Below are positions 1 through 64,000 of a stretch of DNA of 64,000 bases, piece by piece. The notes under the pieces are model-generated. The model was given only the letters and a program-made list of their open reading frames with translations. It searched no databases and was not told the DNA's origin. This stretch comes from Thermosynechococcus sp. NK55a. GTDB lineage: Bacteria > Cyanobacteriota > Cyanobacteriia > Thermosynechococcales > Thermosynechococcaceae. The DNA is taken from positions 682,001 through 746,000 of the forward strand of contig NC_023033.1 in NCBI RefSeq assembly GCF_000505665.1, written 5' to 3'. Every line of letters starts with the position of its first letter. Positions within the stretch are counted from its first letter, which is position 1. The position numbers and the translations under genes are program-made.

Positions 1-2
1 TA

Positions 3-542
3 CGCACAATTCTACTGAATGTGGGCGAGGATCCCGATCGCGAGGGGTTGCTGAAAACACCCAAGCGGGTCGCTGAAGCAATGCAATTTCTCACCAGTGG
101 TTACAGCCAATCCCTTGAAACCCTTGTCAACGGCGCGATTTTTGATGAAGGCCACGATGAAATGGTCTTGGTGCGCGACATTAACTTCTTTAGCCTCTGT
201 GAGCATCACATGTTGCCTTTCATTGGCAAAGCCCATGTGGCCTATATCCCCAACCAGCGAGTGATTGGCCTCAGTAAATTGGCCCGGGTTGTGGAAATGT
301 ATGCGCGGCGGCTGCAAGTTCAAGAACGCCTGACCCGTCAGGTGGCTGAAGCCATTGAAACCGTTCTCGATCCGAAGGGAGTGGCTGTGGTTATGGAAGC
401 AACCCACATGTGCATGGTGATGCGCGGTGTCCAAAAACCCGGCTCTTGGACAGTGACCAGTTCGATGCTGGGGGTTTTCCGTGAAGATCAAAAGACCCGT
501 GAGGAGTTTCTCAACTTGATTCGCCATCAGCCGAACTTTTAG
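3..542 (+). CDS. folE: GTP cyclohydrolase I (5' partial)
   Basis: Converts GTP to 7,8-dihydroneopterin triphosphate, the first step of folate and pterin synthesis, in the cytoplasm. The frame is open from the left window edge, so the N-terminus is missing; 179 codons are visible. Family hallmarks seen are GEDPDREGL near the start, the zinc-site segment CEHHMLPF (around base 200) and the C-terminal [11 protein letters not shown] containing the second zinc cysteine. An internal GTG at 21 is a valine codon inside the conserved region and should not be taken as a start. It ends at a TAG just before a GC-rich palindrome. Confidence 0.95.
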
Positions 543-555
543 GGAGCAGTCCTTG

Positions 556-571
556 GGGGGCGATCGCCCCC
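556..571. terminator. GC-rich HIP1 palindrome after folE, possible terminator
   Basis: A perfect 16-base palindrome centred on the HIP1 octamer GCGATCGC, flanked by five G and five C and followed by TTTGGGG. It lies 14 bases after the folE stop. It could act as a weak terminator, but the T-run is only three bases, so it may simply be an extended HIP1 site. Confidence 0.3.
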
Positions 572-632
572 TTTGGGGTTCTCAAGAACTTAGGCTAGGA
601 TGGATAATGAGTGAGATCCTCATGGGCGCATT

Positions 633-1130
633 GTGGAAAGATTTCACTTGTCTCAGTCTGAACATCGCCAACACCCCCAAACGCAACCCCCCTCCCTGAG
701 TGTGGCGAATGCCTACCTGCTGTGGTGTTTGAGCCTCGTCGGGGTCTGCGGCCTGCAACGCTTTTATGTCGGGCAGCCCCTAGTGGGTCTGTTGTACCTA
801 GTCACCTTCGGCGTCTGTGGTGTCGGTCAATTCATTGATCTGTTTCTGATTCCAGGGCTGGTGGATCGCCACAAAACCTACCTGCGGGGACGCTATCTAA
901 CAGCAGAGAAGGACCCTGACCTCAGCCCTGCCTCTGGTAGATCGATACACCGTTTACTGCAAGTCGCAAAAGAACATGGGGGCGTTCTCTCAGCAGCCCA
1001 AGTAGCCCTCTATACCCATCTAGATCCCCAAACAGTCGAGGAATTGCTCTTTGAGGCTCAGCGACTCGGCTATGCCACAGTATTCAATGACCCCGAGACA
1101 GGGGCAGTGCGCTATCGCTTTGATGTCTAG
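633..1130 (+). CDS. TM2 domain membrane protein
   Basis: 165-residue protein with a GTG start; the nearest upstream ATG is out of frame. Residues about 25-75 form a TM2 domain: two hydrophobic helices (around YLLWCLSLVGVCG and LVGLLYLVTFGVCGVGQ) joined by a short loop with the typical RFYVG motif, followed by FIDLFLIPGLV. The C-terminal 65 residues are soluble and look like a small winged-helix module (VLSAAQVALYTHLDPQTVEELL). Cyanobacteria and plastid lineages carry many TM2 proteins of unknown role. The stop is 3 bases from the next start, so it is probably co-transcribed with the cobalamin gene, although no functional link is evident. Confidence 0.8.
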   Translation: MERFHLSQSEHRQHPQTQPPSLSVANAYLLWCLSLVGVCGLQRFYVGQPLVGLLYLVTFGVCGVGQFIDLFLIPGLVDRHKTYLRGRYLTAEKDPDLSPASGRSIHRLLQVAKEHGGVLSAAQVALYTHLDPQTVEELLFEAQRLGYATVFNDPETGAVRYRFDV

Positions 1131-1133
1131 TTC

Positions 1134-2984
1134 ATGCTGCCCTTAGACCCGTTTCAACCCATGGGGGCGATCGCCACCACTTCCCAGGGACTGGCTCAAC
1201 TCCAGCGCATTGTTGATGTAGGCATTCCCCTCAGCATTTGGGTCTCGCCCCAGTTAGGTGCCCACCGCCCCGTACAAACCTACGAGGGTCCTCTGGCAGC
1301 CCATTTACAGAAACACTGGTGCCACTATCGCGCTTGGATCTTTGCCTTGGCCTGCGGTGCTGTGGTGCGGTTAATCTCACCCCTGTTGACCCACAAAAGC
1401 CAGGATCCGGCGGTTTGCGTTCTTTCTGAGAATGGCCAATGGATCGTGAGTTTGCTGGGGGGGCATAGTGCGGGGGGCGATCGCCTCTGTCACATCCTCA
1501 GTGCTACCCTTGGCGCAACACCAATTCTCACAGGGGCAAGTTATAGCCAAGGCTACTTTGCCGTGGATACTTGGGGAACAGCCTTGGGGTGGCAACGGGG
1601 GGCAGGAGACTGGCATGCGATCGCCAGCCAACAGGCGCAGGGAAAGGCGCTGCAAGTGTATCAAACCTGCGGTAGCGCTTTGTGGCGCACAGGTCTCAGT
1701 TCAGACCAGCCCCTTGAGTTAGTCAGCACCCCACCCCTAGAAAATGCGGTGTGGATTACCGAAAAAGTGTTACCCTCCTCTGTGACCTCAGGGGTAGCTT
1801 GGCATCCACGGGTTCTGTGGCTAGGTATTGGCTGTGAACGGGGAACATCGGCAGCCCTGATCCAGCACGCCATTGATCAGACCCTTGCCCAAGCGAGACT
1901 CAGCCCCCTCGCGATCGCCGGCCTTGCCAGTATTGATCGCAAAGCCGATGAAGTGGGGTTATGTCAAGTGGCTAAGGCGCACGATTGGCCCAGCCGCTGG
2001 TTTTCCGCACAAGAATTGGCACCTGTTACAGTGCCTACCCCCTCAGCAATTGTGGCTGCAGAGATGGGAACCCCCAGTGTTGCCGAAGCCGCAGCAGTGT
2101 TGGCCAGCGAGGGAGGTCGTTTAATTGTTCCTAAGCAGATTTACCGTCAAGGGGGTGAGGGGGGGGCAGTGACGATCGCCATTGCCCAATCTGAACGGGA
2201 ATTCATTCCCCGCCAAGGCTCCCTGAGCCTCATTGGCACTGGTCCGGGATCTTTGGATCAACTCACCCTCGGAGCCCGCTCTGCCCTTTTGGCCGCTGAT
2301 ATTCTTGTGGGCTATACCCTTTACCTCGAATTGATCGCTCCCCTACGGCAACCAGGACAGATGGTGGCGGCCTATGGCATTACCCAAGAGCGACAACGTG
2401 CCCAAGTGGCGATTGATCTGGCACAGTGGGGACTCAATGTCGCGGTGGTTTCTTCGGGCGACTGTGGCATCTATGGCATGGCGGGTCTGGTACTAGAGCT
2501 ATTGGCAGAAGCGGACATCACCAATTTACCGGTAGCGGTGTTTCCAGGGGTGAGTGCTGTGAATGCTGCCGCGGCTCGCTTGGGGGCACCCCTGATGCAC
2601 GATTTTTGCACCATTAGCCTCAGCGATCGATTGACCCCTTGGCCAGTCATTAAGAAACGCCTACAGGCGGCGGCAGAAGCGGATTTTGTTACCGCCCTTT
2701 ATAATCCTCGTTCCCGCGATCGCCAGCAACAATTGGTGGACGCCAAAGCTATTTTCTTAGAATATCGTTCACCACAGACACCAGTGGCAATTGTTCGTGC
2801 CGCCTATCGCCCTGAGGAGCACATCACCCTTACCACCCTTGGGGCATTTGAACCAGCAGCAGTGGATATGTTCAGCTTGGTGTTGATTGGCAACGCCAGC
2901 ACCCGCCGCTTCCAGGATTGGCTGATTACCCCTCGTGGCTATCTAGGGAACCCTAAAGCAAGCCTGTCTGACCGAGGAGATTAA
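1134..2984 (+). CDS. cobJ: CbiG-CobJ fusion: cobalt-precorrin hydrolase / C17-methyltransferase
   Basis: 616 residues, about twice the length of a stand-alone CobJ/CbiH. Residues 1 to about 350 resemble CbiG (cobalt-precorrin-5A hydrolase): LLTHKSQDPAV, SLLGGHSAGGDRL and the C-terminal LGIGCERGTSAALI block with ASIDRKADE. From about 361 a tetrapyrrole methylase domain begins (SLIGTGPGSLDQLTLGA, VVSSGDCGIYGMAGL, FPGVSAVNAAAARLGAP, YNPRSRDR), which methylates precorrin-3B/cobalt-factor III at C17 using SAM. Both activities act in ring contraction during B12 synthesis, so the fusion joins neighbouring steps. The ATG is 3 bases after the TM2 gene. Its last 32 bases overlap the convergent holin-like gene. 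Confidence 0.92.
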   Translation: MLPLDPFQPMGAIATTSQGLAQLQRIVDVGIPLSIWVSPQLGAHRPVQTYEGPLAAHLQKHWCHYRAWIFALACGAVVRLISPLLTHKSQDPAVCVLSENGQWIVSLLGGHSAGGDRLCHILSATLGATPILTGASYSQGYFAVDTWGTALGWQRGAGDWHAIASQQAQGKALQVYQTCGSALWRTGLSSDQPLELVSTPPLENAVWITEKVLPSSVTSGVAWHPRVLWLGIGCERGTSAALIQHAIDQTLAQARLSPLAIAGLASIDRKADEVGLCQVAKAHDWPSRWFSAQELAPVTVPTPSAIVAAEMGTPSVAEAAAVLASEGGRLIVPKQIYRQGGEGGAVTIAIAQSEREFIPRQGSLSLIGTGPGSLDQLTLGARSALLAADILVGYTLYLELIAPLRQPGQMVAAYGITQERQRAQVAIDLAQWGLNVAVVSSGDCGIYGMAGLVLELLAEADITNLPVAVFPGVSAVNAAAARLGAPLMHDFCTISLSDRLTPWPVIKKRLQAAAEADFVTALYNPRSRDRQQQLVDAKAIFLEYRSPQTPVAIVRAAYRPEEHITLTTLGAFEPAAVDMFSLVLIGNASTRRFQDWLITPRGYLGNPKASLSDRGD

Positions 2985-3312
2985 AACAAGCCCAGTTGAC
3001 GATACTGAGGGCGATCGAGCCAAAAAAGGCACTCCAAAAACCATTTCGGAGGGTAAATCCATCCACAAAAGCAGCAGCAAGGGCAAAAATGGCTGCATTA
3101 ATGATCAGGGCAACTAAGCCAAACGTGAGAAAAATAAAGGGGAACGTTACAAACTTGAGCACTGCGCCAAGGGTGGCATTGAGCAGACCAAAGACAATCG
3201 CCGACCACAGAGCAGTTGAGAACTTGTCAATTTCTACCCCCAAAAATGAGAGGCGAGACACAATAAACAAGCTAATACTGGTCACAATCCAAGTAATGAG
3301 TAAACCCCACAT
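2953..3312 (-). CDS. Phage holin IV-like four-helix membrane protein
   Basis: 119 residues with four predicted hydrophobic segments: LLITWIVTSISLFIV, LWSAIVFGLLNATLGAVL, FPFIFLTFGLVALIINAAIFALAAAFV and FWSAFFGSIALSIVNW. The order and the NATLG/LTFGL pattern match the widespread small 'mycobacterial 4-TMS phage holin' family (DUF360-like). In bacteria these are usually ordinary membrane proteins, not lysis proteins, and no phage gene is nearby. The 3' end overlaps the end of cobJ tail to tail by 32 bases. Confidence 0.8.
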   Translation of the reverse strand: MWGLLITWIVTSISLFIVSRLSFLGVEIDKFSTALWSAIVFGLLNATLGAVLKFVTFPFIFLTFGLVALIINAAIFALAAAFVDGFTLRNGFWSAFFGSIALSIVNWACFNLLGQTGLL

Positions 3313-3354
3313 AGGCAGCTCCTATGATTTATTTAGATAACTATTGAGATAACG

Positions 3355-3567
3355 CTAGATAACAATCAAGAAAAAGGGGAATACCGGTACACCAAAGGTC
3401 ACACTGAACCAGTAGCTAACCAGACTGAGGAGAAGGCTCAAGAACAGCGAAAGACACAGTGACCACAGCAGATAGGAGGCAACCTCGTACATCCTTTGCC
3501 AAAAGGAATCAAAGGGCAGGTCTAGCACATATCCATTGGCAGAGACCCGTACAGGGGCTTGAGACAT
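3355..3567 (-). CDS. Small membrane protein, hypothetical
   Basis: 70 residues from the ATG at 3567 (MSQAPVRVSANGYVLDL). A longer reading from 3651 is possible but begins with a basic segment lacking family character. A soluble N-terminus of about 25 residues precedes one or two hydrophobic stretches (ASYLLWSLCLSLFLSLLLSL and VTFGVPVFPFFLIVI). It lies 42 bases upstream of the holin-like gene on the same strand and may share its transcript. I do not recognise the family. Confidence 0.55.
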   Translation of the reverse strand: MSQAPVRVSANGYVLDLPFDSFWQRMYEVASYLLWSLCLSLFLSLLLSLVSYWFSVTFGVPVFPFFLIVI

Positions 3568-3707
3568 CGCACGATCCTCTAGCAGCATTGCTTTTATTTT
3601 AGGCCAGGGATGAGAACGTAACATTTTGAGACACAAATTTTTGTAAATCATGTGTGTTCAGAATCTGGGGCGATAATAGAGATAGAGCGCGATGCACTGA
3701 GGTGGGC

Positions 3708-4955
3708 ATGGGACAAGGTTGGCAAGTGGGCCGTGTCTTTGGCATTCCCCTGTATATTGATCGGTCGTGGTTTCTGGTGATTCTGCTATTTACTTTTCTC
3801 AATGGTAGTGACTGGCAGGACACGTACCCGCAGTGGGGAGCACTGGTATGGCTGATGGGATTTGGGGTTTCCCTACTGTTGTTTGCCTCAGTATTACTCC
3901 ATGAATTGGGGCACAGTCTAGTGGCGCGCTCCCAAGGAATTACAGTACGCTCAATTACCCTCTTTCTCTTTGGTGGTGTGGCAGCCATTGAACGGGAATC
4001 CAATACTCCTGGTCAAGCCTTTCAGGTGGCGATCGCCGGGCCCTTGGTGAGTTTTGCCCTTTTTGCCCTGTTGCAGGGGGTAGCTGTCCTACTGCCGGGA
4101 GGTCATCCCCTCCATGAACTGTTACTCTATCTGGCGCACATCAACTTTGTCTTAGGGGTCTTTAACCTCTTACCTGGACTTCCCCTCGATGGTGGCCAAG
4201 TCCTCAAAGCAGCGGTTTGGAAATTGACAGGCAATCGCTTTCAGGGGATGCGTTGGGCAGCGCGATCGGGACAAGTGTTGGGCTGGTTGGCCATTAGTTT
4301 TGGGCTATTTGTAACACTCCTTGGCAGTGGCAATGGCCTGTGGTTGGGTCTATTGGGGTGGTTTGCCCTGCAAAATGCCACGCTCTACGATCGCCTTAGC
4401 CGACTCCAGGAAGCATTGGTGACCCTGACGGCGGCTGATGCCATGACACGGGATTTTCGGGTGATTGAGGGAACGTTATCCCTGCGGGAGTTTGCCGATC
4501 GCTATCTCCTACTGGCCGATCGCCAGCCCACAGCCTACTTTGTCGCCACCGATGGCCGCTATTGTGGCTATTTAGATTCCCAAGCCCTGAACCATGTGGA
4601 GCGCAGCCGTTGGGAAGTAACGCCAGTCGCGGAATTAGCCGTACCCTTGCGGGCGATCGCCACCGTCAAAGAATCCGACTCTCTCGCCAAGACTGTTTGC
4701 ACCCTAGAGGAGCAACAACAACGCTTTATTACTGTTTTAACCCCTGCAGATGCCGTAGCGGGCGTTATTGATCGCGGTGATGTTCTACTGGCTTTGGCCA
4801 AACGGTTGCACTGGCAACTGGGGAAACAGGACATTCAACGCCTCAAGCAAGAAAGGCACTATCCCCCAGAACTGCAATTATTGGAACTGGCAAAAACAGC
4901 CCTGCAATTTCAGGGGGGGGATGGCGGAATAGCGGTTGCTTCACAAATCCGCTAG
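3708..4955 (+). CDS. Site-2 protease family (M50) membrane metalloprotease with CBS-like region
   Basis: 415 residues from the ATG at 3708; an extension to 3654 reads into the promoter area. The zinc protease signature HELGH (about residues 64-68) sits in a transmembrane helix and the second metal motif LPGLPLDGGQVL lies near residue 160, typical of the SpoIVFB/Rv2869-like branch. Four to six membrane helices span residues 15-235. The C-terminal 180 residues (DAMTRDFRVIEG, YFVATDGRYCGYLD, LEEQQQRFITVL) resemble a diverged CBS pair. Such enzymes cleave membrane-bound regulators; the substrate is unknown. Confidence 0.88.
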   Translation: MGQGWQVGRVFGIPLYIDRSWFLVILLFTFLNGSDWQDTYPQWGALVWLMGFGVSLLLFASVLLHELGHSLVARSQGITVRSITLFLFGGVAAIERESNTPGQAFQVAIAGPLVSFALFALLQGVAVLLPGGHPLHELLLYLAHINFVLGVFNLLPGLPLDGGQVLKAAVWKLTGNRFQGMRWAARSGQVLGWLAISFGLFVTLLGSGNGLWLGLLGWFALQNATLYDRLSRLQEALVTLTAADAMTRDFRVIEGTLSLREFADRYLLLADRQPTAYFVATDGRYCGYLDSQALNHVERSRWEVTPVAELAVPLRAIATVKESDSLAKTVCTLEEQQQRFITVLTPADAVAGVIDRGDVLLALAKRLHWQLGKQDIQRLKQERHYPPELQLLELAKTALQFQGGDGGIAVASQIR

Positions 4956-5022
4956 CTTGTTTTAGCAGCCGACAATCAGGATGGAGAAAAATGGCAGCCT
5001 TGATTGTAGCTGTCTGCCCTAA

Positions 5023-5095
5023 CGCGCCCTGGAGGACTCGAACCCCCGACATCCGGTTTTGGAGACCGACGTTCTACCAACTGAACTAAGGACGC
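5023..5095 (-). tRNA. trnW: tRNA-Trp (CCA anticodon)
   Basis: The minus strand folds into a 73-base cloverleaf: acceptor GCGTCCT/AGGGCGC with one wobble pair, a D-arm TTCAGTTGGTAGAA, an anticodon stem CGGTC/GACCG-like with loop CTCCAAA giving anticodon CCA, and a T-arm with GTTCGAGTCC. The 3' CCA is not encoded. It lies 8 bases downstream of rplS on the same strand and is probably processed from the rplS transcript. Confidence 0.95.
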
Positions 5096-5103
5096 AAGCC
5101 TGT

Positions 5104-5466
5104 TTACAGGGGGCGATCAAACCGTGGCTTGATCCGCGAAGCTTTACCCATGCGATCGCGCAGGTAGTAGAGCTTGGCCCGGCGCACTTTACCCCGCTGA
5201 ATTACTTTTATACTATCAATTCGTGGCGAATGCAGCAAAAAGACTCGCTCAACGCCCACCCCTTGAAAGACACGGCGCACGGTAATGGTGCGGTTAATAC
5301 CCGTGTTGCGCATAGCGATCACATCCCCTTCGTAGGGCTGGACGCGCTCCTTATCGCCTTCTTTAATTTTGACCCCAACCCGAACGCGATCGCCCACATG
5401 AATCACGGGCAAGTCAGTCTTCATTTGCTCCGCTTCAATCGAGCGAATAATCTCTTGGGCGTTCAT
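5104..5466 (-). CDS. rplS: 50S ribosomal protein L19
   Basis: 120 residues, normal bacterial L19 length. Recognised from [11 protein letters not shown], the [18 protein letters not shown] segment, [15 protein letters not shown] and the basic C-terminus [18 protein letters not shown]19 sits at the 30S-50S interface of the ribosome. It is followed directly by trnW. In several other cyanobacteria trnW and then secE-nusG-rplK come next; here the next gene is the convergent M50 protease, so that longer cluster is not present at this place. Confidence 0.97.
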
Positions 5467-5531
5467 GACAGTTCCTTAACTCGCAATCTCTTAGCGTACC
5501 CTAAGCGTTTAGACTTGTCTAGGCCAATTTT

Positions 5532-6128
5532 TTATTTTTTGCTTTGCACATCGCCAAGGGTGTATCCCAACTTCAGCAGCAGCCGCCGCAGTAGGGGCAA
5601 GCTCAAGCCAATTACATTACTGGGAGTACCGACAATCTTCTCGACAAAGGCACCCCCTTGGCCATCGAGGGCAAAACAGCCAGCACAGGCAAGGGGTTCA
5701 CCGGAAGCCACATAGGCAGCAATTTCGGCATCGCTAATATCGGCAAAGACAACTTGGGTAGACTCCACCTCAACACAGGTGCGACCCTGTGCCAAATCAA
5801 TCAAAGCATGGCCTGTCAGCAGGTCTCCCGTTTGACCGCGCATTTTCTGCCAGCGGGCGATCGCCATCTCTGGCGAGGCCGGTTTACCGTAAATTTCTCC
5901 GCCAAGCACCAGCACAGAATCACAGCCCAAAATTAAGGCGGGGGCTGAATAACTCTGAGCGACAGTTTCTGCTTTGCACCGTGCCAGTAACCGCACCAGT
6001 TCTGTTGGCGTTGTTGCTTGAATAACCGACTCATCAAAGTGACTGGGCTGAATAATGGGATCAATGCCAATTTGTTGCAGCAATTGGCGGCGTGCCGGGG
6101 AGGCAGAGGCAAGAACAAAGGGCACCAT
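5532..6128 (-). CDS. maf: Maf-family nucleoside triphosphate pyrophosphatase
   Basis: 198 residues. The Maf family hydrolyses dTTP/UTP or modified nucleotides to monophosphates, as house-cleaning. Visible signatures are the N-terminal [29 protein letters not shown] with the catalytic aspartate, GKPASPEMA, and [18 protein letters not shown] where most members have YxxSGEPxxxAGxY. The start MVPFVLAS at 6128 is the only good one. The gene is divergent from the acyl-activating enzyme at 6242. Confidence 0.93.
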
Positions 6129-6241
6129 AGGGCTGTGTTTGAGGCAACCAGTCTTTATGATCTCATATTGAAACTATCAAACCTGCATGAGGTGTCCTAT
6201 TGAGGGTTTATTATCTAGGTGTTGCGTCTGGAGTCAGACAA

Positions 6242-8218
6242 ATGACGAGTGCGGCCTACACCTACACTCCCCCCAGCGGACTACCCCAGGATGCACCATT
6301 ACCCGATCACTTTTTGACCTACAAAAAACTCCAGTCGCTGCCGGAAATGTGGCCCCTATTGGCGCAACGTCATGGGGATGTGGTGGCTCTTGATGCTCCC
6401 TACGAAGATCCCCCGACCCGCATTACCTACAGTGAACTCTATCAACGCATTCAACGCTTTGCAGCTGGCCTACAGGCTCTGGGTGTCGCTGCCGGCGATC
6501 GCGTGGCCCTATTTGCTGACAATAGCCCCCGCTGGCTCATTGCCGATCAAGGCAGTATGATGGCTGGTGCCATCAATGTGGTGCGCAGTGGGACCGCCGC
6601 TGCTCAAGAACTGCTCTACATTTTGCGCGACAGTGGAGCCACCCTACTGCTCATCGAAAACCTAGCCACCCTCCGGAAGCTGGAAGGGTCTTTGGTGGAT
6701 ACAGCAGTCAAAACAGTGGTGCTCCTGAGTGGAGAATCCCCTGAATTGACAGGTTTTCCCCTGCGGCTTTTGAACTTTGGTCAAGTCTTTACGGAAGGAC
6801 AATATGGCACAGTGCGGGCAGTGGCCATTACCCCCGCTGACCTAGCAACGCTAATGTACACCTCCGGTACCACGGGTCAACCCAAGGGGGTGATGGTTAC
6901 CCATGGGGGGCTCCTGAGTCAAATTGTTAATCTCTGGACAATTGTGCAACCGCAGGTGGGCGATCGCATCCTCAGTATCTTGCCCATTTGGCATGCCTAT
7001 GAACGGGTGGCCGAGTACTTTCTCTTTGCCTGTGGCTGCAGCCAAACCTATACCAATCTCCGCCACTTCAAGAATGACCTGAAACGGTGTAAACCCCACT
7101 ACATGATTGCCGTCCCCCGCATCTGGGAAGGCTTTTACGAAGGGGTGCAAAAGCAACTGCGGGATAGTCCGGCTACAAAGCGGCGTCTTGCCCAGTTTTT
7201 CCTCAGTGTTGGCCAGCACTATATACTGCAACGGCGACTGCTCACGGGCCTGAGCCTGACCAACCCCCATCCCAGCGGCTGGCAGAAATTGGTGGCTCGC
7301 GTGCAAACCCTCCTCCTCAAGCCCCTCTACGAACTGGGGGAGAAGCGTGTTTATAGCAAAATTCGTGAAGCCACCGGCGGTGAGATTAAACAGATAATTA
7401 GTGGTGGCGGTGCCCTTGCTCCCCATTTGGACACCTTCTATGAAGTGATTAACCTAGAAGTCTTGGTGGGCTACGGTCTCACCGAAACGGCCGTAGTGCT
7501 AACCGCTCGCCGCCCTTGGGCAAACCTACGGGGATCCGCTGGCCGTCCAATTCCCGATACCGCCATTAAAATTGTTGACCCAGAAACTAAAGCCCCCCTT
7601 GAGTTTGGCCAAAAAGGACTGGTGATGGCCAAAGGGCCACAGGTGATGCGCGGCTACTACAACCAACCAGAGGCCACCGCTAAGGTGCTAGATGGGGAGG
7701 GATGGTTTGACACCGGCGACTTGGGCTACCTCACCCCCAATGGAGATCTGGTGCTGACGGGACGGCAGAAGGACACGATTGTTCTCAGCAACGGTGAAAA
7801 TATTGAACCGCAGCCTATCGAGGATGCCTGTGTCCGCAGCCCCTATATTGACCAAATTATGCTGGTGGGTCAAGATCAAAAAGCTCTTGGTGCCCTCATT
7901 GTGCCCAATTTAGAGGCATTGGCGGAGTGGGTGGCTGCCAAGGGGTACCGACTGGAGTTGCCAAACCGACCGGCAGGAGCGGGCAGTGGTGAGGTGGTGA
8001 CGCTGGAAAGCAAAGTCATTATTGATCTCTACCGTCAAGAACTGCTGCGGGAAGTGCAAAATCGCCCCGGCTATCGCCCAGATGATCGCATTGCCACGTT
8101 TCGCTTTGTCCTCGAACCCTTTACGATAGAGAATGGTCTTTTGACCCAAACCCTAAAAATTCGCCGTCATGTCGTGAGCGATCGCTACCGCGATATGATT
8201 AACGCCATGTTTGAGTAA
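6242..8218 (+). CDS. aas: Long-chain acyl-ACP/acyl-CoA synthetase (AMP-binding)
   Basis: 658 residues from ATG 6242; an in-frame TTG at 6200 would add 14 residues of low character. The P-loop TLMYTSGTTGQPKGVM (about residue 205), ISGGGALAPHLD, GYGLTETAVVLT and GWFDTGDLGY with LTGRQKDTIVLSNGENIEP identify an ANL-superfamily fatty-acid activating enzyme. Cyanobacteria usually have one such gene, whose product activates free fatty acids to acyl-ACP for recycling membrane lipids at the thylakoid. Whether ACP or CoA is preferred cannot be read from sequence. The downstream YlqD gene starts 5 bases after its stop, suggesting one transcript. Confidence 0.93.
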   Translation: MTSAAYTYTPPSGLPQDAPLPDHFLTYKKLQSLPEMWPLLAQRHGDVVALDAPYEDPPTRITYSELYQRIQRFAAGLQALGVAAGDRVALFADNSPRWLIADQGSMMAGAINVVRSGTAAAQELLYILRDSGATLLLIENLATLRKLEGSLVDTAVKTVVLLSGESPELTGFPLRLLNFGQVFTEGQYGTVRAVAITPADLATLMYTSGTTGQPKGVMVTHGGLLSQIVNLWTIVQPQVGDRILSILPIWHAYERVAEYFLFACGCSQTYTNLRHFKNDLKRCKPHYMIAVPRIWEGFYEGVQKQLRDSPATKRRLAQFFLSVGQHYILQRRLLTGLSLTNPHPSGWQKLVARVQTLLLKPLYELGEKRVYSKIREATGGEIKQIISGGGALAPHLDTFYEVINLEVLVGYGLTETAVVLTARRPWANLRGSAGRPIPDTAIKIVDPETKAPLEFGQKGLVMAKGPQVMRGYYNQPEATAKVLDGEGWFDTGDLGYLTPNGDLVLTGRQKDTIVLSNGENIEPQPIEDACVRSPYIDQIMLVGQDQKALGALIVPNLEALAEWVAAKGYRLELPNRPAGAGSGEVVTLESKVIIDLYRQELLREVQNRPGYRPDDRIATFRFVLEPFTIENGLLTQTLKIRRHVVSDRYRDMINAMFE

Positions 8219-8223
8219 TCTTC

Positions 8224-8670
8224 ATGACAGACCCTATGGATAGCAAACTGCTCCTGCGGCGCCAGATTATGGTGAAAGCCATTGTCACTCCCGAGTGGAA
8301 AGACGATGCCCAAAGGCAGCTTCAGGCACAACTCAATCAAGTGGATGCCCAAATTCAGCAGTTGGATCTGCAAGTGCAGCAAGTGATTGACGAACTGCGC
8401 AAAAGTAATGAAGCAGCGGATGTGGTCAATGCCCGTATTCAAGACGTTCAAGGGCAAGCCAACAACCAAAAAGCACAACTCTTACAGCAAAAAAATCTAA
8501 TTCTTCAGCAATTGGATCAGGTGCAACGCCTACAAATGGGTCAGGAAGTGGATCAAGGTCAGGTGGATAATTTTTTCTATGTCACCAAAGGGGATAACCT
8601 GATTCAAAAGATGCAGGTGGAAATTCTCCTGCGCAATGGTGTCATCGAAGAAATTCGTGGCACGCTCTAG
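8224..8670 (+). CDS. YlqD family protein
   Basis: 148 residues, dominated by a long coiled coil (about 30-105) rich in Gln, Leu and Asp (LNQVDAQIQQLDLQVQQV), between a short beta-like N-terminus (LLLRRQIMVKAIVTPEWK) and a C-terminal segment (GDNLIQKMQVEILLRNGVIEEIRG). This matches the YlqD family of Gram-positives and cyanobacteria, whose role is unknown. It begins 5 bases after the acyl-activating gene. No membrane segment or signal peptide is seen. Confidence 0.8.
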   Translation: MTDPMDSKLLLRRQIMVKAIVTPEWKDDAQRQLQAQLNQVDAQIQQLDLQVQQVIDELRKSNEAADVVNARIQDVQGQANNQKAQLLQQKNLILQQLDQVQRLQMGQEVDQGQVDNFFYVTKGDNLIQKMQVEILLRNGVIEEIRGTL

Positions 8671-8743
8671 GTTTTACCCTTTATTTTTTAGGGAATTTGA
8701 GATTTGACTCCCTTTCAATTGCCAACTAAGGATAGCAGCCTCT

Positions 8744-9988
8744 ATGATTCGTGAACTGTTCATGCCCGCCCTCAGCTCCACCATGACCGAAGGGAAAATT
8801 GTCTCTTGGCTGAAATCTCCCGGGGATAAGGTGGCTAAAGGGGAAACCGTGCTGATTGTGGAATCCGACAAGGCCGATATGGATGTGGAGTCCTTCTACG
8901 ACGGCTATTTGGCAGTGATTACCGTACCTGCTGGCGAAGTAGCAGCCGTTGGCTCCACCATTGGCCTTGTGGCAGAAACAGAAGCAGAAATTGCGGAAGC
9001 AGAGGCAAAGGCCAAGTCCCTTGGGAAGGCTACCAGTTCTGACCGGGCTCCAGCCACGAGTAATGGCTCAGGAACGGCTCCTGCCGCCAGTGCTGCCGCT
9101 GTACCGGCTGGGCGAGTGATTGCCTCCCCCCGTGCCCGCAAATTGGCCAAGGAACACAAAATTGATTTGAAGACGCTCAAGGGAACTGGCCCCAATGGTC
9201 GGATTACAGCCGCCGATGTGGAAGCTTTGATTGGTGCGCCTGCACCCCCCCCCGTGGCAACGTCCCCTGCCCCTCTCCCCACCGCCCCCCCTGCTACTGC
9301 TCCGGTGGTGGCTAAGGAGGATTTGGTGCCCCTGACAACGCTGCAAAATGCCGTTGTGCGCAATATGGTGGCCAGCCTGGGCATTCCCGATTTCCACGTC
9401 GCCTACACGATCACAACCGATGCCTTGGATCGGCTGTATCAGCAAATTAAGTCCAAAGGGGTGACAATGACGGTGCTCCTTGCCAAGGCGATCGCCCTGA
9501 CATTGCAAAAACACCCAATTATGAATGCCTACTACACAGAGCAGGGGATTCAATACCGTCGTGATATTAACATTGCTGTTGCGGTGGCGATGCCGGGGGG
9601 TGGTCTGATTACACCGGTGCTAAAGAACGCCGATCAAATTGACATCTACAGCCTCTCGCGTACTTGGAAAGACTTGGTGGAACGGGCACGCGCCAAGCAA
9701 CTGCAACCCGATGAGTACAGCACGGGCACCTTTAGCCTCTCGAACCTCGGCATGTTTGGAGTTGACTTCTTTGATGCCATTCTCACGCCCGGTCAAGGGG
9801 CGATTATGGCGGTGGGGGCGTCGCGTCCGACGGTAGTTGCCACAGAGGATGGCCTGCTGGGGGTAAAACGGCAGATGAAGGTGAATATTACCTGTGATCA
9901 CCGGGTGATCTATGGTGCTGATGCAGCTGCCTTCCTTCAGGATTTGGCAAAACTGATTGAAACTAATCCCCAAGCATTGACGCTCTAA
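8744..9988 (+). CDS. pdhC: Pyruvate dehydrogenase E2, dihydrolipoamide acetyltransferase
   Basis: 414 residues. An N-terminal lipoyl domain (residues 1-76) carries the lipoylated lysine in VESDKADMDVES. An Ala/Pro/Ser-rich linker follows, then a peripheral subunit-binding domain (ASPRARKLAKEHKIDLKTL, about 127-165), a second Pro/Ala linker, and the catalytic 2-oxoacid acyltransferase domain with the active-site histidine in CDHRVIYGADAAAFL. It transfers acetyl groups from E1 to CoA, feeding fatty-acid synthesis. E1-alpha is at 53.2 kb, so the complex is encoded by scattered genes, as is usual in cyanobacteria. Confidence 0.95.
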   Translation: MIRELFMPALSSTMTEGKIVSWLKSPGDKVAKGETVLIVESDKADMDVESFYDGYLAVITVPAGEVAAVGSTIGLVAETEAEIAEAEAKAKSLGKATSSDRAPATSNGSGTAPAASAAAVPAGRVIASPRARKLAKEHKIDLKTLKGTGPNGRITAADVEALIGAPAPPPVATSPAPLPTAPPATAPVVAKEDLVPLTTLQNAVVRNMVASLGIPDFHVAYTITTDALDRLYQQIKSKGVTMTVLLAKAIALTLQKHPIMNAYYTEQGIQYRRDINIAVAVAMPGGGLITPVLKNADQIDIYSLSRTWKDLVERARAKQLQPDEYSTGTFSLSNLGMFGVDFFDAILTPGQGAIMAVGASRPTVVATEDGLLGVKRQMKVNITCDHRVIYGADAAAFLQDLAKLIETNPQALTL

Positions 9989-9991
9989 ACA

Positions 9992-10639
9992 GTGACTGCC
10001 CTGCTGGAAATCAGGGATCTTCATTTTGGCTATGGAACAACCCCCTCACTGCTCCAAGGGATTGATCTGAGGGTGACGGGGGGCGATCGCTTTGGCATCA
10101 TTGGTGACAATGGTTCTGGCAAAACCACACTCCTCCTTCTCTGTGCTGCTGTTCTCAAGCCACAGCGGGGAACGATTACCTGCTTGGGGCAGTCAGTGGT
10201 GGCTGGACAGTTTCAACCCGCAGTGGGCGTCGTGCTGCAGCACCCAGCGGATCAGTTAATTGGGACTACTGTGGCTGAGGATGTCGCCTTTGGCCCTGAG
10301 AATTTAGGTTGTTCAACCCTAGAAGTGCAGCAGCGAGTGTATCAAGCCTTGGCGATGACCGGAACTTTGCATTTGGCCAATCGCGTGCCCCATCAACTGT
10401 CGGGGGGAGAACAACGCATGGTGGCGATCGCCGGCATTTTGGCCATGCAGCCCAAGCTAATCCTCTACGATGAACCCACTGCCTTTTTAGACCAACGGAG
10501 TTGCCGCACCTTGATTGAGTTTCTGCAAACCAATGCCACTCCCGGTCTAGTTGTCAGCCATGACCTTGCGTTTTTACGCGCCGTCTGTACGCAGATTTTT
10601 CTCCTTGAGTCAGGACATCTGTGTCCCCTAGGGTTGTAG
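9992..10639 (+). CDS. ABC transporter ATP-binding protein, CbiO/EcfA-like
   Basis: 215 residues with a GTG start 3 bases after pdhC. Walker A GDNGSGKTTLL (about residue 37), Q-loop VVLQHPADQL, signature LSGGEQRMVA, Walker B KLILYDEP followed by TAFLDQRS, and switch histidine VVSHD are all present, so it should be an active ATPase. The Q-loop neighbourhood HPADQLIGTTVAEDVAFGPENLG is typical of the cobalt/nickel/ECF (CbiO, EcfA) group. No CbiQ/CbiM-like membrane partner is adjacent; it must be elsewhere. The substrate is therefore undetermined. Confidence 0.88.
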   Translation: MTALLEIRDLHFGYGTTPSLLQGIDLRVTGGDRFGIIGDNGSGKTTLLLLCAAVLKPQRGTITCLGQSVVAGQFQPAVGVVLQHPADQLIGTTVAEDVAFGPENLGCSTLEVQQRVYQALAMTGTLHLANRVPHQLSGGEQRMVAIAGILAMQPKLILYDEPTAFLDQRSCRTLIEFLQTNATPGLVVSHDLAFLRAVCTQIFLLESGHLCPLGL

Positions 10640-10642
10640 CCC

Positions 10643-11812
10643 ATGCTGCGTCGTCGTGTTTGGTTGTTGTTCATTCTCTTCTGTTGGAGTTTGTGTTGGG
10701 CGATTGGGCCCGTACAAGCACAAAACCCAAGGTTCATTCGTGGGGTTTGGCTGACCAAGAATGATTTCCCAATCCTGCGCGATCGCCCGCGGTTGGTGGC
10801 AGCCCTCAATGATCTACAGCGACTAAACTTCAACACCCTTTACCCCGTTGTCTGGAATTCCGGCTATGTCAGTTTCCCCAGTACTACCGCCAAGAATCTG
10901 GGAATTCAGCCCTTTGTGCTGCGGGGAATCCAAGACTACGAGATTCTCGCCGAACTCACCCAGCAGGCGCACTGCCGCAATCTCTTAGTCATTCCCTGGT
11001 TTGAATTTGGCTTTATGGTGCCAGAAACCTCAGAACTCGCCCTTGCCCATCCGGACTGGCTCACCCAGGCTATCAATGGTCAGACCACTCGCTTAACGGC
11101 GGCCGGGGAAGTGGCTTGGATGAATCCCTTTCATCCACAAGTACAAGAATTTCTCACCAATATTGTCCTTGAGGTACTGCGGCAATACCCGGTGGATGGT
11201 GTGCAGTTTGATGATCACTTCAGCCTGCCCGTGGAGTTTGGCTATGATGACTACACCCGTGCCCTCTATCAGCAGGAAACCCAAAAGCCCGTTCCCGACA
11301 ATCCCCGTGATCCGGACTGGATGCGCTGGCGTGCTGACAAACTCACTGCCTTTGTGCAAACGTTGCGGCAGCGAGTAAAGCAGGAATTTCCCAATGCCAT
11401 TTTTTCCCTCTCACCGACCACATTGCCAACCGCCTACCAAACGTTTCTCCAAGATTGGCCGCGGTGGGTCGCCCTTGGACTCCTCGATGAAGTAATTGTG
11501 CAAGTGTATCGCTACCATCTCTCCAGCTTTGTGCAACAGTTGACGCAGCCGGAGATACGCCAGGCCCAAGCTAAAGTTCCCACTGCCGTTGGTGTCCTCA
11601 CGGGGCTACGTACCAACCCTGTGCCGATGGCCCTAGTGGATGCCAAGGTAGAGGCTGCCCTGCGAGCCGGGTTAGGAGTGTCCTTTTTCTCCTTTGAAAC
11701 CCTGTGGGAACGGGGTCCGGATCCCCGCGATCACCGCCAAAGTCGGCTCCTCTTTCATTTTCGCCAGCCCCTGCCACGGCGGCTCTTTAACCAAACTTGT
11801 CCAAGGACCTAG
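10643..11812 (+). CDS. GH10-like glycoside hydrolase (DUF187/GHL10), secreted
   Basis: 389 residues with an N-terminal signal peptide ([18 protein letters not shown], cleavage likely after VQA). The mature part begins with [15 protein letters not shown] and continues through [48 protein letters not shown] and [20 protein letters not shown], the TIM-barrel pattern of the DUF187 family. Such proteins act on envelope polysaccharide or peptidoglycan-linked glycans; the substrate is unknown here. It begins 3 bases after the ABC ATPase, and its last 4 bases overlap the convergent ilvB. Confidence 0.85.
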
Positions 11813-13617
11813 AGCTTGCTGCCACACTCTGGACAAAAGCGATGGGTTGAAATGGTCTTGGCTCCACAATTGGCACAGTAGACCAGTTCAGCAGCCTTTT
11901 CAAGAACCTTGGCTTCCGGCAGACCAAGCATTTGAGAGTTAGGCTTGCCGGGGGCAACCATCGGGTAGCAGTTTTCATCGCGGGTGACATGGGCATCCAG
12001 CAGCACTGGCCCATCGTAGGCCAAAACCTCTTGGACAATGGCATCCAAATGCTGGCGATCGCTCACCCGTAACCCCTTAACCCCATAGGCCTCCGCCAAT
12101 TTCACAAAATCGGGCATCCCCTTGGCCATATTGGAATGGGAATAACGCTCCTCGTAAAAGGCCTGCTGCCATTGCCGCACCATTCCTTGCCAAAAGTTAT
12201 TAATAATGACAGTCTTGACAGCAATACCGTACTGAGCCAGGGTGGCCAGCTCTTGGGAATTCATCTGGAAACTGGCATCGCCACTAATACAAATCACCTG
12301 TTGATCGGGCAAGGCCACTTTGACTCCCATAGCCGCAGGCATACCAAAACCCATTGTGCCCAAGCCAGCACTAGAGATCCAACGCCGAGGGCCATTTTTC
12401 AGGAATTGTGCTGCCCACATCTGGTGCTGACCCACATCAGTGGTGTAATAGGCATCGGGGGCGTGACGGCCAAAAGCCACAATTACCTCCTGCGGCGAGA
12501 GTTCACCACTGGGTTCGGGAACAATGAGGGGATAATCCTGTTTCCAGATATTGATACGCTCTAACCAGGCTTGGGTCTGAGGTTCAACAGCTTGACCACT
12601 GTCTTCAATGTGCTTGAGAAGCTGCTGGAGCACTGGTTTGACGCTGCCAACGATCGGCACATCAGGTACACGGTTTTTGCCCACCTCAGCAGGATCAATG
12701 TCAATGTGAATGACCTTAGCGCGGGAGGCAAATTCATCCAGCTTACCGGTCACGCGATCGTCAAAGCGTGCCCCCACAGCAATTAGCAGATCACATTCAC
12801 TGACGGCAAAGTTGGCATAGGCGGTGCCATGCATCCCCAACATACCCACAGAGAGGGGATGGGACTCAGGAAAGGCCCCCTTCCCCATGAGTGTTGTGGT
12901 CACCGGAATCTCGAAGAGCTCGGCTAACTTGAGTACCTCCTCGTGAGCACCCGCTGTAATTGCCCCGCCCCCCACATAGAGCAAAGGTCGCTTGGCCTCA
13001 CGAATCAATTGGACCGCTTGGGCAATTTGACGGGCATTGCCGCGAATCGTGGGGCGATAGCCCCGCAGCTTGACCTGCCCCGGCTCGACCGGCTCATACT
13101 CACAGACCTCTAACCCCACGTCCTTGGGAATATCCACAAGCACAGGCCCAGGCCGACCAGTGGTGGCAATGTAAATGGCCTCAGCAATGATCCGTGCCAT
13201 GTCCTTGGCTGCACGCACTACGTACGAGTGCTTAACAATGGGCAGCGTAATGCCAAAAATATCTGTTTCCTGAAAAGCATCCGTGCCAATGGCAGAGCGA
13301 GGTACCTGACCCGTGATCACCAGTAGCGGAATTGAATCCATGTGGGCTGTGGCAATGCCTGTCACTAAGTTCGTCGCCCCTGGTCCCGAAGTAGCAAAAC
13401 ACACCCCCACTTGACCTGTGGCACGAGCGTAGCCGTCAGCGGCATGGGCTGCCCCCTGTTCGTGGCGCACCAGAATGTGCTGAATGATGCCCTTGGACTC
13501 AGCACGGTAAAGTTCATCATAGATGGGTAAAATGGCTCCACCGGGATATCCAAAAATATGCTTAACACCGTGACGGCATAGGGTATCAATCAGAATGTAT
13601 GCTCCAGTTGCTTGCAC
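11809..13617 (-). CDS. ilvB: Acetolactate synthase large subunit with C-terminal zinc ribbon
   Basis: 602 residues. This thiamine diphosphate enzyme makes 2-acetolactate or 2-aceto-2-hydroxybutyrate for Val, Leu and Ile. The catalytic glutamate lies in [21 protein letters not shown]/substrate motifs in [11 protein letters not shown] and [14 protein letters not shown], and the ThDP/Mg motif in [17 protein letters not shown] through NN. After the usual end near [14 protein letters not shown] an extra tail carries two CxxC pairs (YCANCGAK and FCPECGSKL), a rubredoxin-like zinc ribbon not found in classical IlvB/IlvI enzymes. The small subunit ilvH is not in the window. Confidence 0.95.
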
Positions 13618-13811
13618 AGGCCGACCTCGTCAGGCAGTGGTGGTAGATATTTTTAAATTCTAATTTTTCAATGAGGGTCTCGGCAAGAGCGCAACGGCTT
13701 GAAAGCATTGAATTCTTGGCCTTCAACTCCTCAATGCTTAACATATCTTTGCAATTAGTCCCTGCCTTTTTTGGCGGCAAGAACAGCGTTTATTTAAGTA
13801 TTTAAGTTCAC

Positions 13812-14297
13812 TTAGCTAGGCAAAATGCGCATTAAAGTTTGGCCATACTCAATTGGTTCAGCATTTTGCACCAGAATTTCCACCACTTGGCCATTGACTT
13901 CGGCTTCAATTTCGTTCATCAGCTTCATGGCTTCAATGATGCAAACCACTTGGCCTTTTTTGACTGTGTCACCCACTTCAACAAAGGGGGGTTCATCGGG
14001 AGCAGGGGCACGATAAAAGGTTCCGACCATTGGCGCCACAATATCTATGGTTTTGCGATTGGCAGGGGGTGGCGTTGGTTCCGGATCGGGGGTAACGGCT
14101 GGAGGGGGCGCAGGTGTGGGTGTGAGGGTTGATGCCGGAGCTGGAGCCACAACCACAGGGGTGCTGCCACTGATCTGCTCACGCTTGCGGAGTTGAAGTT
14201 CTAGTTCGCCACTCTTGAGGTTGAGTTCGGTGACACTGGTTTGGTCAAACATTAGTAGCAGTTCGCGTACTTGGTTGAGGTCAAGCTCCACACCCAT
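13812..14297 (-). CDS. accB: Acetyl-CoA carboxylase biotin carboxyl carrier protein
   Basis: 161 residues. The N-terminus is helical (MGVELDLNQVRELLLMFDQ); residues about 50-85 are a Pro/Ala/Thr-rich mobile linker; the C-terminal 75 residues form the biotinyl domain with the biotinylated lysine in IEAMKLMNEIEAEVNG. It carries CO2 between AccC and AccAD in the first step of fatty-acid synthesis. It starts 5 bases after efp on the same strand; an efp-accB pair is a common cyanobacterial arrangement. Confidence 0.96.
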   Translation of the reverse strand: MGVELDLNQVRELLLMFDQTSVTELNLKSGELELQLRKREQISGSTPVVVAPAPASTLTPTPAPPPAVTPDPEPTPPPANRKTIDIVAPMVGTFYRAPAPDEPPFVEVGDTVKKGQVVCIIEAMKLMNEIEAEVNGQVVEILVQNAEPIEYGQTLMRILPS

Positions 14298-14302
14298 TAC
14301 TC

Positions 14303-14860
14303 CTATTCGCGGCCAAGATACGTATCTGAGCGAGTGTCAATGCGAATCCGTTCGCCTACGGAGATAAATAACGGTACCATGACTTGGGCACCGGTTTCGA
14401 CAATGGCGGGTTTTGATCCACCGGTGGCGGTATCTCCTTTAACTCCCGGATCGGTTTGCACCACTTCTAAAACAACGGAGTTGGGTAGCTCCACCTCAAG
14501 GACTTGCTCACCCCATTTGACGATATTGACCTCCATGCCTTCCTTGAGATACTTGGCGCGATCGCCCACTTGTGCAGGGGTGAGGCGAGCTTCCTCATAG
14601 CTTTCCATGTCCATAAAGACATAGTCTTCGCCATCTTTGTAAGTATGCTGCATGGTGCGTTTTTCAAGGGTGGCTTGGGGAACAGTCTCGCCGGCGCGGA
14701 AGGTGCGCTCAATCACGTTGCCCGTTTGCACATTCTTTAACTTTGTCCGCACAAAGGCAGAACCCTTACCGGGTTTGACGTGCAAAAATTCGACGACTCG
14801 CCAGACAGCACCATCTAGCTCAATACTTACACCGGGGCGAAAATCATTACTGGAAATCAT
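14303..14860 (-). CDS. efp: Translation elongation factor P
   Basis: 185 residues, normal length. [17 protein letters not shown] at the N-terminus, the domain-I loop [19 protein letters not shown] with the lysine that relieves polyproline stalling (GKG), and the domain II-III signature ([34 protein letters not shown]) are intact. It is the first gene of the efp-accB pair; the upstream region to 15040 holds divergent promoters for efp and nfu. Confidence 0.97.
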
Positions 14861-15040
14861 GTCCTACCGTGCAGTTCACCAAGCTATTATTGTATCCCTG
14901 AGCGCTGCCGTTCCTAACCCTGTTGAGCAGATTTCCCTAGAGCAGGATCCATTGGCACCCCTTGGAATTCCCAAAGGGCGATCGCTCCTGTCAATGCTAC
15001 ACTGAAAATCAATGTGAATGATACGCCAAGGACAGTAACA

Positions 15041-15283
15041 ATGGCTGCAACCCTTGAATTGAGTCAAGAAAACGTCGAAAAAGTCCTTGATGAACTCCGC
15101 CCCTATTTGATGGCCGATGGCGGCAATGTCGAGCTGGTGGAAATTGAGGGGCCTGTGGTACGGCTGCGGTTGCAGGGTGCCTGTGGTTCCTGCCCCAGCT
15201 CAACCATGACGCTGCGCATGGGCATTGAGCGCAAGTTGAAGGAATCCATTCCAGAGATTGCTGAAGTCCAGCAGGTTCCCTAA
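15041..15283 (+). CDS. nfu: NifU C-terminal-like iron-sulfur scaffold (Nfu)
   Basis: 80 residues from ATG 15041; the GTG at 15014 would add nine residues before the conserved start. The Nfu domain fills the protein: [26 protein letters not shown] followed in the centre by the CGSCPSS cluster-binding CxxC. It assembles and passes on [4Fe-4S] clusters. In cyanobacteria the homologue is essential for photosystem I cluster assembly. Confidence 0.95.
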
Positions 15284-15311
15284 GTTACTGGCTGCTGGGG
15301 AGAGATAGAAA

Positions 15312-15788
15312 ATGGCGATCGCCATCGAGTTAACCCCAGAGCAGATTGATCGTCTGGACTTATCTCCCCTACAACAAGTACTTAACCCCCTGACTGCAGA
15401 GCAGCTTCTGGATTACCACCAAGCACTGCGTTTTACGATTGATTATCCGCGGCCAGTGGATGAGCCTGATCTGGAACTTTCGGAATTGGCGCCCGTGCGC
15501 CTTTGGTTCATTCGTGCCGATGTATCCTACCCGTGGCTGCCCTACTTACTGGATTGGTCAGCGGGTGAACTGGTGCGTTATGGGGCGATGCTGGTGCCCC
15601 ACGAATTTCATCCGCAGCAGGGGATTATCTTCAACCCGCAAGCCCTTGATATTTTTGTGATGACCAAGGTGTTTACCCTTTGGCAATGGCTACGGGGCCA
15701 GGGCTATCCTGCCATTGAAAAAATTAAAGGCATGGCGGCGATGTTTGGCTATGAGCTGGATAGTGAGCTCTTTACGCTGCTCCAATAA
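15312..15788 (+). CDS. CRR6 family NDH-1 assembly factor
   Basis: 158 residues, soluble. The sequence from ITELTPEQI-like N-terminus through PVRLWFIRADVSYPWLPYLLDW, VPHEFHPQQGIIFNPQALDIFVM and YPAIEKIKGMAAMFGYELD matches the chlororespiratory reduction 6 family. The plant and cyanobacterial homologues assist assembly of the NdhI-containing arm of the photosynthetic NDH-1 complex. The ndhH gene of that complex is 4 kb away in this window. It follows nfu by 28 bases, so iron-sulfur and NDH-1 maturation may be co-expressed. Confidence 0.85.
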   Translation: MAIAIELTPEQIDRLDLSPLQQVLNPLTAEQLLDYHQALRFTIDYPRPVDEPDLELSELAPVRLWFIRADVSYPWLPYLLDWSAGELVRYGAMLVPHEFHPQQGIIFNPQALDIFVMTKVFTLWQWLRGQGYPAIEKIKGMAAMFGYELDSELFTLLQ

Positions 15789-15791
15789 GTC

Positions 15792-17048
15792 ATGGGAAAA
15801 ACGGTCACAGCCCTAGGCGTTGATTTTGGGACCTCGGGGGCACGGGCGATCGCCATCGATCCTGAGGGCAATGTTCTGGCTACTGCCCGTCGGCCGCTAC
15901 ACCAACCCGATCAACCCCAAGAATGGGCAGCAACATTGTGGGCGTTGATTTTAGATATTCCAAGCGCTATCCGTCAGCAAATTCAGCGGATTGCAATTGA
16001 TGGAACCTCGAGCACTGTTTTCCTCTGTGATGCTCAGGGGCAGCCCTCCTCGCCCGTCCTTTTGTACAACGACGATCGCGCCCAAGATTATCTTCAAAGG
16101 TTGCGGCAGATTTTAGCCACAGATCACCTTGTCCTTAGTGCCACCAGTAGTCTGGTCAAGCTGTTGTGGCTCCAGACCCACTATGCCACTGCCAATGCCT
16201 TTTTCCTACACCAAGCTGACTGGCTAGCCTTCTTACTTCACGGTCAACTGGGGATTTCCGACTGGCACAATGCCCTGAAGTTGGGCTATGACCCCGCAAA
16301 GGAAGCCTACCCCGATTGGTTCAGCCACCCCATACTTGCACCCTTGCAGTCCCTGCTGCCTAAGGTCGTTCCTCCGGGGACCGTTCTGGGAAAGGTCACA
16401 GCCACTGATCTAGGCTTCTCTCCAGAGTGTCAGGTGTGTGCGGGTACTACCGATAGCATTGCCGCGTTCTTGGCTAGTGGTGCCTCTGAGGTGGGTGAAG
16501 CCGTGACCTCCTTGGGCTCAACCCTTGTGCTGAAGCTTTTGAGTGCCTCTAGGGTAGAGGATTTGACAGCAGGCATCTATAGTCATCGCTTGGGCGATCG
16601 CTGGCTCGTGGGGGGCGCCTCCAACTGCGGTGCAGCGATTTTAGCCCAGTTTTTTAGCCCAGAGGAACTCGAACACCTCAGTGTCCAAATAGATGTCAGT
16701 CAACCCACGGGTTTGGACTACTATCCCCTACTCAAGCGGGGTGAGCGCTTTCCCATCAATGATCCTCACCTAGCGCCTCGCCTAGAACCACGCCCCGATG
16801 ACCCGCGCCTCTTTTTGCAGGGCCTCCTTGAAAGTCTCAGTCGCATTGAGGCCCAAGGCTATGCCCAATTGCAGCGTTTGGGTGCCTCACCTCTGAAACA
16901 GGTCTGGACAGCGGGAGGGGGTGCCCGTAATCCAGCATGGTTAGCGCTGCGCCAGCAATACCTAGGGGTTCCGGTGGCCATTTCACCCCACACTGAGGCC
17001 GCCTATGGAACAGCGCGTCTTGCTCAACTCGGGTACAACTGCTCCTGA
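15792..17048 (+). CDS. FGGY-family sugar kinase, probable D-ribulokinase
   Basis: 418 residues, shorter than xylulokinases (about 490), but close in length to the cyanobacterial D-ribulose kinases. The N-terminal ATPase fold starts ALGVDFGTSGARAIAIDPEG; IAIDGTSSTVFLCDAQG carries the family's substrate loop, and the second lobe shows CAGTTDSIAAFLASG, TSLGSTLVLKLLS and WTAGGGARNPAWLALRQ. It would phosphorylate a free ketose (D-ribulose is the likely one) in an ATP-dependent salvage step into the pentose pathway. It starts 3 bases after CRR6 and overlaps the convergent GTPase by 25 bases. Confidence 0.85.
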   Translation: MGKTVTALGVDFGTSGARAIAIDPEGNVLATARRPLHQPDQPQEWAATLWALILDIPSAIRQQIQRIAIDGTSSTVFLCDAQGQPSSPVLLYNDDRAQDYLQRLRQILATDHLVLSATSSLVKLLWLQTHYATANAFFLHQADWLAFLLHGQLGISDWHNALKLGYDPAKEAYPDWFSHPILAPLQSLLPKVVPPGTVLGKVTATDLGFSPECQVCAGTTDSIAAFLASGASEVGEAVTSLGSTLVLKLLSASRVEDLTAGIYSHRLGDRWLVGGASNCGAAILAQFFSPEELEHLSVQIDVSQPTGLDYYPLLKRGERFPINDPHLAPRLEPRPDDPRLFLQGLLESLSRIEAQGYAQLQRLGASPLKQVWTAGGGARNPAWLALRQQYLGVPVAISPHTEAAYGTARLAQLGYNCS

Positions 17049-18421
17049 ATTTCTAACTTCAGCCGATTGAGGATATGGCGCTGATCCAGTTGACTGAGGA
17101 TTTGCTGAACAACCGTTTTTGGCCCTGCCGCCCCCCAGCCTGCGCCGTTGGCAAAATAGGTTTTGGCCACCTGTCCCATCGTATAGGAGGAAAAGCCAGC
17201 TATCCCCGCCTGGGTCATAGCCACCGATAGATAAGGGCCAAGGGAAAGGCCACCGCTCATTGGCGTAGCCAATCCCAACAGTCCCTTGAGGGAACTCAGT
17301 CCCAAATTAACGGCAAATTCCCCTAAGCTAATGCTGCCCATGGCAAGGGCAATCGTTTGGAGCAGTTCCTTGGCCCCTGCTTCTGTGAGTTCAATGTCGT
17401 AGAGGCGCGAGAGCAGTTGAATCGTCGTCAAGTCAATGACCGCACTGCTGACCATATCGAGAACGGTGACCGGGTTGAGGGCGATCGCCAGCGCCTTAGC
17501 AACAGCCCCTTTCCAAATCAGGTGGTTGGCCTCCTGATCCCGCAGTTCCAGCTTGTAGCGGGCCAATTCCTCACTCACCCTATTGGCAAAGAGCATTGAA
17601 TTGAGAGCAATCAGGGCCTTGCCTTCCCGCTCTAGGACCTCCAAGATTTTCCGTTTGAGGGGTTCCACTTGGGGGGCACCGACAGTCATTTTCACCTGTA
17701 GCCGTCCTTGGCTATCCCGCTGCACCTGGGGCACAAGGGGCGCTGCCGCCACCATCACAATTTCTGCGGGGGAGAGGAGTTCCTTGACGCGCTCATCGCG
17801 AATTTTGGCATAGATGACCTCGCGATCGGCCTCTGGATACTGATCCACTTTGTTAAAGACCAGAATCATTGGCTTGCCTGCTTGCCGCAACTCACTGAGG
17901 GCTTGGTATTCAAGACGAGTCAAGTCCCCAGCAATGACAAAGAGAATCAAATCCGCTTGGGCAGCCACCTCCCGTGCCAGTTGTTCCCGGGCGGCACCAT
18001 TGACTTCATCTAACCCCGGTGTATCAATGAGGCGAATGGGATTGCCACGCTGGGCTGCAGAGATTTGCCAAAGGGCACTGGCTTCCTCTTGGGTGACACC
18101 ATGAATGGGTCCAGTGGCAAAGTAGGGTTCTCCGAGCAGCGCATTGAGCAGGGAGGACTTTCCCCGCCCCACCATGCCAAAGACAGCAATTTGCACCACA
18201 CCCTGGTGGAGTTTGTCGAGCATGGCTTCGAGGTCAGCGATCGCCCGGACGAGGGAAGCTTTTCCAGTGCCAGTGGCTTTGCACTCGCCCAGTAATTTTT
18301 CAAGAGCACTCTTGGCCGCTGCATAGCTAAGGGCACTTTGGTAGTCTTCAAGGTCATCAATGGTCCCTTGAAGTTCCTTCAGGAGAGACTGCGCTGGCGA
18401 TCGCTCTATCACAGATGCCAC
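17024..18421 (-). CDS. Era-like GTPase with C-terminal DUF697-type membrane region
   Basis: 465 residues. A TrmE-Era-Septin type G domain occupies about 70-260: G1 GMVGRGKSSLLNALLG, G3 IDTPGLDEV, G4 VFNKVDQYPE. The N-terminal 60 residues are helical. The C-terminal 170 residues are hydrophobic with repeated Ala/Gly/Leu stretches (AIALNPVTVLDMVSSAVIDL, LSLGPYLSVAMTQAGIAGFSSY), matching the DUF697 region of the YcjF/DUF697 GTPases. Likely membrane-associated; its role is unknown. The final 25 bases overlap the ribulokinase gene. Confidence 0.85.
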   Translation of the reverse strand: MASVIERSPAQSLLKELQGTIDDLEDYQSALSYAAAKSALEKLLGECKATGTGKASLVRAIADLEAMLDKLHQGVVQIAVFGMVGRGKSSLLNALLGEPYFATGPIHGVTQEEASALWQISAAQRGNPIRLIDTPGLDEVNGAAREQLAREVAAQADLILFVIAGDLTRLEYQALSELRQAGKPMILVFNKVDQYPEADREVIYAKIRDERVKELLSPAEIVMVAAAPLVPQVQRDSQGRLQVKMTVGAPQVEPLKRKILEVLEREGKALIALNSMLFANRVSEELARYKLELRDQEANHLIWKGAVAKALAIALNPVTVLDMVSSAVIDLTTIQLLSRLYDIELTEAGAKELLQTIALAMGSISLGEFAVNLGLSSLKGLLGLATPMSGGLSLGPYLSVAMTQAGIAGFSSYTMGQVAKTYFANGAGWGAAGPKTVVQQILSQLDQRHILNRLKLEIQEQLYPS

Positions 18422-18474
18422 ACTGAGGTTACAAAGACCTTACAGATATTTGCCTTTTATTGTAAGGCCAAGGA

Positions 18475-18548
18475 CGGGACTGGTGCGATTTGAACGCACG
18501 GCCTAGCGCTTAGGAGGCGCTCGCTCTATCCGACTGAGCTACAGCCCC
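18475..18548 (-). tRNA. trnR: tRNA-Arg (CCU anticodon)
   Basis: The minus strand folds into a 74-base cloverleaf: acceptor GGGGCTG/CAGTCCC with one G-U pair, D-arm AGCTCAGTCGGATAGAGC, anticodon stem AGCGC/GCGCT with loop CTCCTAA giving anticodon CCU, and T-loop GTTCAAATC. The 3' CCA is not encoded. It lies between the GTPase and the peroxiredoxin-like gene. Confidence 0.95.
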
Positions 18549-18585
18549 AAAGGGATACCTTCTATCCTAGCGAGTTTCGACGCTC

Positions 18586-19176
18586 CTAGGCTGCTGTCGC
18601 TACTGTTGCCCCCTGAGCTAAAGCATCAATCTCTTGAAACAAGCGCTCTAGGGGAGCATTGGGTTCTAAAAACGAGAAGAGATGTTTGTAGCGCAGCTTG
18701 CCTTCCGGATCAATGAGAAACTGGGCCGGCAGCGGTGCCCCCAGGGCTTGACCCGTGCGGTATTTGCGAAAGACTTGGCAACTGGGGTCATAGAGCAAGG
18801 GCATCTTTAGGGCCATATTCACCTTGACCTTTTCGCTTTGCTGGGCATCGGTACTGGTAACCACAAGAACGGCCACTCCCTTGCCTTGAAATGTTTCATA
18901 GTTTTCATTCAAGGTCTTGAGATAGGGGTAGCACAGTGGGCAGTATTGGTGCTCCGTGAAGATACGGGTAAACACTAGCAGCAGCGGCTGCTCTTTCCAC
19001 ACCTTTGAAAGGCGAACAGGGGCACTGAGCCCTACAGCGGGCAGCTCCACGTCTGGAACCAGCGCCCCCCGCTGCAGTTGATTTTGGGGCGGTACTGGCC
19101 ACGCATTTTGCCAAAACCGCTCATTAAAGAGGCCACTAAAGTTGGTAGAGGTGAGGAACGGTAATTGAACAGCCAT
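18586..19176 (-). CDS. Peroxiredoxin-like redoxin domain protein
   Basis: 196 residues with no signal peptide. An AhpC/TSA-type thioredoxin fold runs from about residue 40: GALVPDVELPAVG, PLLLVFTRIFTEHQYCPLCYPYL (a CxxC in the peroxidatic position), GVAVLVVTSTDAQQ, PLLYDPSCQVFRKY and PAQFLIDPEGKLRYKH. The CPLC motif and missing canonical TxxC peroxidatic environment suggest a disulfide reductase or an atypical peroxiredoxin (the PRX-like2/AhpC-TSA branch). The 5' end is 29 bases downstream of ndhH on the same strand, so they may share a transcript. Confidence 0.82.
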   Translation of the reverse strand: MAVQLPFLTSTNFSGLFNERFWQNAWPVPPQNQLQRGALVPDVELPAVGLSAPVRLSKVWKEQPLLLVFTRIFTEHQYCPLCYPYLKTLNENYETFQGKGVAVLVVTSTDAQQSEKVKVNMALKMPLLYDPSCQVFRKYRTGQALGAPLPAQFLIDPEGKLRYKHLFSFLEPNAPLERLFQEIDALAQGATVATAA

Positions 19177-19205
19177 AGTTTCCTCGCGGGTGGCTCAGTA
19201 GTTGC

Positions 19206-20390
19206 CTAGCGATCGACGGATCCCATAATCACATCGATACTGCCCAGGATAGCCACAATATCGGCCACTTTCATCCCCTTCAGCAACTGGGGCAGCACTT
19301 GCAGGTTATTGAAATCCGGTGGACGAATCTTCCAGCGCCAAGGGAAGACGTTGTCATCTCCAATCAGGTAAATGCCCAGCTCCCCTTTGCCCGATTCAAC
19401 CCGCACATAGTGCTCCCCCTTAGGAATTTTGAAGGTGGGAGACAGCTTCTTGCCAATGTACTGATAGTCAAAGCCGTTCCATTCTGATTTGGCACCCTCC
19501 AGCATCCGCTTGGCTTCTAGGTTTTCGTAGGGGCCACCGGGCAGGCCATCTAAGGCTTGACGAATGATCTTCACCGATTCGCGCATTTCCTGAATACGAA
19601 CAATGTAGCGAGCAAGGCAGTCGCCTTCGGTGGCCACCGGTACATCCCAGTCAAAATCGTCATAGCACTCGTAGTGATCCACTTTGCGCAGATCCCACTT
19701 CACACCAGATGCACGCAACATCGGCCCCGATAGCCCCCAGTTAATGGCCTCCTCACGGCTAATTTTGCCCACCCCCTGTAGGCGACGCACAAAGATGGGG
19801 TTGTTGGTGATCAGGCGCTCGTACTCATCAACTTTGGGTAGGAAGTAGTCGCAAAAGTCACGGCATTTCGTTACCCAGCCATAGGTGAGGTCAGCGGCCA
19901 CTCCTCCGATGCGGAAGTAGTTGTTGTTGATGAAGCGCATCCCTGTAGCGGCTTCAAAGAGATCGTAGATGTACTCCCGCTCGCGAAAGATATAGAAAAA
20001 GGGCGTCTGGGCACCGACGTCCGCCAAGAAGGGGCCTAACCACAGGAGGTGATTGGCAATGCGGTTCAACTCCAGCATGATCACGCGGATATAGCTGGCG
20101 CGTTTGGGCACGGGAATCCCCGCCAATTTTTCTGGCGCATTAACGGTGACCGCTTCGTTAAACATTCCTGCGGCGTAGTCCCAACGACTGACGTAGGGAA
20201 TGAACATGATGTTGGTGCGGTTTTCAGCAATTTTTTCCATGCCGCGATGGAGGTAGCCAATCACCGGCTCGCAGTCAATGACATCTTCGCCATCAAGGGT
20301 CACCATTAATCGCAACACCCCGTGCATTGAGGGATGGTGTGGCCCCATGTTGATGACCATGGGTTCAGTGCGAGTCTCTATCGTGGGCAT
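19206..20390 (-). CDS. ndhH: NAD(P)H-quinone oxidoreductase (NDH-1) subunit H
   Basis: 394 residues, the standard cyanobacterial/plastid NdhH length. The 49-kDa subunit fold is clear: [40 protein letters not shown], the Q-site region, [15 protein letters not shown], and C-terminal [19 protein letters not shown]. It sits in the peripheral arm of thylakoid NDH-1 next to the plastoquinone site and serves respiratory and cyclic electron flow and CO2 uptake. The gene is followed by the peroxiredoxin-like gene. Confidence 0.98.
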
Positions 20391-20478
20391 AGATGGCAGT
20401 TCCGCTAGAGGGTTGGAGGCTTACTGTTGATATGCTACACAGGTTTTCACCACTTGCCAATTCAAATTTGCTTATGGC

Positions 20479-21768
20479 TTAGATAATGGTGCCGTCGGGG
20501 ATCACGGCATTTTTGATGATGACGACCACACCGCTGCGAATATAGAATCCCTGATCCTCTCGATTGGATTCTTCAACGTTGTCTTTGTTGATGATTTTGA
20601 CATCGCGGCCAATGCAGGCATTTTTATCCACAATTGCCCGGCGAATGACACTGTTGGCCCCAATGCCGATGGGGATTTTATGTTGCAACCGTAGCTGGCT
20701 GCGGTGAGCTGAGTCTTGGTAGTAGTCTGCCCCCATCAGCAGGGAGTGATCAATGACACAGCCGGATTCCACGCGCGATCGCACCCCCAAGACCGAGCGG
20801 TGAACTTGGCATTCCTTGAGGATACAGCCCTCACTAATGATGGACTCCGTGATGGTGGCACTGAGAATCTTACTGGGGGGCAAATAGCGGGGACGAGTAT
20901 AGATGGGGGCGTTTTCATCGTAGAAGCTAAAGGGCGGCTGGGGCTGTTGGGTGAGGGCAAGGTTGGCTTCGTAGAAGGAGCCAATGGTTCCAATATCTTC
21001 CCAATAGCCATTGAAGAGATAGGTTTGGACAAGGTGGGAACGGGCCGCAGCGGGGATGATTTCTTTGCCAAAGTCCGTGGCATCGGCCATTTGCTCCAAC
21101 AGATCAATGAGGACTTGCCGCTTAAAGACATAAATCCCCATCGAGGCAATGTAGGGTTTGCGATGGGCTTCCTCGCTGGTCAGGCCATAGCGGGTGGTGT
21201 CCACTCGCATATCCCGGAGGGCATCCCCGCTGGGCTTCTCGCGAAAGTCAGTCACTCGCCCCGTACTATCTACCTTAAGGAGGCCAAAACTAGAGGCCGC
21301 CTTTTCCTCCACCGGCAGAACGGAAAGGGTAATATCGGCACCGGTGTCGCGGTGGCGTTGGACAAACAGGCGATAGTCCATGCGGTAGAGGTGATCTCCT
21401 GAAAGAATCAGGTATTCATCCACATCCCAGTCCGCCAACAGCCACAGGTATTGACGTACCGCATCAGCAGTGCCCTGAAACCAGTTGGGATTTTCGGGGG
21501 TTTGTTGGGCTGCCAGGACTTCGACAAAGCCGCCCGTCAGACCGGGAAAGGTGTAGGTACGGGCAATATGACGATTGAGGGAGGCCGAGTTAAATTGGGT
21601 AAGGACGTAAATATTATGGATTTCGGAGTTGATGCAATTGCTCACAGGAATATCAATGAGGCGATATTTTCCAGCAAGGGGAACCGCAGGCTTGGCGCGA
21701 CGCTTGGTCAGGGGATACAGACGTGTTCCGGCACCGCCCCCAAGGATAATCGCCAGGACTCGTTTCAT
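20479..21768 (-). CDS. glgC: Glucose-1-phosphate adenylyltransferase
   Basis: 429 residues from ATG 21768 ([17 protein letters not shown]); an ATG 12 bases upstream (MEFSMKRV) is equally possible, while a longer reading to 22053 is not protein-like. The N-terminal nucleotidyltransferase signature [49 protein letters not shown] and the beta-helix C-terminus ending in [17 protein letters not shown] are complete. It makes ADP-glucose for glycogen and is normally activated by 3-phosphoglycerate. Its start faces the psbV cluster, about 143 bases away. Confidence 0.97.
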
Positions 21769-21911
21769 TGAAAACTCCATCTGAACGGCCACATCAACAG
21801 TGTACGCTGTGGCGGCACTTCTCTTTGCGAAGGGGACGCCTTTTGGTAAAGAAGCTACGTAATGGCATGATAATGATACTTGGTCGTTGATCCCAAGCGG
21901 GGAGTGGCAGC

Positions 21912-22115
21912 ATGGGATTTGTGGACATTGCGATCGCGGATCTGGCGGCGGACTACGGCGTATCGGTCGAAACGGTCTGTGCGTGGTGCGATCGCTTAGG
22001 TATCCGCTATACCAGCCCACAAACACGCTTGCCCCTGGAAGATGCCAAAGCAATTATTTTGGCGTTGACGACCCCGGCGCCCGCCAACGATCAACCAGAC
22101 ACACCGCAATCGTAA
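21912..22115 (+). CDS. Small IF2_N-like / helix-turn-helix protein upstream of psbV
   Basis: 67 residues from ATG 21912, preceded by GGGGAGTGG at a usable distance. Residues 5-48 ([39 protein letters not shown]) have the pattern of the small three-helix domain at the N-terminus of translation factor IF-2: a helix, a GVS turn, a helix ending in LGI, then LxxEDA. The tail is Pro/Thr-rich. The stop is 21 bases before psbV on the same strand, so it may head the cytochrome transcript. Function not known; it could bind nucleic acid. Confidence 0.6.
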
Positions 22116-22136
22116 GACCTGCTTATTGGGAGAACT

Positions 22137-22628
22137 ATGTTAAAAAAATGCGTTTGGCTTGCGGTCGCTCTCTGCCTCTGCCTCTGGCAACTCACCACGG
22201 GCACAGCACTGGCCGCCGAACTGACCCCTGAAGTCCTGACTGTCCCCCTCAACAGCGAGGGCAAAACAATTACGCTGACGGAAAAACAATACCTAGAGGG
22301 TAAGCGCCTCTTCCAGTATGCCTGTGCCTCCTGCCATGTGGGAGGGATCACCAAAACCAACCCCAGCTTGGATTTGCGCACGGAAACCCTGGCCCTAGCC
22401 ACGCCGCCACGGGACAACATTGAAGGCCTGGTGGACTACATGAAGAACCCCACCACCTACGATGGTGAGCAAGAAATTGCTGAGGTGCACCCCAGTCTGC
22501 GCAGTGCCGACATTTTCCCGAAAATGCGCAACCTGACGGAGAAGGATTTGGTGGCGATCGCCGGCCATATTCTCGTCGAACCCAAAATCTTGGGTGATAA
22601 ATGGGGCGGTGGCAAAGTTTATTACTAA
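22137..22628 (+). CDS. psbV: Photosystem II cytochrome c-550
   Basis: 163-residue precursor. A 26-residue signal peptide (LKKCVWLAVALCLCLWQL, cleavage after ALA before AELTPEV) sends it to the thylakoid lumen. The single heme site is CASCHVGG, and the C-terminus DKWGGGKVYY is the well-known end of thermophilic PsbV. It is an extrinsic subunit that stabilises the Mn4CaO5 cluster and its Cl-/Ca2+ demand. First of the three-gene psbV-psbV2-petJ cluster. Confidence 0.98.
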   Translation: MLKKCVWLAVALCLCLWQLTTGTALAAELTPEVLTVPLNSEGKTITLTEKQYLEGKRLFQYACASCHVGGITKTNPSLDLRTETLALATPPRDNIEGLVDYMKNPTTYDGEQEIAEVHPSLRSADIFPKMRNLTEKDLVAIAGHILVEPKILGDKWGGGKVYY

Positions 22629-22658
22629 TGACTCGTAACCAGGATTTCCCCAACACCC

Positions 22659-23186
22659 ATGTACCAACCTCACTTTTGGCAACGATCTATCGGCTGGCTT
22701 TGTAGTGGTCTTTTGATTCTGCTGCTGACCTGGGCAATGGCGCCGGCAACAGCACTGGCAATCGCCGGTGTAGATAACTATGTGATCCAATACCTCAAGG
22801 TAACGGATACCGTAGAACTACCCCTCAATGCTCGCGGTGAGACCAAAACGTTCACCGCAGTTGATTTGACCCGTGGCAAGCGGCTCTTTGAGGAAAACTG
22901 CAAAAACTGCCATGTCGGTGGCAGTACGTTACCCAATCCTTTGGTGTCACTCTCTCTGAAGGATCTCAAGGGGGCAACGCCGCCACGGGATACGATCGCC
23001 AGCCTCGTGGCTTTCCAGCGATCGCCGCGATCCTACGATGGCAGCCAAGAGAGTTATTCCTGTCGCCGCGTGAGTGAGGACTGGTTGACGACGGAACAGC
23101 TTGAGACCTTAGCTGCCTTTATTTTGCGAGCGGCAGCCGTAGCCCCCGGTTGGGGCGTAGAAAGCTTTCCGGACAGTGCCCCCTAG
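22659..23186 (+). CDS. psbV2: PsbV2, cytochrome c-550-like protein
   Basis: 175-residue precursor with a signal peptide (SIGWLCSGLLILLLTWAMA, cleavage after ALA). It is a PsbV paralogue: VELPLNARGETKTFTAVDL, RGKRLFEENCKNCHVGGST with one CxxCH heme site, GATPPRDTIASLVAFQRSP and YDGSQESYSCRRVSEDW. The C-terminus diverges from PsbV after LAAFIL. It arose by tandem duplication and follows psbV by 30 bases. In T. elongatus the protein is known to partly substitute for PsbV; its normal role is unclear. Confidence 0.93.
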   Translation: MYQPHFWQRSIGWLCSGLLILLLTWAMAPATALAIAGVDNYVIQYLKVTDTVELPLNARGETKTFTAVDLTRGKRLFEENCKNCHVGGSTLPNPLVSLSLKDLKGATPPRDTIASLVAFQRSPRSYDGSQESYSCRRVSEDWLTTEQLETLAAFILRAAAVAPGWGVESFPDSAP

Positions 23187-23285
23187 GTTGGGAACTTTGC
23201 TACACTGACCTTTGATGAATCTTGCACCCCTTGATTTTTGGGGCCTTATCCATACCCTGACGCATTCCATGGAAGGAGAACTCCA

Positions 23286-23624
23286 TTGAAAAAGCTATTC
23301 ATTAGTGTTTGCGCGATTGCAATGGTTCTATTTGTCGGCCTTACCCCTGTGGCCTTTGCGGCAGATTTGGCCAATGGTGCCAAAGTCTTTAGCGGTAACT
23401 GCGCAGCCTGTCACATGGGGGGCGGCAATGTGGTAATGGCGAACAAAACCCTGAAAAAAGAAGCCCTTGAGCAATTTGGCATGTACTCTGAGGATGCCAT
23501 TATCTACCAAGTGCAGCACGGCAAAAATGCAATGCCCGCTTTTGCCGGTCGTCTCACCGATGAACAAATTCAAGATGTGGCCGCCTACGTGCTCGATCAA
23601 GCCGCTAAGGGTTGGGCAGGTTAG
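23286..23624 (+). CDS. petJ: Cytochrome c6
   Basis: 112-residue precursor using a TTG start at 23286, supported by the strong ribosome site GGAAGGAGAA just upstream and by the signal peptide beginning [18 protein letters not shown] (cleavage after FAA/AFA). The mature protein has one heme site CAACHMGG, the axial methionine in [10 protein letters not shown] and the C-terminal helix [13 protein letters not shown]. It carries electrons from cytochrome b6f to photosystem I in the lumen. Reading further upstream to 23238 gives an unlikely N-terminus (MGPYPYPD). A strong terminator follows. Confidence 0.97.
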
Positions 23625-23665
23625 GATTGCCCCCTCTGAAAATAACGATAAATAACGATTGAGGA

Positions 23666-23697
23666 AGGGTGTAGGGCTTGCTTCTACATCCTTTTTT
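23666..23697 (+). terminator. Intrinsic terminator after petJ
   Basis: A nine-base-pair stem AGGGTGTAG / CTACATCCT with one G-U pair and a nine-base loop, followed directly by a run of T, 42 bases after the petJ stop. It closes the psbV-psbV2-petJ transcription unit. Confidence 0.8.
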
Positions 23698-23784
23698 GTT
23701 CTGTCACTGCCCTCCAGGTCCTACAAAGAGAAGTAGGGTGTTCTGTACCGCCTAGGGGACCCTCTCTGGCGCCAGGGCAATCCC

Positions 23785-23816
23785 TATAATGATGAAAGAC
23801 TTGCATAATGTGCAAG
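23785..23816 (+). promoter_or_regulatory. Candidate promoter and operator of the LOV kinase gene
   Basis: A perfect -10 hexamer TATAAT at 23785-23790 lacks a good -35. Ten bases downstream lies a perfect inverted repeat CTTGCA-N5-TGCAAG (23800-23816), placed over the expected transcription start and 34 bases before the ATG. The placement fits a repressor operator, but no regulator can be named. Confidence 0.35.
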
Positions 23817-23850
23817 GTTTGCTCCTACAAGAAGGCGGTACATTTGGGCT

Positions 23851-24876
23851 ATGCCTGCTGCTCCATTGCCAGCAAATGAATCGGAACGACAACGTGCCCT
23901 TGAGCAGTATCGAGTCTTAGATACGCCCCCGGAACCGATCTTTGACGAGATTACCAATCTGGCGGCAGCAATTTGCCAAACTCCCATTGCTCTCATTAGT
24001 CTGGTTGACCGCCAGCGGCAGTGGTTTAAGTCTAAGGTGGGCATTGATGCCTGTGAAACTCCAAGGGACGTTGCCTTCTGTGCCCATGTCATTCTGCAAG
24101 ATGAGCTAATGGTTGTGCCAGATGCTCGCCTTGATCCGCGCTTTGCCGATAATCCCCTGGTTACAGGCCCCCCCTATATCCGCTTCTATGCCGGGATGCC
24201 CTTGGTGACGCCGCAAGGGTATGGGATTGGTACCCTTTGCGTCGTGGACTACCAGCCGCGGGAGCTCAAACCTCTTCAACAGCAAACTCTGCGCACCCTT
24301 GGCCGCCAAGTCATTAATGAGCTGGAAATCCGCCATCACTTGGAGCTTACCCGGCAACAACTGGCCCACATCGAGCAGATGAGCAGTCTCCAAGGGGCGA
24401 TCCTCAATAGTAGTAACCACGCCATTATTGCCACCCGTACCGATGGCATCATTACCTTGATGAATCGAGCTGCCCAGGAATGGCTGGGATACCCTGCCTC
24501 AGAACTAGTGGGCAAAGCGACTCCCGAACGTTTTCATGATCCCCAAGAGGTGGAACGCTATGCTCAGATTCTCAGTGCACAATTGGGGGAATCCATTCCT
24601 GCGGGGTTTGAGACTCTGGTGGCCCGGGCACGGCGTGGCTTGGCGGATGAGCAGGAGTGGACATTTGTACGGCGCGATGGTTCTTGCTTCCCTGTGTCCC
24701 TGTCAATCACCCCAATTCATGATACCCAAGGCCAACTGATTGGCTTTTTGGAGTTGGCAGTTGATATTACTGACAAGAAAAAATTGAGGCGGAGCTGCGA
24801 CTGCGGGAGCGAGCCATTGTTGCCAGCACCAACGGCATTGTCATTACCGACTACCGCCAACCAGACAATCCAGTGA
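23851..24876 (+). CDS. LOV hybrid histidine kinase, N-terminal part (GAF-PAS), frameshifted
   Basis: 341 codons as read, of which about 313 belong to the real protein. Residues 15-165 form a GAF domain of the type found at the head of many cyanobacterial kinases ([38 protein letters not shown]). A PAS domain follows (about 180-300: [41 protein letters not shown]). At the A6 run 24779-24784 the frame is lost; the last 28 codons are a frameshift artefact ending at TGA 24874. One extra A would rejoin it to the rest of the kinase at 24873-27911. See the second part for the remaining domains. Confidence 0.85.
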
Positions 24877-27800
24877 TCTACGCCAATCCCGCCTTTGAGC
24901 GAATGACGGGGTACCGTGCTATGGAAGTGATTGGTAAGAATTGCCGCTTTCTGCAGGGGGGCGATCGCCAGCAGCCGGGGTTAGAAATGCTCCGCAATGC
25001 AATTAAAAAAGGTCAATCCTGCCGTGTAGTGCTGCGCAACTACCGCAAAAACGGCCAGCTTTTCTGGAATGAACTTGCCATCTCACCCATTTATAACGAG
25101 TTTGGCGAAATTACTCACTACATTGGCATCCAAAGTGATGTCACCGAACGGCAGCGGGCACAGCTGTTTTTACAGCAGCAGGTGAAGCGCACGCTCCTGC
25201 TCAATCGTATTACTGAGGAAATTCGCCAGCAAATCGAGCGGGAAAATATCTGCCGTACAGCAGTTCAGCAAGTAGGAGCAACCCTCAATGTCAGTCGTTG
25301 CCTTTTGTTTGTCTATCAGGAGAATGCCCCTTCGCCAATGCAACTGGTGGCAGAATACTGTGCGCCGGGAGTGCCCTCTGTCAATGAGTGCGACCTTGAT
25401 TTGACACAGATGCGTGCCCCGTTTCTGGTTTCGGTATTTGCCTCTGATGAGGTATTTAGCTGCGACGATGCGCAAAATGACGATCGCCTCATCCCCCTGC
25501 ATGCCTACTGCGAAGCCTTGAGTGTGAAATCTGCGCTGATTGTGCGCACGGCCTATCGCAATCAAGCCAATGGTTTACTCATTTTGCACCAGTGCGATCG
25601 CCAACGGCGGTGGACAGATGCGATTAAAAGTCTCGTCAAGAGTGTGGCGGCCCAGGTGGGCATTGGCCTGGCCCAAGTACAGCTTCTTGAACAGGAAACC
25701 CGCCAACGTCAGCAACTGCAACAGCAAATGCAGCGGGCATTGCTCCTAAATCAAATTACCGAACAGATTCGCCAAAGCCTCGATACGGAAACGGTCTTTG
25801 AAACTACTGTGACCCAAATTGGGCAGGCCTTTGGTGTCAATCGCTGCTTGATTCATCGCTATGAACCCGGGCCGCCCCCCCGCATTCCAGATGTGGCTGA
25901 GTATCTGGAACCGGGCTACGCCTCCATGAGAGGCATCAGTATACCAGTGGAGAACAATCCCCATGCCTTGGCAGTTCTCAATGCGGATGCTGCTGTTGTC
26001 ACCAATGATGTGACTCAGGATCCCCTTTTGGCTAATGCCATACACCTGTGCCATCAGTTCCAGATTCAGTCCATGCTGGCTATCCGTACCTCCTATAAGG
26101 GGGTGCCCAACGGCATCATTGGTCTGCATCAGTGCGATCGCCAGCGGCAGTGGACCCCCGAAGAAATTGAACTTTTGGAAGCCGTGGCCGCGCAAGTGGG
26201 GATTGCGATCGCCCAGGCGGAACTCCTACGCCACGAACAGCAGCAGCGACAATTACTCGCTCAGCAAAATCAAGAACTTGAACAAGCCCGCCTGCAAGCA
26301 GAACTGGCCAACCGTGCCAAGAGTGAATTTTTGGCCACCATGAGCCATGAAATCCGCACCCCCATGAATGCTGTTTTGGGCTTTACCAATTTGCTCTTGG
26401 ATACCCCCCTCAATGAACAGCAACGGGACTTTTTACAAACCCTGCACCAGGCCGGTGAGGCACTGTTAACGATTATTAACGACATCCTTGACTTTTCGAA
26501 AATTGAATCCGGCAAATTGGTGCTCGAGCAGCAACTCTTCGATGTCCGCGAGTGTGTTGAGGACGTCCTCAGTCTGCTTGCCAGCAAGGCCGAGGAGAAA
26601 CAACTAGAACTCCTCTATACCTGCACCCCCGAAACGCCAGCGCAAATCAAAGGGGACGTGACACGGCTGCGGCAGATTCTCGTGAACCTCGTGGGCAATG
26701 GCATTAAATTTACCCATGAAGGCCAAGTCGCTGTTCACCTAGGGGTGATCAAGCGCGAGGGCAAGGATTTTCTCCAATTTCAAGTTCAGGATACAGGCAT
26801 TGGTATTCCCAGCAATCGCCTCAATCGGCTCTTCAAGCCCTTTAGCCAAGTGGATGCCTCAACCACTCGCCAGTATGGCGGTACCGGCCTAGGGCTAGTC
26901 ATCAGCAAACGCCTCTGTGAGTTGATGGGCGGCGATATGTCCGTTGAGAGTACCGAAGGCCAAGGCACGACGTTCACATTTACAATCCTCGCTGAGGGAG
27001 CAAAACCCTATGTGCCGCCAATGGTTCATCCGGCTTTGGAAGGCAAGCGGGTCTTAGTTATTGATGACAATGCCGCCAGCCGTGAGAATCTCTGCACACT
27101 GCTGCAAAACTGGGGCATGTTGCCCATTGGCTATGGCGATCCCCAACTGGTTTTGGAGGCTCTGCCCCAATGGGATTTGGCGGTGATTGATTTGAATATG
27201 CCCCAAATGACCGGGCTTGAGCTGGCGGAGCGGTTGCAATCTCAGCCGTCCTTTCAGCAACAACCGATCGTGTTGCTCACGCCCCTGAGTTGGCTGGAAC
27301 CCCCGAGTCACAAACAACTGATTGCTGCTCACGTGCCTAAACCTATTCGCCCCTTGAGCCTGCGGCAAACCCTGATTAGGGTACTCAGTTGTGAACTGGG
27401 AACCCAGTCTGCACTGCCTAAAACAGGCATTGATCCTAACTTGGGCACTCGTTTCCCCCTGCGTATTCTGCTGGCCGAAGATAATGCGGTGAATCAGAAA
27501 CTGGCCTTGCACCTTCTCAAGCGGATGGGCTACCGCGCCGATGTGGCTGCCAATGGGCTGGAGGTGCTTGAAGCTCTGCAGCAGCGTCCCTACGACGTGA
27601 TCCTCATGGATGTGCAAATGCCAAAAATGGACGGACTAGAAACAACCGAACGCATCTGTGCTCAATGGCCTCCCAGTCAGCGCCCCTGGATTATTGCCAT
27701 GACGGCAAATGCCCTAGCGGGCGATCGCGAGCGCTGCTTTGCTGCCGGCATGGATGACTACATCAGTAAACCCATTAAAATTGAAGCCCTTGCCGCTGCC

Positions 27801-27911
27801 CTCAACCGCTGCCGCTGTCTCAATCCCAAGACCACCTATCCGCAACTGTGTGATCAGACGCACTTTGATAGCGACCATGGTCATCACAGTGCTACCCAAT
27901 CAATCAGTTAG
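24873..27911 (+). CDS. LOV hybrid histidine kinase, main part (LOV-GAF-GAF-HK-REC-REC)
   Basis: 1012 codons from a GTG overlapping the previous TGA; homology starts earlier, near 24785. Reading the frame upstream gives the beginning of a LOV domain. Its core is present: [22 protein letters not shown] with the photoactive cysteine (Cys24 here), [15 protein letters not shown] and GIQSDVTE, so all flavin-contact residues are visible. Two GAF domains follow (about 110-265, 285-440), then a coiled linker, HisKA with His492 ([12 protein letters not shown]), an HATPase (DTGIGIP, GGTGLGL) and two receiver domains with Asp773 (REC1) and Asp913 (REC2). It should sense blue light through FMN and relay phosphate. 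The partner is unknown. Confidence 0.85.
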
Positions 27912-27919
27912 AGATATTT

Positions 27920-28789
27920 CTAGAGATATTTGGCTAGGAGCAAGTGGAGTTTCTCCTTAGTGGCTGTGGGTACTTTATCAAGGGGAGTGAGGATAGCATT
28001 CTTCAAGGCACAGTGGGCCTTAGAGACCGGTGGATGGGCATGGACACGTTTGACGGTTTCACAGATAATCGCTTGGGCATTTTTGACGTTGCGCTGCAAG
28101 TGACCCATAATCATCTCCACCGTTACTGAATCATGCTCTGGGTGCCAGCAGTCGTAGTCGGTAACGAGCGCTAGGGTTGCATAGGCAATCTCCGCTTCAC
28201 GAGCCAACTTTGCTTCAGGGAGATTGGTCATGCCAATGACAGTTCCCCCCCAAGAGCGATACAGATTGGACTCCGCCAAGGTTGAGAAGGCAGGGCCTTC
28301 CATACATACGTAGGTACCTTGGCGATGAAGGGTGACATCGGGTAGGTTCAGATCAGCAATGGCATCCGCCAGAACCCCAGCAAGGACAGGACAAACGGGG
28401 TCAGCAAAGCCAATGTGCGCCACAATACCATCCCCAAAGAAAGTAGAAATGCGGTTGCGCGTGCGGTCAATGAACTGATCCGGAACCACGATATCAAGGG
28501 GCTTGACTGCTTCCTGGAGCGAACCCACCGCCGAGGCAGACAGGAGGTACTCGACCCCAAGGGATTTGAAGCCATAGATGTTGGCACGAAAGGGAATCTC
28601 CGTCGGCAGTAGATGGTGATGGCGGCCATGGCGTGCCAAAAAGACAACGGGAACCCCAGCAATCTTGCCGCAAATAAAGGCATCGGAAGGATCACCAAAG
28701 GGCGTAGTCAGGCGTACCTCTTCGACATCGGTAAGAGCCTCCATCTTGTAGAGACCACTGCCGCCAATAATGCCAATTTTTGCAGTCAT
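27920..28789 (-). CDS. mtnP: S-methyl-5'-thioadenosine phosphorylase
   Basis: 289 residues from ATG 28789 ([16 protein letters not shown]); nine upstream residues in the same frame are not conserved-looking. The family signature is clear: [40 protein letters not shown], and the substrate loop [28 protein letters not shown] with [15 protein letters not shown]. It phosphorolyses MTA from polyamine synthesis to adenine and 5-methylthioribose-1-phosphate, opening methionine salvage. Its stop is 8 bases from the convergent kinase stop. Confidence 0.95.
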
Positions 28790-28840
28790 GGAGATTCCTA
28801 AAACACCAATCGGCAATAGCTTAGCACTAGTTGGACGGTT

Positions 28841-30451
28841 TTAGATGCCACTGAGGGGATTGAACTGGTAGTTGGAGCCCTTGGGGCCATTGGGCCCCGG
28901 TGCCGCTTGGACGAGAGGAACCCGATTAAAGGTACCACTGGCGGTTTGCCCCTGAATTTGCACTCCTTGGCGCAGGAGCTGCTGGGTGCTGGCGCGATCG
29001 CCCCCTTTGGCCATGGCTTGGGCTAGGGCTTGGGTGGCATCGTAGGCCGTCGTGGTGCGCCAGCTAATCTGACCCCGCCACGCTTGCGCCGCCTGCTGAG
29101 CAAAGGGATCATTGGGGTTGGTACTCCAGGGCACCGCCAAAATCATGCCATTGATGGCACTATCTCCCTTGATCAAGAGATCGGGACCGTAGAGTTGATC
29201 ACTCCCAAAGAATTGTAGTGGCGGAGTCTGGGTTTGATTGGCGATCGCCAGGGCAACGGCCTCGTTGACTCGAGCGCGACTGAAGGCCAAAACCACCGCA
29301 TTGGCCGCCGCTTGCCGGGCCGCGGTCATCGCCGTGTTGGCATTAAAGCCGGCGGCCACATCCCTCTGTTGCACCACCTGAGCACCAAACTGCGGTAGGA
29401 CGGCTGTCAACTTGCTTTTCAGTTCATTGCTATAGGGACTATCGCTGTTGTAAAAAAGAGCCACCTTAGCATGGGGTACTTTTTTCGCTACAGCCTCAGC
29501 TAGGGTCTGAGCGGCATTGTCAAGGTAGGTGTTGAGGAGTTGTTTCCCTTTTTCATTGAGGGATAGCGTCTGTACCTGCACCCTACTGTTGCCTTGGGGG
29601 ATGACATTTGTGGTCAGGGGAGAAAGAGCGGCAATCCCTGCTTGTTCGTAAACCTGTAGGGCTGCACGACTGTTGGCGTCGGTCCCATGACCCAGTACCC
29701 CTTGAATTGAACTGTTGATTAAATCCTCGGCCAAGCTGGTCACACCGTTGGGGCTGTTTTCATTCACAATGACGACTTCGAGGGGACGATTAGGTGCACT
29801 GGCATTAAACTGTTCTTGGTATTGAGCCACACCCCGCAGCACTTCCTTGGCGGTATCGGGACTGGTGCCAATGGGAACAACGGCAGCCATTGTCATAGGG
29901 TTGCCAGCTTGGCGAGCACGGGCATTGTTGAGATAAATGCGTGACTCTGGATCATTGGGATCGAGGGCAACCAGTTCTTGATATTTGGCGATCGCCAGCG
30001 CCCAGTCTCCCCGATCAAAGGCAAGGGCGGCCTCCTGCTTGAGGGCTACTCGCTGGGGATTGGGTTCGCTGATGAGAATGCGTTCCCCTTGACTGATGTA
30101 GGCGGCGTTGCGGGCGGTGGTTTTGCTCACCAGTTGGCTGCCACTGGTCGATCGGCCCGACAGCGATGGCGGGTTATTCTCACGGTTGGTCAAGAACAGC
30201 CGATAACTGAGGAAGCCCATGCCGCCCATCAGGAGTAAAGCCACCCCAAGGGCCACAGCAACGAGGGGCAGGGGCGATTTTTTGCTGCTATTGGCCCTGT
30301 TCGCTGGCTCCATGGCCTCACGGGGGAGCCCACACACCGCACAGTCGGGGCCAAAATTTTCGTAGGGCGGATGGGCACCGCTGGCATTGGGGTAGGTTCT
30401 GCCGTTTTTAGGCACACCGTCGCAAATCCAAGAACTGGGAGATGGTGCCAT
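28841..30451 (-). CDS. Membrane-tethered ABC-type substrate-binding protein with zinc knuckle and TPR
   Basis: 536 residues from ATG 30451. The architecture is unusual: a cytosolic N-terminus with a short Cys cluster (WICDG and CAVCG, about residues 8-45), one transmembrane helix (LPLVAVALGVALLLMGGMGFL), a linker with a TPR-like pair (ALAFDRGDWALAIAKYQEL through NDPESRIYLNNARA, about 165-205), then a periplasmic type-I solute-binding domain (MAAVVPIGTSPDTAKEVLRG, VQTLSLNEKGKQLL, AKVALFYNSDSPYSNEL, AVVLAFSRAR, VNEAVALA), the Peripla_BP_6 fold used for branched-chain amino acids, amides and urea. No permease is adjacent. It could be a receptor rather than a transporter part. Confidence 0.85.
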   Translation of the reverse strand: MAPSPSSWICDGVPKNGRTYPNASGAHPPYENFGPDCAVCGLPREAMEPANRANSSKKSPLPLVAVALGVALLLMGGMGFLSYRLFLTNRENNPPSLSGRSTSGSQLVSKTTARNAAYISQGERILISEPNPQRVALKQEAALAFDRGDWALAIAKYQELVALDPNDPESRIYLNNARARQAGNPMTMAAVVPIGTSPDTAKEVLRGVAQYQEQFNASAPNRPLEVVIVNENSPNGVTSLAEDLINSSIQGVLGHGTDANSRAALQVYEQAGIAALSPLTTNVIPQGNSRVQVQTLSLNEKGKQLLNTYLDNAAQTLAEAVAKKVPHAKVALFYNSDSPYSNELKSKLTAVLPQFGAQVVQQRDVAAGFNANTAMTAARQAAANAVVLAFSRARVNEAVALAIANQTQTPPLQFFGSDQLYGPDLLIKGDSAINGMILAVPWSTNPNDPFAQQAAQAWRGQISWRTTTAYDATQALAQAMAKGGDRASTQQLLRQGVQIQGQTASGTFNRVPLVQAAPGPNGPKGSNYQFNPLSGI

Positions 30452-30490
30452 GGTGCCCCCCTTCAAGGGAATGTGAGTCAGTGTACTGTT

Positions 30491-30835
30491 TTAGGCACGG
30501 GCAAGCACAGGATTTTCCTCTTCTGCGTCTTCGGTTTCAGTCTCTTCTTCGAGGACAATCGTCATGAAGCGCAGAATATTTTCATTGAGGCGCATGGCGC
30601 GTTCAAGGGGGGCGATCGCCGTCCCCGGAGCGGTATAGGTCATCAGAATATAGTAGCCCTCCCGCAGCTTCTTGATCGGATAGGCAAACCGACGCTTACC
30701 GCGATTTTGTACCTTGAGCTTTGTAGCGCCCTGTTCTTCTAAAAAAGCGCGAAATTGGCTAATGGTTTGCTCCAATTGCTCTTCGCCCACATCAGGACGA
30801 ATAATATAAAGCGTTTCGTAGTTACGTGTGATCAT
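30491..30835 (-). CDS. rpsF: 30S ribosomal protein S6
   Basis: 114 residues. The S6 fold is evident in YETLYIIRPDVGEEQLEQTI, VQNRGKRRFAYPIKKLREGYYILM and LERAMRLNENILRFMTIV, followed by an acidic tail rich in Glu (EEETETEDAEEEN), a feature of many bacterial S6 proteins. It binds S18 on the 30S platform. No rpsR or ssb gene is next to it here; the upstream neighbour (30951) is divergent. Confidence 0.96.
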   Translation of the reverse strand: MITRNYETLYIIRPDVGEEQLEQTISQFRAFLEEQGATKLKVQNRGKRRFAYPIKKLREGYYILMTYTAPGTAIAPLERAMRLNENILRFMTIVLEEETETEDAEEENPVLARA

Positions 30836-30950
30836 TTAGGTCAACTCCCTTTGGACAAATGGCCTTTTGACGGATGCAAAAAGCAAGGCTTTATAATTCT
30901 AGCACCGCAGTTTGCCATTCTTGGCAAGGAGAAAAGGGGACTCATTCACT

Positions 30951-31760
30951 ATGGTGGAACGATTTGTGCGGGTGCAGACCACGGGGGGACAAATTCATTA
31001 CGGCACACTGCAACTCAATCGTGAAGTGATTATTTGGGATGCAGCACCGTGGCTCCACGGCCAACCCACCCACCAAGTCCTCAGTCCCGATCGCTACCAA
31101 CTGCTGGCTCCCTGCTCCCCCTCGAAAATCGTTGCTGTGGGGCGCAACTATGTCAAACACGCTGCGGAAATGGGCGATAGTGTTCCCCCTGAGCCATTGA
31201 TTTTTCTGAAACCACCGACAACGGTTCAAGCCCCCGGCTGTCCCATTTGGTATCCGCCCCAAGTGCAGCGCCTGGACTATGAGGGGGAATTGGCGGTAAT
31301 CATTGGTCGCCGTACCCGTGCCTGCCCTGAAAATGAAGCCCTTGAGCATATTTGGGGCTACACGATCGCCAACGATGTCACCGCTCGGGATCTGCAACAG
31401 CGGGAGCAGCAATGGACACGGGCTAAGGGGTTTGACACATTTTGCCCCCTAGGTCCTTGGATTGTGCGAGAGGTTCCCAGTGATGCGCGGTTGCAAACGT
31501 TTATTAATGAGGCGGCACCACCGGTCCAATCAGCAACAATTGATCAGATGGTTTTCTCACCCGCAAAGTTGGTGAGTTTCATTAGTTACGTGATGACGCT
31601 GCTGCCGGGAGATGTGGTATTGACGGGGACACCCGCAGGAATTGGTCCATTACAAGTGGGCGATCGCGTGCGCGTTGAGATAGAGGGCATTGGTAGCCTG
31701 CTTTCAGTAGTCACAACACCTGAGACCCCTTGGACACCCTCCTTGGGTCGCGCCTACTAG
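30951..31760 (+). CDS. Fumarylacetoacetate hydrolase-family protein
   Basis: 269 residues from ATG 30951. The catalytic core has the FAH motifs: KIVAVGRNYVKHAAEMGDSVP, LIFLKPPTTVQAPG, DYEGELAVIIGRR with metal-binding acidic residues, AWGYTIANDVTARDLQQR-like segment (GYTIANDVTARDLQ) and VVLTGTPAGIGPLQVGDRV. Members hydrolyse or decarboxylate acyl pyruvates, or act as oxaloacetate decarboxylases; the physiological substrate cannot be assigned. Divergent from rpsF, sharing a promoter region of about 115 bases. Confidence 0.9.
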   Translation: MVERFVRVQTTGGQIHYGTLQLNREVIIWDAAPWLHGQPTHQVLSPDRYQLLAPCSPSKIVAVGRNYVKHAAEMGDSVPPEPLIFLKPPTTVQAPGCPIWYPPQVQRLDYEGELAVIIGRRTRACPENEALEHIWGYTIANDVTARDLQQREQQWTRAKGFDTFCPLGPWIVREVPSDARLQTFINEAAPPVQSATIDQMVFSPAKLVSFISYVMTLLPGDVVLTGTPAGIGPLQVGDRVRVEIEGIGSLLSVVTTPETPWTPSLGRAY

Positions 31761-31910
31761 GAATAACTTGCCCAACGCCACCAATTCAATGCAAGATATT
31801 CAACCGAATAGAAAACCGGTTAGACGGGGTTGCAGCTCTTCAGAGCTTTCTGTATTTCTGTAATGGTGAGGAGGGGCGGGCGAGCCATAGCCCATACCTT
31901 TGCAACGGCC

Positions 31911-31942
31911 GACATTAAGATATGACATTAAGATATTAAGAT
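31911..31942 (+). repeat. 13-base tandem repeat GACATTAAGATAT
   Basis: Two perfect head-to-tail copies (31911-31923, 31924-31936) and a partial third (TAAGAT) in the 296-base gap before the GH57 gene. AT-rich and possibly a regulator site; no known binding motif recognised. Confidence 0.6.
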
Positions 31943-31995
31943 TTTTGCTGCTTTTGACATTTTACGCAACAAAGTGGTGATAGAAGAAACTCCCC

Positions 31996-32020
31996 TGAAA
32001 TACTTGAAATACTAAATACT
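31996..32020 (+). repeat. Iterated TGAAATACT upstream of the GH57 gene
   Basis: TGAAATACT occurs twice in tandem (31996-32004, 32005-32013), followed by AAATACT (32014-32020) and, 14 bases later, AAATAC again. They lie 37-61 bases before the GTG start, where a transcription factor could act; no matching known site was recognised. Confidence 0.5.
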
Positions 32021-32056
32021 AGAGGAAGAGTCCTAAATACGGGGGGCAAGTTTGTT

Positions 32057-34291
32057 GTGGCGTATCCTTTGCATATAGCCTTCATTTGGCACCAGCACCA
32101 ACCCCTCTACAAAAGTTGTCGCACTGGTCAATACCTGCTTCCTTGGGTACGGCTCCATGGCACTAAGGATTACTTAGACCTGATCCTAATCCTCGCCAAA
32201 TATCCCCGCCTCAAGCAAACCGTCAACCTTGTGCCCTCCCTGTTGCTCCAAATTCAGGATTATGTCAACGGGACGGCTCTGGATCCCTACCTGACAGCTA
32301 CACTGACCCCGGTCGAGCAACTCACGGATCAACAGCGCTGGTTTATCATTGAGCATTTCTTTGATGCCCACCACCGCACCATGATTGATCCCCACCCCCG
32401 CTATCGTGAACTCTACGAGCAACGGCAAACTCGCGGGAAAACATGGTGTTGGCAAAATTGGCAGCCCCAGGATTATGGGGATTTGTTGGCTTGGCACAAT
32501 TTAGCGTGGATTGATCCTCTGTATTGGCAGGAGCCAGAGATTGCCCAATGGTTCTCCCAAGGGCGGGATTTTAGCCTTAGCGATCGCCAGCGAATCATTG
32601 CCAAACAGCGGGAAATTCTTGGCCAAATCATCCCCCAGCATCGCGCCCTGCAACAGAGGGGTCAAATTGAAGTCACCACCACCCCCTACACCCACCCGAT
32701 TTTGCCCCTCTTGGTGGATACCGATGCCGCAAAAGTGGCGGTTCCCAACATTGCCTTGCCCCAACAGCGGTTCCAATATCCCGAAGATGTTCCTCGGCAT
32801 TTGCGGCGGGCCCGAGTTCTTTATGAACAATTCTTTGGGCGATCGCCCCGCGGACTGTGGCCGTCAGAGCAATCCGTAAGTCCAGCTATTCTTGAACCAA
32901 TTGTCGAGCAAGGATTTGAGTGGATTTGTTCCGATGAAGCAATCTTGGGCTGGACAACGGGAACCTATTTTCACCGCAACGAAGCAGGGGTTGTCCAACA
33001 GGCTGATGTTCTTTACCAACCCTACCGCCTGACCACAGCCAAAGGGGATCTCAACATTGTCTTTCGTGATCACCGCCTCTCGGATTTGATTGGCTTTACC
33101 TACAGTGCCATGGCTCCCGAAGCAGCGGCAGCGGATTTACTCAAACAGCTTGAGGGCATTCGCCAGCAACTCATTGCCTATGAAAACAGCGGCCAGACCA
33201 GTTTACAACAGCCATGGCTAGTGACCATTGCCCTCGATGGTGAAAACTGCTGGGAATATTATCCCCGTGATGGCCTGCCCTTCTTAGAAAGGCTCTATCA
33301 AGGGCTGAGTGAGAGCGAGCACTTTGCCTGTGTTTCTGTGGCAGAGTATCTGCAACACTATCCCCCGCGGGCAGTGATTTCGGGCGCTACTCTCCACAGT
33401 GGCTCTTGGATTGATGGCAATTTCTGCACGTGGATTGGCGATCCGGTAAAAAACAAAGCTTGGGAGTATTTAGGGGCTGCCCGCCAAACCCTTGAACGTC
33501 ACCCCGAAGCAACAGAAACAAACAATCCAGCGGCATGGCAAGCCCTTTTGGCGGCTGAAGGCTCTGACTGGTTCTGGTGGTTTGGTGAAGGCCACTCCTC
33601 GAACCACGATGCCATGTTTGATCAGCTTTTCCGTGAGCATTTGATGGCGCTCTACACAGCACTGGGGGAGCCGATTCCTGAGGTTCTCAAGGAGCCCTTA
33701 GAAGTTCACGAAGCCAAGGATACCTACCCGCCCCAAGGCTTTATTCACCCTGAGATTGATGGGGGCGGTGATGAGCAGGACTGGAACTTTGCCGGCCGGA
33801 TTCAAATTGGTGGCAGCCGAGGGACGATGCACCGCCAAACCCTGATCAATCGCCTCTGGTATGGGGTGGATCACCTAAATATCTATCTACGTCTTGATGC
33901 CCCTACCCAGAAACAGCCCTTTGGCCATGAGATCAGTGCCATCCATTTTTGCTGGTACTACCCCAACAGGGTGACGTACAATAGCCCCCTCTCGGATCTG
34001 CGAGATTACCCCGATGAAGCACCCCTGAATTACCTGTACCACCATCAACTGGTCATTGACTTTGAAAACCAACAGATGACCTTCAAGGAAGCGATCGCCA
34101 ACTATCAGTGGCAAGAGCGCCCCACCCATGCCCGCTATGCCTTGGGCATCTGCCTAGAAGTAGCGATTCCTTGGGCGGATCTGCACCTGCATCCCGATTG
34201 TGGTCTTCATCTACTGATTGTGTTGGCCCAGGATGGCTATTACTTGGATCATCTACCCCCAGAGCAACTGCTCTTTTTGACCACACCTTAG
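32057..34291 (+). CDS. Glycoside hydrolase family 57 alpha-glucan hydrolase
   Basis: 744 residues, GTG start. The catalytic (beta/alpha)7 barrel takes about residues 1-430: IAFIWHQHQPLY (conserved region 1), YTHPILPLL, RGLWPSEQSVS with the probable nucleophile glutamate, FEWICSDEAIL with the acid/base aspartate, and ALDGENCWEYYPRDG. A beta-rich C-terminal domain (from about 570, with IQIGGSRGTMHRQ) may bind glucan. No signal peptide, so it acts in the cytosol, probably on glycogen or malto-oligosaccharides as an amylopullulanase-type enzyme. Exact specificity is not readable. Confidence 0.88.
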   Translation: MAYPLHIAFIWHQHQPLYKSCRTGQYLLPWVRLHGTKDYLDLILILAKYPRLKQTVNLVPSLLLQIQDYVNGTALDPYLTATLTPVEQLTDQQRWFIIEHFFDAHHRTMIDPHPRYRELYEQRQTRGKTWCWQNWQPQDYGDLLAWHNLAWIDPLYWQEPEIAQWFSQGRDFSLSDRQRIIAKQREILGQIIPQHRALQQRGQIEVTTTPYTHPILPLLVDTDAAKVAVPNIALPQQRFQYPEDVPRHLRRARVLYEQFFGRSPRGLWPSEQSVSPAILEPIVEQGFEWICSDEAILGWTTGTYFHRNEAGVVQQADVLYQPYRLTTAKGDLNIVFRDHRLSDLIGFTYSAMAPEAAAADLLKQLEGIRQQLIAYENSGQTSLQQPWLVTIALDGENCWEYYPRDGLPFLERLYQGLSESEHFACVSVAEYLQHYPPRAVISGATLHSGSWIDGNFCTWIGDPVKNKAWEYLGAARQTLERHPEATETNNPAAWQALLAAEGSDWFWWFGEGHSSNHDAMFDQLFREHLMALYTALGEPIPEVLKEPLEVHEAKDTYPPQGFIHPEIDGGGDEQDWNFAGRIQIGGSRGTMHRQTLINRLWYGVDHLNIYLRLDAPTQKQPFGHEISAIHFCWYYPNRVTYNSPLSDLRDYPDEAPLNYLYHHQLVIDFENQQMTFKEAIANYQWQERPTHARYALGICLEVAIPWADLHLHPDCGLHLLIVLAQDGYYLDHLPPEQLLFLTTP

Positions 34292-34464
34292 ACCATAGGG
34301 GGCAACCTTTGCTCCACAGCAACAGGAGAGTGCTTAGGCTTCCCGATCAAGCGACCATGGAGGGAGAATAATTTGCAGCGAGAGATTATTTTCTGCGTGC
34401 CAAAGTTCTGTAAGCTCAGATAGGAAACCTCTGCGGGATCAACTTGTGCAGTTAGGAGGGTTGT

Positions 34465-35509
34465 GTGGATAACGTCATCGGCTTAGAGATTATTGAAGTT
34501 GTCGAGCAGGCGGCGATCGCCTCAGCGCGGTGGATGGGCAAAGGTGACAAAAACATGGCGGATCAGGCGGCCGTCGATGCCATGCGCAACCGCATGAATC
34601 AAATCCATATGCGTGGTCGCATTGTCATTGGTGAGGGGGAACGGGATGAAGCCCCAATGCTCTACATTGGCGAAGAAGTGGGCATTTGTACCCGTCCCGA
34701 TGCTGCCCAATACTGTAACCCTGAAGAGCTCATTGAAATTGACATTGCCGTTGACCCCTGCGAAGGGACAAACCTTTGTGCCTATGGTCAACCAGGCTCG
34801 ATGGCAGTGCTGGCCATTTCTGAAAAAGGGGGATTGTTTGCAGCTCCCGACTTTTATATGAAGAAATTGGCAGCGCCCCCTGCTGCTAAGGGCAAAGTGG
34901 ATATTCGCAACTCCGCGACAGAAAACCTGAAAATTCTCTCTGAATGCCTTGACCGCGCCATCGATGAATTGGTGGTGGTGGTCATGAAGCGCGATCGCCA
35001 CAATGACTTAATTCAAGAAATCCGCGATGCGGGTGCCCGCGTTCAACTGATCTCCGATGGGGATGTCTCCGCAGCTCTTGCCTGTGCTTTCTCTGGTACC
35101 AACATTCATGCCCTCATGGGGATTGGCGCTGCGCCCGAAGGGGTGATTTCTGCCGCTGCCATGCGCGCCTTAGGTGGGCACTTCCAAGGGCAACTGGTCT
35201 ATGATCCCGCTGTGGTCATGACCAAGGAATGGGCCAATCGCACCCGCGAAGGCAACCTTGAAGAGCTGAAAAAAGCGGGCATCACCGATCCCGATAAAGT
35301 GTATGAAGCCGAAGAATTGGCCTCTGGGGAAACGGTGCTCTTTGCCGCCTGTGGCATTACCCCCCGGCATGCTCATGAAAGGGGTGCGTTTCTTCAAGGG
35401 AGGTGCCCGTACCCAATCTCTGGTTATTTCCACCCAGTCGAAGACAGCACGCTTTGTGGATACGATCCACATGTTCGATAAGCAATTGAAGTCGCTCCAG
35501 TTGTACTAA
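34465..35509 (+). CDS. glpX: Fructose-1,6-/sedoheptulose-1,7-bisphosphatase class II (frameshift near the 3' end)
   Basis: Class II (GlpX) FBPase/SBPase of the Calvin cycle, hydrolysing FBP and SBP. A GTG start is preceded by AGGAGG at 34454-34459. Metal and substrate motifs are present: [49 protein letters not shown] and FAACGIT. As read, translation ends at 35481 with a scrambled tail. At the C6 run 35360-35365 one C is excess: with five, the protein continues [20 protein letters not shown] and [17 protein letters not shown] to a stop at 35509, giving 347 residues, the family's usual length. Loss of a Calvin-cycle enzyme would be surprising, so a sequence error is likely. Confidence 0.9.
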
Positions 35510-35550
35510 GCACTGACTGCGACCAAAGATAGACCAAAGATAATGGACTC

Positions 35551-35573
35551 CCTCCCTGTGGGGGAGGCTTTTG
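35551..35573 (+). terminator. Intrinsic terminator after glpX
   Basis: Stem CCTCCC / GGGAGG with a five-base loop (TGTGG), followed by CTTTT, 42 bases after the restored glpX stop and 25 bases before pgsA. Placed to end the glpX transcript; the T-run is short. Confidence 0.6.
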
Positions 35574-35597
35574 CATGAGTTCAGCCTGTAAAGTGCC

Positions 35598-36104
35598 ATG
35601 CCTGTGAACCTCGCCACCACGCTTACCTTTGCTCGCCTGTTGATCGTGTTCGTGATCCTAGGTTTGCTCTCCTTCAATGATGGAGCGGTCTACCGTTGGT
35701 GGGGGGTGAGTCTGTTTCTGGTGGCCGCCCTCACGGATTGGCTGGATGGCTACATTGCCCGCCGTTTCAATCAGGTGACGGATTTGGGCAAAGTGCTTGA
35801 TCCGCTGGTGGATAAGCTGCTGATTCTTGTGCCTCTTTTGCTCTGTATTGCGTGGGCAGAGGTGCCTGCATGGTCAGTGGCGTTGATCCTCTTTCGGGAA
35901 CTAGGAATTGCCAGCTGGCGGGTTCAGCAATCTCACATTCAGGGGGCGAACCTTTGGGGGAAAGCCAAAACCGTTAGCCAGATTGTGGCCGTGGCGTTGC
36001 TTCTGGCTCCCTTACCTCCTGCTTGGCAGGGGGGAATACTCATTGCTTATGGGGGGGCGATCGCCCTCACGCTGATTTCTGGAGCAGTTTATCTTTGCGG
36101 TTGA
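35598..36104 (+). CDS. pgsA: CDP-diacylglycerol-glycerol-3-phosphate 3-phosphatidyltransferase
   Basis: 168 residues with four to five transmembrane helices. The CDP-alcohol phosphotransferase signature DGx2ARx8Gx3Dx3D is present as DGYIARRFNQVTDLGKVLDPLVDK (about residues 50-73). It makes phosphatidylglycerol phosphate; phosphatidylglycerol is essential for photosystem II and thylakoids. ATG start with normal length. Its 3' end overlaps the convergent hydrolase by 16 bases. Confidence 0.94.
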   Translation: MPVNLATTLTFARLLIVFVILGLLSFNDGAVYRWWGVSLFLVAALTDWLDGYIARRFNQVTDLGKVLDPLVDKLLILVPLLLCIAWAEVPAWSVALILFRELGIASWRVQQSHIQGANLWGKAKTVSQIVAVALLLAPLPPAWQGGILIAYGGAIALTLISGAVYLCG

Positions 36105-37744
36105 GCGCCAATGCGCCCCGCCAGCACTTCCTGTAACTGCTGCGGATTAATGCGATCAACCCAATAGGCTTGAAAGGTTGGCTGCGCCACTTGGCTAACA
36201 AACGTTTGACTCAAGAAGGGACGCAATTGCTCATTCTGTTGATTAAAGACTCCAAAGAAGGCTGCACTCACCCCCTTGAAAAAGGGCTGTGCCAACTGGG
36301 GATTCGGGCCAATGAGATCATTAGGTACTGGCAACACCCCCGCTTCGCTGACCCCTAGCGCCGAGAAGTGGGTACCGGGAACGAGCATGGCAAGATACTT
36401 GGGCTCGGCCTGCAACCATGTAAAGGGCAAAATCTGCTCCTCTAGCGGTGGCGCAAAGACATCTTTGCTACTGGAAACAATGAGCACAGGCACCTTGATA
36501 TTGGCCATACCCCGTTCGTCAATCAGCATACTGCTCACTGGATTGACGGCAATCACAGATTTGACCCGTGGATCTACCAATGTAGAGGGCGCATCGGACA
36601 GACCGAGACTACGACATTGCAGAGGCAGGGAGATATTAAAGATAAAAAGATCATTCGCTGCTGCTAAACAGCGTTGCTTAACAGCATTCCAGTCAACGGT
36701 ACCCCCCGCCGCCGCCAGTACCGTAAAGCCCCCCATTGAGTGACCAAAGAGACCAACATTCTTGGTGTCAATTTTCAGGGCAGGGTTTTTCTGAACCAAA
36801 GCGGCCACGGCATCTATCCCAAACTTTAAATCGAGGGGACGCTGCGCCCAGTCCTTCGGCAAGTTCTCGTAGTCGAGGGGTGCCCCTGAGAGGAAACTGC
36901 CAACCCGACTGGCATCGGAACCGGGGTGAGTGACTGCTAAGACCGCCAGTCCATAACTGGCCAAGTGCTCTGCCAAGTAGGCAAAGGTCGTGCGGTCTGA
37001 GGCTAAACCATGGGAAATGACAATCAGGGGCGCAGGCGCCGTGATTCCTATTGGGACATAGAGATCTGCGGGAATGGCGCCCGTGGTGCGATTGGGATTG
37101 GTAAATGTCATGTTTTGCTTTTGCCACTGGAAGGGCCCCTTCTGGGCAGGATAAAGACCACTGGGCAGCGACGTTCTTGGCTGGAGTTGCGCCAAGCGTT
37201 CGATAAAGTCTTGCGCCCGCTGTTCTTGATTCACTGCACGGATAAAAGCGCCCACTGCCGTTAGGCCCAATTCACCATTGACTTTCACACTCTTGCCGGG
37301 AAAGGCCTGTAGCACTGAGAGTAAAGTAATGCCTGAGGGAGAGCTGGCGGCGGTTGTCAGAGCTTTCCCAAGAGCCTGGCCACCATTGACATCATTATCG
37401 GCATGGATGACTTGGCCGATACGCTCTAAAAAGCTTTGACCCAGGGGACTGTTGACAAATTGGCTGACGGTGGTGGGTTTCAAGTCCATGCGGGTGGTTA
37501 AGCCTTCCCGCAGGTTGGCCTGTTGATCACTGGGGAGCAACTGAATTAAAAGTTTGAGATCCGAGCTAGCCTGACCGGTTGCCGCAAATGTGGCAAGGTC
37601 GCTCACTTGAATGTTGAAGGTACCAAAGGGTGGATAAACAAGGCTAATTTGTTCGGCAGCAAGTCCAGTCTGTGTCCAAATGGTTGCAGCTGCCCCCAAG
37701 AGGGAGAACCACTGCCATTTTTTCTTTGTGGGCGCGATCGCCAT
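36089..37744 (-). CDS. DUF1400/alpha-beta hydrolase (dienelactone hydrolase-like), secreted
   Basis: 551 residues from ATG 37744. A signal peptide precedes cleavage around GLAA (KWQWFSLLGAAATIWTQTG). Residues about 25-130 form the DUF1400 domain found in cyanobacterial lipases (ISLVYPPFGTFNIQVSDLATFA). The hydrolase domain shows ASAPLIVISHGLASDRTT-like segment (PLIVISHGLASD), the nucleophile elbow GLFGHSMGGFTVL, and PVLIVSSSKDVFAPP before the C-terminal catalytic His (GTHFSALG). Likely an exported esterase or lipase; the substrate is unknown. Convergent with pgsA. Confidence 0.87.
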   Translation of the reverse strand: MAIAPTKKKWQWFSLLGAAATIWTQTGLAAEQISLVYPPFGTFNIQVSDLATFAATGQASSDLKLLIQLLPSDQQANLREGLTTRMDLKPTTVSQFVNSPLGQSFLERIGQVIHADNDVNGGQALGKALTTAASSPSGITLLSVLQAFPGKSVKVNGELGLTAVGAFIRAVNQEQRAQDFIERLAQLQPRTSLPSGLYPAQKGPFQWQKQNMTFTNPNRTTGAIPADLYVPIGITAPAPLIVISHGLASDRTTFAYLAEHLASYGLAVLAVTHPGSDASRVGSFLSGAPLDYENLPKDWAQRPLDLKFGIDAVAALVQKNPALKIDTKNVGLFGHSMGGFTVLAAAGGTVDWNAVKQRCLAAANDLFIFNISLPLQCRSLGLSDAPSTLVDPRVKSVIAVNPVSSMLIDERGMANIKVPVLIVSSSKDVFAPPLEEQILPFTWLQAEPKYLAMLVPGTHFSALGVSEAGVLPVPNDLIGPNPQLAQPFFKGVSAAFFGVFNQQNEQLRPFLSQTFVSQVAQPTFQAYWVDRINPQQLQEVLAGRIGAQPQR

Positions 37745-37964
37745 TTCTAAAACACCTTTAATTCCTGCAACATTACTTACTGTATTATTCTGATCTACAA
37801 ACCAGTTTAATCCTCGCTTTGACAATGAAACTGCAGCCTCAATCCACTCCACGAACGCGAGGATAAAAAAGTACAGGCGAGTCCTGCCCTACCTGACGAG
37901 TGCCCTGAGGGAGAGGTTCCATGCTGTGGTATCGTGCTTTTGGAAAAAATAAGGGAACCCGCCC

Positions 37965-38672
37965 ATGAGTGATAATGCAATTCAACAGATGAAGCAAGCT
38001 GTTGCCAAAGCCGCCGCCGATCGCGTGGCGTCGGGAATGGTGGTGGGCTTGGGGACAGGGTCAACCACGGCCTTTGTTATTCAGTTTTTGGGCGATCGCC
38101 TGCGCAATGGAGAGCTCAGTAACATCGCCGGTGTGCCCACCTCGTTTCAAGCCTCTGTCTTGGCCAAAAAGCATGGCATTCCCCTCGTCACCCTCGATGA
38201 TGTGGAGAAACTCGACATTGCCATTGATGGTGCCGATGAAGTAGATCCCGCCAAAAACCTGATCAAAGGGGGCGGGGCAGCCCATACCCGTGAAAAAATC
38301 GTTGATTCCCTGGCAGAGCAGTTCTTGGTGGTGGTGGATAGTAGTAAACTGGTGCAGCAATTGGGTTCCACCTTCCCCGTACCGGTGGAAGTCTTACCCT
38401 TTGCTATCACTCCTGTCACCCGTGCCCTGCAGGCCCTGGGGGGGCGGCCGGAACTACGGATGGGGGTCAAAAAAGACGGCCCAGTGGTCACAGATCAAGG
38501 GAACCTTGTCCTTGATGTCAAGTTTGATGATATTCCTAACCCCGCTGAACTGGAGAAAACAATTAACAACATTCCCGGCGTTGTCGAAAATGGTCTTTTT
38601 GTCAACCTTGCTGATGTGATTCTCATTGGCGAAATCCTGGATGGCCAACCCCATGTGCGGGAAATGCGCTAA
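37965..38672 (+). CDS. rpiA: Ribose-5-phosphate isomerase A
   Basis: 235 residues, normal length. Interconverts ribose-5-P and ribulose-5-P in the Calvin and pentose-phosphate cycles. Signatures seen: [52 protein letters not shown] and the catalytic glutamate region, [38 protein letters not shown] start. Together with glpX this is the second Calvin-cycle enzyme in the window. Confidence 0.97.
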
Positions 38673-38823
38673 GGCGAGGCCGCTTGTTCTCTGTCGTTCA
38701 TCGGCGGTCAACAGCAGCTAGAAACGGAGTGTCTTGAGCCCAGCCGCTAACTGACAATCGGGAAATCACACCCCCACATCGTTCAAAATTCAAAATTGAT
38801 GTTCAAAATTGATGCCATGGGCC

Positions 38824-39756
38824 TCAAGTCTGCCCATGATTGCGCACACCAAAGGGCACGTGCACAGAGGGAATTGCTCCTGCTGCTGATTCCAGGTGGG
38901 TCCGTTGATCGTCGAAGAAAATGTGGGGTTTGAGTTGCCGAAGAATGCGCACTTTCTCGATACCCCCTAGGAAAAAGGTTTCATCGGGCATGACTCCCCA
39001 ACTGTTGAGTGTGGTTACCACCCGCTCACTGGCCAGGATATTGCGGGCAGTGACAATGGCAATTCGCAATAGCCTCCGATAGCTGGCATCCTGTTGCTCT
39101 TTGACCATCTCTAACTGTTGAAAGGCCGACAGTTTTTTGAAGAGATCACTCAAGGGGCCTGGATTGTGGGGAATATCGGCCTTTTGCAGTTCATGGGCTT
39201 GAAATTGCTCGAGATCCCCTTGGCGAAAGACCACTTCGGCCTCATCATCCGCCAGTACGCCATCAAAGTCAAAGGCAATCCGCAACTCGGCATCCTCTTC
39301 GTGATCGGTGATGGTGGAGGGAATGACCATGCCTGCAGGATAACCAGCCTCGATCGCCTGCTGCACATCCGTTGCATTTGCCGAAAGAAACAGAGACACA
39401 TTAAAGGCAGGAATGTAGGGGTGGGGAGATTTTCCCCCTAAAAAGGCGGCGCGGGTGATATTGAGGCCGTAGTGTTGAATTGAATAGAAGACCCGCTGAC
39501 CTGTGTCCGGATCATTTCTAGAGAGGAGCACCACCTCCACTGGCTCCTGTTCGGGATAGGCACGGTTGAGATTCAGAAAGCGGCGAATAAAAGGAAACGC
39601 CACCCCCTTCGGCAAGACATCATATTTCCTTTCTCGCTGAAATTGGCGGTACTTTTCGGTCCCTTCATTGCGAAAGACATCATCCGCCTCCCCCAAATCA
39701 AAGAGGGCACTGGAGGCCACCGCAATCACTAATTTCTTTTCAATTGGGTATCCCAT
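38824..39756 (-). CDS. Cytosolic 5'-nucleotidase (NT5C1-like)
   Basis: 310 residues from ATG 39756 (MGYPIEKKLVIAVASSALFDL); a longer reading to 39942 overlaps the neighbouring gene and is not likely. The HAD-like sequence IAFDFDGVLADDEAEVVF (catalytic Asp residues), ARNILASERVVTTLNSWGV and HIFFDDQRTHLES, plus the N-terminal SIQHYGLNITRAAFLGG block, match bacterial homologues of the cytosolic 5'-nucleotidase family. It should dephosphorylate nucleoside monophosphates. Its start overlaps the end of the TPR glycosyltransferase by 17 bases on the same strand. Confidence 0.82.
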   Translation of the reverse strand: MGYPIEKKLVIAVASSALFDLGEADDVFRNEGTEKYRQFQRERKYDVLPKGVAFPFIRRFLNLNRAYPEQEPVEVVLLSRNDPDTGQRVFYSIQHYGLNITRAAFLGGKSPHPYIPAFNVSLFLSANATDVQQAIEAGYPAGMVIPSTITDHEEDAELRIAFDFDGVLADDEAEVVFRQGDLEQFQAHELQKADIPHNPGPLSDLFKKLSAFQQLEMVKEQQDASYRRLLRIAIVTARNILASERVVTTLNSWGVMPDETFFLGGIEKVRILRQLKPHIFFDDQRTHLESAAGAIPSVHVPFGVRNHGQT

Positions 39757-41614
39757 TGCTGCGTGTCCGATAGTGGGATTGAAGGGCACTGCGCAGTTGA
39801 GCGATCGCCCCCGGCCAATCGCCGCGCCGGGGTTGACGAATGAGCTGTGCTGAAGGATACCAAGGCGATCGCGATCCCTGAGAGAACCACCGCCAATCTG
39901 CCACAAAGGGCAACAGAATCCACAGGGGTTTCCCCAGGGCACCCGCTAGATGGGCCACGGCTGTGTCAATGGTAACTACGGCATCTAACTGCTGGATCAA
40001 AAGCGCCGTATCCAGAAAGTCCCCCATATAGGGCTGGCAGTCAATCACCCCCGCCTGCCGTAGGGATTCACCCTCCGCCGGCGATCGCTCCTTTTGCAGG
40101 CTATACCATTGGACATCCAATTCCTGCAGCAGCGGCAGGAAGTACTCGAGGGGACAGGACCGCTGGGCTGTGGTGCAGGTTTGACTATGGCTGGCCCAAA
40201 CCAGACCAATCCGCGGTTTGGCCACATTAAACATACTGTGGGGTCGGGGGGCGGGTAACTGAAAATAGGGACTGAACTTGGGAAAGTGCTCTTGATCGAT
40301 GCCTAAGTAGCCAGGCAAACTCAACAGGGGGCTGTGGTAGTCAAACTCCGGCGGGATATCCTCAGTACTGATCACCTGAATAGCGGGCAGGGTTTGACAG
40401 AGGCGCATCAAGGGGGGGTAGGCAGCAAAAATCACCCGTTGGGCACGGCGGGCCAGCAAAGGCAGTAAGCGTGCAAACTGAATACAGTCCCCTAGGCCTT
40501 GTTCACTATAGACAAAGAGTGTTTTTCCCGCCAGAGACTGACCTCGCCAGCGGGGTTGGGGATAAGAACGCAATCCCCCCTTGGACTGCTGCCAGCGCCA
40601 CTCATATTCCTGCCATCCCTCCCGGAAGTGCCCCAACATGAGCAGGACCAAGGCCAAATTGAGCCGCACCTCCACCGCTTGGGGGTCAAGGGCAACGGCT
40701 TGGCGAAAGTGAAGGAGGGCAGCTTGAGGATCGCCGCTTTCCAGAAGGGCTGTGGCCAACCCTGCTTGGGCTGCACTATTGAGGGGATCGACACTGAGAC
40801 AACGTTGGTAATAACTAATTGCCGCTGCAAAGTCTCCTTGAGTAAGGCAAATTTGACCCAGTTGCAACAGCGCCTGGGGGTGCTTGTTATCCCGCAGCAG
40901 CACTTCTTGGTAGCGATCGCGAGCAGCGGCGAGGTTGCCCTGTAAATGGAGGGCGTAGCCCAGGTTGTAGTGGGCGGCTAAGAGTTCTGGATTGGCACCT
41001 AGGGCAGCTTGAAACTGCACAGCGGCGGCTGCATAGTTCTTCAGTTCTAAATAGGCACTGCCCAGATTGTTGTGGACATCCGCTTGACCCGGTTCAAGGT
41101 ACAGTGACTGTTCATAGCAGGCAGTGGCTTCTGTGAGTTTGCCTTGGGCGTGCAGACAGAGTCCCAAGTTATAGAGGGTCGTGGGCAAGTCGGGATTCAA
41201 GGAGAGAGCCTTTTGGTAGCAGGCGATCGCTGCCTCAGTATCCCCCAAGTCCAGATAGGCATTTCCCAAGTTGCTATGGGCTTCTACCCACTCCGGCTTG
41301 ACTTCAAGGGCACGTTGATAATGGGTAAGGGCAGCCGCCGGTTGCTGCAGCAAATCATGGAGAACGACTGCCAAGCGATAATGGGAAGGAGCATGCCACG
41401 GATCAAGGGCGATCGCCTGCTCGTAGGCTGTCCGCGCCTCAAGGGGCTGTGCCAGTTGTTCAGCAATTAACCCCAATAGATAGTAGGCCTCTGGCTGCGG
41501 CGTCTGTTCAATAACTTGACGTGCACACTGCTGTGCTTTGCTCCAGTGCTGTTGTTGATACAGTTGCCAAGCCTTTTTTAGCAGCGAGGCAGTCCGCCAC
41601 CCAAAGATACCCAC
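39740..41614 (-). CDS. TPR-repeat glycosyltransferase (GT9/GT41-like)
   Basis: 624 residues, no signal peptide. The first about 340 residues are a run of roughly nine TPR units (ALTHYQRALEVKPEWVEAHSN, QKALSLNPDLPTTLYNLG, HNNLGSAYLELKNYAAAAVQ). The C-terminal 220 residues form a GT-B-like domain (LFVYSEQGLGDCIQFARLLPL, VWASHSQTCTTAQRSCPLEYF, DAVVTIDTAVAHLAGALGKP, LLPFVADWRW), the pattern of glycosyltransferase family 9 or related domains attached to TPRs. Probably modifies protein or surface glycan. It ends close to another glycosyltransferase, together forming a same-strand glycan group. Confidence 0.85.
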   Translation of the reverse strand: MGIFGWRTASLLKKAWQLYQQQHWSKAQQCARQVIEQTPQPEAYYLLGLIAEQLAQPLEARTAYEQAIALDPWHAPSHYRLAVVLHDLLQQPAAALTHYQRALEVKPEWVEAHSNLGNAYLDLGDTEAAIACYQKALSLNPDLPTTLYNLGLCLHAQGKLTEATACYEQSLYLEPGQADVHNNLGSAYLELKNYAAAAVQFQAALGANPELLAAHYNLGYALHLQGNLAAARDRYQEVLLRDNKHPQALLQLGQICLTQGDFAAAISYYQRCLSVDPLNSAAQAGLATALLESGDPQAALLHFRQAVALDPQAVEVRLNLALVLLMLGHFREGWQEYEWRWQQSKGGLRSYPQPRWRGQSLAGKTLFVYSEQGLGDCIQFARLLPLLARRAQRVIFAAYPPLMRLCQTLPAIQVISTEDIPPEFDYHSPLLSLPGYLGIDQEHFPKFSPYFQLPAPRPHSMFNVAKPRIGLVWASHSQTCTTAQRSCPLEYFLPLLQELDVQWYSLQKERSPAEGESLRQAGVIDCQPYMGDFLDTALLIQQLDAVVTIDTAVAHLAGALGKPLWILLPFVADWRWFSQGSRSPWYPSAQLIRQPRRGDWPGAIAQLRSALQSHYRTRSNGIPN

Positions 41615-41616
41615 GG

Positions 41617-42711
41617 CTATTGTGATGAGCAGTTATTCAAATAATAGGCAACAGCGGTGGCAATCGTAGAATTCCCGTTGAGATTCAAGGGGGTGGGGTC
41701 TTGGGGCGGCTGCGGTTCTATTCGCAGAAAATCCCAATGACCACCCAAAAACTCTTCATGGCTGAGGATTTGATGGTAGTGGTGTGCCTGTAATCCGGCT
41801 ACCAAAAGGGGGCCTTCAGCAAAATCATCACGTCGAATCGTTGCCACCGGTACCCCCAAGCGACAGGCCTCGGCGTAGGTGCCATAGCCGGGCTTGGACA
41901 CAACTCGACCACAGAGGGGCATCACATCCACCGGCCGCAGTTGACGACCACAGAGCTTCAGTAAGTTTGGCATATTCTCCGGCGCAGCTCCATCAAAAGT
42001 GAGAAACTGCCAATCGGGAAACGCCTTGAGGGCTTCGTAGGGAATGGCTTGCAAGCCCAAACCACCAAAGGTCAATAGAACCGTGCGATCGCGGGGGGTA
42101 GCAAGGCCAAGGCGCTGCCGCAACTCCTCTGGTTCAAAACGCGGTTCGGCTCCCGTCAGTCCCACCGGTTCCTTGCAGGGAAACGCATTGAGGGGCTCAG
42201 CAAAGGGCAGTTGAAACAGGCGATCGCACCCGCTATAAAGATCACTCACCCAATCCGCAATCTCAATAAAATCATCGCCAAAGGAGCGATAGATAAAATC
42301 CCAGCCAAAATTACTGGCCATCCAACAGGGCACCCCGGCTCCATGGGCGATCGCCACCGCCAACGGTGGAACATCCGCCAACACCAACTGCGCCCGATTC
42401 TGTTGAATAAAATCCACCTCCGCGCGGATTAACTCAGGGGCTGCCGCCTGCAGGGCCAAGAGCTTGGCACGGGTTGCGGTCAAATCCATGTGCAGACTAT
42501 CGGCTTGTACAACCCCCAGATCAAGGGCACGGGGACGATGAATAAACTCCCCCTCCAGATTTGCCTGCAACAACCAATAGGGAGCGGCCGTCACGATGAG
42601 CGGCAAAAGATCCGGCACTTGGCGGCGAATGGCATTCACGAGCGCCGTTGTCCGCGCCACATGACCAAAGCCATGATTGGTGATTGCCACGTAGAGAGCC
42701 GGTCGAGCCAC
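41617..42711 (-). CDS. MurG-like glycosyltransferase family protein
   Basis: 364 residues. Signatures: VAITNHGFGHVARTTALVNAI near the N-terminus (HGFGHxxR), LVLADVPPLAVAIAHGAGVPC, LLTFGGLGLQAIPYEAL, VVSKPGYGTYAEACRLGVP (the sugar-nucleotide site) and FAEGPLLVAGL. The fold matches GT-B glycosyltransferases related to MurG and to N-terminal domains of plant L-arabinokinase. Only 2 bases separate it from the TPR glycosyltransferase, so they are co-transcribed. The start codon faces the HCP gene, with a 264-base intergenic region between. Confidence 0.82.
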   Translation of the reverse strand: MARPALYVAITNHGFGHVARTTALVNAIRRQVPDLLPLIVTAAPYWLLQANLEGEFIHRPRALDLGVVQADSLHMDLTATRAKLLALQAAAPELIRAEVDFIQQNRAQLVLADVPPLAVAIAHGAGVPCWMASNFGWDFIYRSFGDDFIEIADWVSDLYSGCDRLFQLPFAEPLNAFPCKEPVGLTGAEPRFEPEELRQRLGLATPRDRTVLLTFGGLGLQAIPYEALKAFPDWQFLTFDGAAPENMPNLLKLCGRQLRPVDVMPLCGRVVSKPGYGTYAEACRLGVPVATIRRDDFAEGPLLVAGLQAHHYHQILSHEEFLGGHWDFLRIEPQPPQDPTPLNLNGNSTIATAVAYYLNNCSSQ

Positions 42712-42815
42712 TGGGGTGTTTTTACCAAAACCGATGCAATCTTAACATTTGTAACAACTCGCTAGTGGTATTCCCAGAGTCTTTTTTGAATCACTCATTT
42801 CCCGCTGGGTACCTA

Positions 42816-42839
42816 GAATAGATTTACTCCAATCTATTC
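42816..42839. promoter_or_regulatory. Perfect palindrome GAATAGATT-N6-AATCTATTC upstream of HCP
   Basis: A 9-bp perfect inverted repeat with a 6-base spacer, 137 bases before the HCP start, in the divergent region with the glycosyltransferase. A third half-site (ATAGATT) follows at 42854-42860. The symmetry suggests a dimeric regulator site; a stable RNA hairpin cannot be excluded. Confidence 0.5.
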
Positions 42840-42975
42840 AAGCAATACATAAGATAGATTTATTGGTGGTATTTATGAATTTATGTTGCTTTCTATAAAG
42901 ATATGTAACATACTATTGACTAGGAGGCAGAGATAACCATAGCAACACGCTAGATATTTAACATCTCTGAAGCAT

Positions 42976-43473
42976 ATGACCTACACCACCGATACTCGTT
43001 TCACTCCCTCAACACTCGCTACGGCCGTTCAAGAGGTCACCACGCTTTTCAACTGCCTGAGCGTCGATGACAAACTAGGAGTCCTGTGGTTCCTCTACAC
43101 TGAAACGGGTCGTTCAATTACAGCCGCCGCCCCTGGTACGGCTCGCCTACAGCTGGCGGAAGGGCTACTCAATCAGGTCAAAGCCCTCAGTTTTGATGAG
43201 CAACTCCAATTTATGCGTGACTTGGTGGCCAATGTGGACACCCCTCTCACCCGTGCCTACGGGGTCTTTAGCCCCAACACCAAGCTCGGCTTCTGGTACC
43301 AACTGGCAGAACTGATGAAACAGGGGTTTGTGGTACCTGTGCCCCCCGGTTATACCCTGAGCCGCGATGCTGATCGCGTGTTTGAGGCCATCAAAGCCCT
43401 TGACTTTGGTCAACAGATTACCGTCCTGCGGAATGCGGTGGTCGCCATGGGTGTGGATCCCCTTGCCGTCTAA
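42976..43473 (+). CDS. Helical carotenoid protein (HCP, OCP N-terminal-domain homologue)
   Basis: 165 residues, the N-terminal carotenoid-binding domain of the orange carotenoid protein without its C-terminal half. Positions equal to OCP carotenoid contacts are kept: Trp38 and Tyr41 (LGVLWFLYTETGRS) and Trp107 (KLGFWYQLAEL). HCPs quench singlet oxygen or excess light and can dock to phycobilisomes. The CTDH gene follows 77 bases downstream, so the two halves of OCP are separate adjacent genes; homologues of both were characterised from T. elongatus. An intrinsic terminator lies between them. Confidence 0.9.
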   Translation: MTYTTDTRFTPSTLATAVQEVTTLFNCLSVDDKLGVLWFLYTETGRSITAAAPGTARLQLAEGLLNQVKALSFDEQLQFMRDLVANVDTPLTRAYGVFSPNTKLGFWYQLAELMKQGFVVPVPPGYTLSRDADRVFEAIKALDFGQQITVLRNAVVAMGVDPLAV

Positions 43474-43495
43474 TTGAGATGCCATGGGTTACGCC

Positions 43496-43520
43496 AGGGG
43501 GCAACTTGCTCCCTTTTTTT
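43496..43520 (+). terminator. Intercistronic terminator between HCP and CTDH
   Basis: Seven-base-pair stem AGGGGGC / GCTCCCT (one G-U pair) with loop AACTT and a run of seven T, 22 bases after the HCP stop. It should stop part of the transcripts before the CTDH gene. Confidence 0.75.
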
Positions 43521-43550
43521 CTCGATTCAAACCCCTGAGGACCTGAAAAT

Positions 43551-43961
43551 ATGACCCATCTTGTTCATTCCATTCCCGGTATTGATGAACCGACGCTGAT
43601 TGCCTATTTTGCTGCCCTCAATGGTGAACGCTACGAGGATGTGGCTGGCCTGTTTGCTGAGGAGGGAGTGCTCTATCCACCCTTTGAGGATCCCATCATT
43701 GGCCGTGGGGCGATCGCCCACTATCTCCACCTGGAAGCCGTGGGTATGCGAGCAGAACCCCGCACAGGAGAACTACTGAGCACAGAGGGCATAGAACGTC
43801 GCTACCGCCTCATCGGTAAAGCTAAGCTCCCCCTCTTTAGTGTCAATGTCGCTTGGCAATTTGGCCTCAATCCTAAGAATCAAATCACGTTTGTGAAAGT
43901 GGATTTGCTAGCCACCTTGGAGGAACTCCTCAACTATCAGCCTCTGCGTCAGCAGCGCTAG
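43551..43961 (+). CDS. OCP C-terminal domain homologue (CTDH)
   Basis: 136 residues, an NTF2-like domain equal to the OCP C-terminal half. Tyr58 (GAIAHYLHLE) and Trp102 (NVAWQFGLNP) align with the OCP residues that hydrogen-bond the carotenoid keto group. CTDHs form dimers that hold one carotenoid and pass it to HCP. No cysteine is encoded, unlike the Anabaena homologue, in which a disulfide controls carotenoid release. ATG start. Its last 32 bases overlap the convergent coiled-coil gene. Confidence 0.88.
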   Translation: MTHLVHSIPGIDEPTLIAYFAALNGERYEDVAGLFAEEGVLYPPFEDPIIGRGAIAHYLHLEAVGMRAEPRTGELLSTEGIERRYRLIGKAKLPLFSVNVAWQFGLNPKNQITFVKVDLLATLEELLNYQPLRQQR

Positions 43962-44304
43962 GGCGACTGGAAAACACCTCGGACTCTAAGGCCTCTACGC
44001 GATCGCGCAAATTGTGGAGAATACCAGAATGACTCAGGCGTACCGCTGCTAACTGTTCCCGCAGACGATCGCAGTTCTCGGACAGTTGTTGGCGCAGATA
44101 AATCACTTCACGGCTGAGAGCATTGACTCGTCGCTCTAGATTCGCCACCCGTTCAGGCAAATGATTGGCTTGGGTATAAAATTTGCAAACAATGTCAACA
44201 ATTGCCGCCTCAAGGCTAGCCAATTGATGCTCCCGCTGATAGGCATACAGCCAACTGAGAACCTCTGGCGGTAAATGTTCTGTAATTGGCGACTCAGAAT
44301 TCAC
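43930..44304 (-). CDS. Coiled-coil protein, hypothetical
   Basis: 124 residues, soluble. The N-terminus (LPPEVLSWLYAYQREHQL, about 11-45) is a compact helical stretch; residues 55-110 are a heptad-rich coiled coil (VANLERRVNALSREVIYLRQQL). The C-terminal tail is Ser/Ala/Asp-rich. It overlaps the 3' end of the CTDH gene by 32 bases tail to tail. I do not recognise the family; a DNA- or envelope-related scaffold is possible. Confidence 0.6.
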   Translation of the reverse strand: MNSESPITEHLPPEVLSWLYAYQREHQLASLEAAIVDIVCKFYTQANHLPERVANLERRVNALSREVIYLRQQLSENCDRLREQLAAVRLSHSGILHNLRDRVEALESEVFSSRPSAADAEADS

Positions 44305-44415
44305 GATTCTATCCTTTGGCAGGCAGTATTTCTATTTTGTTTTCTTTGTTTTCTATTTTGTCGCTTTAGGGAAAGTCGTGCGAGCGGGTCGAGGTATGGG
44401 AATAGACGCTTGTAG

Positions 44416-44933
44416 TCAGGCAAGGCCACGGCCACTGAGCAACAACTTGGGAGACGTCAGCCAAAAGAGTTGACTATTGCCAAGGGGATCAGTTTCTGGA
44501 ATCTTCAAGCCAATGATGCCTGCCTTCTTGAGTTCGATGTGTCCCAAGGCTTTGCCACAGGTGAGAAGTTCTGCCCAGTGACTGAGATTGGGTTCATGAC
44601 CCACCGCCATTAGGGCACCCGCATGTTCTTGACGCCAGTGGCTGAGCCAACGGAGCCATTCTTGCAGGCTGCCACTCGGAGCCAGTAGGTCAGAAATTAT
44701 CAGCTCGGGAGCAACCCCCACTTCAAGGAGAATTTCTGCCGTTTGCCGTGCCCGCACCAGTGGGGAGGAGAGAATGAGTTCTGCCTCAATGCCTAAATCG
44801 AGTAACCGCCGCGCAATCTGCTGGGTTTTCTTTTCGCCTTTGGCCGTTAGGGGGCGATCGCTATCACTGCCTGCAAACATCTCCCGTTCGACCGCAAGGC
44901 CGTGGCGGAAAAAAAGACTGTTAGCTCCGTCAT
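44416..44933 (-). CDS. sixA: Phosphohistidine phosphatase SixA (frameshifted at an A7/T7 run)
   Basis: The SixA/histidine-phosphatase sequence is clear in the C-terminal part: DRPLTAKGEKKTQQIARRLL, LILSSPLVRARQTAEIL, LMAVGHEPNLSHWAELL with its catalytic His. The N-terminal catalytic RHG motif lies upstream of the first usable ATG in that frame (44880) as FFRHGLAVERE, without a start codon in frame. The ATG at 44933 begins MTELTVFF in another frame. One more T in the T7 run (44909-44915) would join them as a normal SixA of about 173 residues. So either a 1-base error or a broken gene; its function would then be protein histidine dephosphorylation. Confidence 0.8.
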
Positions 44934-44967
44934 AAAGACCTAAAAGTTGACGACTGCGAACCGTGCC

Positions 44968-46227
44968 TCACTCCGTGCCGTGGAGGACATTGTTCTTGGG
45001 ATTGACGAGGTGGAGGAGCTTCTGCTTAATCTGGGTATCGTAAACGCTCCACTTGAGTTTAGCGTATTCTGGATTCTCATTGAGCCCCGACAAGAAGCCC
45101 ACGGGAATTTCAAAACCGCCAGCTTGGGAGCGACCACCACCAAAGAAGCGGCCCTGACTATCCTTACCAAAGGCCTCCTTGATAAACTCATCGGGGTCAA
45201 GGGTAATTTTTGTCGTGCGCAGCGAGCCAATAATCAGTTCTACCTCTTCATCTTCGTCGTGGACAAGGCCATAAACAACGGCGGTGTGGACGTTCTCCTC
45301 GGTTACCAGAAAATCTGCTGCTTGGGGAATGGCATCGCGGTCTTCGTAGCGGATGTAACCCACGCCAGATATTGAGAAATTGTTGTGAATAGAGCGGTTT
45401 TTCAGCGATCGCTCGATGACATCCATCACCTGCTTCGAGCGGTGGGACTGCAAAATGGTGTTCAGCAGTTGATAGTCAATGAAGCGACTCAAAAAGGCCG
45501 CTGCTAGAAAGTCCTCTTCTTTGGCTTGTTTGAGGCAATCGGTGTCGGAGCGCAGACCATGCATCAGAGCTGTGGCACATTTCACATGGACCGGGTTGCT
45601 ACTATCGAGAGTGAGGAGCCCTGCTTGCAGGTATTGGGTAAAGATAGTGGCGGTGGCGCGGGTCGTTGGCCGAATATCTGTAAACTCGGCTTGAATAGTT
45701 TCTTGGAGACTGTGGTGATCAATAATGGCGATCGCTGGCAGCCTGGCCTCCTGCACCAGAGGGAGCAATTGGCTGGTGGTGCCTTGGTTATCAATGAGGA
45801 CATAGCCCTGGTAGCAGCTACAGTCCCGCTGCTCTTTATTTTTAGTTCCCTGCACAGACCAGCGCACTAGGGGCATCCCCGTCAGCCGGGCTAGGGTAAT
45901 ATTCTCCTGATGGCTGAGGGCACCGGCGTAGGCAATATCGCACTGAATCTCAAATTGCTCAGCAATCAGCTTATAGGTCCATGCCGACGAGAGGGCATCT
46001 GGGTCAGGAAAGTCTTGGAGAATAATCAACTGACGCGTCCCACGATGGCGTTCTAGCATTTGCCGTAGGGCCTCAGCACGGGGGTCACTCAAGCGAACTT
46101 CTGCCTTCACTAAATCCGTTTTGCTCGTGTCTGCTTTCACCAGTGCGTTACCATTCAGTTCAAGGTGTGTCGCCTCAACGTCACTGGGAGCAGATTCACT
46201 GACTTCAACTGGATAGGGAGAGTGCAT
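44968..46227 (-). CDS. DHH-family phosphoesterase
   Basis: 419 residues from ATG 46227. The DHH domain shows the expected motifs: IILQDFPDPDALSSAW (DHH motif I, with D for the first metal ligand), VLIDNQGT, IAIIDHHSLQ (DHH), and a DHHA1 C-terminus (RFFGGGRSQAGGFEIPVGFL). The family includes NrnA, RecJ, GdpP and exopolyphosphatases. It lacks GdpP membrane and PAS segments, so nanoRNase or cyclic-dinucleotide phosphodiesterase activity is likely. It starts only 35 bases from the divergent ChaN-like gene; the promoters must overlap the coding regions. Confidence 0.85.
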   Translation of the reverse strand: MHSPYPVEVSESAPSDVEATHLELNGNALVKADTSKTDLVKAEVRLSDPRAEALRQMLERHRGTRQLIILQDFPDPDALSSAWTYKLIAEQFEIQCDIAYAGALSHQENITLARLTGMPLVRWSVQGTKNKEQRDCSCYQGYVLIDNQGTTSQLLPLVQEARLPAIAIIDHHSLQETIQAEFTDIRPTTRATATIFTQYLQAGLLTLDSSNPVHVKCATALMHGLRSDTDCLKQAKEEDFLAAAFLSRFIDYQLLNTILQSHRSKQVMDVIERSLKNRSIHNNFSISGVGYIRYEDRDAIPQAADFLVTEENVHTAVVYGLVHDEDEEVELIIGSLRTTKITLDPDEFIKEAFGKDSQGRFFGGGRSQAGGFEIPVGFLSGLNENPEYAKLKWSVYDTQIKQKLLHLVNPKNNVLHGTE

Positions 46228-46262
46228 AGTTGTTTCAGCGTTGGATAGCAGGGTTGAACCCA

Positions 46263-47243
46263 ATGGGGAACGCCCAGAAGAGAATTGTCGTCACTATACT
46301 GTCAACGACTCTATCTCGATCTTGGCAGATATTTTACCGTTTGGCATCCCCCCTTGGACAGCGGTTGTGGCAGGGGCGATCGCTCCCTCCCTGGCCGCCT
46401 TTAGTCTTCACTCTGGCGATCGCCCTCTTTTTCGCAGGAACCCCCAGCGGCAAAGCGCAGCAGGTGTGGCGAGGCACCGAAGCAGTCACCCTACAGCGAG
46501 CCTATGGGGAGTGGCAGCGGCAGCACATCCTCTACCTCGGTGAAACCCATGACAGCGTTGCTGATCATGCGGCACAGTTGTTGATTTTGCAGGAATTGCA
46601 GCGGCGGCGCCCCCTGGCGATCGCCCTAGAAATGATTCAGTGTCCTTTTCAAGCCGCCCTGGATGCCTACATTGGCGGTGAAATCACAGAGATGGAATTG
46701 CTGGTGCAAACCCAATATGCCCAGCGCTGGGGCTTTCCTTGGTCGCTGTATGCACCGATTTTTCGCTTTGCCAAGGAGCAGCAGATTCCCCTAATTGCCT
46801 TGAATACACCCACCGAAGTCACTCGCCAAGTGGCACGCCAAGGCCTAGAGAGCCTAGGGGAAGAGGATTTTCGCTATATTCCGCCCCTGGCAGATATTGA
46901 CTTGAGTAACACCGCCTACCGCGATCGCCTGCAGGAGATTTTTATTGCTGCCCATGAAGGGGTAAGCCACAGTATGAATTTTGACTTCTTTTACCAAGCC
47001 CAAGTCCTTTGGGATGAAACCATGGCCAAAGTCGTTGCTAAACATCATCAGCAGCATCCCGATCGCCTGATTGTGGTGCTGACGGGGCGGGGTCATGTTT
47101 ATTTTGGGGATGGCATTCCCCAACGGGTACAGCGACGGCTTTCCCCCAACCTCCGCCAAGCAATTATCCTCCTGAATCCCACAGCAACCGAAAAAGCCAA
47201 ACCCGGCATTGCCGACTGGTTCTGGCAAAATGATCCACCCTAG
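46263..47243 (+). CDS. ChaN-like lipoprotein family (haem-binding) protein
   Basis: 326 residues from ATG 46263; a TTG at 46230 is also possible. A basic N-terminus and hydrophobic segment (PPLVFTLAIALFFAG, ends near SGKAQ) form a signal or anchor. The ChaN domain starts with HILYLGETHDSVADHAAQLLI (conserved GETH) and continues through IALEMIQCPFQAALDAYIGGE, NTPTEVTRQVARQG and VVLTGRGHVYFGDGIPQRVQ. ChaN is an iron-regulated haem-binding lipoprotein in Campylobacter; here the role is unknown. It ends 6 bases from the convergent response regulator gene. Confidence 0.82.
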   Translation: MGNAQKRIVVTILSTTLSRSWQIFYRLASPLGQRLWQGRSLPPWPPLVFTLAIALFFAGTPSGKAQQVWRGTEAVTLQRAYGEWQRQHILYLGETHDSVADHAAQLLILQELQRRRPLAIALEMIQCPFQAALDAYIGGEITEMELLVQTQYAQRWGFPWSLYAPIFRFAKEQQIPLIALNTPTEVTRQVARQGLESLGEEDFRYIPPLADIDLSNTAYRDRLQEIFIAAHEGVSHSMNFDFFYQAQVLWDETMAKVVAKHHQQHPDRLIVVLTGRGHVYFGDGIPQRVQRRLSPNLRQAIILLNPTATEKAKPGIADWFWQNDPP

Positions 47244-47249
47244 CCTCTC

Positions 47250-47930
47250 CTAGTCAGCTAGGCCATGTTCAAGGGCAAAGCGCACGAGTTCTGTGCGGCT
47301 ACTAGTACCCGTTTTCACAAAAAGGCGACTGACGTACTTTTCAATATTGCGAACACTGGTATTTAGTTGGCTAGCAATTTCCTTATTCATCAGACCCTTA
47401 ACCACCAGTTGCAGGACACTGGCTTCACGGGGGGTGAGCTCCAGTTGAATCGGGGGAGCAGTAGGATAGCCTTTGCCCCGTTGGAGGAGCATTGCCCGCA
47501 GTTCAGCAATTTGTTGGGCTAGGTTAGCCAGATTGGGTTCTGCCTCATCCCGGGCAGCCGCTTGCCGGCGCAGCAGATTTTTAATAATGGCCACCAGTTC
47601 CTCGGGGTCAAAGGGTTTGGCCAGGTAAGCATCACAGCCAGCATCATAGCCTTGGATGCGATCGCGCGTCATGCCCCGCGCTGTGAGGAAGATGACGGGA
47701 ATATGGTTGAGATGGGGCTGTTGGCGCACCTTTTCCAAAAAGGCATAGCCATCCATGTGCGGCATCATAATGTCCGTAATCATCAGGTCGGGTACATTGG
47801 TTTCTAGGTACTCTAGGGCAGCTTGGCCATTGGCCACTGCTGTCACCTCAAAGCCACTGTCCTCTAAATAGGCTGTCACTGCCTCGCGTACCCCTGGTTC
47901 ATCATCCACTAGCAGTAATTTTGCTGTCAT
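47250..47930 (-). CDS. NarL/FixJ-type response regulator
   Basis: 226 residues. A receiver domain at 1-120 has acidic residues DD at 9-10, phosphoacceptor Asp53 (LMITDIMMPHMDG), Thr near IFLTARG and Lys in YLAKPFDPEEL. After a helical linker a LuxR-type helix-turn-helix domain follows (LTPREASVLQLVVKGLMNKEIASQL, VRNIEKYVSRLFVKTGTSSR). It resembles the conserved cyanobacterial/algal plastid response regulator (Ycf29-like group). No cognate kinase is next to it. Confidence 0.9.
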   Translation of the reverse strand: MTAKLLLVDDEPGVREAVTAYLEDSGFEVTAVANGQAALEYLETNVPDLMITDIMMPHMDGYAFLEKVRQQPHLNHIPVIFLTARGMTRDRIQGYDAGCDAYLAKPFDPEELVAIIKNLLRRQAAARDEAEPNLANLAQQIAELRAMLLQRGKGYPTAPPIQLELTPREASVLQLVVKGLMNKEIASQLNTSVRNIEKYVSRLFVKTGTSSRTELVRFALEHGLAD

Positions 47931-48004
47931 TGGCTATCTCCTGCGCCCGTAGGACTTCACTTTATGCTCTAACATAATTGGCAGTATCTAGGTGGAAGGA
48001 TTGA

Positions 48005-48754
48005 ATGGCGATTATTGTGCTGCGGGCATGGTACCTACCGCAGTATGAACCCCTCGAACAGCTCGAGCAACGCCCCCACGATTTACGGCTCAACAAGAGT
48101 AGCCTACTGAAAACGGCCCTGCGGGCTGACTTTCTTGATGACTTGGAAACAGTCCAGCGTTCGGAGTGGTTTCAACGCTATCGCCTCGGCGAAACGGTGG
48201 AATTTTATATTGAGGGCAGTGGTAGCTATACGATCGCTAACATTGATATTCTCAGTCATGAAATCTACTTCATCAAGAGCGATCGCCAGGCTTACTTAGA
48301 ACCGATTCTCTTTTTCAGTGCCGCAGATAGCTCCAGTAGTGACGAGATTCGCACAGCTCTCAAAGCATTTGTGGCCAATACCCCCAGCCGCTTCCCCTTA
48401 GCACTGGTCGAAAGTCCACGCTCAGCCACTGCCCCTCTGCATCTCGATAGTCCTGTGATCAGCCAATTGCGTCGCTCGCTCCTGTTTATTGCCGATGGTA
48501 CAGCAGTTGAAAATGGCCACTTGCCCACCCTGATTGCCCTGGAATTAGGCTACGCCCTTGCCAGTAAGCGGCGCAATCAAATCCTTGTTATTCAGCAGGA
48601 GCACCCAAGCCAGCGGGCACTTCTACCCATTGAAGTTCCCAGTCGTCAGCGTTTTGTCTATGACACTCCCCAAACGCTAAATGCAAACTTGGCAACTGTA
48701 CTGCAAAGACTTTTAGAACCCTTTGACCTCTTTCGAGGGGAATCCCTCAGATAA
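48005..48754 (+). CDS. Unrecognised cyanobacterial protein with TIR-like Rossmann C-terminus
   Basis: 249 residues, no signal peptide. The N-terminal about 110 residues are of no recognised fold (MAIIVLRAWYLPQYEPLEQL, LRADFLDDLETVQRSEWF, YTIANIDILSHEIYFI). The C-terminal half (ISQLRRSLLFIADGTAV, HLPTLIALELGYALASKRRN, LVIQQEHPSQRAL) has the alternating beta/alpha pattern, with an ExG in the middle, of TIR-like or nucleotide-binding (CapNBD-type) domains. That is only suggestive. It is probably a conserved cyanobacterial protein, given normal codon use; its job is unknown. Confidence 0.55.
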   Translation: MAIIVLRAWYLPQYEPLEQLEQRPHDLRLNKSSLLKTALRADFLDDLETVQRSEWFQRYRLGETVEFYIEGSGSYTIANIDILSHEIYFIKSDRQAYLEPILFFSAADSSSSDEIRTALKAFVANTPSRFPLALVESPRSATAPLHLDSPVISQLRRSLLFIADGTAVENGHLPTLIALELGYALASKRRNQILVIQQEHPSQRALLPIEVPSRQRFVYDTPQTLNANLATVLQRLLEPFDLFRGESLR

Positions 48755-48763
48755 TTGCTGCTA

Positions 48764-49459
48764 TCAATGAACCAGATCGTAGAACAAGTAGCAAGGAATC
48801 CCCGCTTCTAAAAGAAGGCGAGGAAGAATTGGCAGCACCGGACAGCAATGCTGAATGAAATTATGAATCCACTGTTTCAGGGTTTCTGCCTCCTGGTTAG
48901 TGAGCAGCTGGTCACAGGGTCTAAAGTCACGGTTGTGGAACTGCTCCACTTGAATTTTTGCCAGCCAGCTTTCACGGGGACGGGTCAGCAACCAATAGTT
49001 GGTGACAATCATTTTCCCTAGGTAGCGCACTGCCACTTCTGTAATGCGTCGAAAGAGCTCATAGTATTCGGAGAGCGTGGTGGCTTCTTGGTTGGCGGGA
49101 GGAGCAGGACGTTTGTTGTCTGTGTTAGCCAGTTCGCTAAAGAAGGATAACAGCTCTGTAATCGCATTCTGGGACACTGGCAGGTCAAGACCCACGAGAT
49201 CAAAAATTCTTTGCTCAATGTGTTGTAGCTGAAGGGTTTGATGCGGGTCATTAGCTTTTATTTTTTGATGCAAATTGATAAGAAATTCTAATTGATTAAG
49301 CTGTGGATATGTTAAGTGGTTGAAGTTGATGTAGCGATCTAGATCCTCCTCATTATTGATCTTGCGTGGAGAGCGATCGCAACCCCCATAGGAGAGAATC
49401 GCAGGATGCTCTGCTAGTAAGCGCCGCACATAGTACCGAATCATGGGAGAAATTTGCAT
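48764..49459 (-). CDS. Helical protein, hypothetical
   Basis: 231 residues from ATG 49459 (MQISPMIRYYVRRLLAEHP); the 41 codons upstream look like non-coding sequence. The protein is mostly helical, with an acidic/Asn-rich linker (ANTDNKRPAPPANQEATTL), a Trp-rich region (LGKMIVTNYWLLTRPRESWLAK) and a hydrophobic C-terminus with two Cys (HCCPVLPILPRLLL). I do not recognise the family. Convergent with 48005-48754 (9-base gap), and it faces the 747-base gap. Confidence 0.55.
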   Translation of the reverse strand: MQISPMIRYYVRRLLAEHPAILSYGGCDRSPRKINNEEDLDRYINFNHLTYPQLNQLEFLINLHQKIKANDPHQTLQLQHIEQRIFDLVGLDLPVSQNAITELLSFFSELANTDNKRPAPPANQEATTLSEYYELFRRITEVAVRYLGKMIVTNYWLLTRPRESWLAKIQVEQFHNRDFRPCDQLLTNQEAETLKQWIHNFIQHCCPVLPILPRLLLEAGIPCYLFYDLVH

Positions 49460-50206
49460 AGCAGGAACCCTCAAAGTCAGGACAGTACAGAGGAACGAAA
49501 AGCAAAGGCGCACGTGACATGAACATGGTTTCAGGTGTGCAAGGGGTAAGTGAATGATGAATACATAGTACCTACCTAACAAATCCAGAGGTTAGGGGAG
49601 TAAAAATTAGTAGAAATTAAAAATATCTTTAAAAAATAATTGCTACCCTCAGGGAAATGCCAGCCACTTCAGGTTTACAAGTAAACCTAAGGCATTGAAG
49701 TTAACTTAAGCTAAGCTTAAATTGAAGGAAAACCCAACTCCATTGGATGAAGTATGCTTCTTTTATAAGGTCTGAAATCTGGGATCGTCAAGTATTCAAG
49801 GATACAAATAGTTTTTTGTGTAAATGCCCTGCAGCATAGCCACTACGTGGCACCGTAAAATTTAATAAACCATTTACAAATTTACACATTGAGTCTGAAC
49901 TTGGGAGCCAAGGCCACAAATATTGCTTATAGGCCTGTAACAATTATTTGTTTTTTATATTCTGATTACAATTCTTTACATCAATTTTATTGATTGCAGC
50001 AGCTCCATGTCTGTAGGCGGGTGGGGATCATTTATCGCTCTTGCTTCCAGGGTTGATTAGCAAAGATACTGTCCTTTTCAGAGAATTTCTAGGGCGATCG
50101 CCGATGGTCTGCTGATCCAGCGATGGCATGCGCTGTTCCGAGAAATCAGCGATGATCGTCTTACCCTTGATGCTGTTTAACCCTTCATCTCCTTATTGAA
50201 CCGCCT
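49460..50206. other. 747-base AT-rich intergenic region
   Basis: No convincing coding frame on either strand. It is markedly AT-rich (long runs of A and T) in a GC-balanced window, with few HIP1 sites until the last 120 bases. Two inverted repeats stand out: AGGTTTAC-AA-GTAAACCT (49671-49688) and TTAAGCT-A-AGCTTAA (49706-49720). It must hold the promoter of coaD and that of the minus-strand gene at 48764-49459; a small RNA is possible. Confidence 0.6.
49671..49688. repeat. Inverted repeat AGGTTTAC-N2-GTAAACCT
   Basis: Perfect 8-bp inverted repeat with a 2-base spacer in the AT-rich gap. Possible operator or hairpin. Eighteen bases after it lies a second repeat, TTAAGCT-A-AGCTTAA. Confidence 0.6.
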
Positions 50207-50713
50207 ATGCTTGCTGTTTATCCCGGAAGTTTTGATCCCATTACCCTAGGCCACTTGGATATTATTGAGCGGGGCGCTCGTCTCTTTAGCGAGGTCATTG
50301 TGGCGATCGCCCACAACCCTCAGAAAAAAGCCCTCTTTAGCGTCAGCCAACGGATCAAGCAAGTACAGGCGGCTACCAGCCACTTAAAAAATGTGCGGGT
50401 GGATACGTTTGATGGCCTGACCGTTGAGTACGCGCGATCCCAAGAGGCAAAGGTTCTTCTGCGGGGGCTACGGGTTCTGTCGGACTTTGAATACGAGCTT
50501 CAGATGTCCCACACCAATAAAAGCCTTTGGCCAGAGATTGAGACTGTGTTCCTCACCACGTCCAATGAGTATAGTTTCTTAAGTAGTAGCTTAGTAAAAG
50601 AAATTGCCCGATTTGGCGGTAATGTTCGTCATCTTGTACCAGCCAGTGTTGCAAAGGATTTAGAAGCATGCTTTACTCAAACACCAATCCCATCTCAACG
50701 ACCGCCGGAGTAA
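50207..50713 (+). CDS. coaD: Phosphopantetheine adenylyltransferase
   Basis: 168 residues. [21 protein letters not shown] (with the nucleotide TxGH motif), [40 protein letters not shown] and [21 protein letters not shown] identify CoaD, which makes dephospho-CoA from ATP and phosphopantetheine. ATG start at 50207. Its last 46 bases overlap the next gene in another frame. Confidence 0.96.
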
Positions 50714-51300
50714 AAGAAGCCCTTGATGTCCCTGCTCCTGCGCTGCAACTCCTGCAACAACTACAAAAACTGGAAGAACTCCTGATTCTTGAAGGAACGA
50801 AGATTCCGCTGACAGGGCGCAAACTCATTGATGAAGAGCAGCTCCTTAACCAGCTTGCCCACATTGAACAGGCGATCCCCGAATCAGTGAAGGCCGCGCA
50901 ACAGATTCTCAATCAGCGTGATAAGATCATCGAGCGCGCCCAGCACCGCGCCCAAGAAATTCTTCGCGCCGCAGAGCAACGTGCTGCCCAAATAACTGAT
51001 GAACTGCGGATTCGCCAGCAGGCAGAACTAGAAGCTCAGAAAATTCGCCAGCAGGTGCAGCAAGAGGTGGAATTGATGCGCCAGCGCGCGCTCGAGGAAA
51101 TCAATCTGCTACGGCAAAATACAGAAAAAGAACTAGCCCATCTGCGCCAACTGACCCGCCATGAATGTCAGGAGCGACAACAAGAAGCGGACGCCTATGC
51201 CGATCGCACCCTTGCGGCAATGGAACGGCAACTCAAGGAAATGCTAGCGGTGATTCAAAACGGGCGCCAATACCTCAAGCAGCACCAAGCCCACCATTAA
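50668..51300 (+). CDS. Coiled-coil protein overlapping coaD (DivIVA/Pic-like)
   Basis: 210 residues from ATG 50668, 46 bases inside coaD. The N-terminus is hydrophobic-helical ([19 protein letters not shown]), followed by a very long charged coiled coil rich in Gln, Glu and Arg ([40 protein letters not shown]). The KIIERA-QEIL pattern resembles DivIVA- or ATP-synthase-b-type coiled coils found in cyanobacteria. Function unknown; the overlap suggests translational coupling to coaD. Confidence 0.7.
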
Positions 51301-51399
51301 CCCTAGGAAATTCTCCAACGTCAGTTTGTCAGTGCTTGGATCAGGGGGGCGATCGCCCAGGAACCCATACGGCCACCTAGACCCAAGGGAATTCTCACA

Positions 51400-52359
51400 C
51401 TAACGGGCTTTCACAGGCTCTAAGGTAAAGAACGTTTGAAAAATTTGCGTATCCACCTCATTCATTTGCTGCTGCAAGTAATCGAGGAACTCGTGCATGC
51501 CTTGACTAATAATTTCATCAATTGTCAAATAGTCCAGTTGCGATCGCAGGCGTCCCAGTTGGCGTTCCACAGGCTGGTGCCAACTCCCCAAGGGAGTCCC
51601 TGTAATCCTGTAGAGGGATTTTTCCACCTGCAACAGACAAAAGCGAATCGCACGCGGAAACTCGTCATCGAGAATCAAAAACTCTGCTACCCCTGCGGGT
51701 GTAATCCGATGGGAACGGCGTTTACGGTACATCTCATAGGCACTGGCAGATTTCAGGAGCGCAATCCAGCCCAACTCATCAATGGGCGTGCCCACATCTT
51801 CCACCGAGGGCAACAGCAAATAGTATTTCACATCGAGAATCCGCGAGGTTTTATCGGCTCGCTCCAGTAACCGTCCCATTTGGCCAAAGTGCCACGCTTC
51901 ATTGTGGCTCATAGTGCTGTCCATCACGCCAGCAAAAAGGTGACTGGCCTGTTTCACTTGTGCCAAAAAGCTGGCAATCTCTAAGCCCTCAGGGGCTTTA
52001 GCCGCCTCGCGCACCATTGTGTAGAAGGCATTCACCTGCTGCCACATTTCTGAGGAAATCACCTCGCGAATGGATGTAGCATTCTCCCGTGCCGCCCGCA
52101 AACACGAGATGATGGAGTTGGGATAGGTGGTGTCAAAGGTGAGGAACTGAATCACATTTTCAGCCGTAGCAGTGCCGTAGTGCTTCTGAAAAAAGGGCAA
52201 ATCCCCCGTTGTTAACACGAGGGGATCCCATTGACTGGAAAGACTCGTGGGCAGATCTAGTAGCATATTCAAGTTGACATCCACAAAACGAGCAATATTC
52301 TCTGCCCGCTCAATGTAGCGATTTAACCAATACACCGCATCGGCAACACGACTTAACAT
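51400..52359 (-). CDS. Alpha-E domain protein (DUF403)
   Basis: 319 residues from ATG 52359 (MLSRVADAVYWLNRYIERAEN); six upstream residues in frame are not conserved-looking. The pattern through RFVDVNLNMLLDLP, AWHFGQMGRLLERADKTSRILDVKYY and FLILDDEFPRAIRFCL matches the alpha-E (DUF403) family, which often sits beside a circularly permuted ATP-grasp gene and a transglutaminase-like gene in peptide-modifying clusters. Neither partner is adjacent here. Function unknown. Confidence 0.85.
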   Translation of the reverse strand: MLSRVADAVYWLNRYIERAENIARFVDVNLNMLLDLPTSLSSQWDPLVLTTGDLPFFQKHYGTATAENVIQFLTFDTTYPNSIISCLRAARENATSIREVISSEMWQQVNAFYTMVREAAKAPEGLEIASFLAQVKQASHLFAGVMDSTMSHNEAWHFGQMGRLLERADKTSRILDVKYYLLLPSVEDVGTPIDELGWIALLKSASAYEMYRKRRSHRITPAGVAEFLILDDEFPRAIRFCLLQVEKSLYRITGTPLGSWHQPVERQLGRLRSQLDYLTIDEIISQGMHEFLDYLQQQMNEVDTQIFQTFFTLEPVKAR

Positions 52360-52416
52360 ATACTGGCAAGCATTCACTCTCTGCCCACTCTAGCAACCTT
52401 TGCCAGTCTTGAGTAT

Positions 52417-52749
52417 ATGCAGCGAACCCGTCTTAATACCCTGCTCGATCGTCTGGGCGCTGGGATTCAGGAGCAGTTAAAAAATCCGTGGCGACGGCTA
52501 GCGACACTGAGTATTGCCTTTCTTTTTGGGGTGTTCTTGGGCTTGGCAATTTCCTCTAGTGCGGGTCAACTGGGCTATTTAGATATTGTTGCCTCGACCA
52601 TCGTGGCGATCGTTGCCGAAGTGATTAGTGCTGTGTTCTATGGCGATCGCTGGAAACTGCGGCAAACCCTCTTTGGCGAAATGCTCAATGCCCTGAAGTT
52701 TGGTTTGCTCTATGGCTTGTTCCTCGTTGCCTTCCTGCTGGGAAGTTAG
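52417..52749 (+). CDS. Ycf20/DUF565 membrane protein
   Basis: 110 residues with two hydrophobic helices (LATLSIAFLFGVFLGLAISS and ALKFGLLYGLFLVAFLLGS) and a central conserved DIVASTIVAIVAEVISAVFYGDRW-type segment (AEVISAVFYG). This matches DUF565/Ycf20, found in cyanobacteria and plastids and linked in plants to thermal dissipation. Divergent from the alpha-E gene. Confidence 0.85.
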   Translation: MQRTRLNTLLDRLGAGIQEQLKNPWRRLATLSIAFLFGVFLGLAISSSAGQLGYLDIVASTIVAIVAEVISAVFYGDRWKLRQTLFGEMLNALKFGLLYGLFLVAFLLGS

Positions 52750-53180
52750 TTGCTGATGCAATTGGGGATACCTGAATGAGCATCGCTGCAATTTTGACTG
52801 CGATTCCCGACCAGGAACCGCCAGAAGACCTGGAAGCGCTCATTGCAGCGGCGGAAACGGGAGACGGGCCAGTTGCATCCTAGAAAGCCCATGGCACGAT
52901 CTGGATTGATGGCTGCTGCCCATAGCTCACCTTTCTTTGGAGTTTCTTTGGAGCTGCCGCAACCAAGAGCCTTGGCGATTTCTCTAGCACTGCGATCTAC
53001 GGGACTTGTGAGCCAACCGGCAAGGGGCAGGAATACCTATTACTGTGATTAGGAAAGGCTGGAATTCCCTTGTTACTCCCCTATTTAAGAAAAAGGCTGT
53101 AATTTGAGTACAATAGTGGGGTGCCAAGGGCAGCTTGCCCTGTTGGTATGGCGTTTACCCTCAGTTAATCACTGCCTGCT
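52750..53180. other. 431-base gap before pdhA
   Basis: The only short frame starting with ATG is 52776-52883 (MSIAAILTAIPDQEPPEDLE, 35 residues), whose coding nature is uncertain. The next 170 bases read in several frames with frequent stops and may be a decayed gene fragment. The last 100 bases hold the pdhA promoter: TTAAGA and TACAAT (53109-53114) 18 bases apart, and a hairpin (GGGCAGCTTGCCC) in the leader. Confidence 0.5.
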
Positions 53181-54209
53181 ATGGTTCAAGAGCGTAGTCT
53201 GCCCTCTTTGTCCATTCCCCAAACGACCATTACCCGTGAGCAGGGGTTAATGCTCTATGAGGATATGGTACTGGGGCGCACCTTTGAAGATAAGTGTGCC
53301 GAAATGTACTATCGGGGGCGGATGTTTGGCTTTGTGCACCTCTACAACGGTCAAGAAGCTGTCTCTACGGGCGTGATCAAGGCCTTGCGTCCCGATGACT
53401 ACGTCTGCAGTACCTATCGCGATCACGTCCATGCCCTAAGTGCCGGTGTGCCTGCCCGTGAAGTGATGGCTGAACTCTTTGGCAAGGCCACAGGGTGCAG
53501 CAAAGGCCGCGGCGGCTCAATGCACCTGTTTTCTGCCAAGCATAATTTCTTGGGGGGCTTTGCCTTTGTTGCTGAGGGGATTCCTGTGGCTATGGGGGCT
53601 GCCTTTCAGACAATGTATCGCCGTCAAGTGATGGGCGATGCCAAAGCTGATCAGGTCACCGCTTGCTTCTTTGGCGATGGGGCCAGCAATAATGGCCAGT
53701 TCTTTGAGTGCTTGAATATGGCATCACTCTGGAAATTGCCGATTCTCTTCGTTGTAGAAAATAACAAGTGGGCGATCGGCATGGCCCATGAGCGTGCCAG
53801 TTCGGAAACAGAAATCTACAAGAAGGCCAAGGTCTTTGGCATGGTGGGTGAGGAAGTAGATGGTATGGATGTGTTGGCGATGCGTACAGTAGCTGAGGCA
53901 GCGATCGCCCGTGCCCGTGCCGGTGAAGGCCCCACCCTTATTGAAGCTTTGACGTATCGTTTCCGGGGTCACTCCCTTGCGGATCCCGATGAACTGCGCT
54001 CCAAGGAAGAGAAAGAGTTTTGGCTGAAGCGGGATCCTATCAAGAAGCTGGGGGCCTACCTCGTGGAGCAAGAACTCGCCACTAGCGAAGACCTACGGGC
54101 GATTGAGCAAAAAGTACAGGGGATTGTGGAGGATGCTGTGACCTTTGCCGAGGAAAGTCCGGAGCCTCAGCCTGAAGAACTCTATGACTATATCTTTGCA
54201 GATGAGTAA
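53181..54209 (+). CDS. pdhA: Pyruvate dehydrogenase E1 component, alpha subunit
   Basis: 342 residues, normal length. The ThDP-binding motif [23 protein letters not shown] (about 165-187), [17 protein letters not shown], and [18 protein letters not shown] with conserved serines (possible regulatory sites) identify E1-alpha. It decarboxylates pyruvate and passes acetyl to E2 (pdhC at 8.7 kb). Preceded by a plausible sigma-70-type promoter and a leader hairpin. Confidence 0.95.
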
Positions 54210-54267
54210 TTGCGGCTCAATTCGGTTGACCACATTACAATAGAAAAAACTCTCCTAGAGCATTGGC

Positions 54268-54840
54268 ATGCTGTTGACGCCTCACCTCCTATTTGCTTGG
54301 CTGGATGGTCTTTGGGATGGGATATTCTCCACCCAAGGAATTATGATCCTGCTGCTGATGGGCTATGCAGGGGCAATGTGGCTCTTTTTGTCCAGTGCTC
54401 CCACGGTTTACACCATCATGGTCTCGGATCTAGAGCACGCACGACAGTTCTATGAGCAGGAGTTGGGTTTACCCATTGCCGATGTGCCCCTACACTACTA
54501 CTACAACTATGAGCAAACCCTTGGCGTGGCCTCGATGGATCCCCTCTATGTGCCCTCGGCCCTGAGCTACAGCAGTCCAAAGCGCCCCAGTCCCAGTGAT
54601 GGTTTGTGGTACCAACTCAAGAAAAATACCCAACTCCATGTTATTAGGGGTGCTAGCAAGGGGGAACGCAATCGCCAGCGCCATCTCTGCTTTGACCGTG
54701 AGTGCCTTGAACTCCTGTTGTTGCGGATTCAGCGGCGGCAACTACGCTACAAAATGCGGAGCGATCGCCCCCTCAATTTCCTTGTGAAGGACTACGACGG
54801 CACTGTGATTGAAATGGCAGAAATTTCGGCGCGGCCATGA
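54268..54840 (+). CDS. Glyoxalase/VOC-like protein with N-terminal membrane segment
   Basis: 190 residues. Residues 15-50 hold a transmembrane segment (IMILLLMGYAGAMWLFL). The remainder resembles the vicinal-oxygen-chelate fold: VYTIMVSDLEHARQFYEQELGLP, LGVASMDPLYVPS, HVIRGASKGERNRQRHLCFD and LNFLVKDYDGTVIEMAEI. Substrate unknown. ATG start. Its stop overlaps the start of murQ (ATGA), so the two should be translated together. Confidence 0.7.
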   Translation: MLLTPHLLFAWLDGLWDGIFSTQGIMILLLMGYAGAMWLFLSSAPTVYTIMVSDLEHARQFYEQELGLPIADVPLHYYYNYEQTLGVASMDPLYVPSALSYSSPKRPSPSDGLWYQLKKNTQLHVIRGASKGERNRQRHLCFDRECLELLLLRIQRRQLRYKMRSDRPLNFLVKDYDGTVIEMAEISARP

Positions 54841-55763
54841 CAAATCTCCAAGAACTCCCCAGTCGTGGCCATCTCTTGACAGAGCAGATCAATCCCGCCA
54901 GTCAAAACCTCGATCAGCTCACCCCCCTGGAACTGGTTGATCTTTTTAATCGGGAAGATGCCCAGACCCTGCGGGCGATCGCCCAAGCCCGCGAGGCCTT
55001 AGCCCAAACCATTAGTGCCACAGCAGCCCGCCTCCGCCAAGGGGGACGGCTTTTTTACATTGGTGCTGGCACCAGTGGTCGTTTGGGGGTTTTGGATGCT
55101 GCGGAATGTCCACCCACCTTTTGTACACCGCCCCATTTGGTTCAAGGTATTCTCGCTGGGGGTGACGCAGCCCTGGTGCGCAGTTCCGAAGGGCTGGAGG
55201 ATCGCTACGAAGACGGTGCAGCCGTGGTGGGCGATCGCCAGATCACGGCTCAAGATGTGGTAATTGGCATTACCGCTGGCGGCACAACTCCCTATGTCCA
55301 TGGAGCACTGGATGCTGCCCAAGGGGTGGGGGCGCTGACTGTGTTTATGGCCTGCGTTCCCGTAGAACAAGTGCAGCGCAGGGCTGACATTGATATTCGC
55401 CTGTTAGTGGGGCCTGAACTTCTTGCTGGATCCACCCGCTTGAAGGCGGGTACCGCAACAAAAATGGCACTGAATATCATTTCCACAGGGGTGATGGTGC
55501 AGTTGGGCAAAGTCTATGGCAACCGCATGGTAGATGTGGCCGTCACCAATCGTAAACTTCTGGATCGTGCCCTGCGGATTCTCACTGATCTCACAGGAAT
55601 TGATCGCGCAGCGGCAGCGGCGCTTCTCGAGCGCAGTGGCTACCAAGTGAAGCGTGCCCTGCTCATGCACTGGACAGGCCTGGATGCCGTTGCTGCCCAA
55701 GCCCTACTGGCGCAACATAATGGCCAACTGCACGCGGCCAGAGGTGCTGCCCTTGACCCCTAG
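54837..55763 (+). CDS. murQ: N-acetylmuramic acid 6-phosphate etherase
   Basis: 308 residues. SIS-domain protein: TEQINPASQNLDQLTPLELVDLFN, RLFYIGAGTSGRLGVLDAAECPPTF, DVVIGITAGGTTPYVHGAL and VGPELLAGSTRLKAGTATKMALN. It cleaves the lactyl ether of MurNAc-6-P during cell-wall recycling, giving GlcNAc-6-P. Coupled by ATGA to the upstream VOC-like gene and overlapping the convergent 55760 gene by 4 bases. Confidence 0.95.
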   Translation: MTNLQELPSRGHLLTEQINPASQNLDQLTPLELVDLFNREDAQTLRAIAQAREALAQTISATAARLRQGGRLFYIGAGTSGRLGVLDAAECPPTFCTPPHLVQGILAGGDAALVRSSEGLEDRYEDGAAVVGDRQITAQDVVIGITAGGTTPYVHGALDAAQGVGALTVFMACVPVEQVQRRADIDIRLLVGPELLAGSTRLKAGTATKMALNIISTGVMVQLGKVYGNRMVDVAVTNRKLLDRALRILTDLTGIDRAAAAALLERSGYQVKRALLMHWTGLDAVAAQALLAQHNGQLHAARGAALDP

Positions 55764-56056
55764 ATGCCCACTTTGAAGCCGAAACCACGACCGTTGCGGG
55801 GTTCCTCAAACTGCCTGTACACCCTGGGTTCTGGGCGGGCAGGCACAGGGGAAATCTCTAGGCTGTTTTCAATCTCCGCCATACTACTTACAGGCTGGAC
55901 GGCATTGGGACTTGCCCCAGGATTGGGGGCCGATTGCAGTGCCGATCGCAACTCGGGACTCACTCGAATCGTGCCAATGGCAGCAGAATCAGCAAAGGCA
56001 GGTAAAGCACTCAGCATACTGGCAACAATCGCCCAGGTGAGGGTGGAAAGACGCAT
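55760..56056 (-). CDS. Small secreted protein, hypothetical
   Basis: 98 residues from ATG 56056 (MRLSTLTWAIVASMLSALPAFA); five extra residues are possible upstream. Signal peptide with cleavage after AFA, then a mature segment of about 76 residues, rich in Pro, Ser, Arg and Glu, ending in RNGRGFGFKVGI. The compact C-terminus with Gly/Phe could insert in an outer-membrane barrel partner. Not recognised. Overlaps murQ by 4 bases tail to tail. Confidence 0.5.
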   Translation of the reverse strand: MRLSTLTWAIVASMLSALPAFADSAAIGTIRVSPELRSALQSAPNPGASPNAVQPVSSMAEIENSLEISPVPARPEPRVYRQFEEPRNGRGFGFKVGI

Positions 56057-56149
56057 AGGGAGAGACCTCAAAGGGGGTAAAACTAGGTATTTATAACCCC
56101 TAACTGCGTTGGGAGCATTCTCTATGTGCTCTATTTTAGCGATTGGGTA

Positions 56150-56540
56150 GGAAGCCTTGCGCCTTACGGTTGACGCAGCCTCGCTGAGTGTCGGGATGAA
56201 AGCCGTGCTGGCTGCGTGGAGTACTGCTAGCTACATGTGCGCAGCAGTAAGCAATCTCTGTTGCTGAAGGTGTCTTAGTTTTCGATGTATTTTCATAGGG
56301 TTAATACCGTGACACCTCCCCATGACGCAGTGAAATGCAACTCATACCAAAGCACATTTTTCCACTAGAGCTGATTCATTAATGGGGTAACCCCTATGAG
56401 ACAGGGGGCGGTCGGGCATCCCGCCCTTAAAGCTCAGGAAAGCCCCGATGCAGGAGCAGAGGTCACGAAGAAGCCTGCACTTTAGGCGTCAGGATGGGCG
56501 TTGGAAGTATGTCACAAAAATTTCTGCTGATCTCTACCCC
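56150..56540 (+). mobile_element. Possible decayed IS605/TnpB 3'-end remnant
   Basis: No gene is seen in the 526-base gap. A short frame (RLTVDAASLSVGMKAVLAAW, stop near 56265) and a second (VGHPALKAQESPDAGAEVTK, ending near 56482, just before TAG) resemble the tail of TnpB-type transposases, where such GC-rich 3' ends are typical (VGHxxxKxQESP pattern). No intact transposase or inverted ends are present. Resemblance is from recollection of the family, hence low confidence. Confidence 0.3.
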
Positions 56541-56582
56541 CACCCATAGGGTAACGATACAATCAGGACAGCCATTGGGGGT

Positions 56583-57032
56583 ATGAGAAACGTGAATCAT
56601 ACATTTTTAGTGGATGGGGGACGGTGGCTGCTCAAGGGCACCTGGCTAGAGGCCAATCAAGAACCCCTTCCAGTGACGGGGAGGATTCTTGTCTCCTACG
56701 GCCAAGATGACTGGTTTTCAATGGCGGCCAAGATCACATTTCCCGATCAAGTTAAGCCAGAATTAGTGTTGCAGTCACGGGGAAAGTTGGAACTGGATGA
56801 GCAGGTGTTTACCTATGTGCTCCAACACAGCCTCTTGGGTCGGCTAGAAGGGGAGGGCTGGATTACCCCCCGTGCGATCGTGCAGCAGTTTATTTTGCTG
56901 GGGGATGTCAACCGCTGTACGGGTTTTGAGCACTACTGGCAGTTGGATGCCAATCACTACACCCTTCTTAGCGGCATTCACAACAACCATAAGCTCAAAC
57001 ATTTGCTTGAGGCCACCCTCGAGCGGGTTTAG
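56583..57032 (+). CDS. Conserved cyanobacterial hypothetical protein
   Basis: 149 residues, soluble, mainly beta (HTFLVDGGRWLLKGTWLEAN, LVSYGQDDWFSMAAKITF, QFILLGDVNRCTGFEHYWQL). It lies 12 bases upstream of menC on the same strand, likely the first gene of the menC-NAD transcript. I do not recognise a family name; the function is unknown. Confidence 0.7.
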   Translation: MRNVNHTFLVDGGRWLLKGTWLEANQEPLPVTGRILVSYGQDDWFSMAAKITFPDQVKPELVLQSRGKLELDEQVFTYVLQHSLLGRLEGEGWITPRAIVQQFILLGDVNRCTGFEHYWQLDANHYTLLSGIHNNHKLKHLLEATLERV

Positions 57033-57044
57033 TGGGGGCTAGGG

Positions 57045-58034
57045 ATGCGCTGGCAATGGCGTATCTATGAGGAACCTCTGCAGGAACCTTTGACAACGGC
57101 GCAGGGGATCTGGCGATCGCGCTCAGGGATTTATCTGCGTCTGGAAGATGAACAGGGTCAAGTGGGCTACGGTGAAATTGCCCCCCTCCCCGGCTGGGGC
57201 AGCGAAACCCTCAATGCTGATATTGCCCTGTGTGAGCAACTCCCTGGCTACCTGACCCCAGAGATCATGGCCACGATTCCAGAGGCGTTACCGGCTGCCC
57301 AGTTTGGTTTTGCCACCGCATGGCAGAGTGTGGGGCGATTGCCCTATAGAGTGCGTCCTTGGCCAATCTGCGCACTTTTAGGGAGTGGTCAGGCCGCCCT
57401 TGAGCAGTGGCAGCAGCCTTGGCAGCGGGGACAAACCACCTTCAAGTGGAAAGTGGGTGTCCTGTGCCCAGAGGCGGAGCAAGAAATTCTCAAGGCGTTA
57501 CTGGCAGCCCTGCCCCAAGGGGCAAAATTGCGCCTTGATGCCAACGGCGGCTGGGATGTGGCAACTGCAACCCACTGGTTGACTTGGCTCGATCGCCATG
57601 GGAACGGCAAAATTGAGTATGTGGAGCAACCGCTACCCCCTGACCAATGGCAAGCTCTATTGAGCCTTGCCCAAGCGGTGACAACAGCGATCGCTCTCGA
57701 TGAAAGTGTGGTCAATGCTGCGCAATTGCAGCGTTGGGTCGATCGCGGCTGGCCGGGACTCTTTGTGATTAAGCCGGTTCTCTTTGGTCCTCCAGAAGCA
57801 CTGAGTCTCTTGTTGCGTCGGGGTTTAGAACCGCAGCAGCTAGTCTTTTCCTCTGCCCTCGAAGGGGCGATCGCCCGCACGGCAATTTTTCATCTTTTGG
57901 AAACATGGCAACCCTGTTATGCCCTCGGCTTTGGTGTTGACCGCTGGCGATCGGCACCCCTGCTGACCACCTTGGCTGAGTACGACGCAGAATGGCATCG
58001 CCTTGACAATTATGGTAAAACTTACTATAAGTAA
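57045..58034 (+). CDS. menC: o-Succinylbenzoate synthase
   Basis: 329 residues, enolase superfamily. The general-base lysine in TFKWKVG, metal ligands in LRLDANGGWD, YVEQPLPPDQW and IALDESV, and the second lysine in LFVIKPVLFG are all present. It dehydrates SHCHC to o-succinylbenzoate on the path to phylloquinone (the photosystem I acceptor A1) in cyanobacteria. It follows the hypothetical gene by 12 bases and precedes pncB by 23. Confidence 0.93.
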   Translation: MRWQWRIYEEPLQEPLTTAQGIWRSRSGIYLRLEDEQGQVGYGEIAPLPGWGSETLNADIALCEQLPGYLTPEIMATIPEALPAAQFGFATAWQSVGRLPYRVRPWPICALLGSGQAALEQWQQPWQRGQTTFKWKVGVLCPEAEQEILKALLAALPQGAKLRLDANGGWDVATATHWLTWLDRHGNGKIEYVEQPLPPDQWQALLSLAQAVTTAIALDESVVNAAQLQRWVDRGWPGLFVIKPVLFGPPEALSLLLRRGLEPQQLVFSSALEGAIARTAIFHLLETWQPCYALGFGVDRWRSAPLLTTLAEYDAEWHRLDNYGKTYYK

Positions 58035-58057
58035 AACATCCTCGACATCCCAGAACA

Positions 58058-59371
58058 ATGACAGGCTTCACCTTGGCCACCAGTGACTACAGTTTGTTGA
58101 CGGATCTCTATCAACTGACAATGGTGGCCACCTACGCCGGCGAAGATTTGGCTTGGACACCCGCCAGTTTTGAACTCAGTGTGCGGCGATTGCCCCGAGG
58201 CTATACGTATCTGGTGGCGATGGGGTTGGCTCAGGTACTGGAGTATTTGCAACAGCTGCGGTTTACGCCTCAGCAAATTGATTACCTCAGAGGTCTGGCG
58301 GTTTTTGAACGTGCACCGGCAGCATTTTGGGAGCTATTGAGCCAGAGTGAGTTCCGCGGCGATGTCTGGGCGGTTCCGGAAGGCACAGTCGTCTTTGCCC
58401 AGGAGCCCCTGCTGCGCATTGACGCCCCCCTCTGGCAAGGCCAGTGGATAGAAACTTGTCTGCTCAATATCGTCAACTACCAAACCCTTGTGGCCACCCG
58501 TGCTTCCCGGCTGCGACAGCTGGTGGGGGAAGAGGTGGATCTCCTGGAATTTGGCACGCGGCGCGCCTTCAGTCCGCAAGCGTCCCTGTGGGCAGCCCGC
58601 TCTGCCCTAGCGGCAGGATTTACGGCCACTTCCAATGTCCTTGCTGCGCAGCAGTTGGGGATGGTTCCCGTAGGCACCATGGCCCATTCCCTAGTCATGG
58701 CGATCGCGACCCTCAAGGGTACGGAACAGGAGGCCTTTACGGTTTTCTTGCGCTACTATCCCGAAGGGGCACTCTTGGTAGATACCTATGACAGCCTTGC
58801 CGCCATTGGCACCCTTGCCGATCGCCAAGCCGCTGGGGAGATTTTGGTCAAGGCGGTGCGCATTGATTCCGGGGATCTCTTGAGCCTCTCCCAGAAAATC
58901 CGTCAACTGTTGCCCCACGTCAAAATCATTGCCAGTGGCGATCTCGATGAGGGGGAAATTCGCCGCCTGCGGGCAGCGGGTGCCTGTATTGATGCCTATG
59001 GCATCGGCACGAAGCTGGTTACGGGAGAACCGGTCAACGGTGTCTATAAGCTGGTGGAGATCAATGGTCAGGGGGTAATGAAGATCTCCAGTGGCAAAAT
59101 GACCCTACCCGGACGCAAGCAAATTTATCGCCGCCCCAGTGGGGATTGCCTTGCCCTTGCCAGCGAGGAACAGGTTTGGGGTAAACCGCTCCTTGAACCA
59201 GTTATGAGGGAAGGGTGCCCCCTTTATCCGCCGGAGTCATTGATGACCATTCGCGATCGCCACCGCGCCAGCCTCGCGGAATTGCCAGAGACTCTCTTGG
59301 ATGTGACCCAGCCCGTCGTCTATTCCCCTGCCCTTGCCGCCTTGATCCAACAGTTACGACAGCGCCCATGA
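58058..59371 (+). CDS. pncB: Nicotinate phosphoribosyltransferase
   Basis: 437 residues. Hallmarks: DLYQLTMVATYAGEDL, PRGYTYLVAMGL, LLRIDAPLWQGQWIET, LEFGTRRAFSPQ, VPVGTMAHSLVMAI, RIDSGDLLSLS and GIGTKLVTGEPVNGVYKLVEI. It converts nicotinate to NaMN (Preiss-Handler salvage). Its stop overlaps the nadD start by four bases (ATGA). Confidence 0.95.
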   Translation: MTGFTLATSDYSLLTDLYQLTMVATYAGEDLAWTPASFELSVRRLPRGYTYLVAMGLAQVLEYLQQLRFTPQQIDYLRGLAVFERAPAAFWELLSQSEFRGDVWAVPEGTVVFAQEPLLRIDAPLWQGQWIETCLLNIVNYQTLVATRASRLRQLVGEEVDLLEFGTRRAFSPQASLWAARSALAAGFTATSNVLAAQQLGMVPVGTMAHSLVMAIATLKGTEQEAFTVFLRYYPEGALLVDTYDSLAAIGTLADRQAAGEILVKAVRIDSGDLLSLSQKIRQLLPHVKIIASGDLDEGEIRRLRAAGACIDAYGIGTKLVTGEPVNGVYKLVEINGQGVMKISSGKMTLPGRKQIYRRPSGDCLALASEEQVWGKPLLEPVMREGCPLYPPESLMTIRDRHRASLAELPETLLDVTQPVVYSPALAALIQQLRQRP

Positions 59372-59928
59372 CCATTGCCCTTTTTGGTACCAGTGCCGAT
59401 CCACCCACAGCCGCCCACGGGGACATTCTCCAGTGGTTGAGCGATCGCTATGACCGCATTTTGGTGTGGGCAGCCGATAACCCCTTTAAGGGGCAACAAA
59501 CCCCCTTGCCCTATCGCCAAGCCATGCTGAATTTACTGGTGCGCAGTCTCAACCGCCCCAATGTCGAGCATCACCCCGAACTCAGCCACCCTTACACCCT
59601 CTATTCCGTTGAGCAGGTGAAGCAGCAGTGGCCAGGGGAACTCCTCACCCTTGTGGTGGGCAGTGATGTCCTTGCGAAGCTACCCCAGTGGTACCAGGCG
59701 GAAAAACTCCTCGGCCAGGTGCAACTGTTGGTCCTGCAGCGTCCTGGCGTTGTCATTGCCCCTAAGGATTGGCAAGTGGTGCAGCGGCTGTGTCCCCACG
59801 TAGAACTGGCGAACTACTGCGGGCCAGCGGTTTCCTCGACAACCTATCGGCAACAGGGGGATACCCAACAACTCCTGCCAGCGATCGCCCAGTATATTCA
59901 GGAGCAAGGACTTTACTCGCACCCATGA
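59368..59928 (+). CDS. nadD: Nicotinate-nucleotide adenylyltransferase
   Basis: 186 residues from ATG 59368 (MTIALFGTSADPPTAAHGDIL), where the nucleotidyltransferase motif (T/H)xGH is TAAHG. VVGSDVLAKLPQWYQAEKLL and the C-terminal TTYRQQG and PAIAQYIQEQGLY fit the NadD family, which makes deamido-NAD from NaMN and ATP. Starts within the pncB stop and ends in the start of the Nudix gene (ATGA), so pncB, nadD and the Nudix gene are translationally coupled. Confidence 0.92.
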   Translation: MTIALFGTSADPPTAAHGDILQWLSDRYDRILVWAADNPFKGQQTPLPYRQAMLNLLVRSLNRPNVEHHPELSHPYTLYSVEQVKQQWPGELLTLVVGSDVLAKLPQWYQAEKLLGQVQLLVLQRPGVVIAPKDWQVVQRLCPHVELANYCGPAVSSTTYRQQGDTQQLLPAIAQYIQEQGLYSHP

Positions 59929-60626
59929 CGGTCTCCCCTTTGCCCCTGGCAGAATTTGTCGTTGGCGTGGACAACGTCATTTTCTCCGTGGATACGGATC
60001 AAAATCGCCTCCTGGTGCTACTGGTGCAGCGACAACAGCCCCCCTTTGCCGGTTATTGGAGCCTGCCCGGCACCCTCGTACGGCAGGGGGAATCCCTTGA
60101 AGCCGCTGCTTACCGCACCTTGGCGGAAAAAATTCGCGTCAGTAACCTCTATCTGGAGCAACTGTACACCTTTGGCGAATCGGACCGGAATCCCACCTAT
60201 GGCAAACGCTATTTGTCTGTGAGTTACTTTGCCTTGGTGCGCTTTGCCGATGCCGAACTCATTGCTCCTGGGGAGTTGCCAGTGCAGTGGTTTGCCCTGA
60301 GTGCCTGTCCTGATCTGGCCTTTGATCACAGCAAAATTTTGGCCTATGGTCACCGCCGCCTCTGCAATAAGCTGGAGTATAGCCCTGTGGCCTTTGATGT
60401 GCTGCCGGAGTATTTCACCCTCAACGATCTCTATCAGTTCTACAGCACCGTCCTAGGGGCTAACTTTTCCGACTACTCTAACTTCCGCTCCCGGCTTCTG
60501 AAATTGGGCATCTTGCAAGATACGCACCAGAAAGTCATCCGCGGGGCGGGGCGACCGGCAACCCTCTACCGCTTCGATCGCGAGGCCTTTGCACCCCTGA
60601 AGGATAAGCCCCTTGTTTTTGTCTAA
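59925..60626 (+). CDS. Nudix-domain protein with C-terminal NrtR-like region
   Basis: 233 residues from ATG 59925. Residues 8-150 form a Nudix domain in which the usual signature GX5EX7REUXEEXGU is degenerate (PGTLVRQGESLEAAAYRTLAEKIRV), so hydrolase activity is doubtful. The C-terminal 80 residues (FTLNDLYQFYSTVLGANFSDYSNFRSRL, GRPATLYRF) match a winged-helix region of NrtR, the Nudix-related repressor of NAD synthesis. Located between nadD and nadE, it is the likely regulator of this cluster, sensing ADP-ribose or a related molecule. Confidence 0.85.
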   Translation: MTVSPLPLAEFVVGVDNVIFSVDTDQNRLLVLLVQRQQPPFAGYWSLPGTLVRQGESLEAAAYRTLAEKIRVSNLYLEQLYTFGESDRNPTYGKRYLSVSYFALVRFADAELIAPGELPVQWFALSACPDLAFDHSKILAYGHRRLCNKLEYSPVAFDVLPEYFTLNDLYQFYSTVLGANFSDYSNFRSRLLKLGILQDTHQKVIRGAGRPATLYRFDREAFAPLKDKPLVFV

Positions 60627-60643
60627 CCTTTGAGGAATTGTCT

Positions 60644-62362
60644 ATGGCTGTGCATCTGTGGATTGCACAACTGAACCCCACCGTCGGCAGTCTCAGAGCC
60701 AATGCGGCAGCGATCGCCACCGCCGTCCAGGAGATCCGCAGCCAGCACCCTGTGGATTTGGTCATTACCCCGGAGCTGGCCCTCTGTGGCTATCCCCCCA
60801 AGGATCTGCTGCTCAACCGCCATTTTGTTGAGGCAATGCAGCAGGAACTGCACCACCTGGCCAGTGCCCTGCCCCCAGCGGTGGCTGTACTGGTGGGAAC
60901 CGTTTTGCCCAACCCTGACGCTGGCCTCAAGGGTCAAAAGCCCCTCTACAATGGCGCTGCTCTCCTGCGGGCAGGTGAGGTGCAACAGGTCTTCGCCAAG
61001 CAGTTGTTGCCCACCTACGATGTCTTTGATGAGTGCCGTTACTTTGCCCCCGGCAGTACAGAGAATCTCTTGACATTGACGACGGCCACCGATCAGCTCA
61101 AAATTGGCGTCACAATTTGTGAAGACCTGTGGAACAATGAGCAGTTTTGGGGGCAGCGGCACTACGAGCGCAATCCCGTTGCGGAATTGGTGGCTCAGGG
61201 AGCGGATTTGATTGTGAATCTCTCGGCCTCCCCCTACTGTGTGGGCAAACCCAAGTTGCGGCAGGCGTTGATTGAGCACACAGCGCGGCAATATAACTGT
61301 CCCTTGATCTATGCCAATCAGGTCGGGGGCAATGATGACTTGGTTTTTGATGGCACCAGTTTAGCGGTAAATCGGCAGGGGGAAGTGGTGAGCCGCGCCA
61401 AGGGGTTTCGTGAGGACTACCTAGCCGTGCGCTGGCGAGATGGCGATTTGCAACCCACCGCTATGATTGCTCCCTTGGCCAGAGGTGAAGCGGCGGAAAT
61501 TTGGCAAGCCTTGGTTTTGGGGGTGCGGGATTATGCCCGTAAATGTGGCTTTCGGCAGGTGGTGATTGGTCTCAGTGGCGGTATTGACTCAGCCTTGGTG
61601 GCGGCGATCGCCACCGCTGCTGTTGGCAACAAACAGGTGCTGGGGGTGCTGATGCCCTCCCCCTACAGTTCCGAGCACTCGATTACGGATGCCAAGGACT
61701 TGGCAGCGAACCTGGGCATTGCCACGCAGGTTTTACCCATTGCTCCCCTGATGCAGACCTACAGCGAGGTGCTGGCTCCCCTTTTTGCCGGCACTGCCAG
61801 CGGCGTGGCTGAGGAAAATATCCAAGCCCGCATTCGCGGTACCCTGCTGATGGCGATCGCCAACAAGTTTGGCCACTTGCTCCTTTCCACCGGCAATAAA
61901 TCAGAACTAGCGGTGGGCTACTGCACCCTCTACGGCGACATGAGTGGCGGGCTCGCCGCCATTGCCGATGTCCCCAAAACCCGTGTTTATGAGCTGTGCC
62001 ATTGGCTGAACCAGCAGGCAGCGCAGGGCAGTCCTATTCCCGATCTGCCAATCGCTGGCCCCGTGGTGATTCCCCCCCACATTCTCAGCAAAGCCCCCAG
62101 TGCTGAGCTCAAACCCGGCCAACGGGATCAGGATAGCTTACCACCCTACGACATTCTTGATGGCATTTTGGCACGGATGATTGATCGCCACCAGTCGGAT
62201 CAAGAAATTGCCGCTGCAGGATACGATCTCGACCTTGTGCAGCAAGTGCGGCGCATGGTTCAACGGGCAGAATTCAAGCGCCAGCAGGCAGCACCGGGCT
62301 TAAAAATTACCGATCGCGCCTTTGGTTCCGGTTGGCGCATGCCGATCGCAGCCCAGTGGTAG
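60644..62362 (+). CDS. nadE: Glutamine-dependent NAD+ synthetase
   Basis: 572 residues from ATG 60644. An N-terminal nitrilase-like glutaminase domain (1-270: HLWIAQLNPTVGSLRANAAAI, VITPELALCGYPPKDLL, GVTICEDLWNNEQFWG with its cysteine) supplies NH3; the C-terminal synthetase has VIGLSGGIDSALVAAIA (P-loop-like SGGxDS), TGNKSELAVGYCTLYGDMSGG and FGSGWRMPIAAQW. It makes NAD from deamido-NAD. It follows the Nudix gene by 17 bases and ends the NAD cluster. Confidence 0.95.
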   Translation: MAVHLWIAQLNPTVGSLRANAAAIATAVQEIRSQHPVDLVITPELALCGYPPKDLLLNRHFVEAMQQELHHLASALPPAVAVLVGTVLPNPDAGLKGQKPLYNGAALLRAGEVQQVFAKQLLPTYDVFDECRYFAPGSTENLLTLTTATDQLKIGVTICEDLWNNEQFWGQRHYERNPVAELVAQGADLIVNLSASPYCVGKPKLRQALIEHTARQYNCPLIYANQVGGNDDLVFDGTSLAVNRQGEVVSRAKGFREDYLAVRWRDGDLQPTAMIAPLARGEAAEIWQALVLGVRDYARKCGFRQVVIGLSGGIDSALVAAIATAAVGNKQVLGVLMPSPYSSEHSITDAKDLAANLGIATQVLPIAPLMQTYSEVLAPLFAGTASGVAEENIQARIRGTLLMAIANKFGHLLLSTGNKSELAVGYCTLYGDMSGGLAAIADVPKTRVYELCHWLNQQAAQGSPIPDLPIAGPVVIPPHILSKAPSAELKPGQRDQDSLPPYDILDGILARMIDRHQSDQEIAAAGYDLDLVQQVRRMVQRAEFKRQQAAPGLKITDRAFGSGWRMPIAAQW

Positions 62363-63060
62363 GCCGAGGGTAGCACTCCCAGCAGCGGGAAAAATCATGG
62401 TGGTGGATCCGATGAGCATCGCTGTTGCGGTGGGTATTTTCGTCTTTGTCTTTTTGTTGGCCAATTGCCAACCGCATCCTGGAATCGCGAACCCCCTTAA
62501 GGAGGTGTTACTCCCCTTGGGTTTTACATGGATCGAGACCACTGATCCCTACCTCTGCGAGCGCAAAGCCACCCTCCGGCTATGCAGGAACCCTTGAGCA
62601 AGCCTATTCTCGCCCCATTGACGGCCCGCTGCTGGCTATCTGAGAACAACGCCCATCTGGTTGGCCCATCTGGTTGGGATGATCGCCCAGCCTTTCCCCA
62701 CTGAGCCCTGGATTTTGGTGTCTGTGCCTACCGCCAAAGGAATGATTGGCGCAATGGTACGCAGGATGTTTGATAGGGTCCTATTGCCATCCCACTTTGT
62801 CAAAATCCCGGTTTGTCAAAGTTGAGCCGCAGCTCTTCGGAGCCTCTGGCGTAATTTGCACTCTCCACCCAAACCCCTCCTCCTGTTCCCTGCCCTAGGG
62901 CCAAATTTGTCAATGTATGACCTGTATTACCTGCGGCAATGTGATTCTGCGCTCTGGTGGTCAGAGACTCCTGATTGAGCGCCTGTCGTTGACCGGTCAA
63001 GAACCTTGGGATGAGGCAATTCAGCAACGGGTACGGACAACTCCCCTCATCCAAAAGACT
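62363..63060. other. 698-base region without a convincing gene
   Basis: Only short frames are seen. The best is 62412-62597 (61 residues, MSIAVAVGIFVFVFLLANC at the start, with a hydrophobic, lipobox-like N-terminus and two further Cys), plus fragments such as MTCITCGNVILRSGGQRLLI at about 62919-63065. Stops and frame switches suggest decayed coding DNA, origin unknown. The strand and limits are uncertain. Confidence 0.45.
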
Positions 63061-64000
63061 TTATGAACTCTTCCAGCTGGGTGAGAGGAATCCCATTGCT
63101 TGGAGTTCTTGGGTGAGGCGCTGGGCTTCCGCCGGATTTTGATCCCGCAGCAGGACAATGGCTTGACGTAGTTTGTCAAGGCCGGCACTGACCTGTCCTA
63201 GACGCAGCAGCAGTGCCCCCTGGTTTTGATAGGCCAAGGCACAGGTCGGATCTAACCTTTGCAGGCGATCGTAGGTGGCCAGGGCATGCCCCCAGCGTTT
63301 TAATTGCTTTTGGGCTTCCGCCAGCCGCAGATAGGTAGCAAGATGCATCACCTCAGGGGTGGGCGTCCCTAGAGCCATTTCATAGGCGGCAATTGCCGCT
63401 TGCCACTCCCCGCGCTCAGCGTAGAGATTCCCTTGCTGATAGTAAAGTTCATGGGCGATCGCTGGCGGAAGTATCTCAGTCTTTAAGCCCTGTTCTAAAC
63501 ACTGCTGAGCCTGCTCCCAGTCGCCCCTAGCCAGATATACACCGGCTAATTTACTCCACAGGTAGGCATCCTCAGGGTGCTGCTCAAGGTGGTGACGCAT
63601 GATCCGCTCAGCCCGTTCCTGCTTTTGCTGCCGCTGGTCGCCCAGATAGCCACTGTGGACAATGGCAACACCATTGACATGACCAATTTGCCAATGGGGT
63701 TCTCGCTGTTGTAGCGCCAAAACGCTGTCATCAATGGTTTCGTGGTAGGGGCGCTGAAAGGAGATGGCGGGATGACGGCGAAAGAGACGCGCTACGGGCG
63801 TATAGGGGGGAATGACACCCAGTTCCTGCCGCAGCAAGGTCACCACCAGCCAGTTGGGTTGCTGGCAAATTTGGGGCAGCAAAGCAGCAAAGGCAGGGGT
63901 GAGGGTTTCATCAGCATCCAAAACTAAGACCCACTCAGTGGTCACATACCCTAAAGCAACATTGCGGGCAGCGGCAAAATCATCTTGCCAAGGAATTTCA
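63061..64000 (-). CDS. TPR glycosyltransferase family 2 (5' partial)
   Basis: The reading frame runs off the right edge, so the N-terminus is missing; about 313 codons are visible. The glycosyltransferase-2 core is shown by the segment ahead of VTTEWVLVLDADETLTPAF with the DxD-type DAD, and by WQDDFAAARNVAL further upstream at the window edge. After about 110 residues, TPR-like units follow (AYLWSKLAGVYLARGDWEQA, ELYYQQGNLYAERGEWQAAI). SunS/RgtA-like GT2-TPR proteins modify peptides or glycans; the acceptor is unknown. Confidence 0.85.
   Translation of the reverse strand, partial: EIPWQDDFAAARNVALGYVTTEWVLVLDADETLTPAFAALLPQICQQPNWLVVTLLRQELGVIPPYTPVARLFRRHPAISFQRPYHETIDDSVLALQQREPHWQIGHVNGVAIVHSGYLGDQRQQKQERAERIMRHHLEQHPEDAYLWSKLAGVYLARGDWEQAQQCLEQGLKTEILPPAIAHELYYQQGNLYAERGEWQAAIAAYEMALGTPTPEVMHLATYLRLAEAQKQLKRWGHALATYDRLQRLDPTCALAYQNQGALLLRLGQVSAGLDKLRQAIVLLRDQNPAEAQRLTQELQAMGFLSPSWKSS

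Follow-up and report, generated by a model that had tools for sequence, protein, structure and literature searches.

The Thermosynechococcus sp. NK55a counterpart of tll1282 very probably encodes a soluble LOV hybrid histidine kinase whose reading frame is most likely split by an undercalled homopolymer

In the deposited genome of Thermosynechococcus sp. NK55a, the motifs of a LOV domain lie close to a point at which the coding sequence of a large histidine kinase changes frame. This locus raises the question of whether the domain is a LOV photoreceptor or another kind of PAS domain, and whether the gene is broken in the strain or only in the record. We analyzed the window, i.e., the whole stretch of 64,000 nucleotides (contig NC_023033.1, positions 682,001 to 746,000), along with the corresponding genes of 10 congeners. 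With high confidence, we take the gene for the counterpart of T. vulcanus tll1282, encoding a soluble hybrid histidine kinase with a canonical LOV photoreceptor domain; the break is most likely an undercalled homopolymer. The features, in window coordinates, are as follows.

23851..24876, plus strand: N-terminal open frame with GAF (residues 27-156) and PAS (residues 183-310) domains (ORF list, Pfam)
24774..24788, plus strand: frame break at a run of six A (24777-24782) (congener and homopolymer comparison)
24834..25148, plus strand: LOV domain core with PAS fold, GKNCRFLQ, paired Asn, and Gln (sequence, profiles, model, structures)
24873..27911, plus strand: C-terminal open frame, counted from its first ATG, GTG, or TTG codon, which is a GTG within the LOV domain (ORF list)
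24942..24944, plus strand: codon of the adduct-forming Cys, corresponding to AsLOV2 Cys450 (alignment to oat phototropin LOV2)
25038..25040, plus strand: codon of the first flavin-ring Asn, AsLOV2 Asn482 (same alignment)
25068..25070, plus strand: codon of the second flavin-ring Asn, AsLOV2 Asn492 (same alignment)
25131..25133, plus strand: codon of the signalling Gln, AsLOV2 Gln513 (same alignment)
25176..26250, plus strand: two GAF domains after the LOV domain (Pfam, PDB alignments)
26316..26987, plus strand: HisKA (SHEIRTPMN) and HATPase_c, residues 515-580 and 627-738 of the frame from 24774 (Pfam)
27045..27803, plus strand: two receiver (REC) domains, the second at frame residues 898-1010 (Pfam; start of the first placed by eye)

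The translation of 24774-25172 (plus strand) reads through a domain with LOV motifs. It was aligned to oat LOV2, a reference that agreed with 2v1a over its whole length. This alignment bore out the Cys codon, the Asn pair, and the Gln that the first-pass annotation had picked out from the sequence. GKNCRFLQ fits the LOV motif GXNCRFLQ, which carries the adduct Cys, and the motif is present in all 10 congeners, where the Cys, both Asn residues, and the Gln are also kept (10/10). The window shares 14 of the 20 AsLOV2 residues that we took to line the flavin pocket (N449, C450, R451, Q454, R467, N482, N492, and Q513 among them), and the other six are hydrophobic or aromatic replacements (I427V, V463L, I466L, F494L, L496I, and F509Y). 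Across 14 aligned sequences, the Cys and both Asn residues were found in every one and the Gln in 13. The controls lacked the Cys: in the same alignment, the first PAS domain of the same protein has Thr, and Pro and Val stand in the remaining two PAS matches from this genome. A second LOV domain in the genome was considered and rejected, since only three matches were obtained at 1e-5 and the other two (30% and 23% identity) are without the Cys.

Profile searches were in line with the alignment. Pfam assigned the region to PAS_9 (2.9e-24), and its matches there did not include a separate LOV model. When the isolated domain was compared with NCBIfam, the first match was the YtvA blue-light family (1.7e-45) and the second a LOV histidine kinase family (2.4e-39), so that the choice between LOV and non-flavin PAS, proposed earlier as a check, fell to the LOV families. 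The whole-protein cut-offs of both families were not reached (YtvA_fam, NF052652, 153.6-155.4 of 250 bits over profile positions 3-131 of 243; BluLightHisKinLov, NF052306, 132.0-135.1 of 450 bits), because the LOV part alone is shared. The N-terminal frame with the upstream PAS domain matched the LOV histidine kinase family at 3.5e-6. The best PDB sequence match to the LOV domain had an E value of 4.6e-44.

The best AlphaFold2 model, built with the 14 aligned sequences, had a mean pLDDT of 92 and a pTM of 0.83; the mean pLDDT of the other four models was 71-86. In VIA-align, where ranks less than 1 Z apart were treated as ties, the best 50 of 999 aligned chains were all LOV proteins or engineered LOV derivatives (Z 18.9-21.3), and the top Foldseek match was PF5-LOV (54% identity; rmsd 1.0). 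We conclude from sequence and model that the domain belongs with the cysteine-adduct LOV photoreceptors, apart from the ordinary PAS domains of this genome, and is predicted to bind flavin.

In the nearest congener, Pfam found a single frame of 1,374 codons with the order GAF-PAS-LOV-GAF-GAF-HisKA-HATPase_c-REC-REC, comprising three GAF, two PAS_9, and two receiver stretches. The array listed in the first-pass annotation (GAF, PAS, LOV, two GAFs, histidine kinase, two receivers) is thus correct for this congener and for the window. HisKA, HATPase_c, and the receivers follow the LOV domain in one chain, as in a hybrid histidine kinase; an Hpt domain was not among the Pfam matches to the kinase. 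That annotation had spoken of a repaired protein, whose domains are indeed there, but the deposited sequence holds two open frames, 23851-24876 overlapping the frame that is open from 24774. Two other genera of the family (L012 and the partly covered L014) share this arrangement, except that the LOV domain is followed by one GAF fewer. The best solved matches of the two post-LOV GAFs are, as we take it, cyanobacteriochrome-type GAFs. Bilin binding by these two domains was set aside, as the canonical Cys is absent from the alignments obtained: the Cys of 8k9o and 6oap, which we assume to be the bilin attachment site, aligns to a gap or to another residue (8k9o for both GAFs, 6oap for the second). 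Upstream of the kinase there are presumably two psbV-like genes and petJ, and downstream mtnP; this neighbourhood is kept in three Thermosynechococcus MAG loci (L021-L023).

The published primers for deletion of T. vulcanus tll1282 link the two genes. Primer 1F matches at window position 22034, upstream of the gene, and 2R at 24547, inside it, each with 1 mismatch; 4R matches at 29095, downstream, with 0 mismatches. For 3F, the window contained no match better than 5 mismatches. On the evidence of three of the four arm primers, the NK55a gene is the same locus as tll1282, with the difference that its reading frame is broken in the NK55a sequence. In the accessible text of a 2022 eLife paper, tll1282 (NIES2134_112750) is listed as a "putative photoreceptor LOV", with reference to Mandalari et al. 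2013 (PMC9090330). Hence, of the proposal of a blue-light sensory kinase candidate undescribed in this thermophile, the LOV domain in a hybrid kinase stands by sequence and fold, but the novelty does not: the counterpart had already been named and deleted. The gene is already known as a LOV photoreceptor candidate in the sister species, and the family is known. As a discovery, it therefore carries little weight; the kinase is conserved and constrained.

According to the same accessible text, all mutants, including the tll1282 ("LOV") deletion, still moved toward green light (positive phototaxis); failure of the blue-induced switch is described for the sesA mutant and not for the LOV deletion (PMC9090330). 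Since no change in phototaxis or in the blue switch is described there for the LOV deletion, the cellular light role remains putative. Titles and abstract openings on Thermosynechococcus LOV, mostly from outside subscription journals, contained no spectroscopy of this LOV domain, nor did the literature covered show flavin, a spectrum, or kinase activity. LOV domains of Anabaena have been characterized; the part of the literature on alr3170 that was covered contained nothing on LOV biochemistry.

About 50 nt 5' of the LOV core, the reading frame is interrupted by a one-base break within a poly-A run, and this break is missing from all 10 congeners. At the same position, six of them have seven A, and in the other four the run is interrupted by C or G, all being in frame. 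The open frame is uninterrupted in 10/10 congeners, with 1,352-1,400 codons; in one (G006), a TGA falls inside the matched stretch, near the C-terminal end judging by its slightly shorter frame. Three further loci (L021-L023) were left out of these counts and taken as duplicates, because, with identical frame lengths and LOV residues, they appear to repeat three genomes already among the ten. In NK55a, the N-terminal frame diverges from the ancestral one at about 24777-24783. Open from 24774, the C-terminal frame has as its first ATG, GTG, or TTG the GTG at 24873. The first LOV strand (E21-26 of the model) precedes this codon, and according to the model, a product begun there would be without it. 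Programmed frameshifting at the A run was ruled out, because the congeners with an interrupted run are in frame without it.

It is known that 454 chemistry undercalls homopolymer runs. For the NK55a genome (about 2,519,964 bp, with one unclosed gap), 454 reads of about 26-fold coverage were assembled with Newbler, and Sanger reads were used for finishing (PMC3907722). We compared indels between NK55a and its nearest congener only, in 247,381 aligned bases of 400,000, and counted one-base gaps standing alone between clean flanks, taking as frames those of 450 nt or more in one or the other genome and as homopolymer runs those of five or more bases. A first count (35 "broken in NK55a" versus 29 in the congener) had been discarded as too noisy, with many poorly aligned stretches. 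Within frames, gaps in runs numbered 8 in NK55a versus 1 in the congener. The NK55a frame was shorter in all 8 cases (once by just 45 nt), and the single gap in the congener left its frame unshortened; frame-shortening homopolymer losses thus amounted to 8 versus 0. Outside runs, 18 gaps within frames were found in NK55a versus 1 in the congener, and since only 5 of the 18 shorten the NK55a frame, many represent insertions on the congener side. In the aligned sequence as a whole, the counts for NK55a versus the congener were 12 versus 6 in runs and 31 versus 12 outside.

A comparable case is a gene outside the window (G000:C1:783534-784300; L084, L085), which we read as hisF and which is split into two frames at a G run that has one base less than its equivalent in the nearest congener. 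Searches for the hisF family gave two overlapping pieces in NK55a (profile 1-81 and 80-254) and no intact hisF over the family cut-off, only two weaker matches elsewhere (79 and 26 bits); as a control, 13 of 14 genomes were over the cut-off. It is improbable that a free-living phototroph lacks histidine synthesis; the hisF break, at least, is therefore probably a sequencing error, and the LOV break resembles it in kind. The break in the LOV frame thus serves as a warning: homopolymer errors have probably split real genes, including hisF, in the NK55a record, and claims of gene loss from this genome need checking.

Could the gene nevertheless be truly broken in NK55a, by a recent one-base loss in the A run that abolished the LOV kinase or left two fragments? 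We consider this unlikely, but of the alternatives it fares best. The break is present in the deposited sequence, and in the accessible text of the T. vulcanus study, the knock-out is viable and keeps positive phototaxis, so the gene is dispensable in the laboratory (PMC9090330). Selection was estimated from dN/dS. Before the break, dN/dS against the nearest congener (0.16) was slightly higher than between two congeners (0.12, the one pair compared), the whole range for the window copy being 0.09-0.16. After the break, it was 0.10 against the nearest congener and 0.08-0.10 against three congeners, with 0.08-0.09 in congener pairs. The values indicate purifying selection on the kinase and, being near those of the congener pairs, no clear relaxation. 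A true break is further opposed by the tendency of 454 sequencing to undercall such runs and by the distribution of the frame-shortening losses, all 8 of which fall in NK55a, including two within a single small gene and one that hits hisF. Moreover, the second frame offers no ATG, GTG, or TTG before 24873, which already lies inside the LOV core. Undercalling in the 454 assembly is most likely, and cells of the strain therefore probably produce a single chain of about 1,350 residues.

Other broken frames were seen in the record. Two of the 8 frame-shortening losses, separated by 83 bases, lie outside the window and break a single 154-codon gene, which we take to be PAM68-like (G000:C1:817417-817500). 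Inside the window, at about 44909 (G000:C1:726909), an A run with seven A versus eight in the congener breaks a 172-codon frame, by appearance a SixA-type phosphohistidine phosphatase.

Much less probable than a true break is that the domain is a PAS domain with a non-flavin ligand, or a LOV-like redox sensor instead of a light sensor. Some Cys-bearing LOV domains can indeed also report the flavin redox state. The accessible description of the knock-out without a phototaxis defect (PMC9090330) would suit this reading as well. It is countered by the Cys, both Asn residues, and the Gln, which are present in the window and conserved throughout the congeners, and by the nearest structures, which are LOV photoreceptors. 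Least probable of all is a contingency site, at which reversible slippage would switch or dilute the full-length kinase and split the mat cells into light-responsive and blind fractions according to run length: six congeners do have an in-frame seven-A run, but the tract is not conserved in the remaining four, and seven A are short for phase variation.

For the canonical LOV photoreceptor, a mechanism can be proposed by analogy with well-studied LOV proteins. FMN in the LOV pocket would absorb near 450 nm, and its triplet state would form a bond with the Cys (codon 24942). After adduct formation, the Gln (codon 25131) would flip, and the flanking helices and the two GAF domains may relay the change to the HisKA dimer. 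Phosphate would then pass from the His to the receivers and on to a downstream partner.

Among the matches listed, the closest solved sequences and folds were the Pseudomonas short LOVs (PF5-LOV, 7r5n; PpSB1-LOV; PpSB2-LOV), with 41-54% identity and the same adduct motif; these are short LOV proteins, whereas the NK55a domain is internal to a GAF/PAS hybrid kinase. Brucella LOV-HK (3t50, 6ph2-6ph4; 37-41% identity in the LOV domain) likewise has a LOV sensor that drives a histidine kinase, but its LOV-PAS-HK arrangement, which is without receivers, is unlike the NK55a array. Kinase LOVs of thermophiles with solved structures are Cagg_3753 of Chloroflexus aggregans (the parent of CagFbFP) and Mrub_1259 of Meiothermus ruber, with 40-50% identity; both genera belong to phyla other than that of NK55a, and their structures also run against the idea that LOV sensors of thermophiles were undescribed. 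The solved LOV structures further include C. islandicus, which, like M. ruber, is a thermophile. C. aggregans is described in the accessible text of PMC8131319 as a thermophilic phototroph. The LOV domain of Bacillus YtvA (2pr5, 2pr6), the protein whose family was the first NCBIfam match, is 39-41% identical; according to the accessible part of PMC10949197, YtvA is a LOV-STAS protein. Unlike the NK55a protein, it is not a kinase.

In a survey of the class, 175 of the 291 genomes drawn had a match to the LOV domain at 1e-20 or better, the weaker of which may be other PAS domains. In Sphaerotilus hippei (L025:5001-5402), a LOV-like domain with 56% identity keeps the Cys and the Asn pair, but Ile replaces the signalling Gln and Ser-Cys-Ser replaces Asn-Cys-Arg. 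An archaeal LOV domain was found in Haloglomus halophilum (L028:5001-5354), with 51% identity, the Cys, the Asn pair, and the Gln, in a frame of 1,103 codons.
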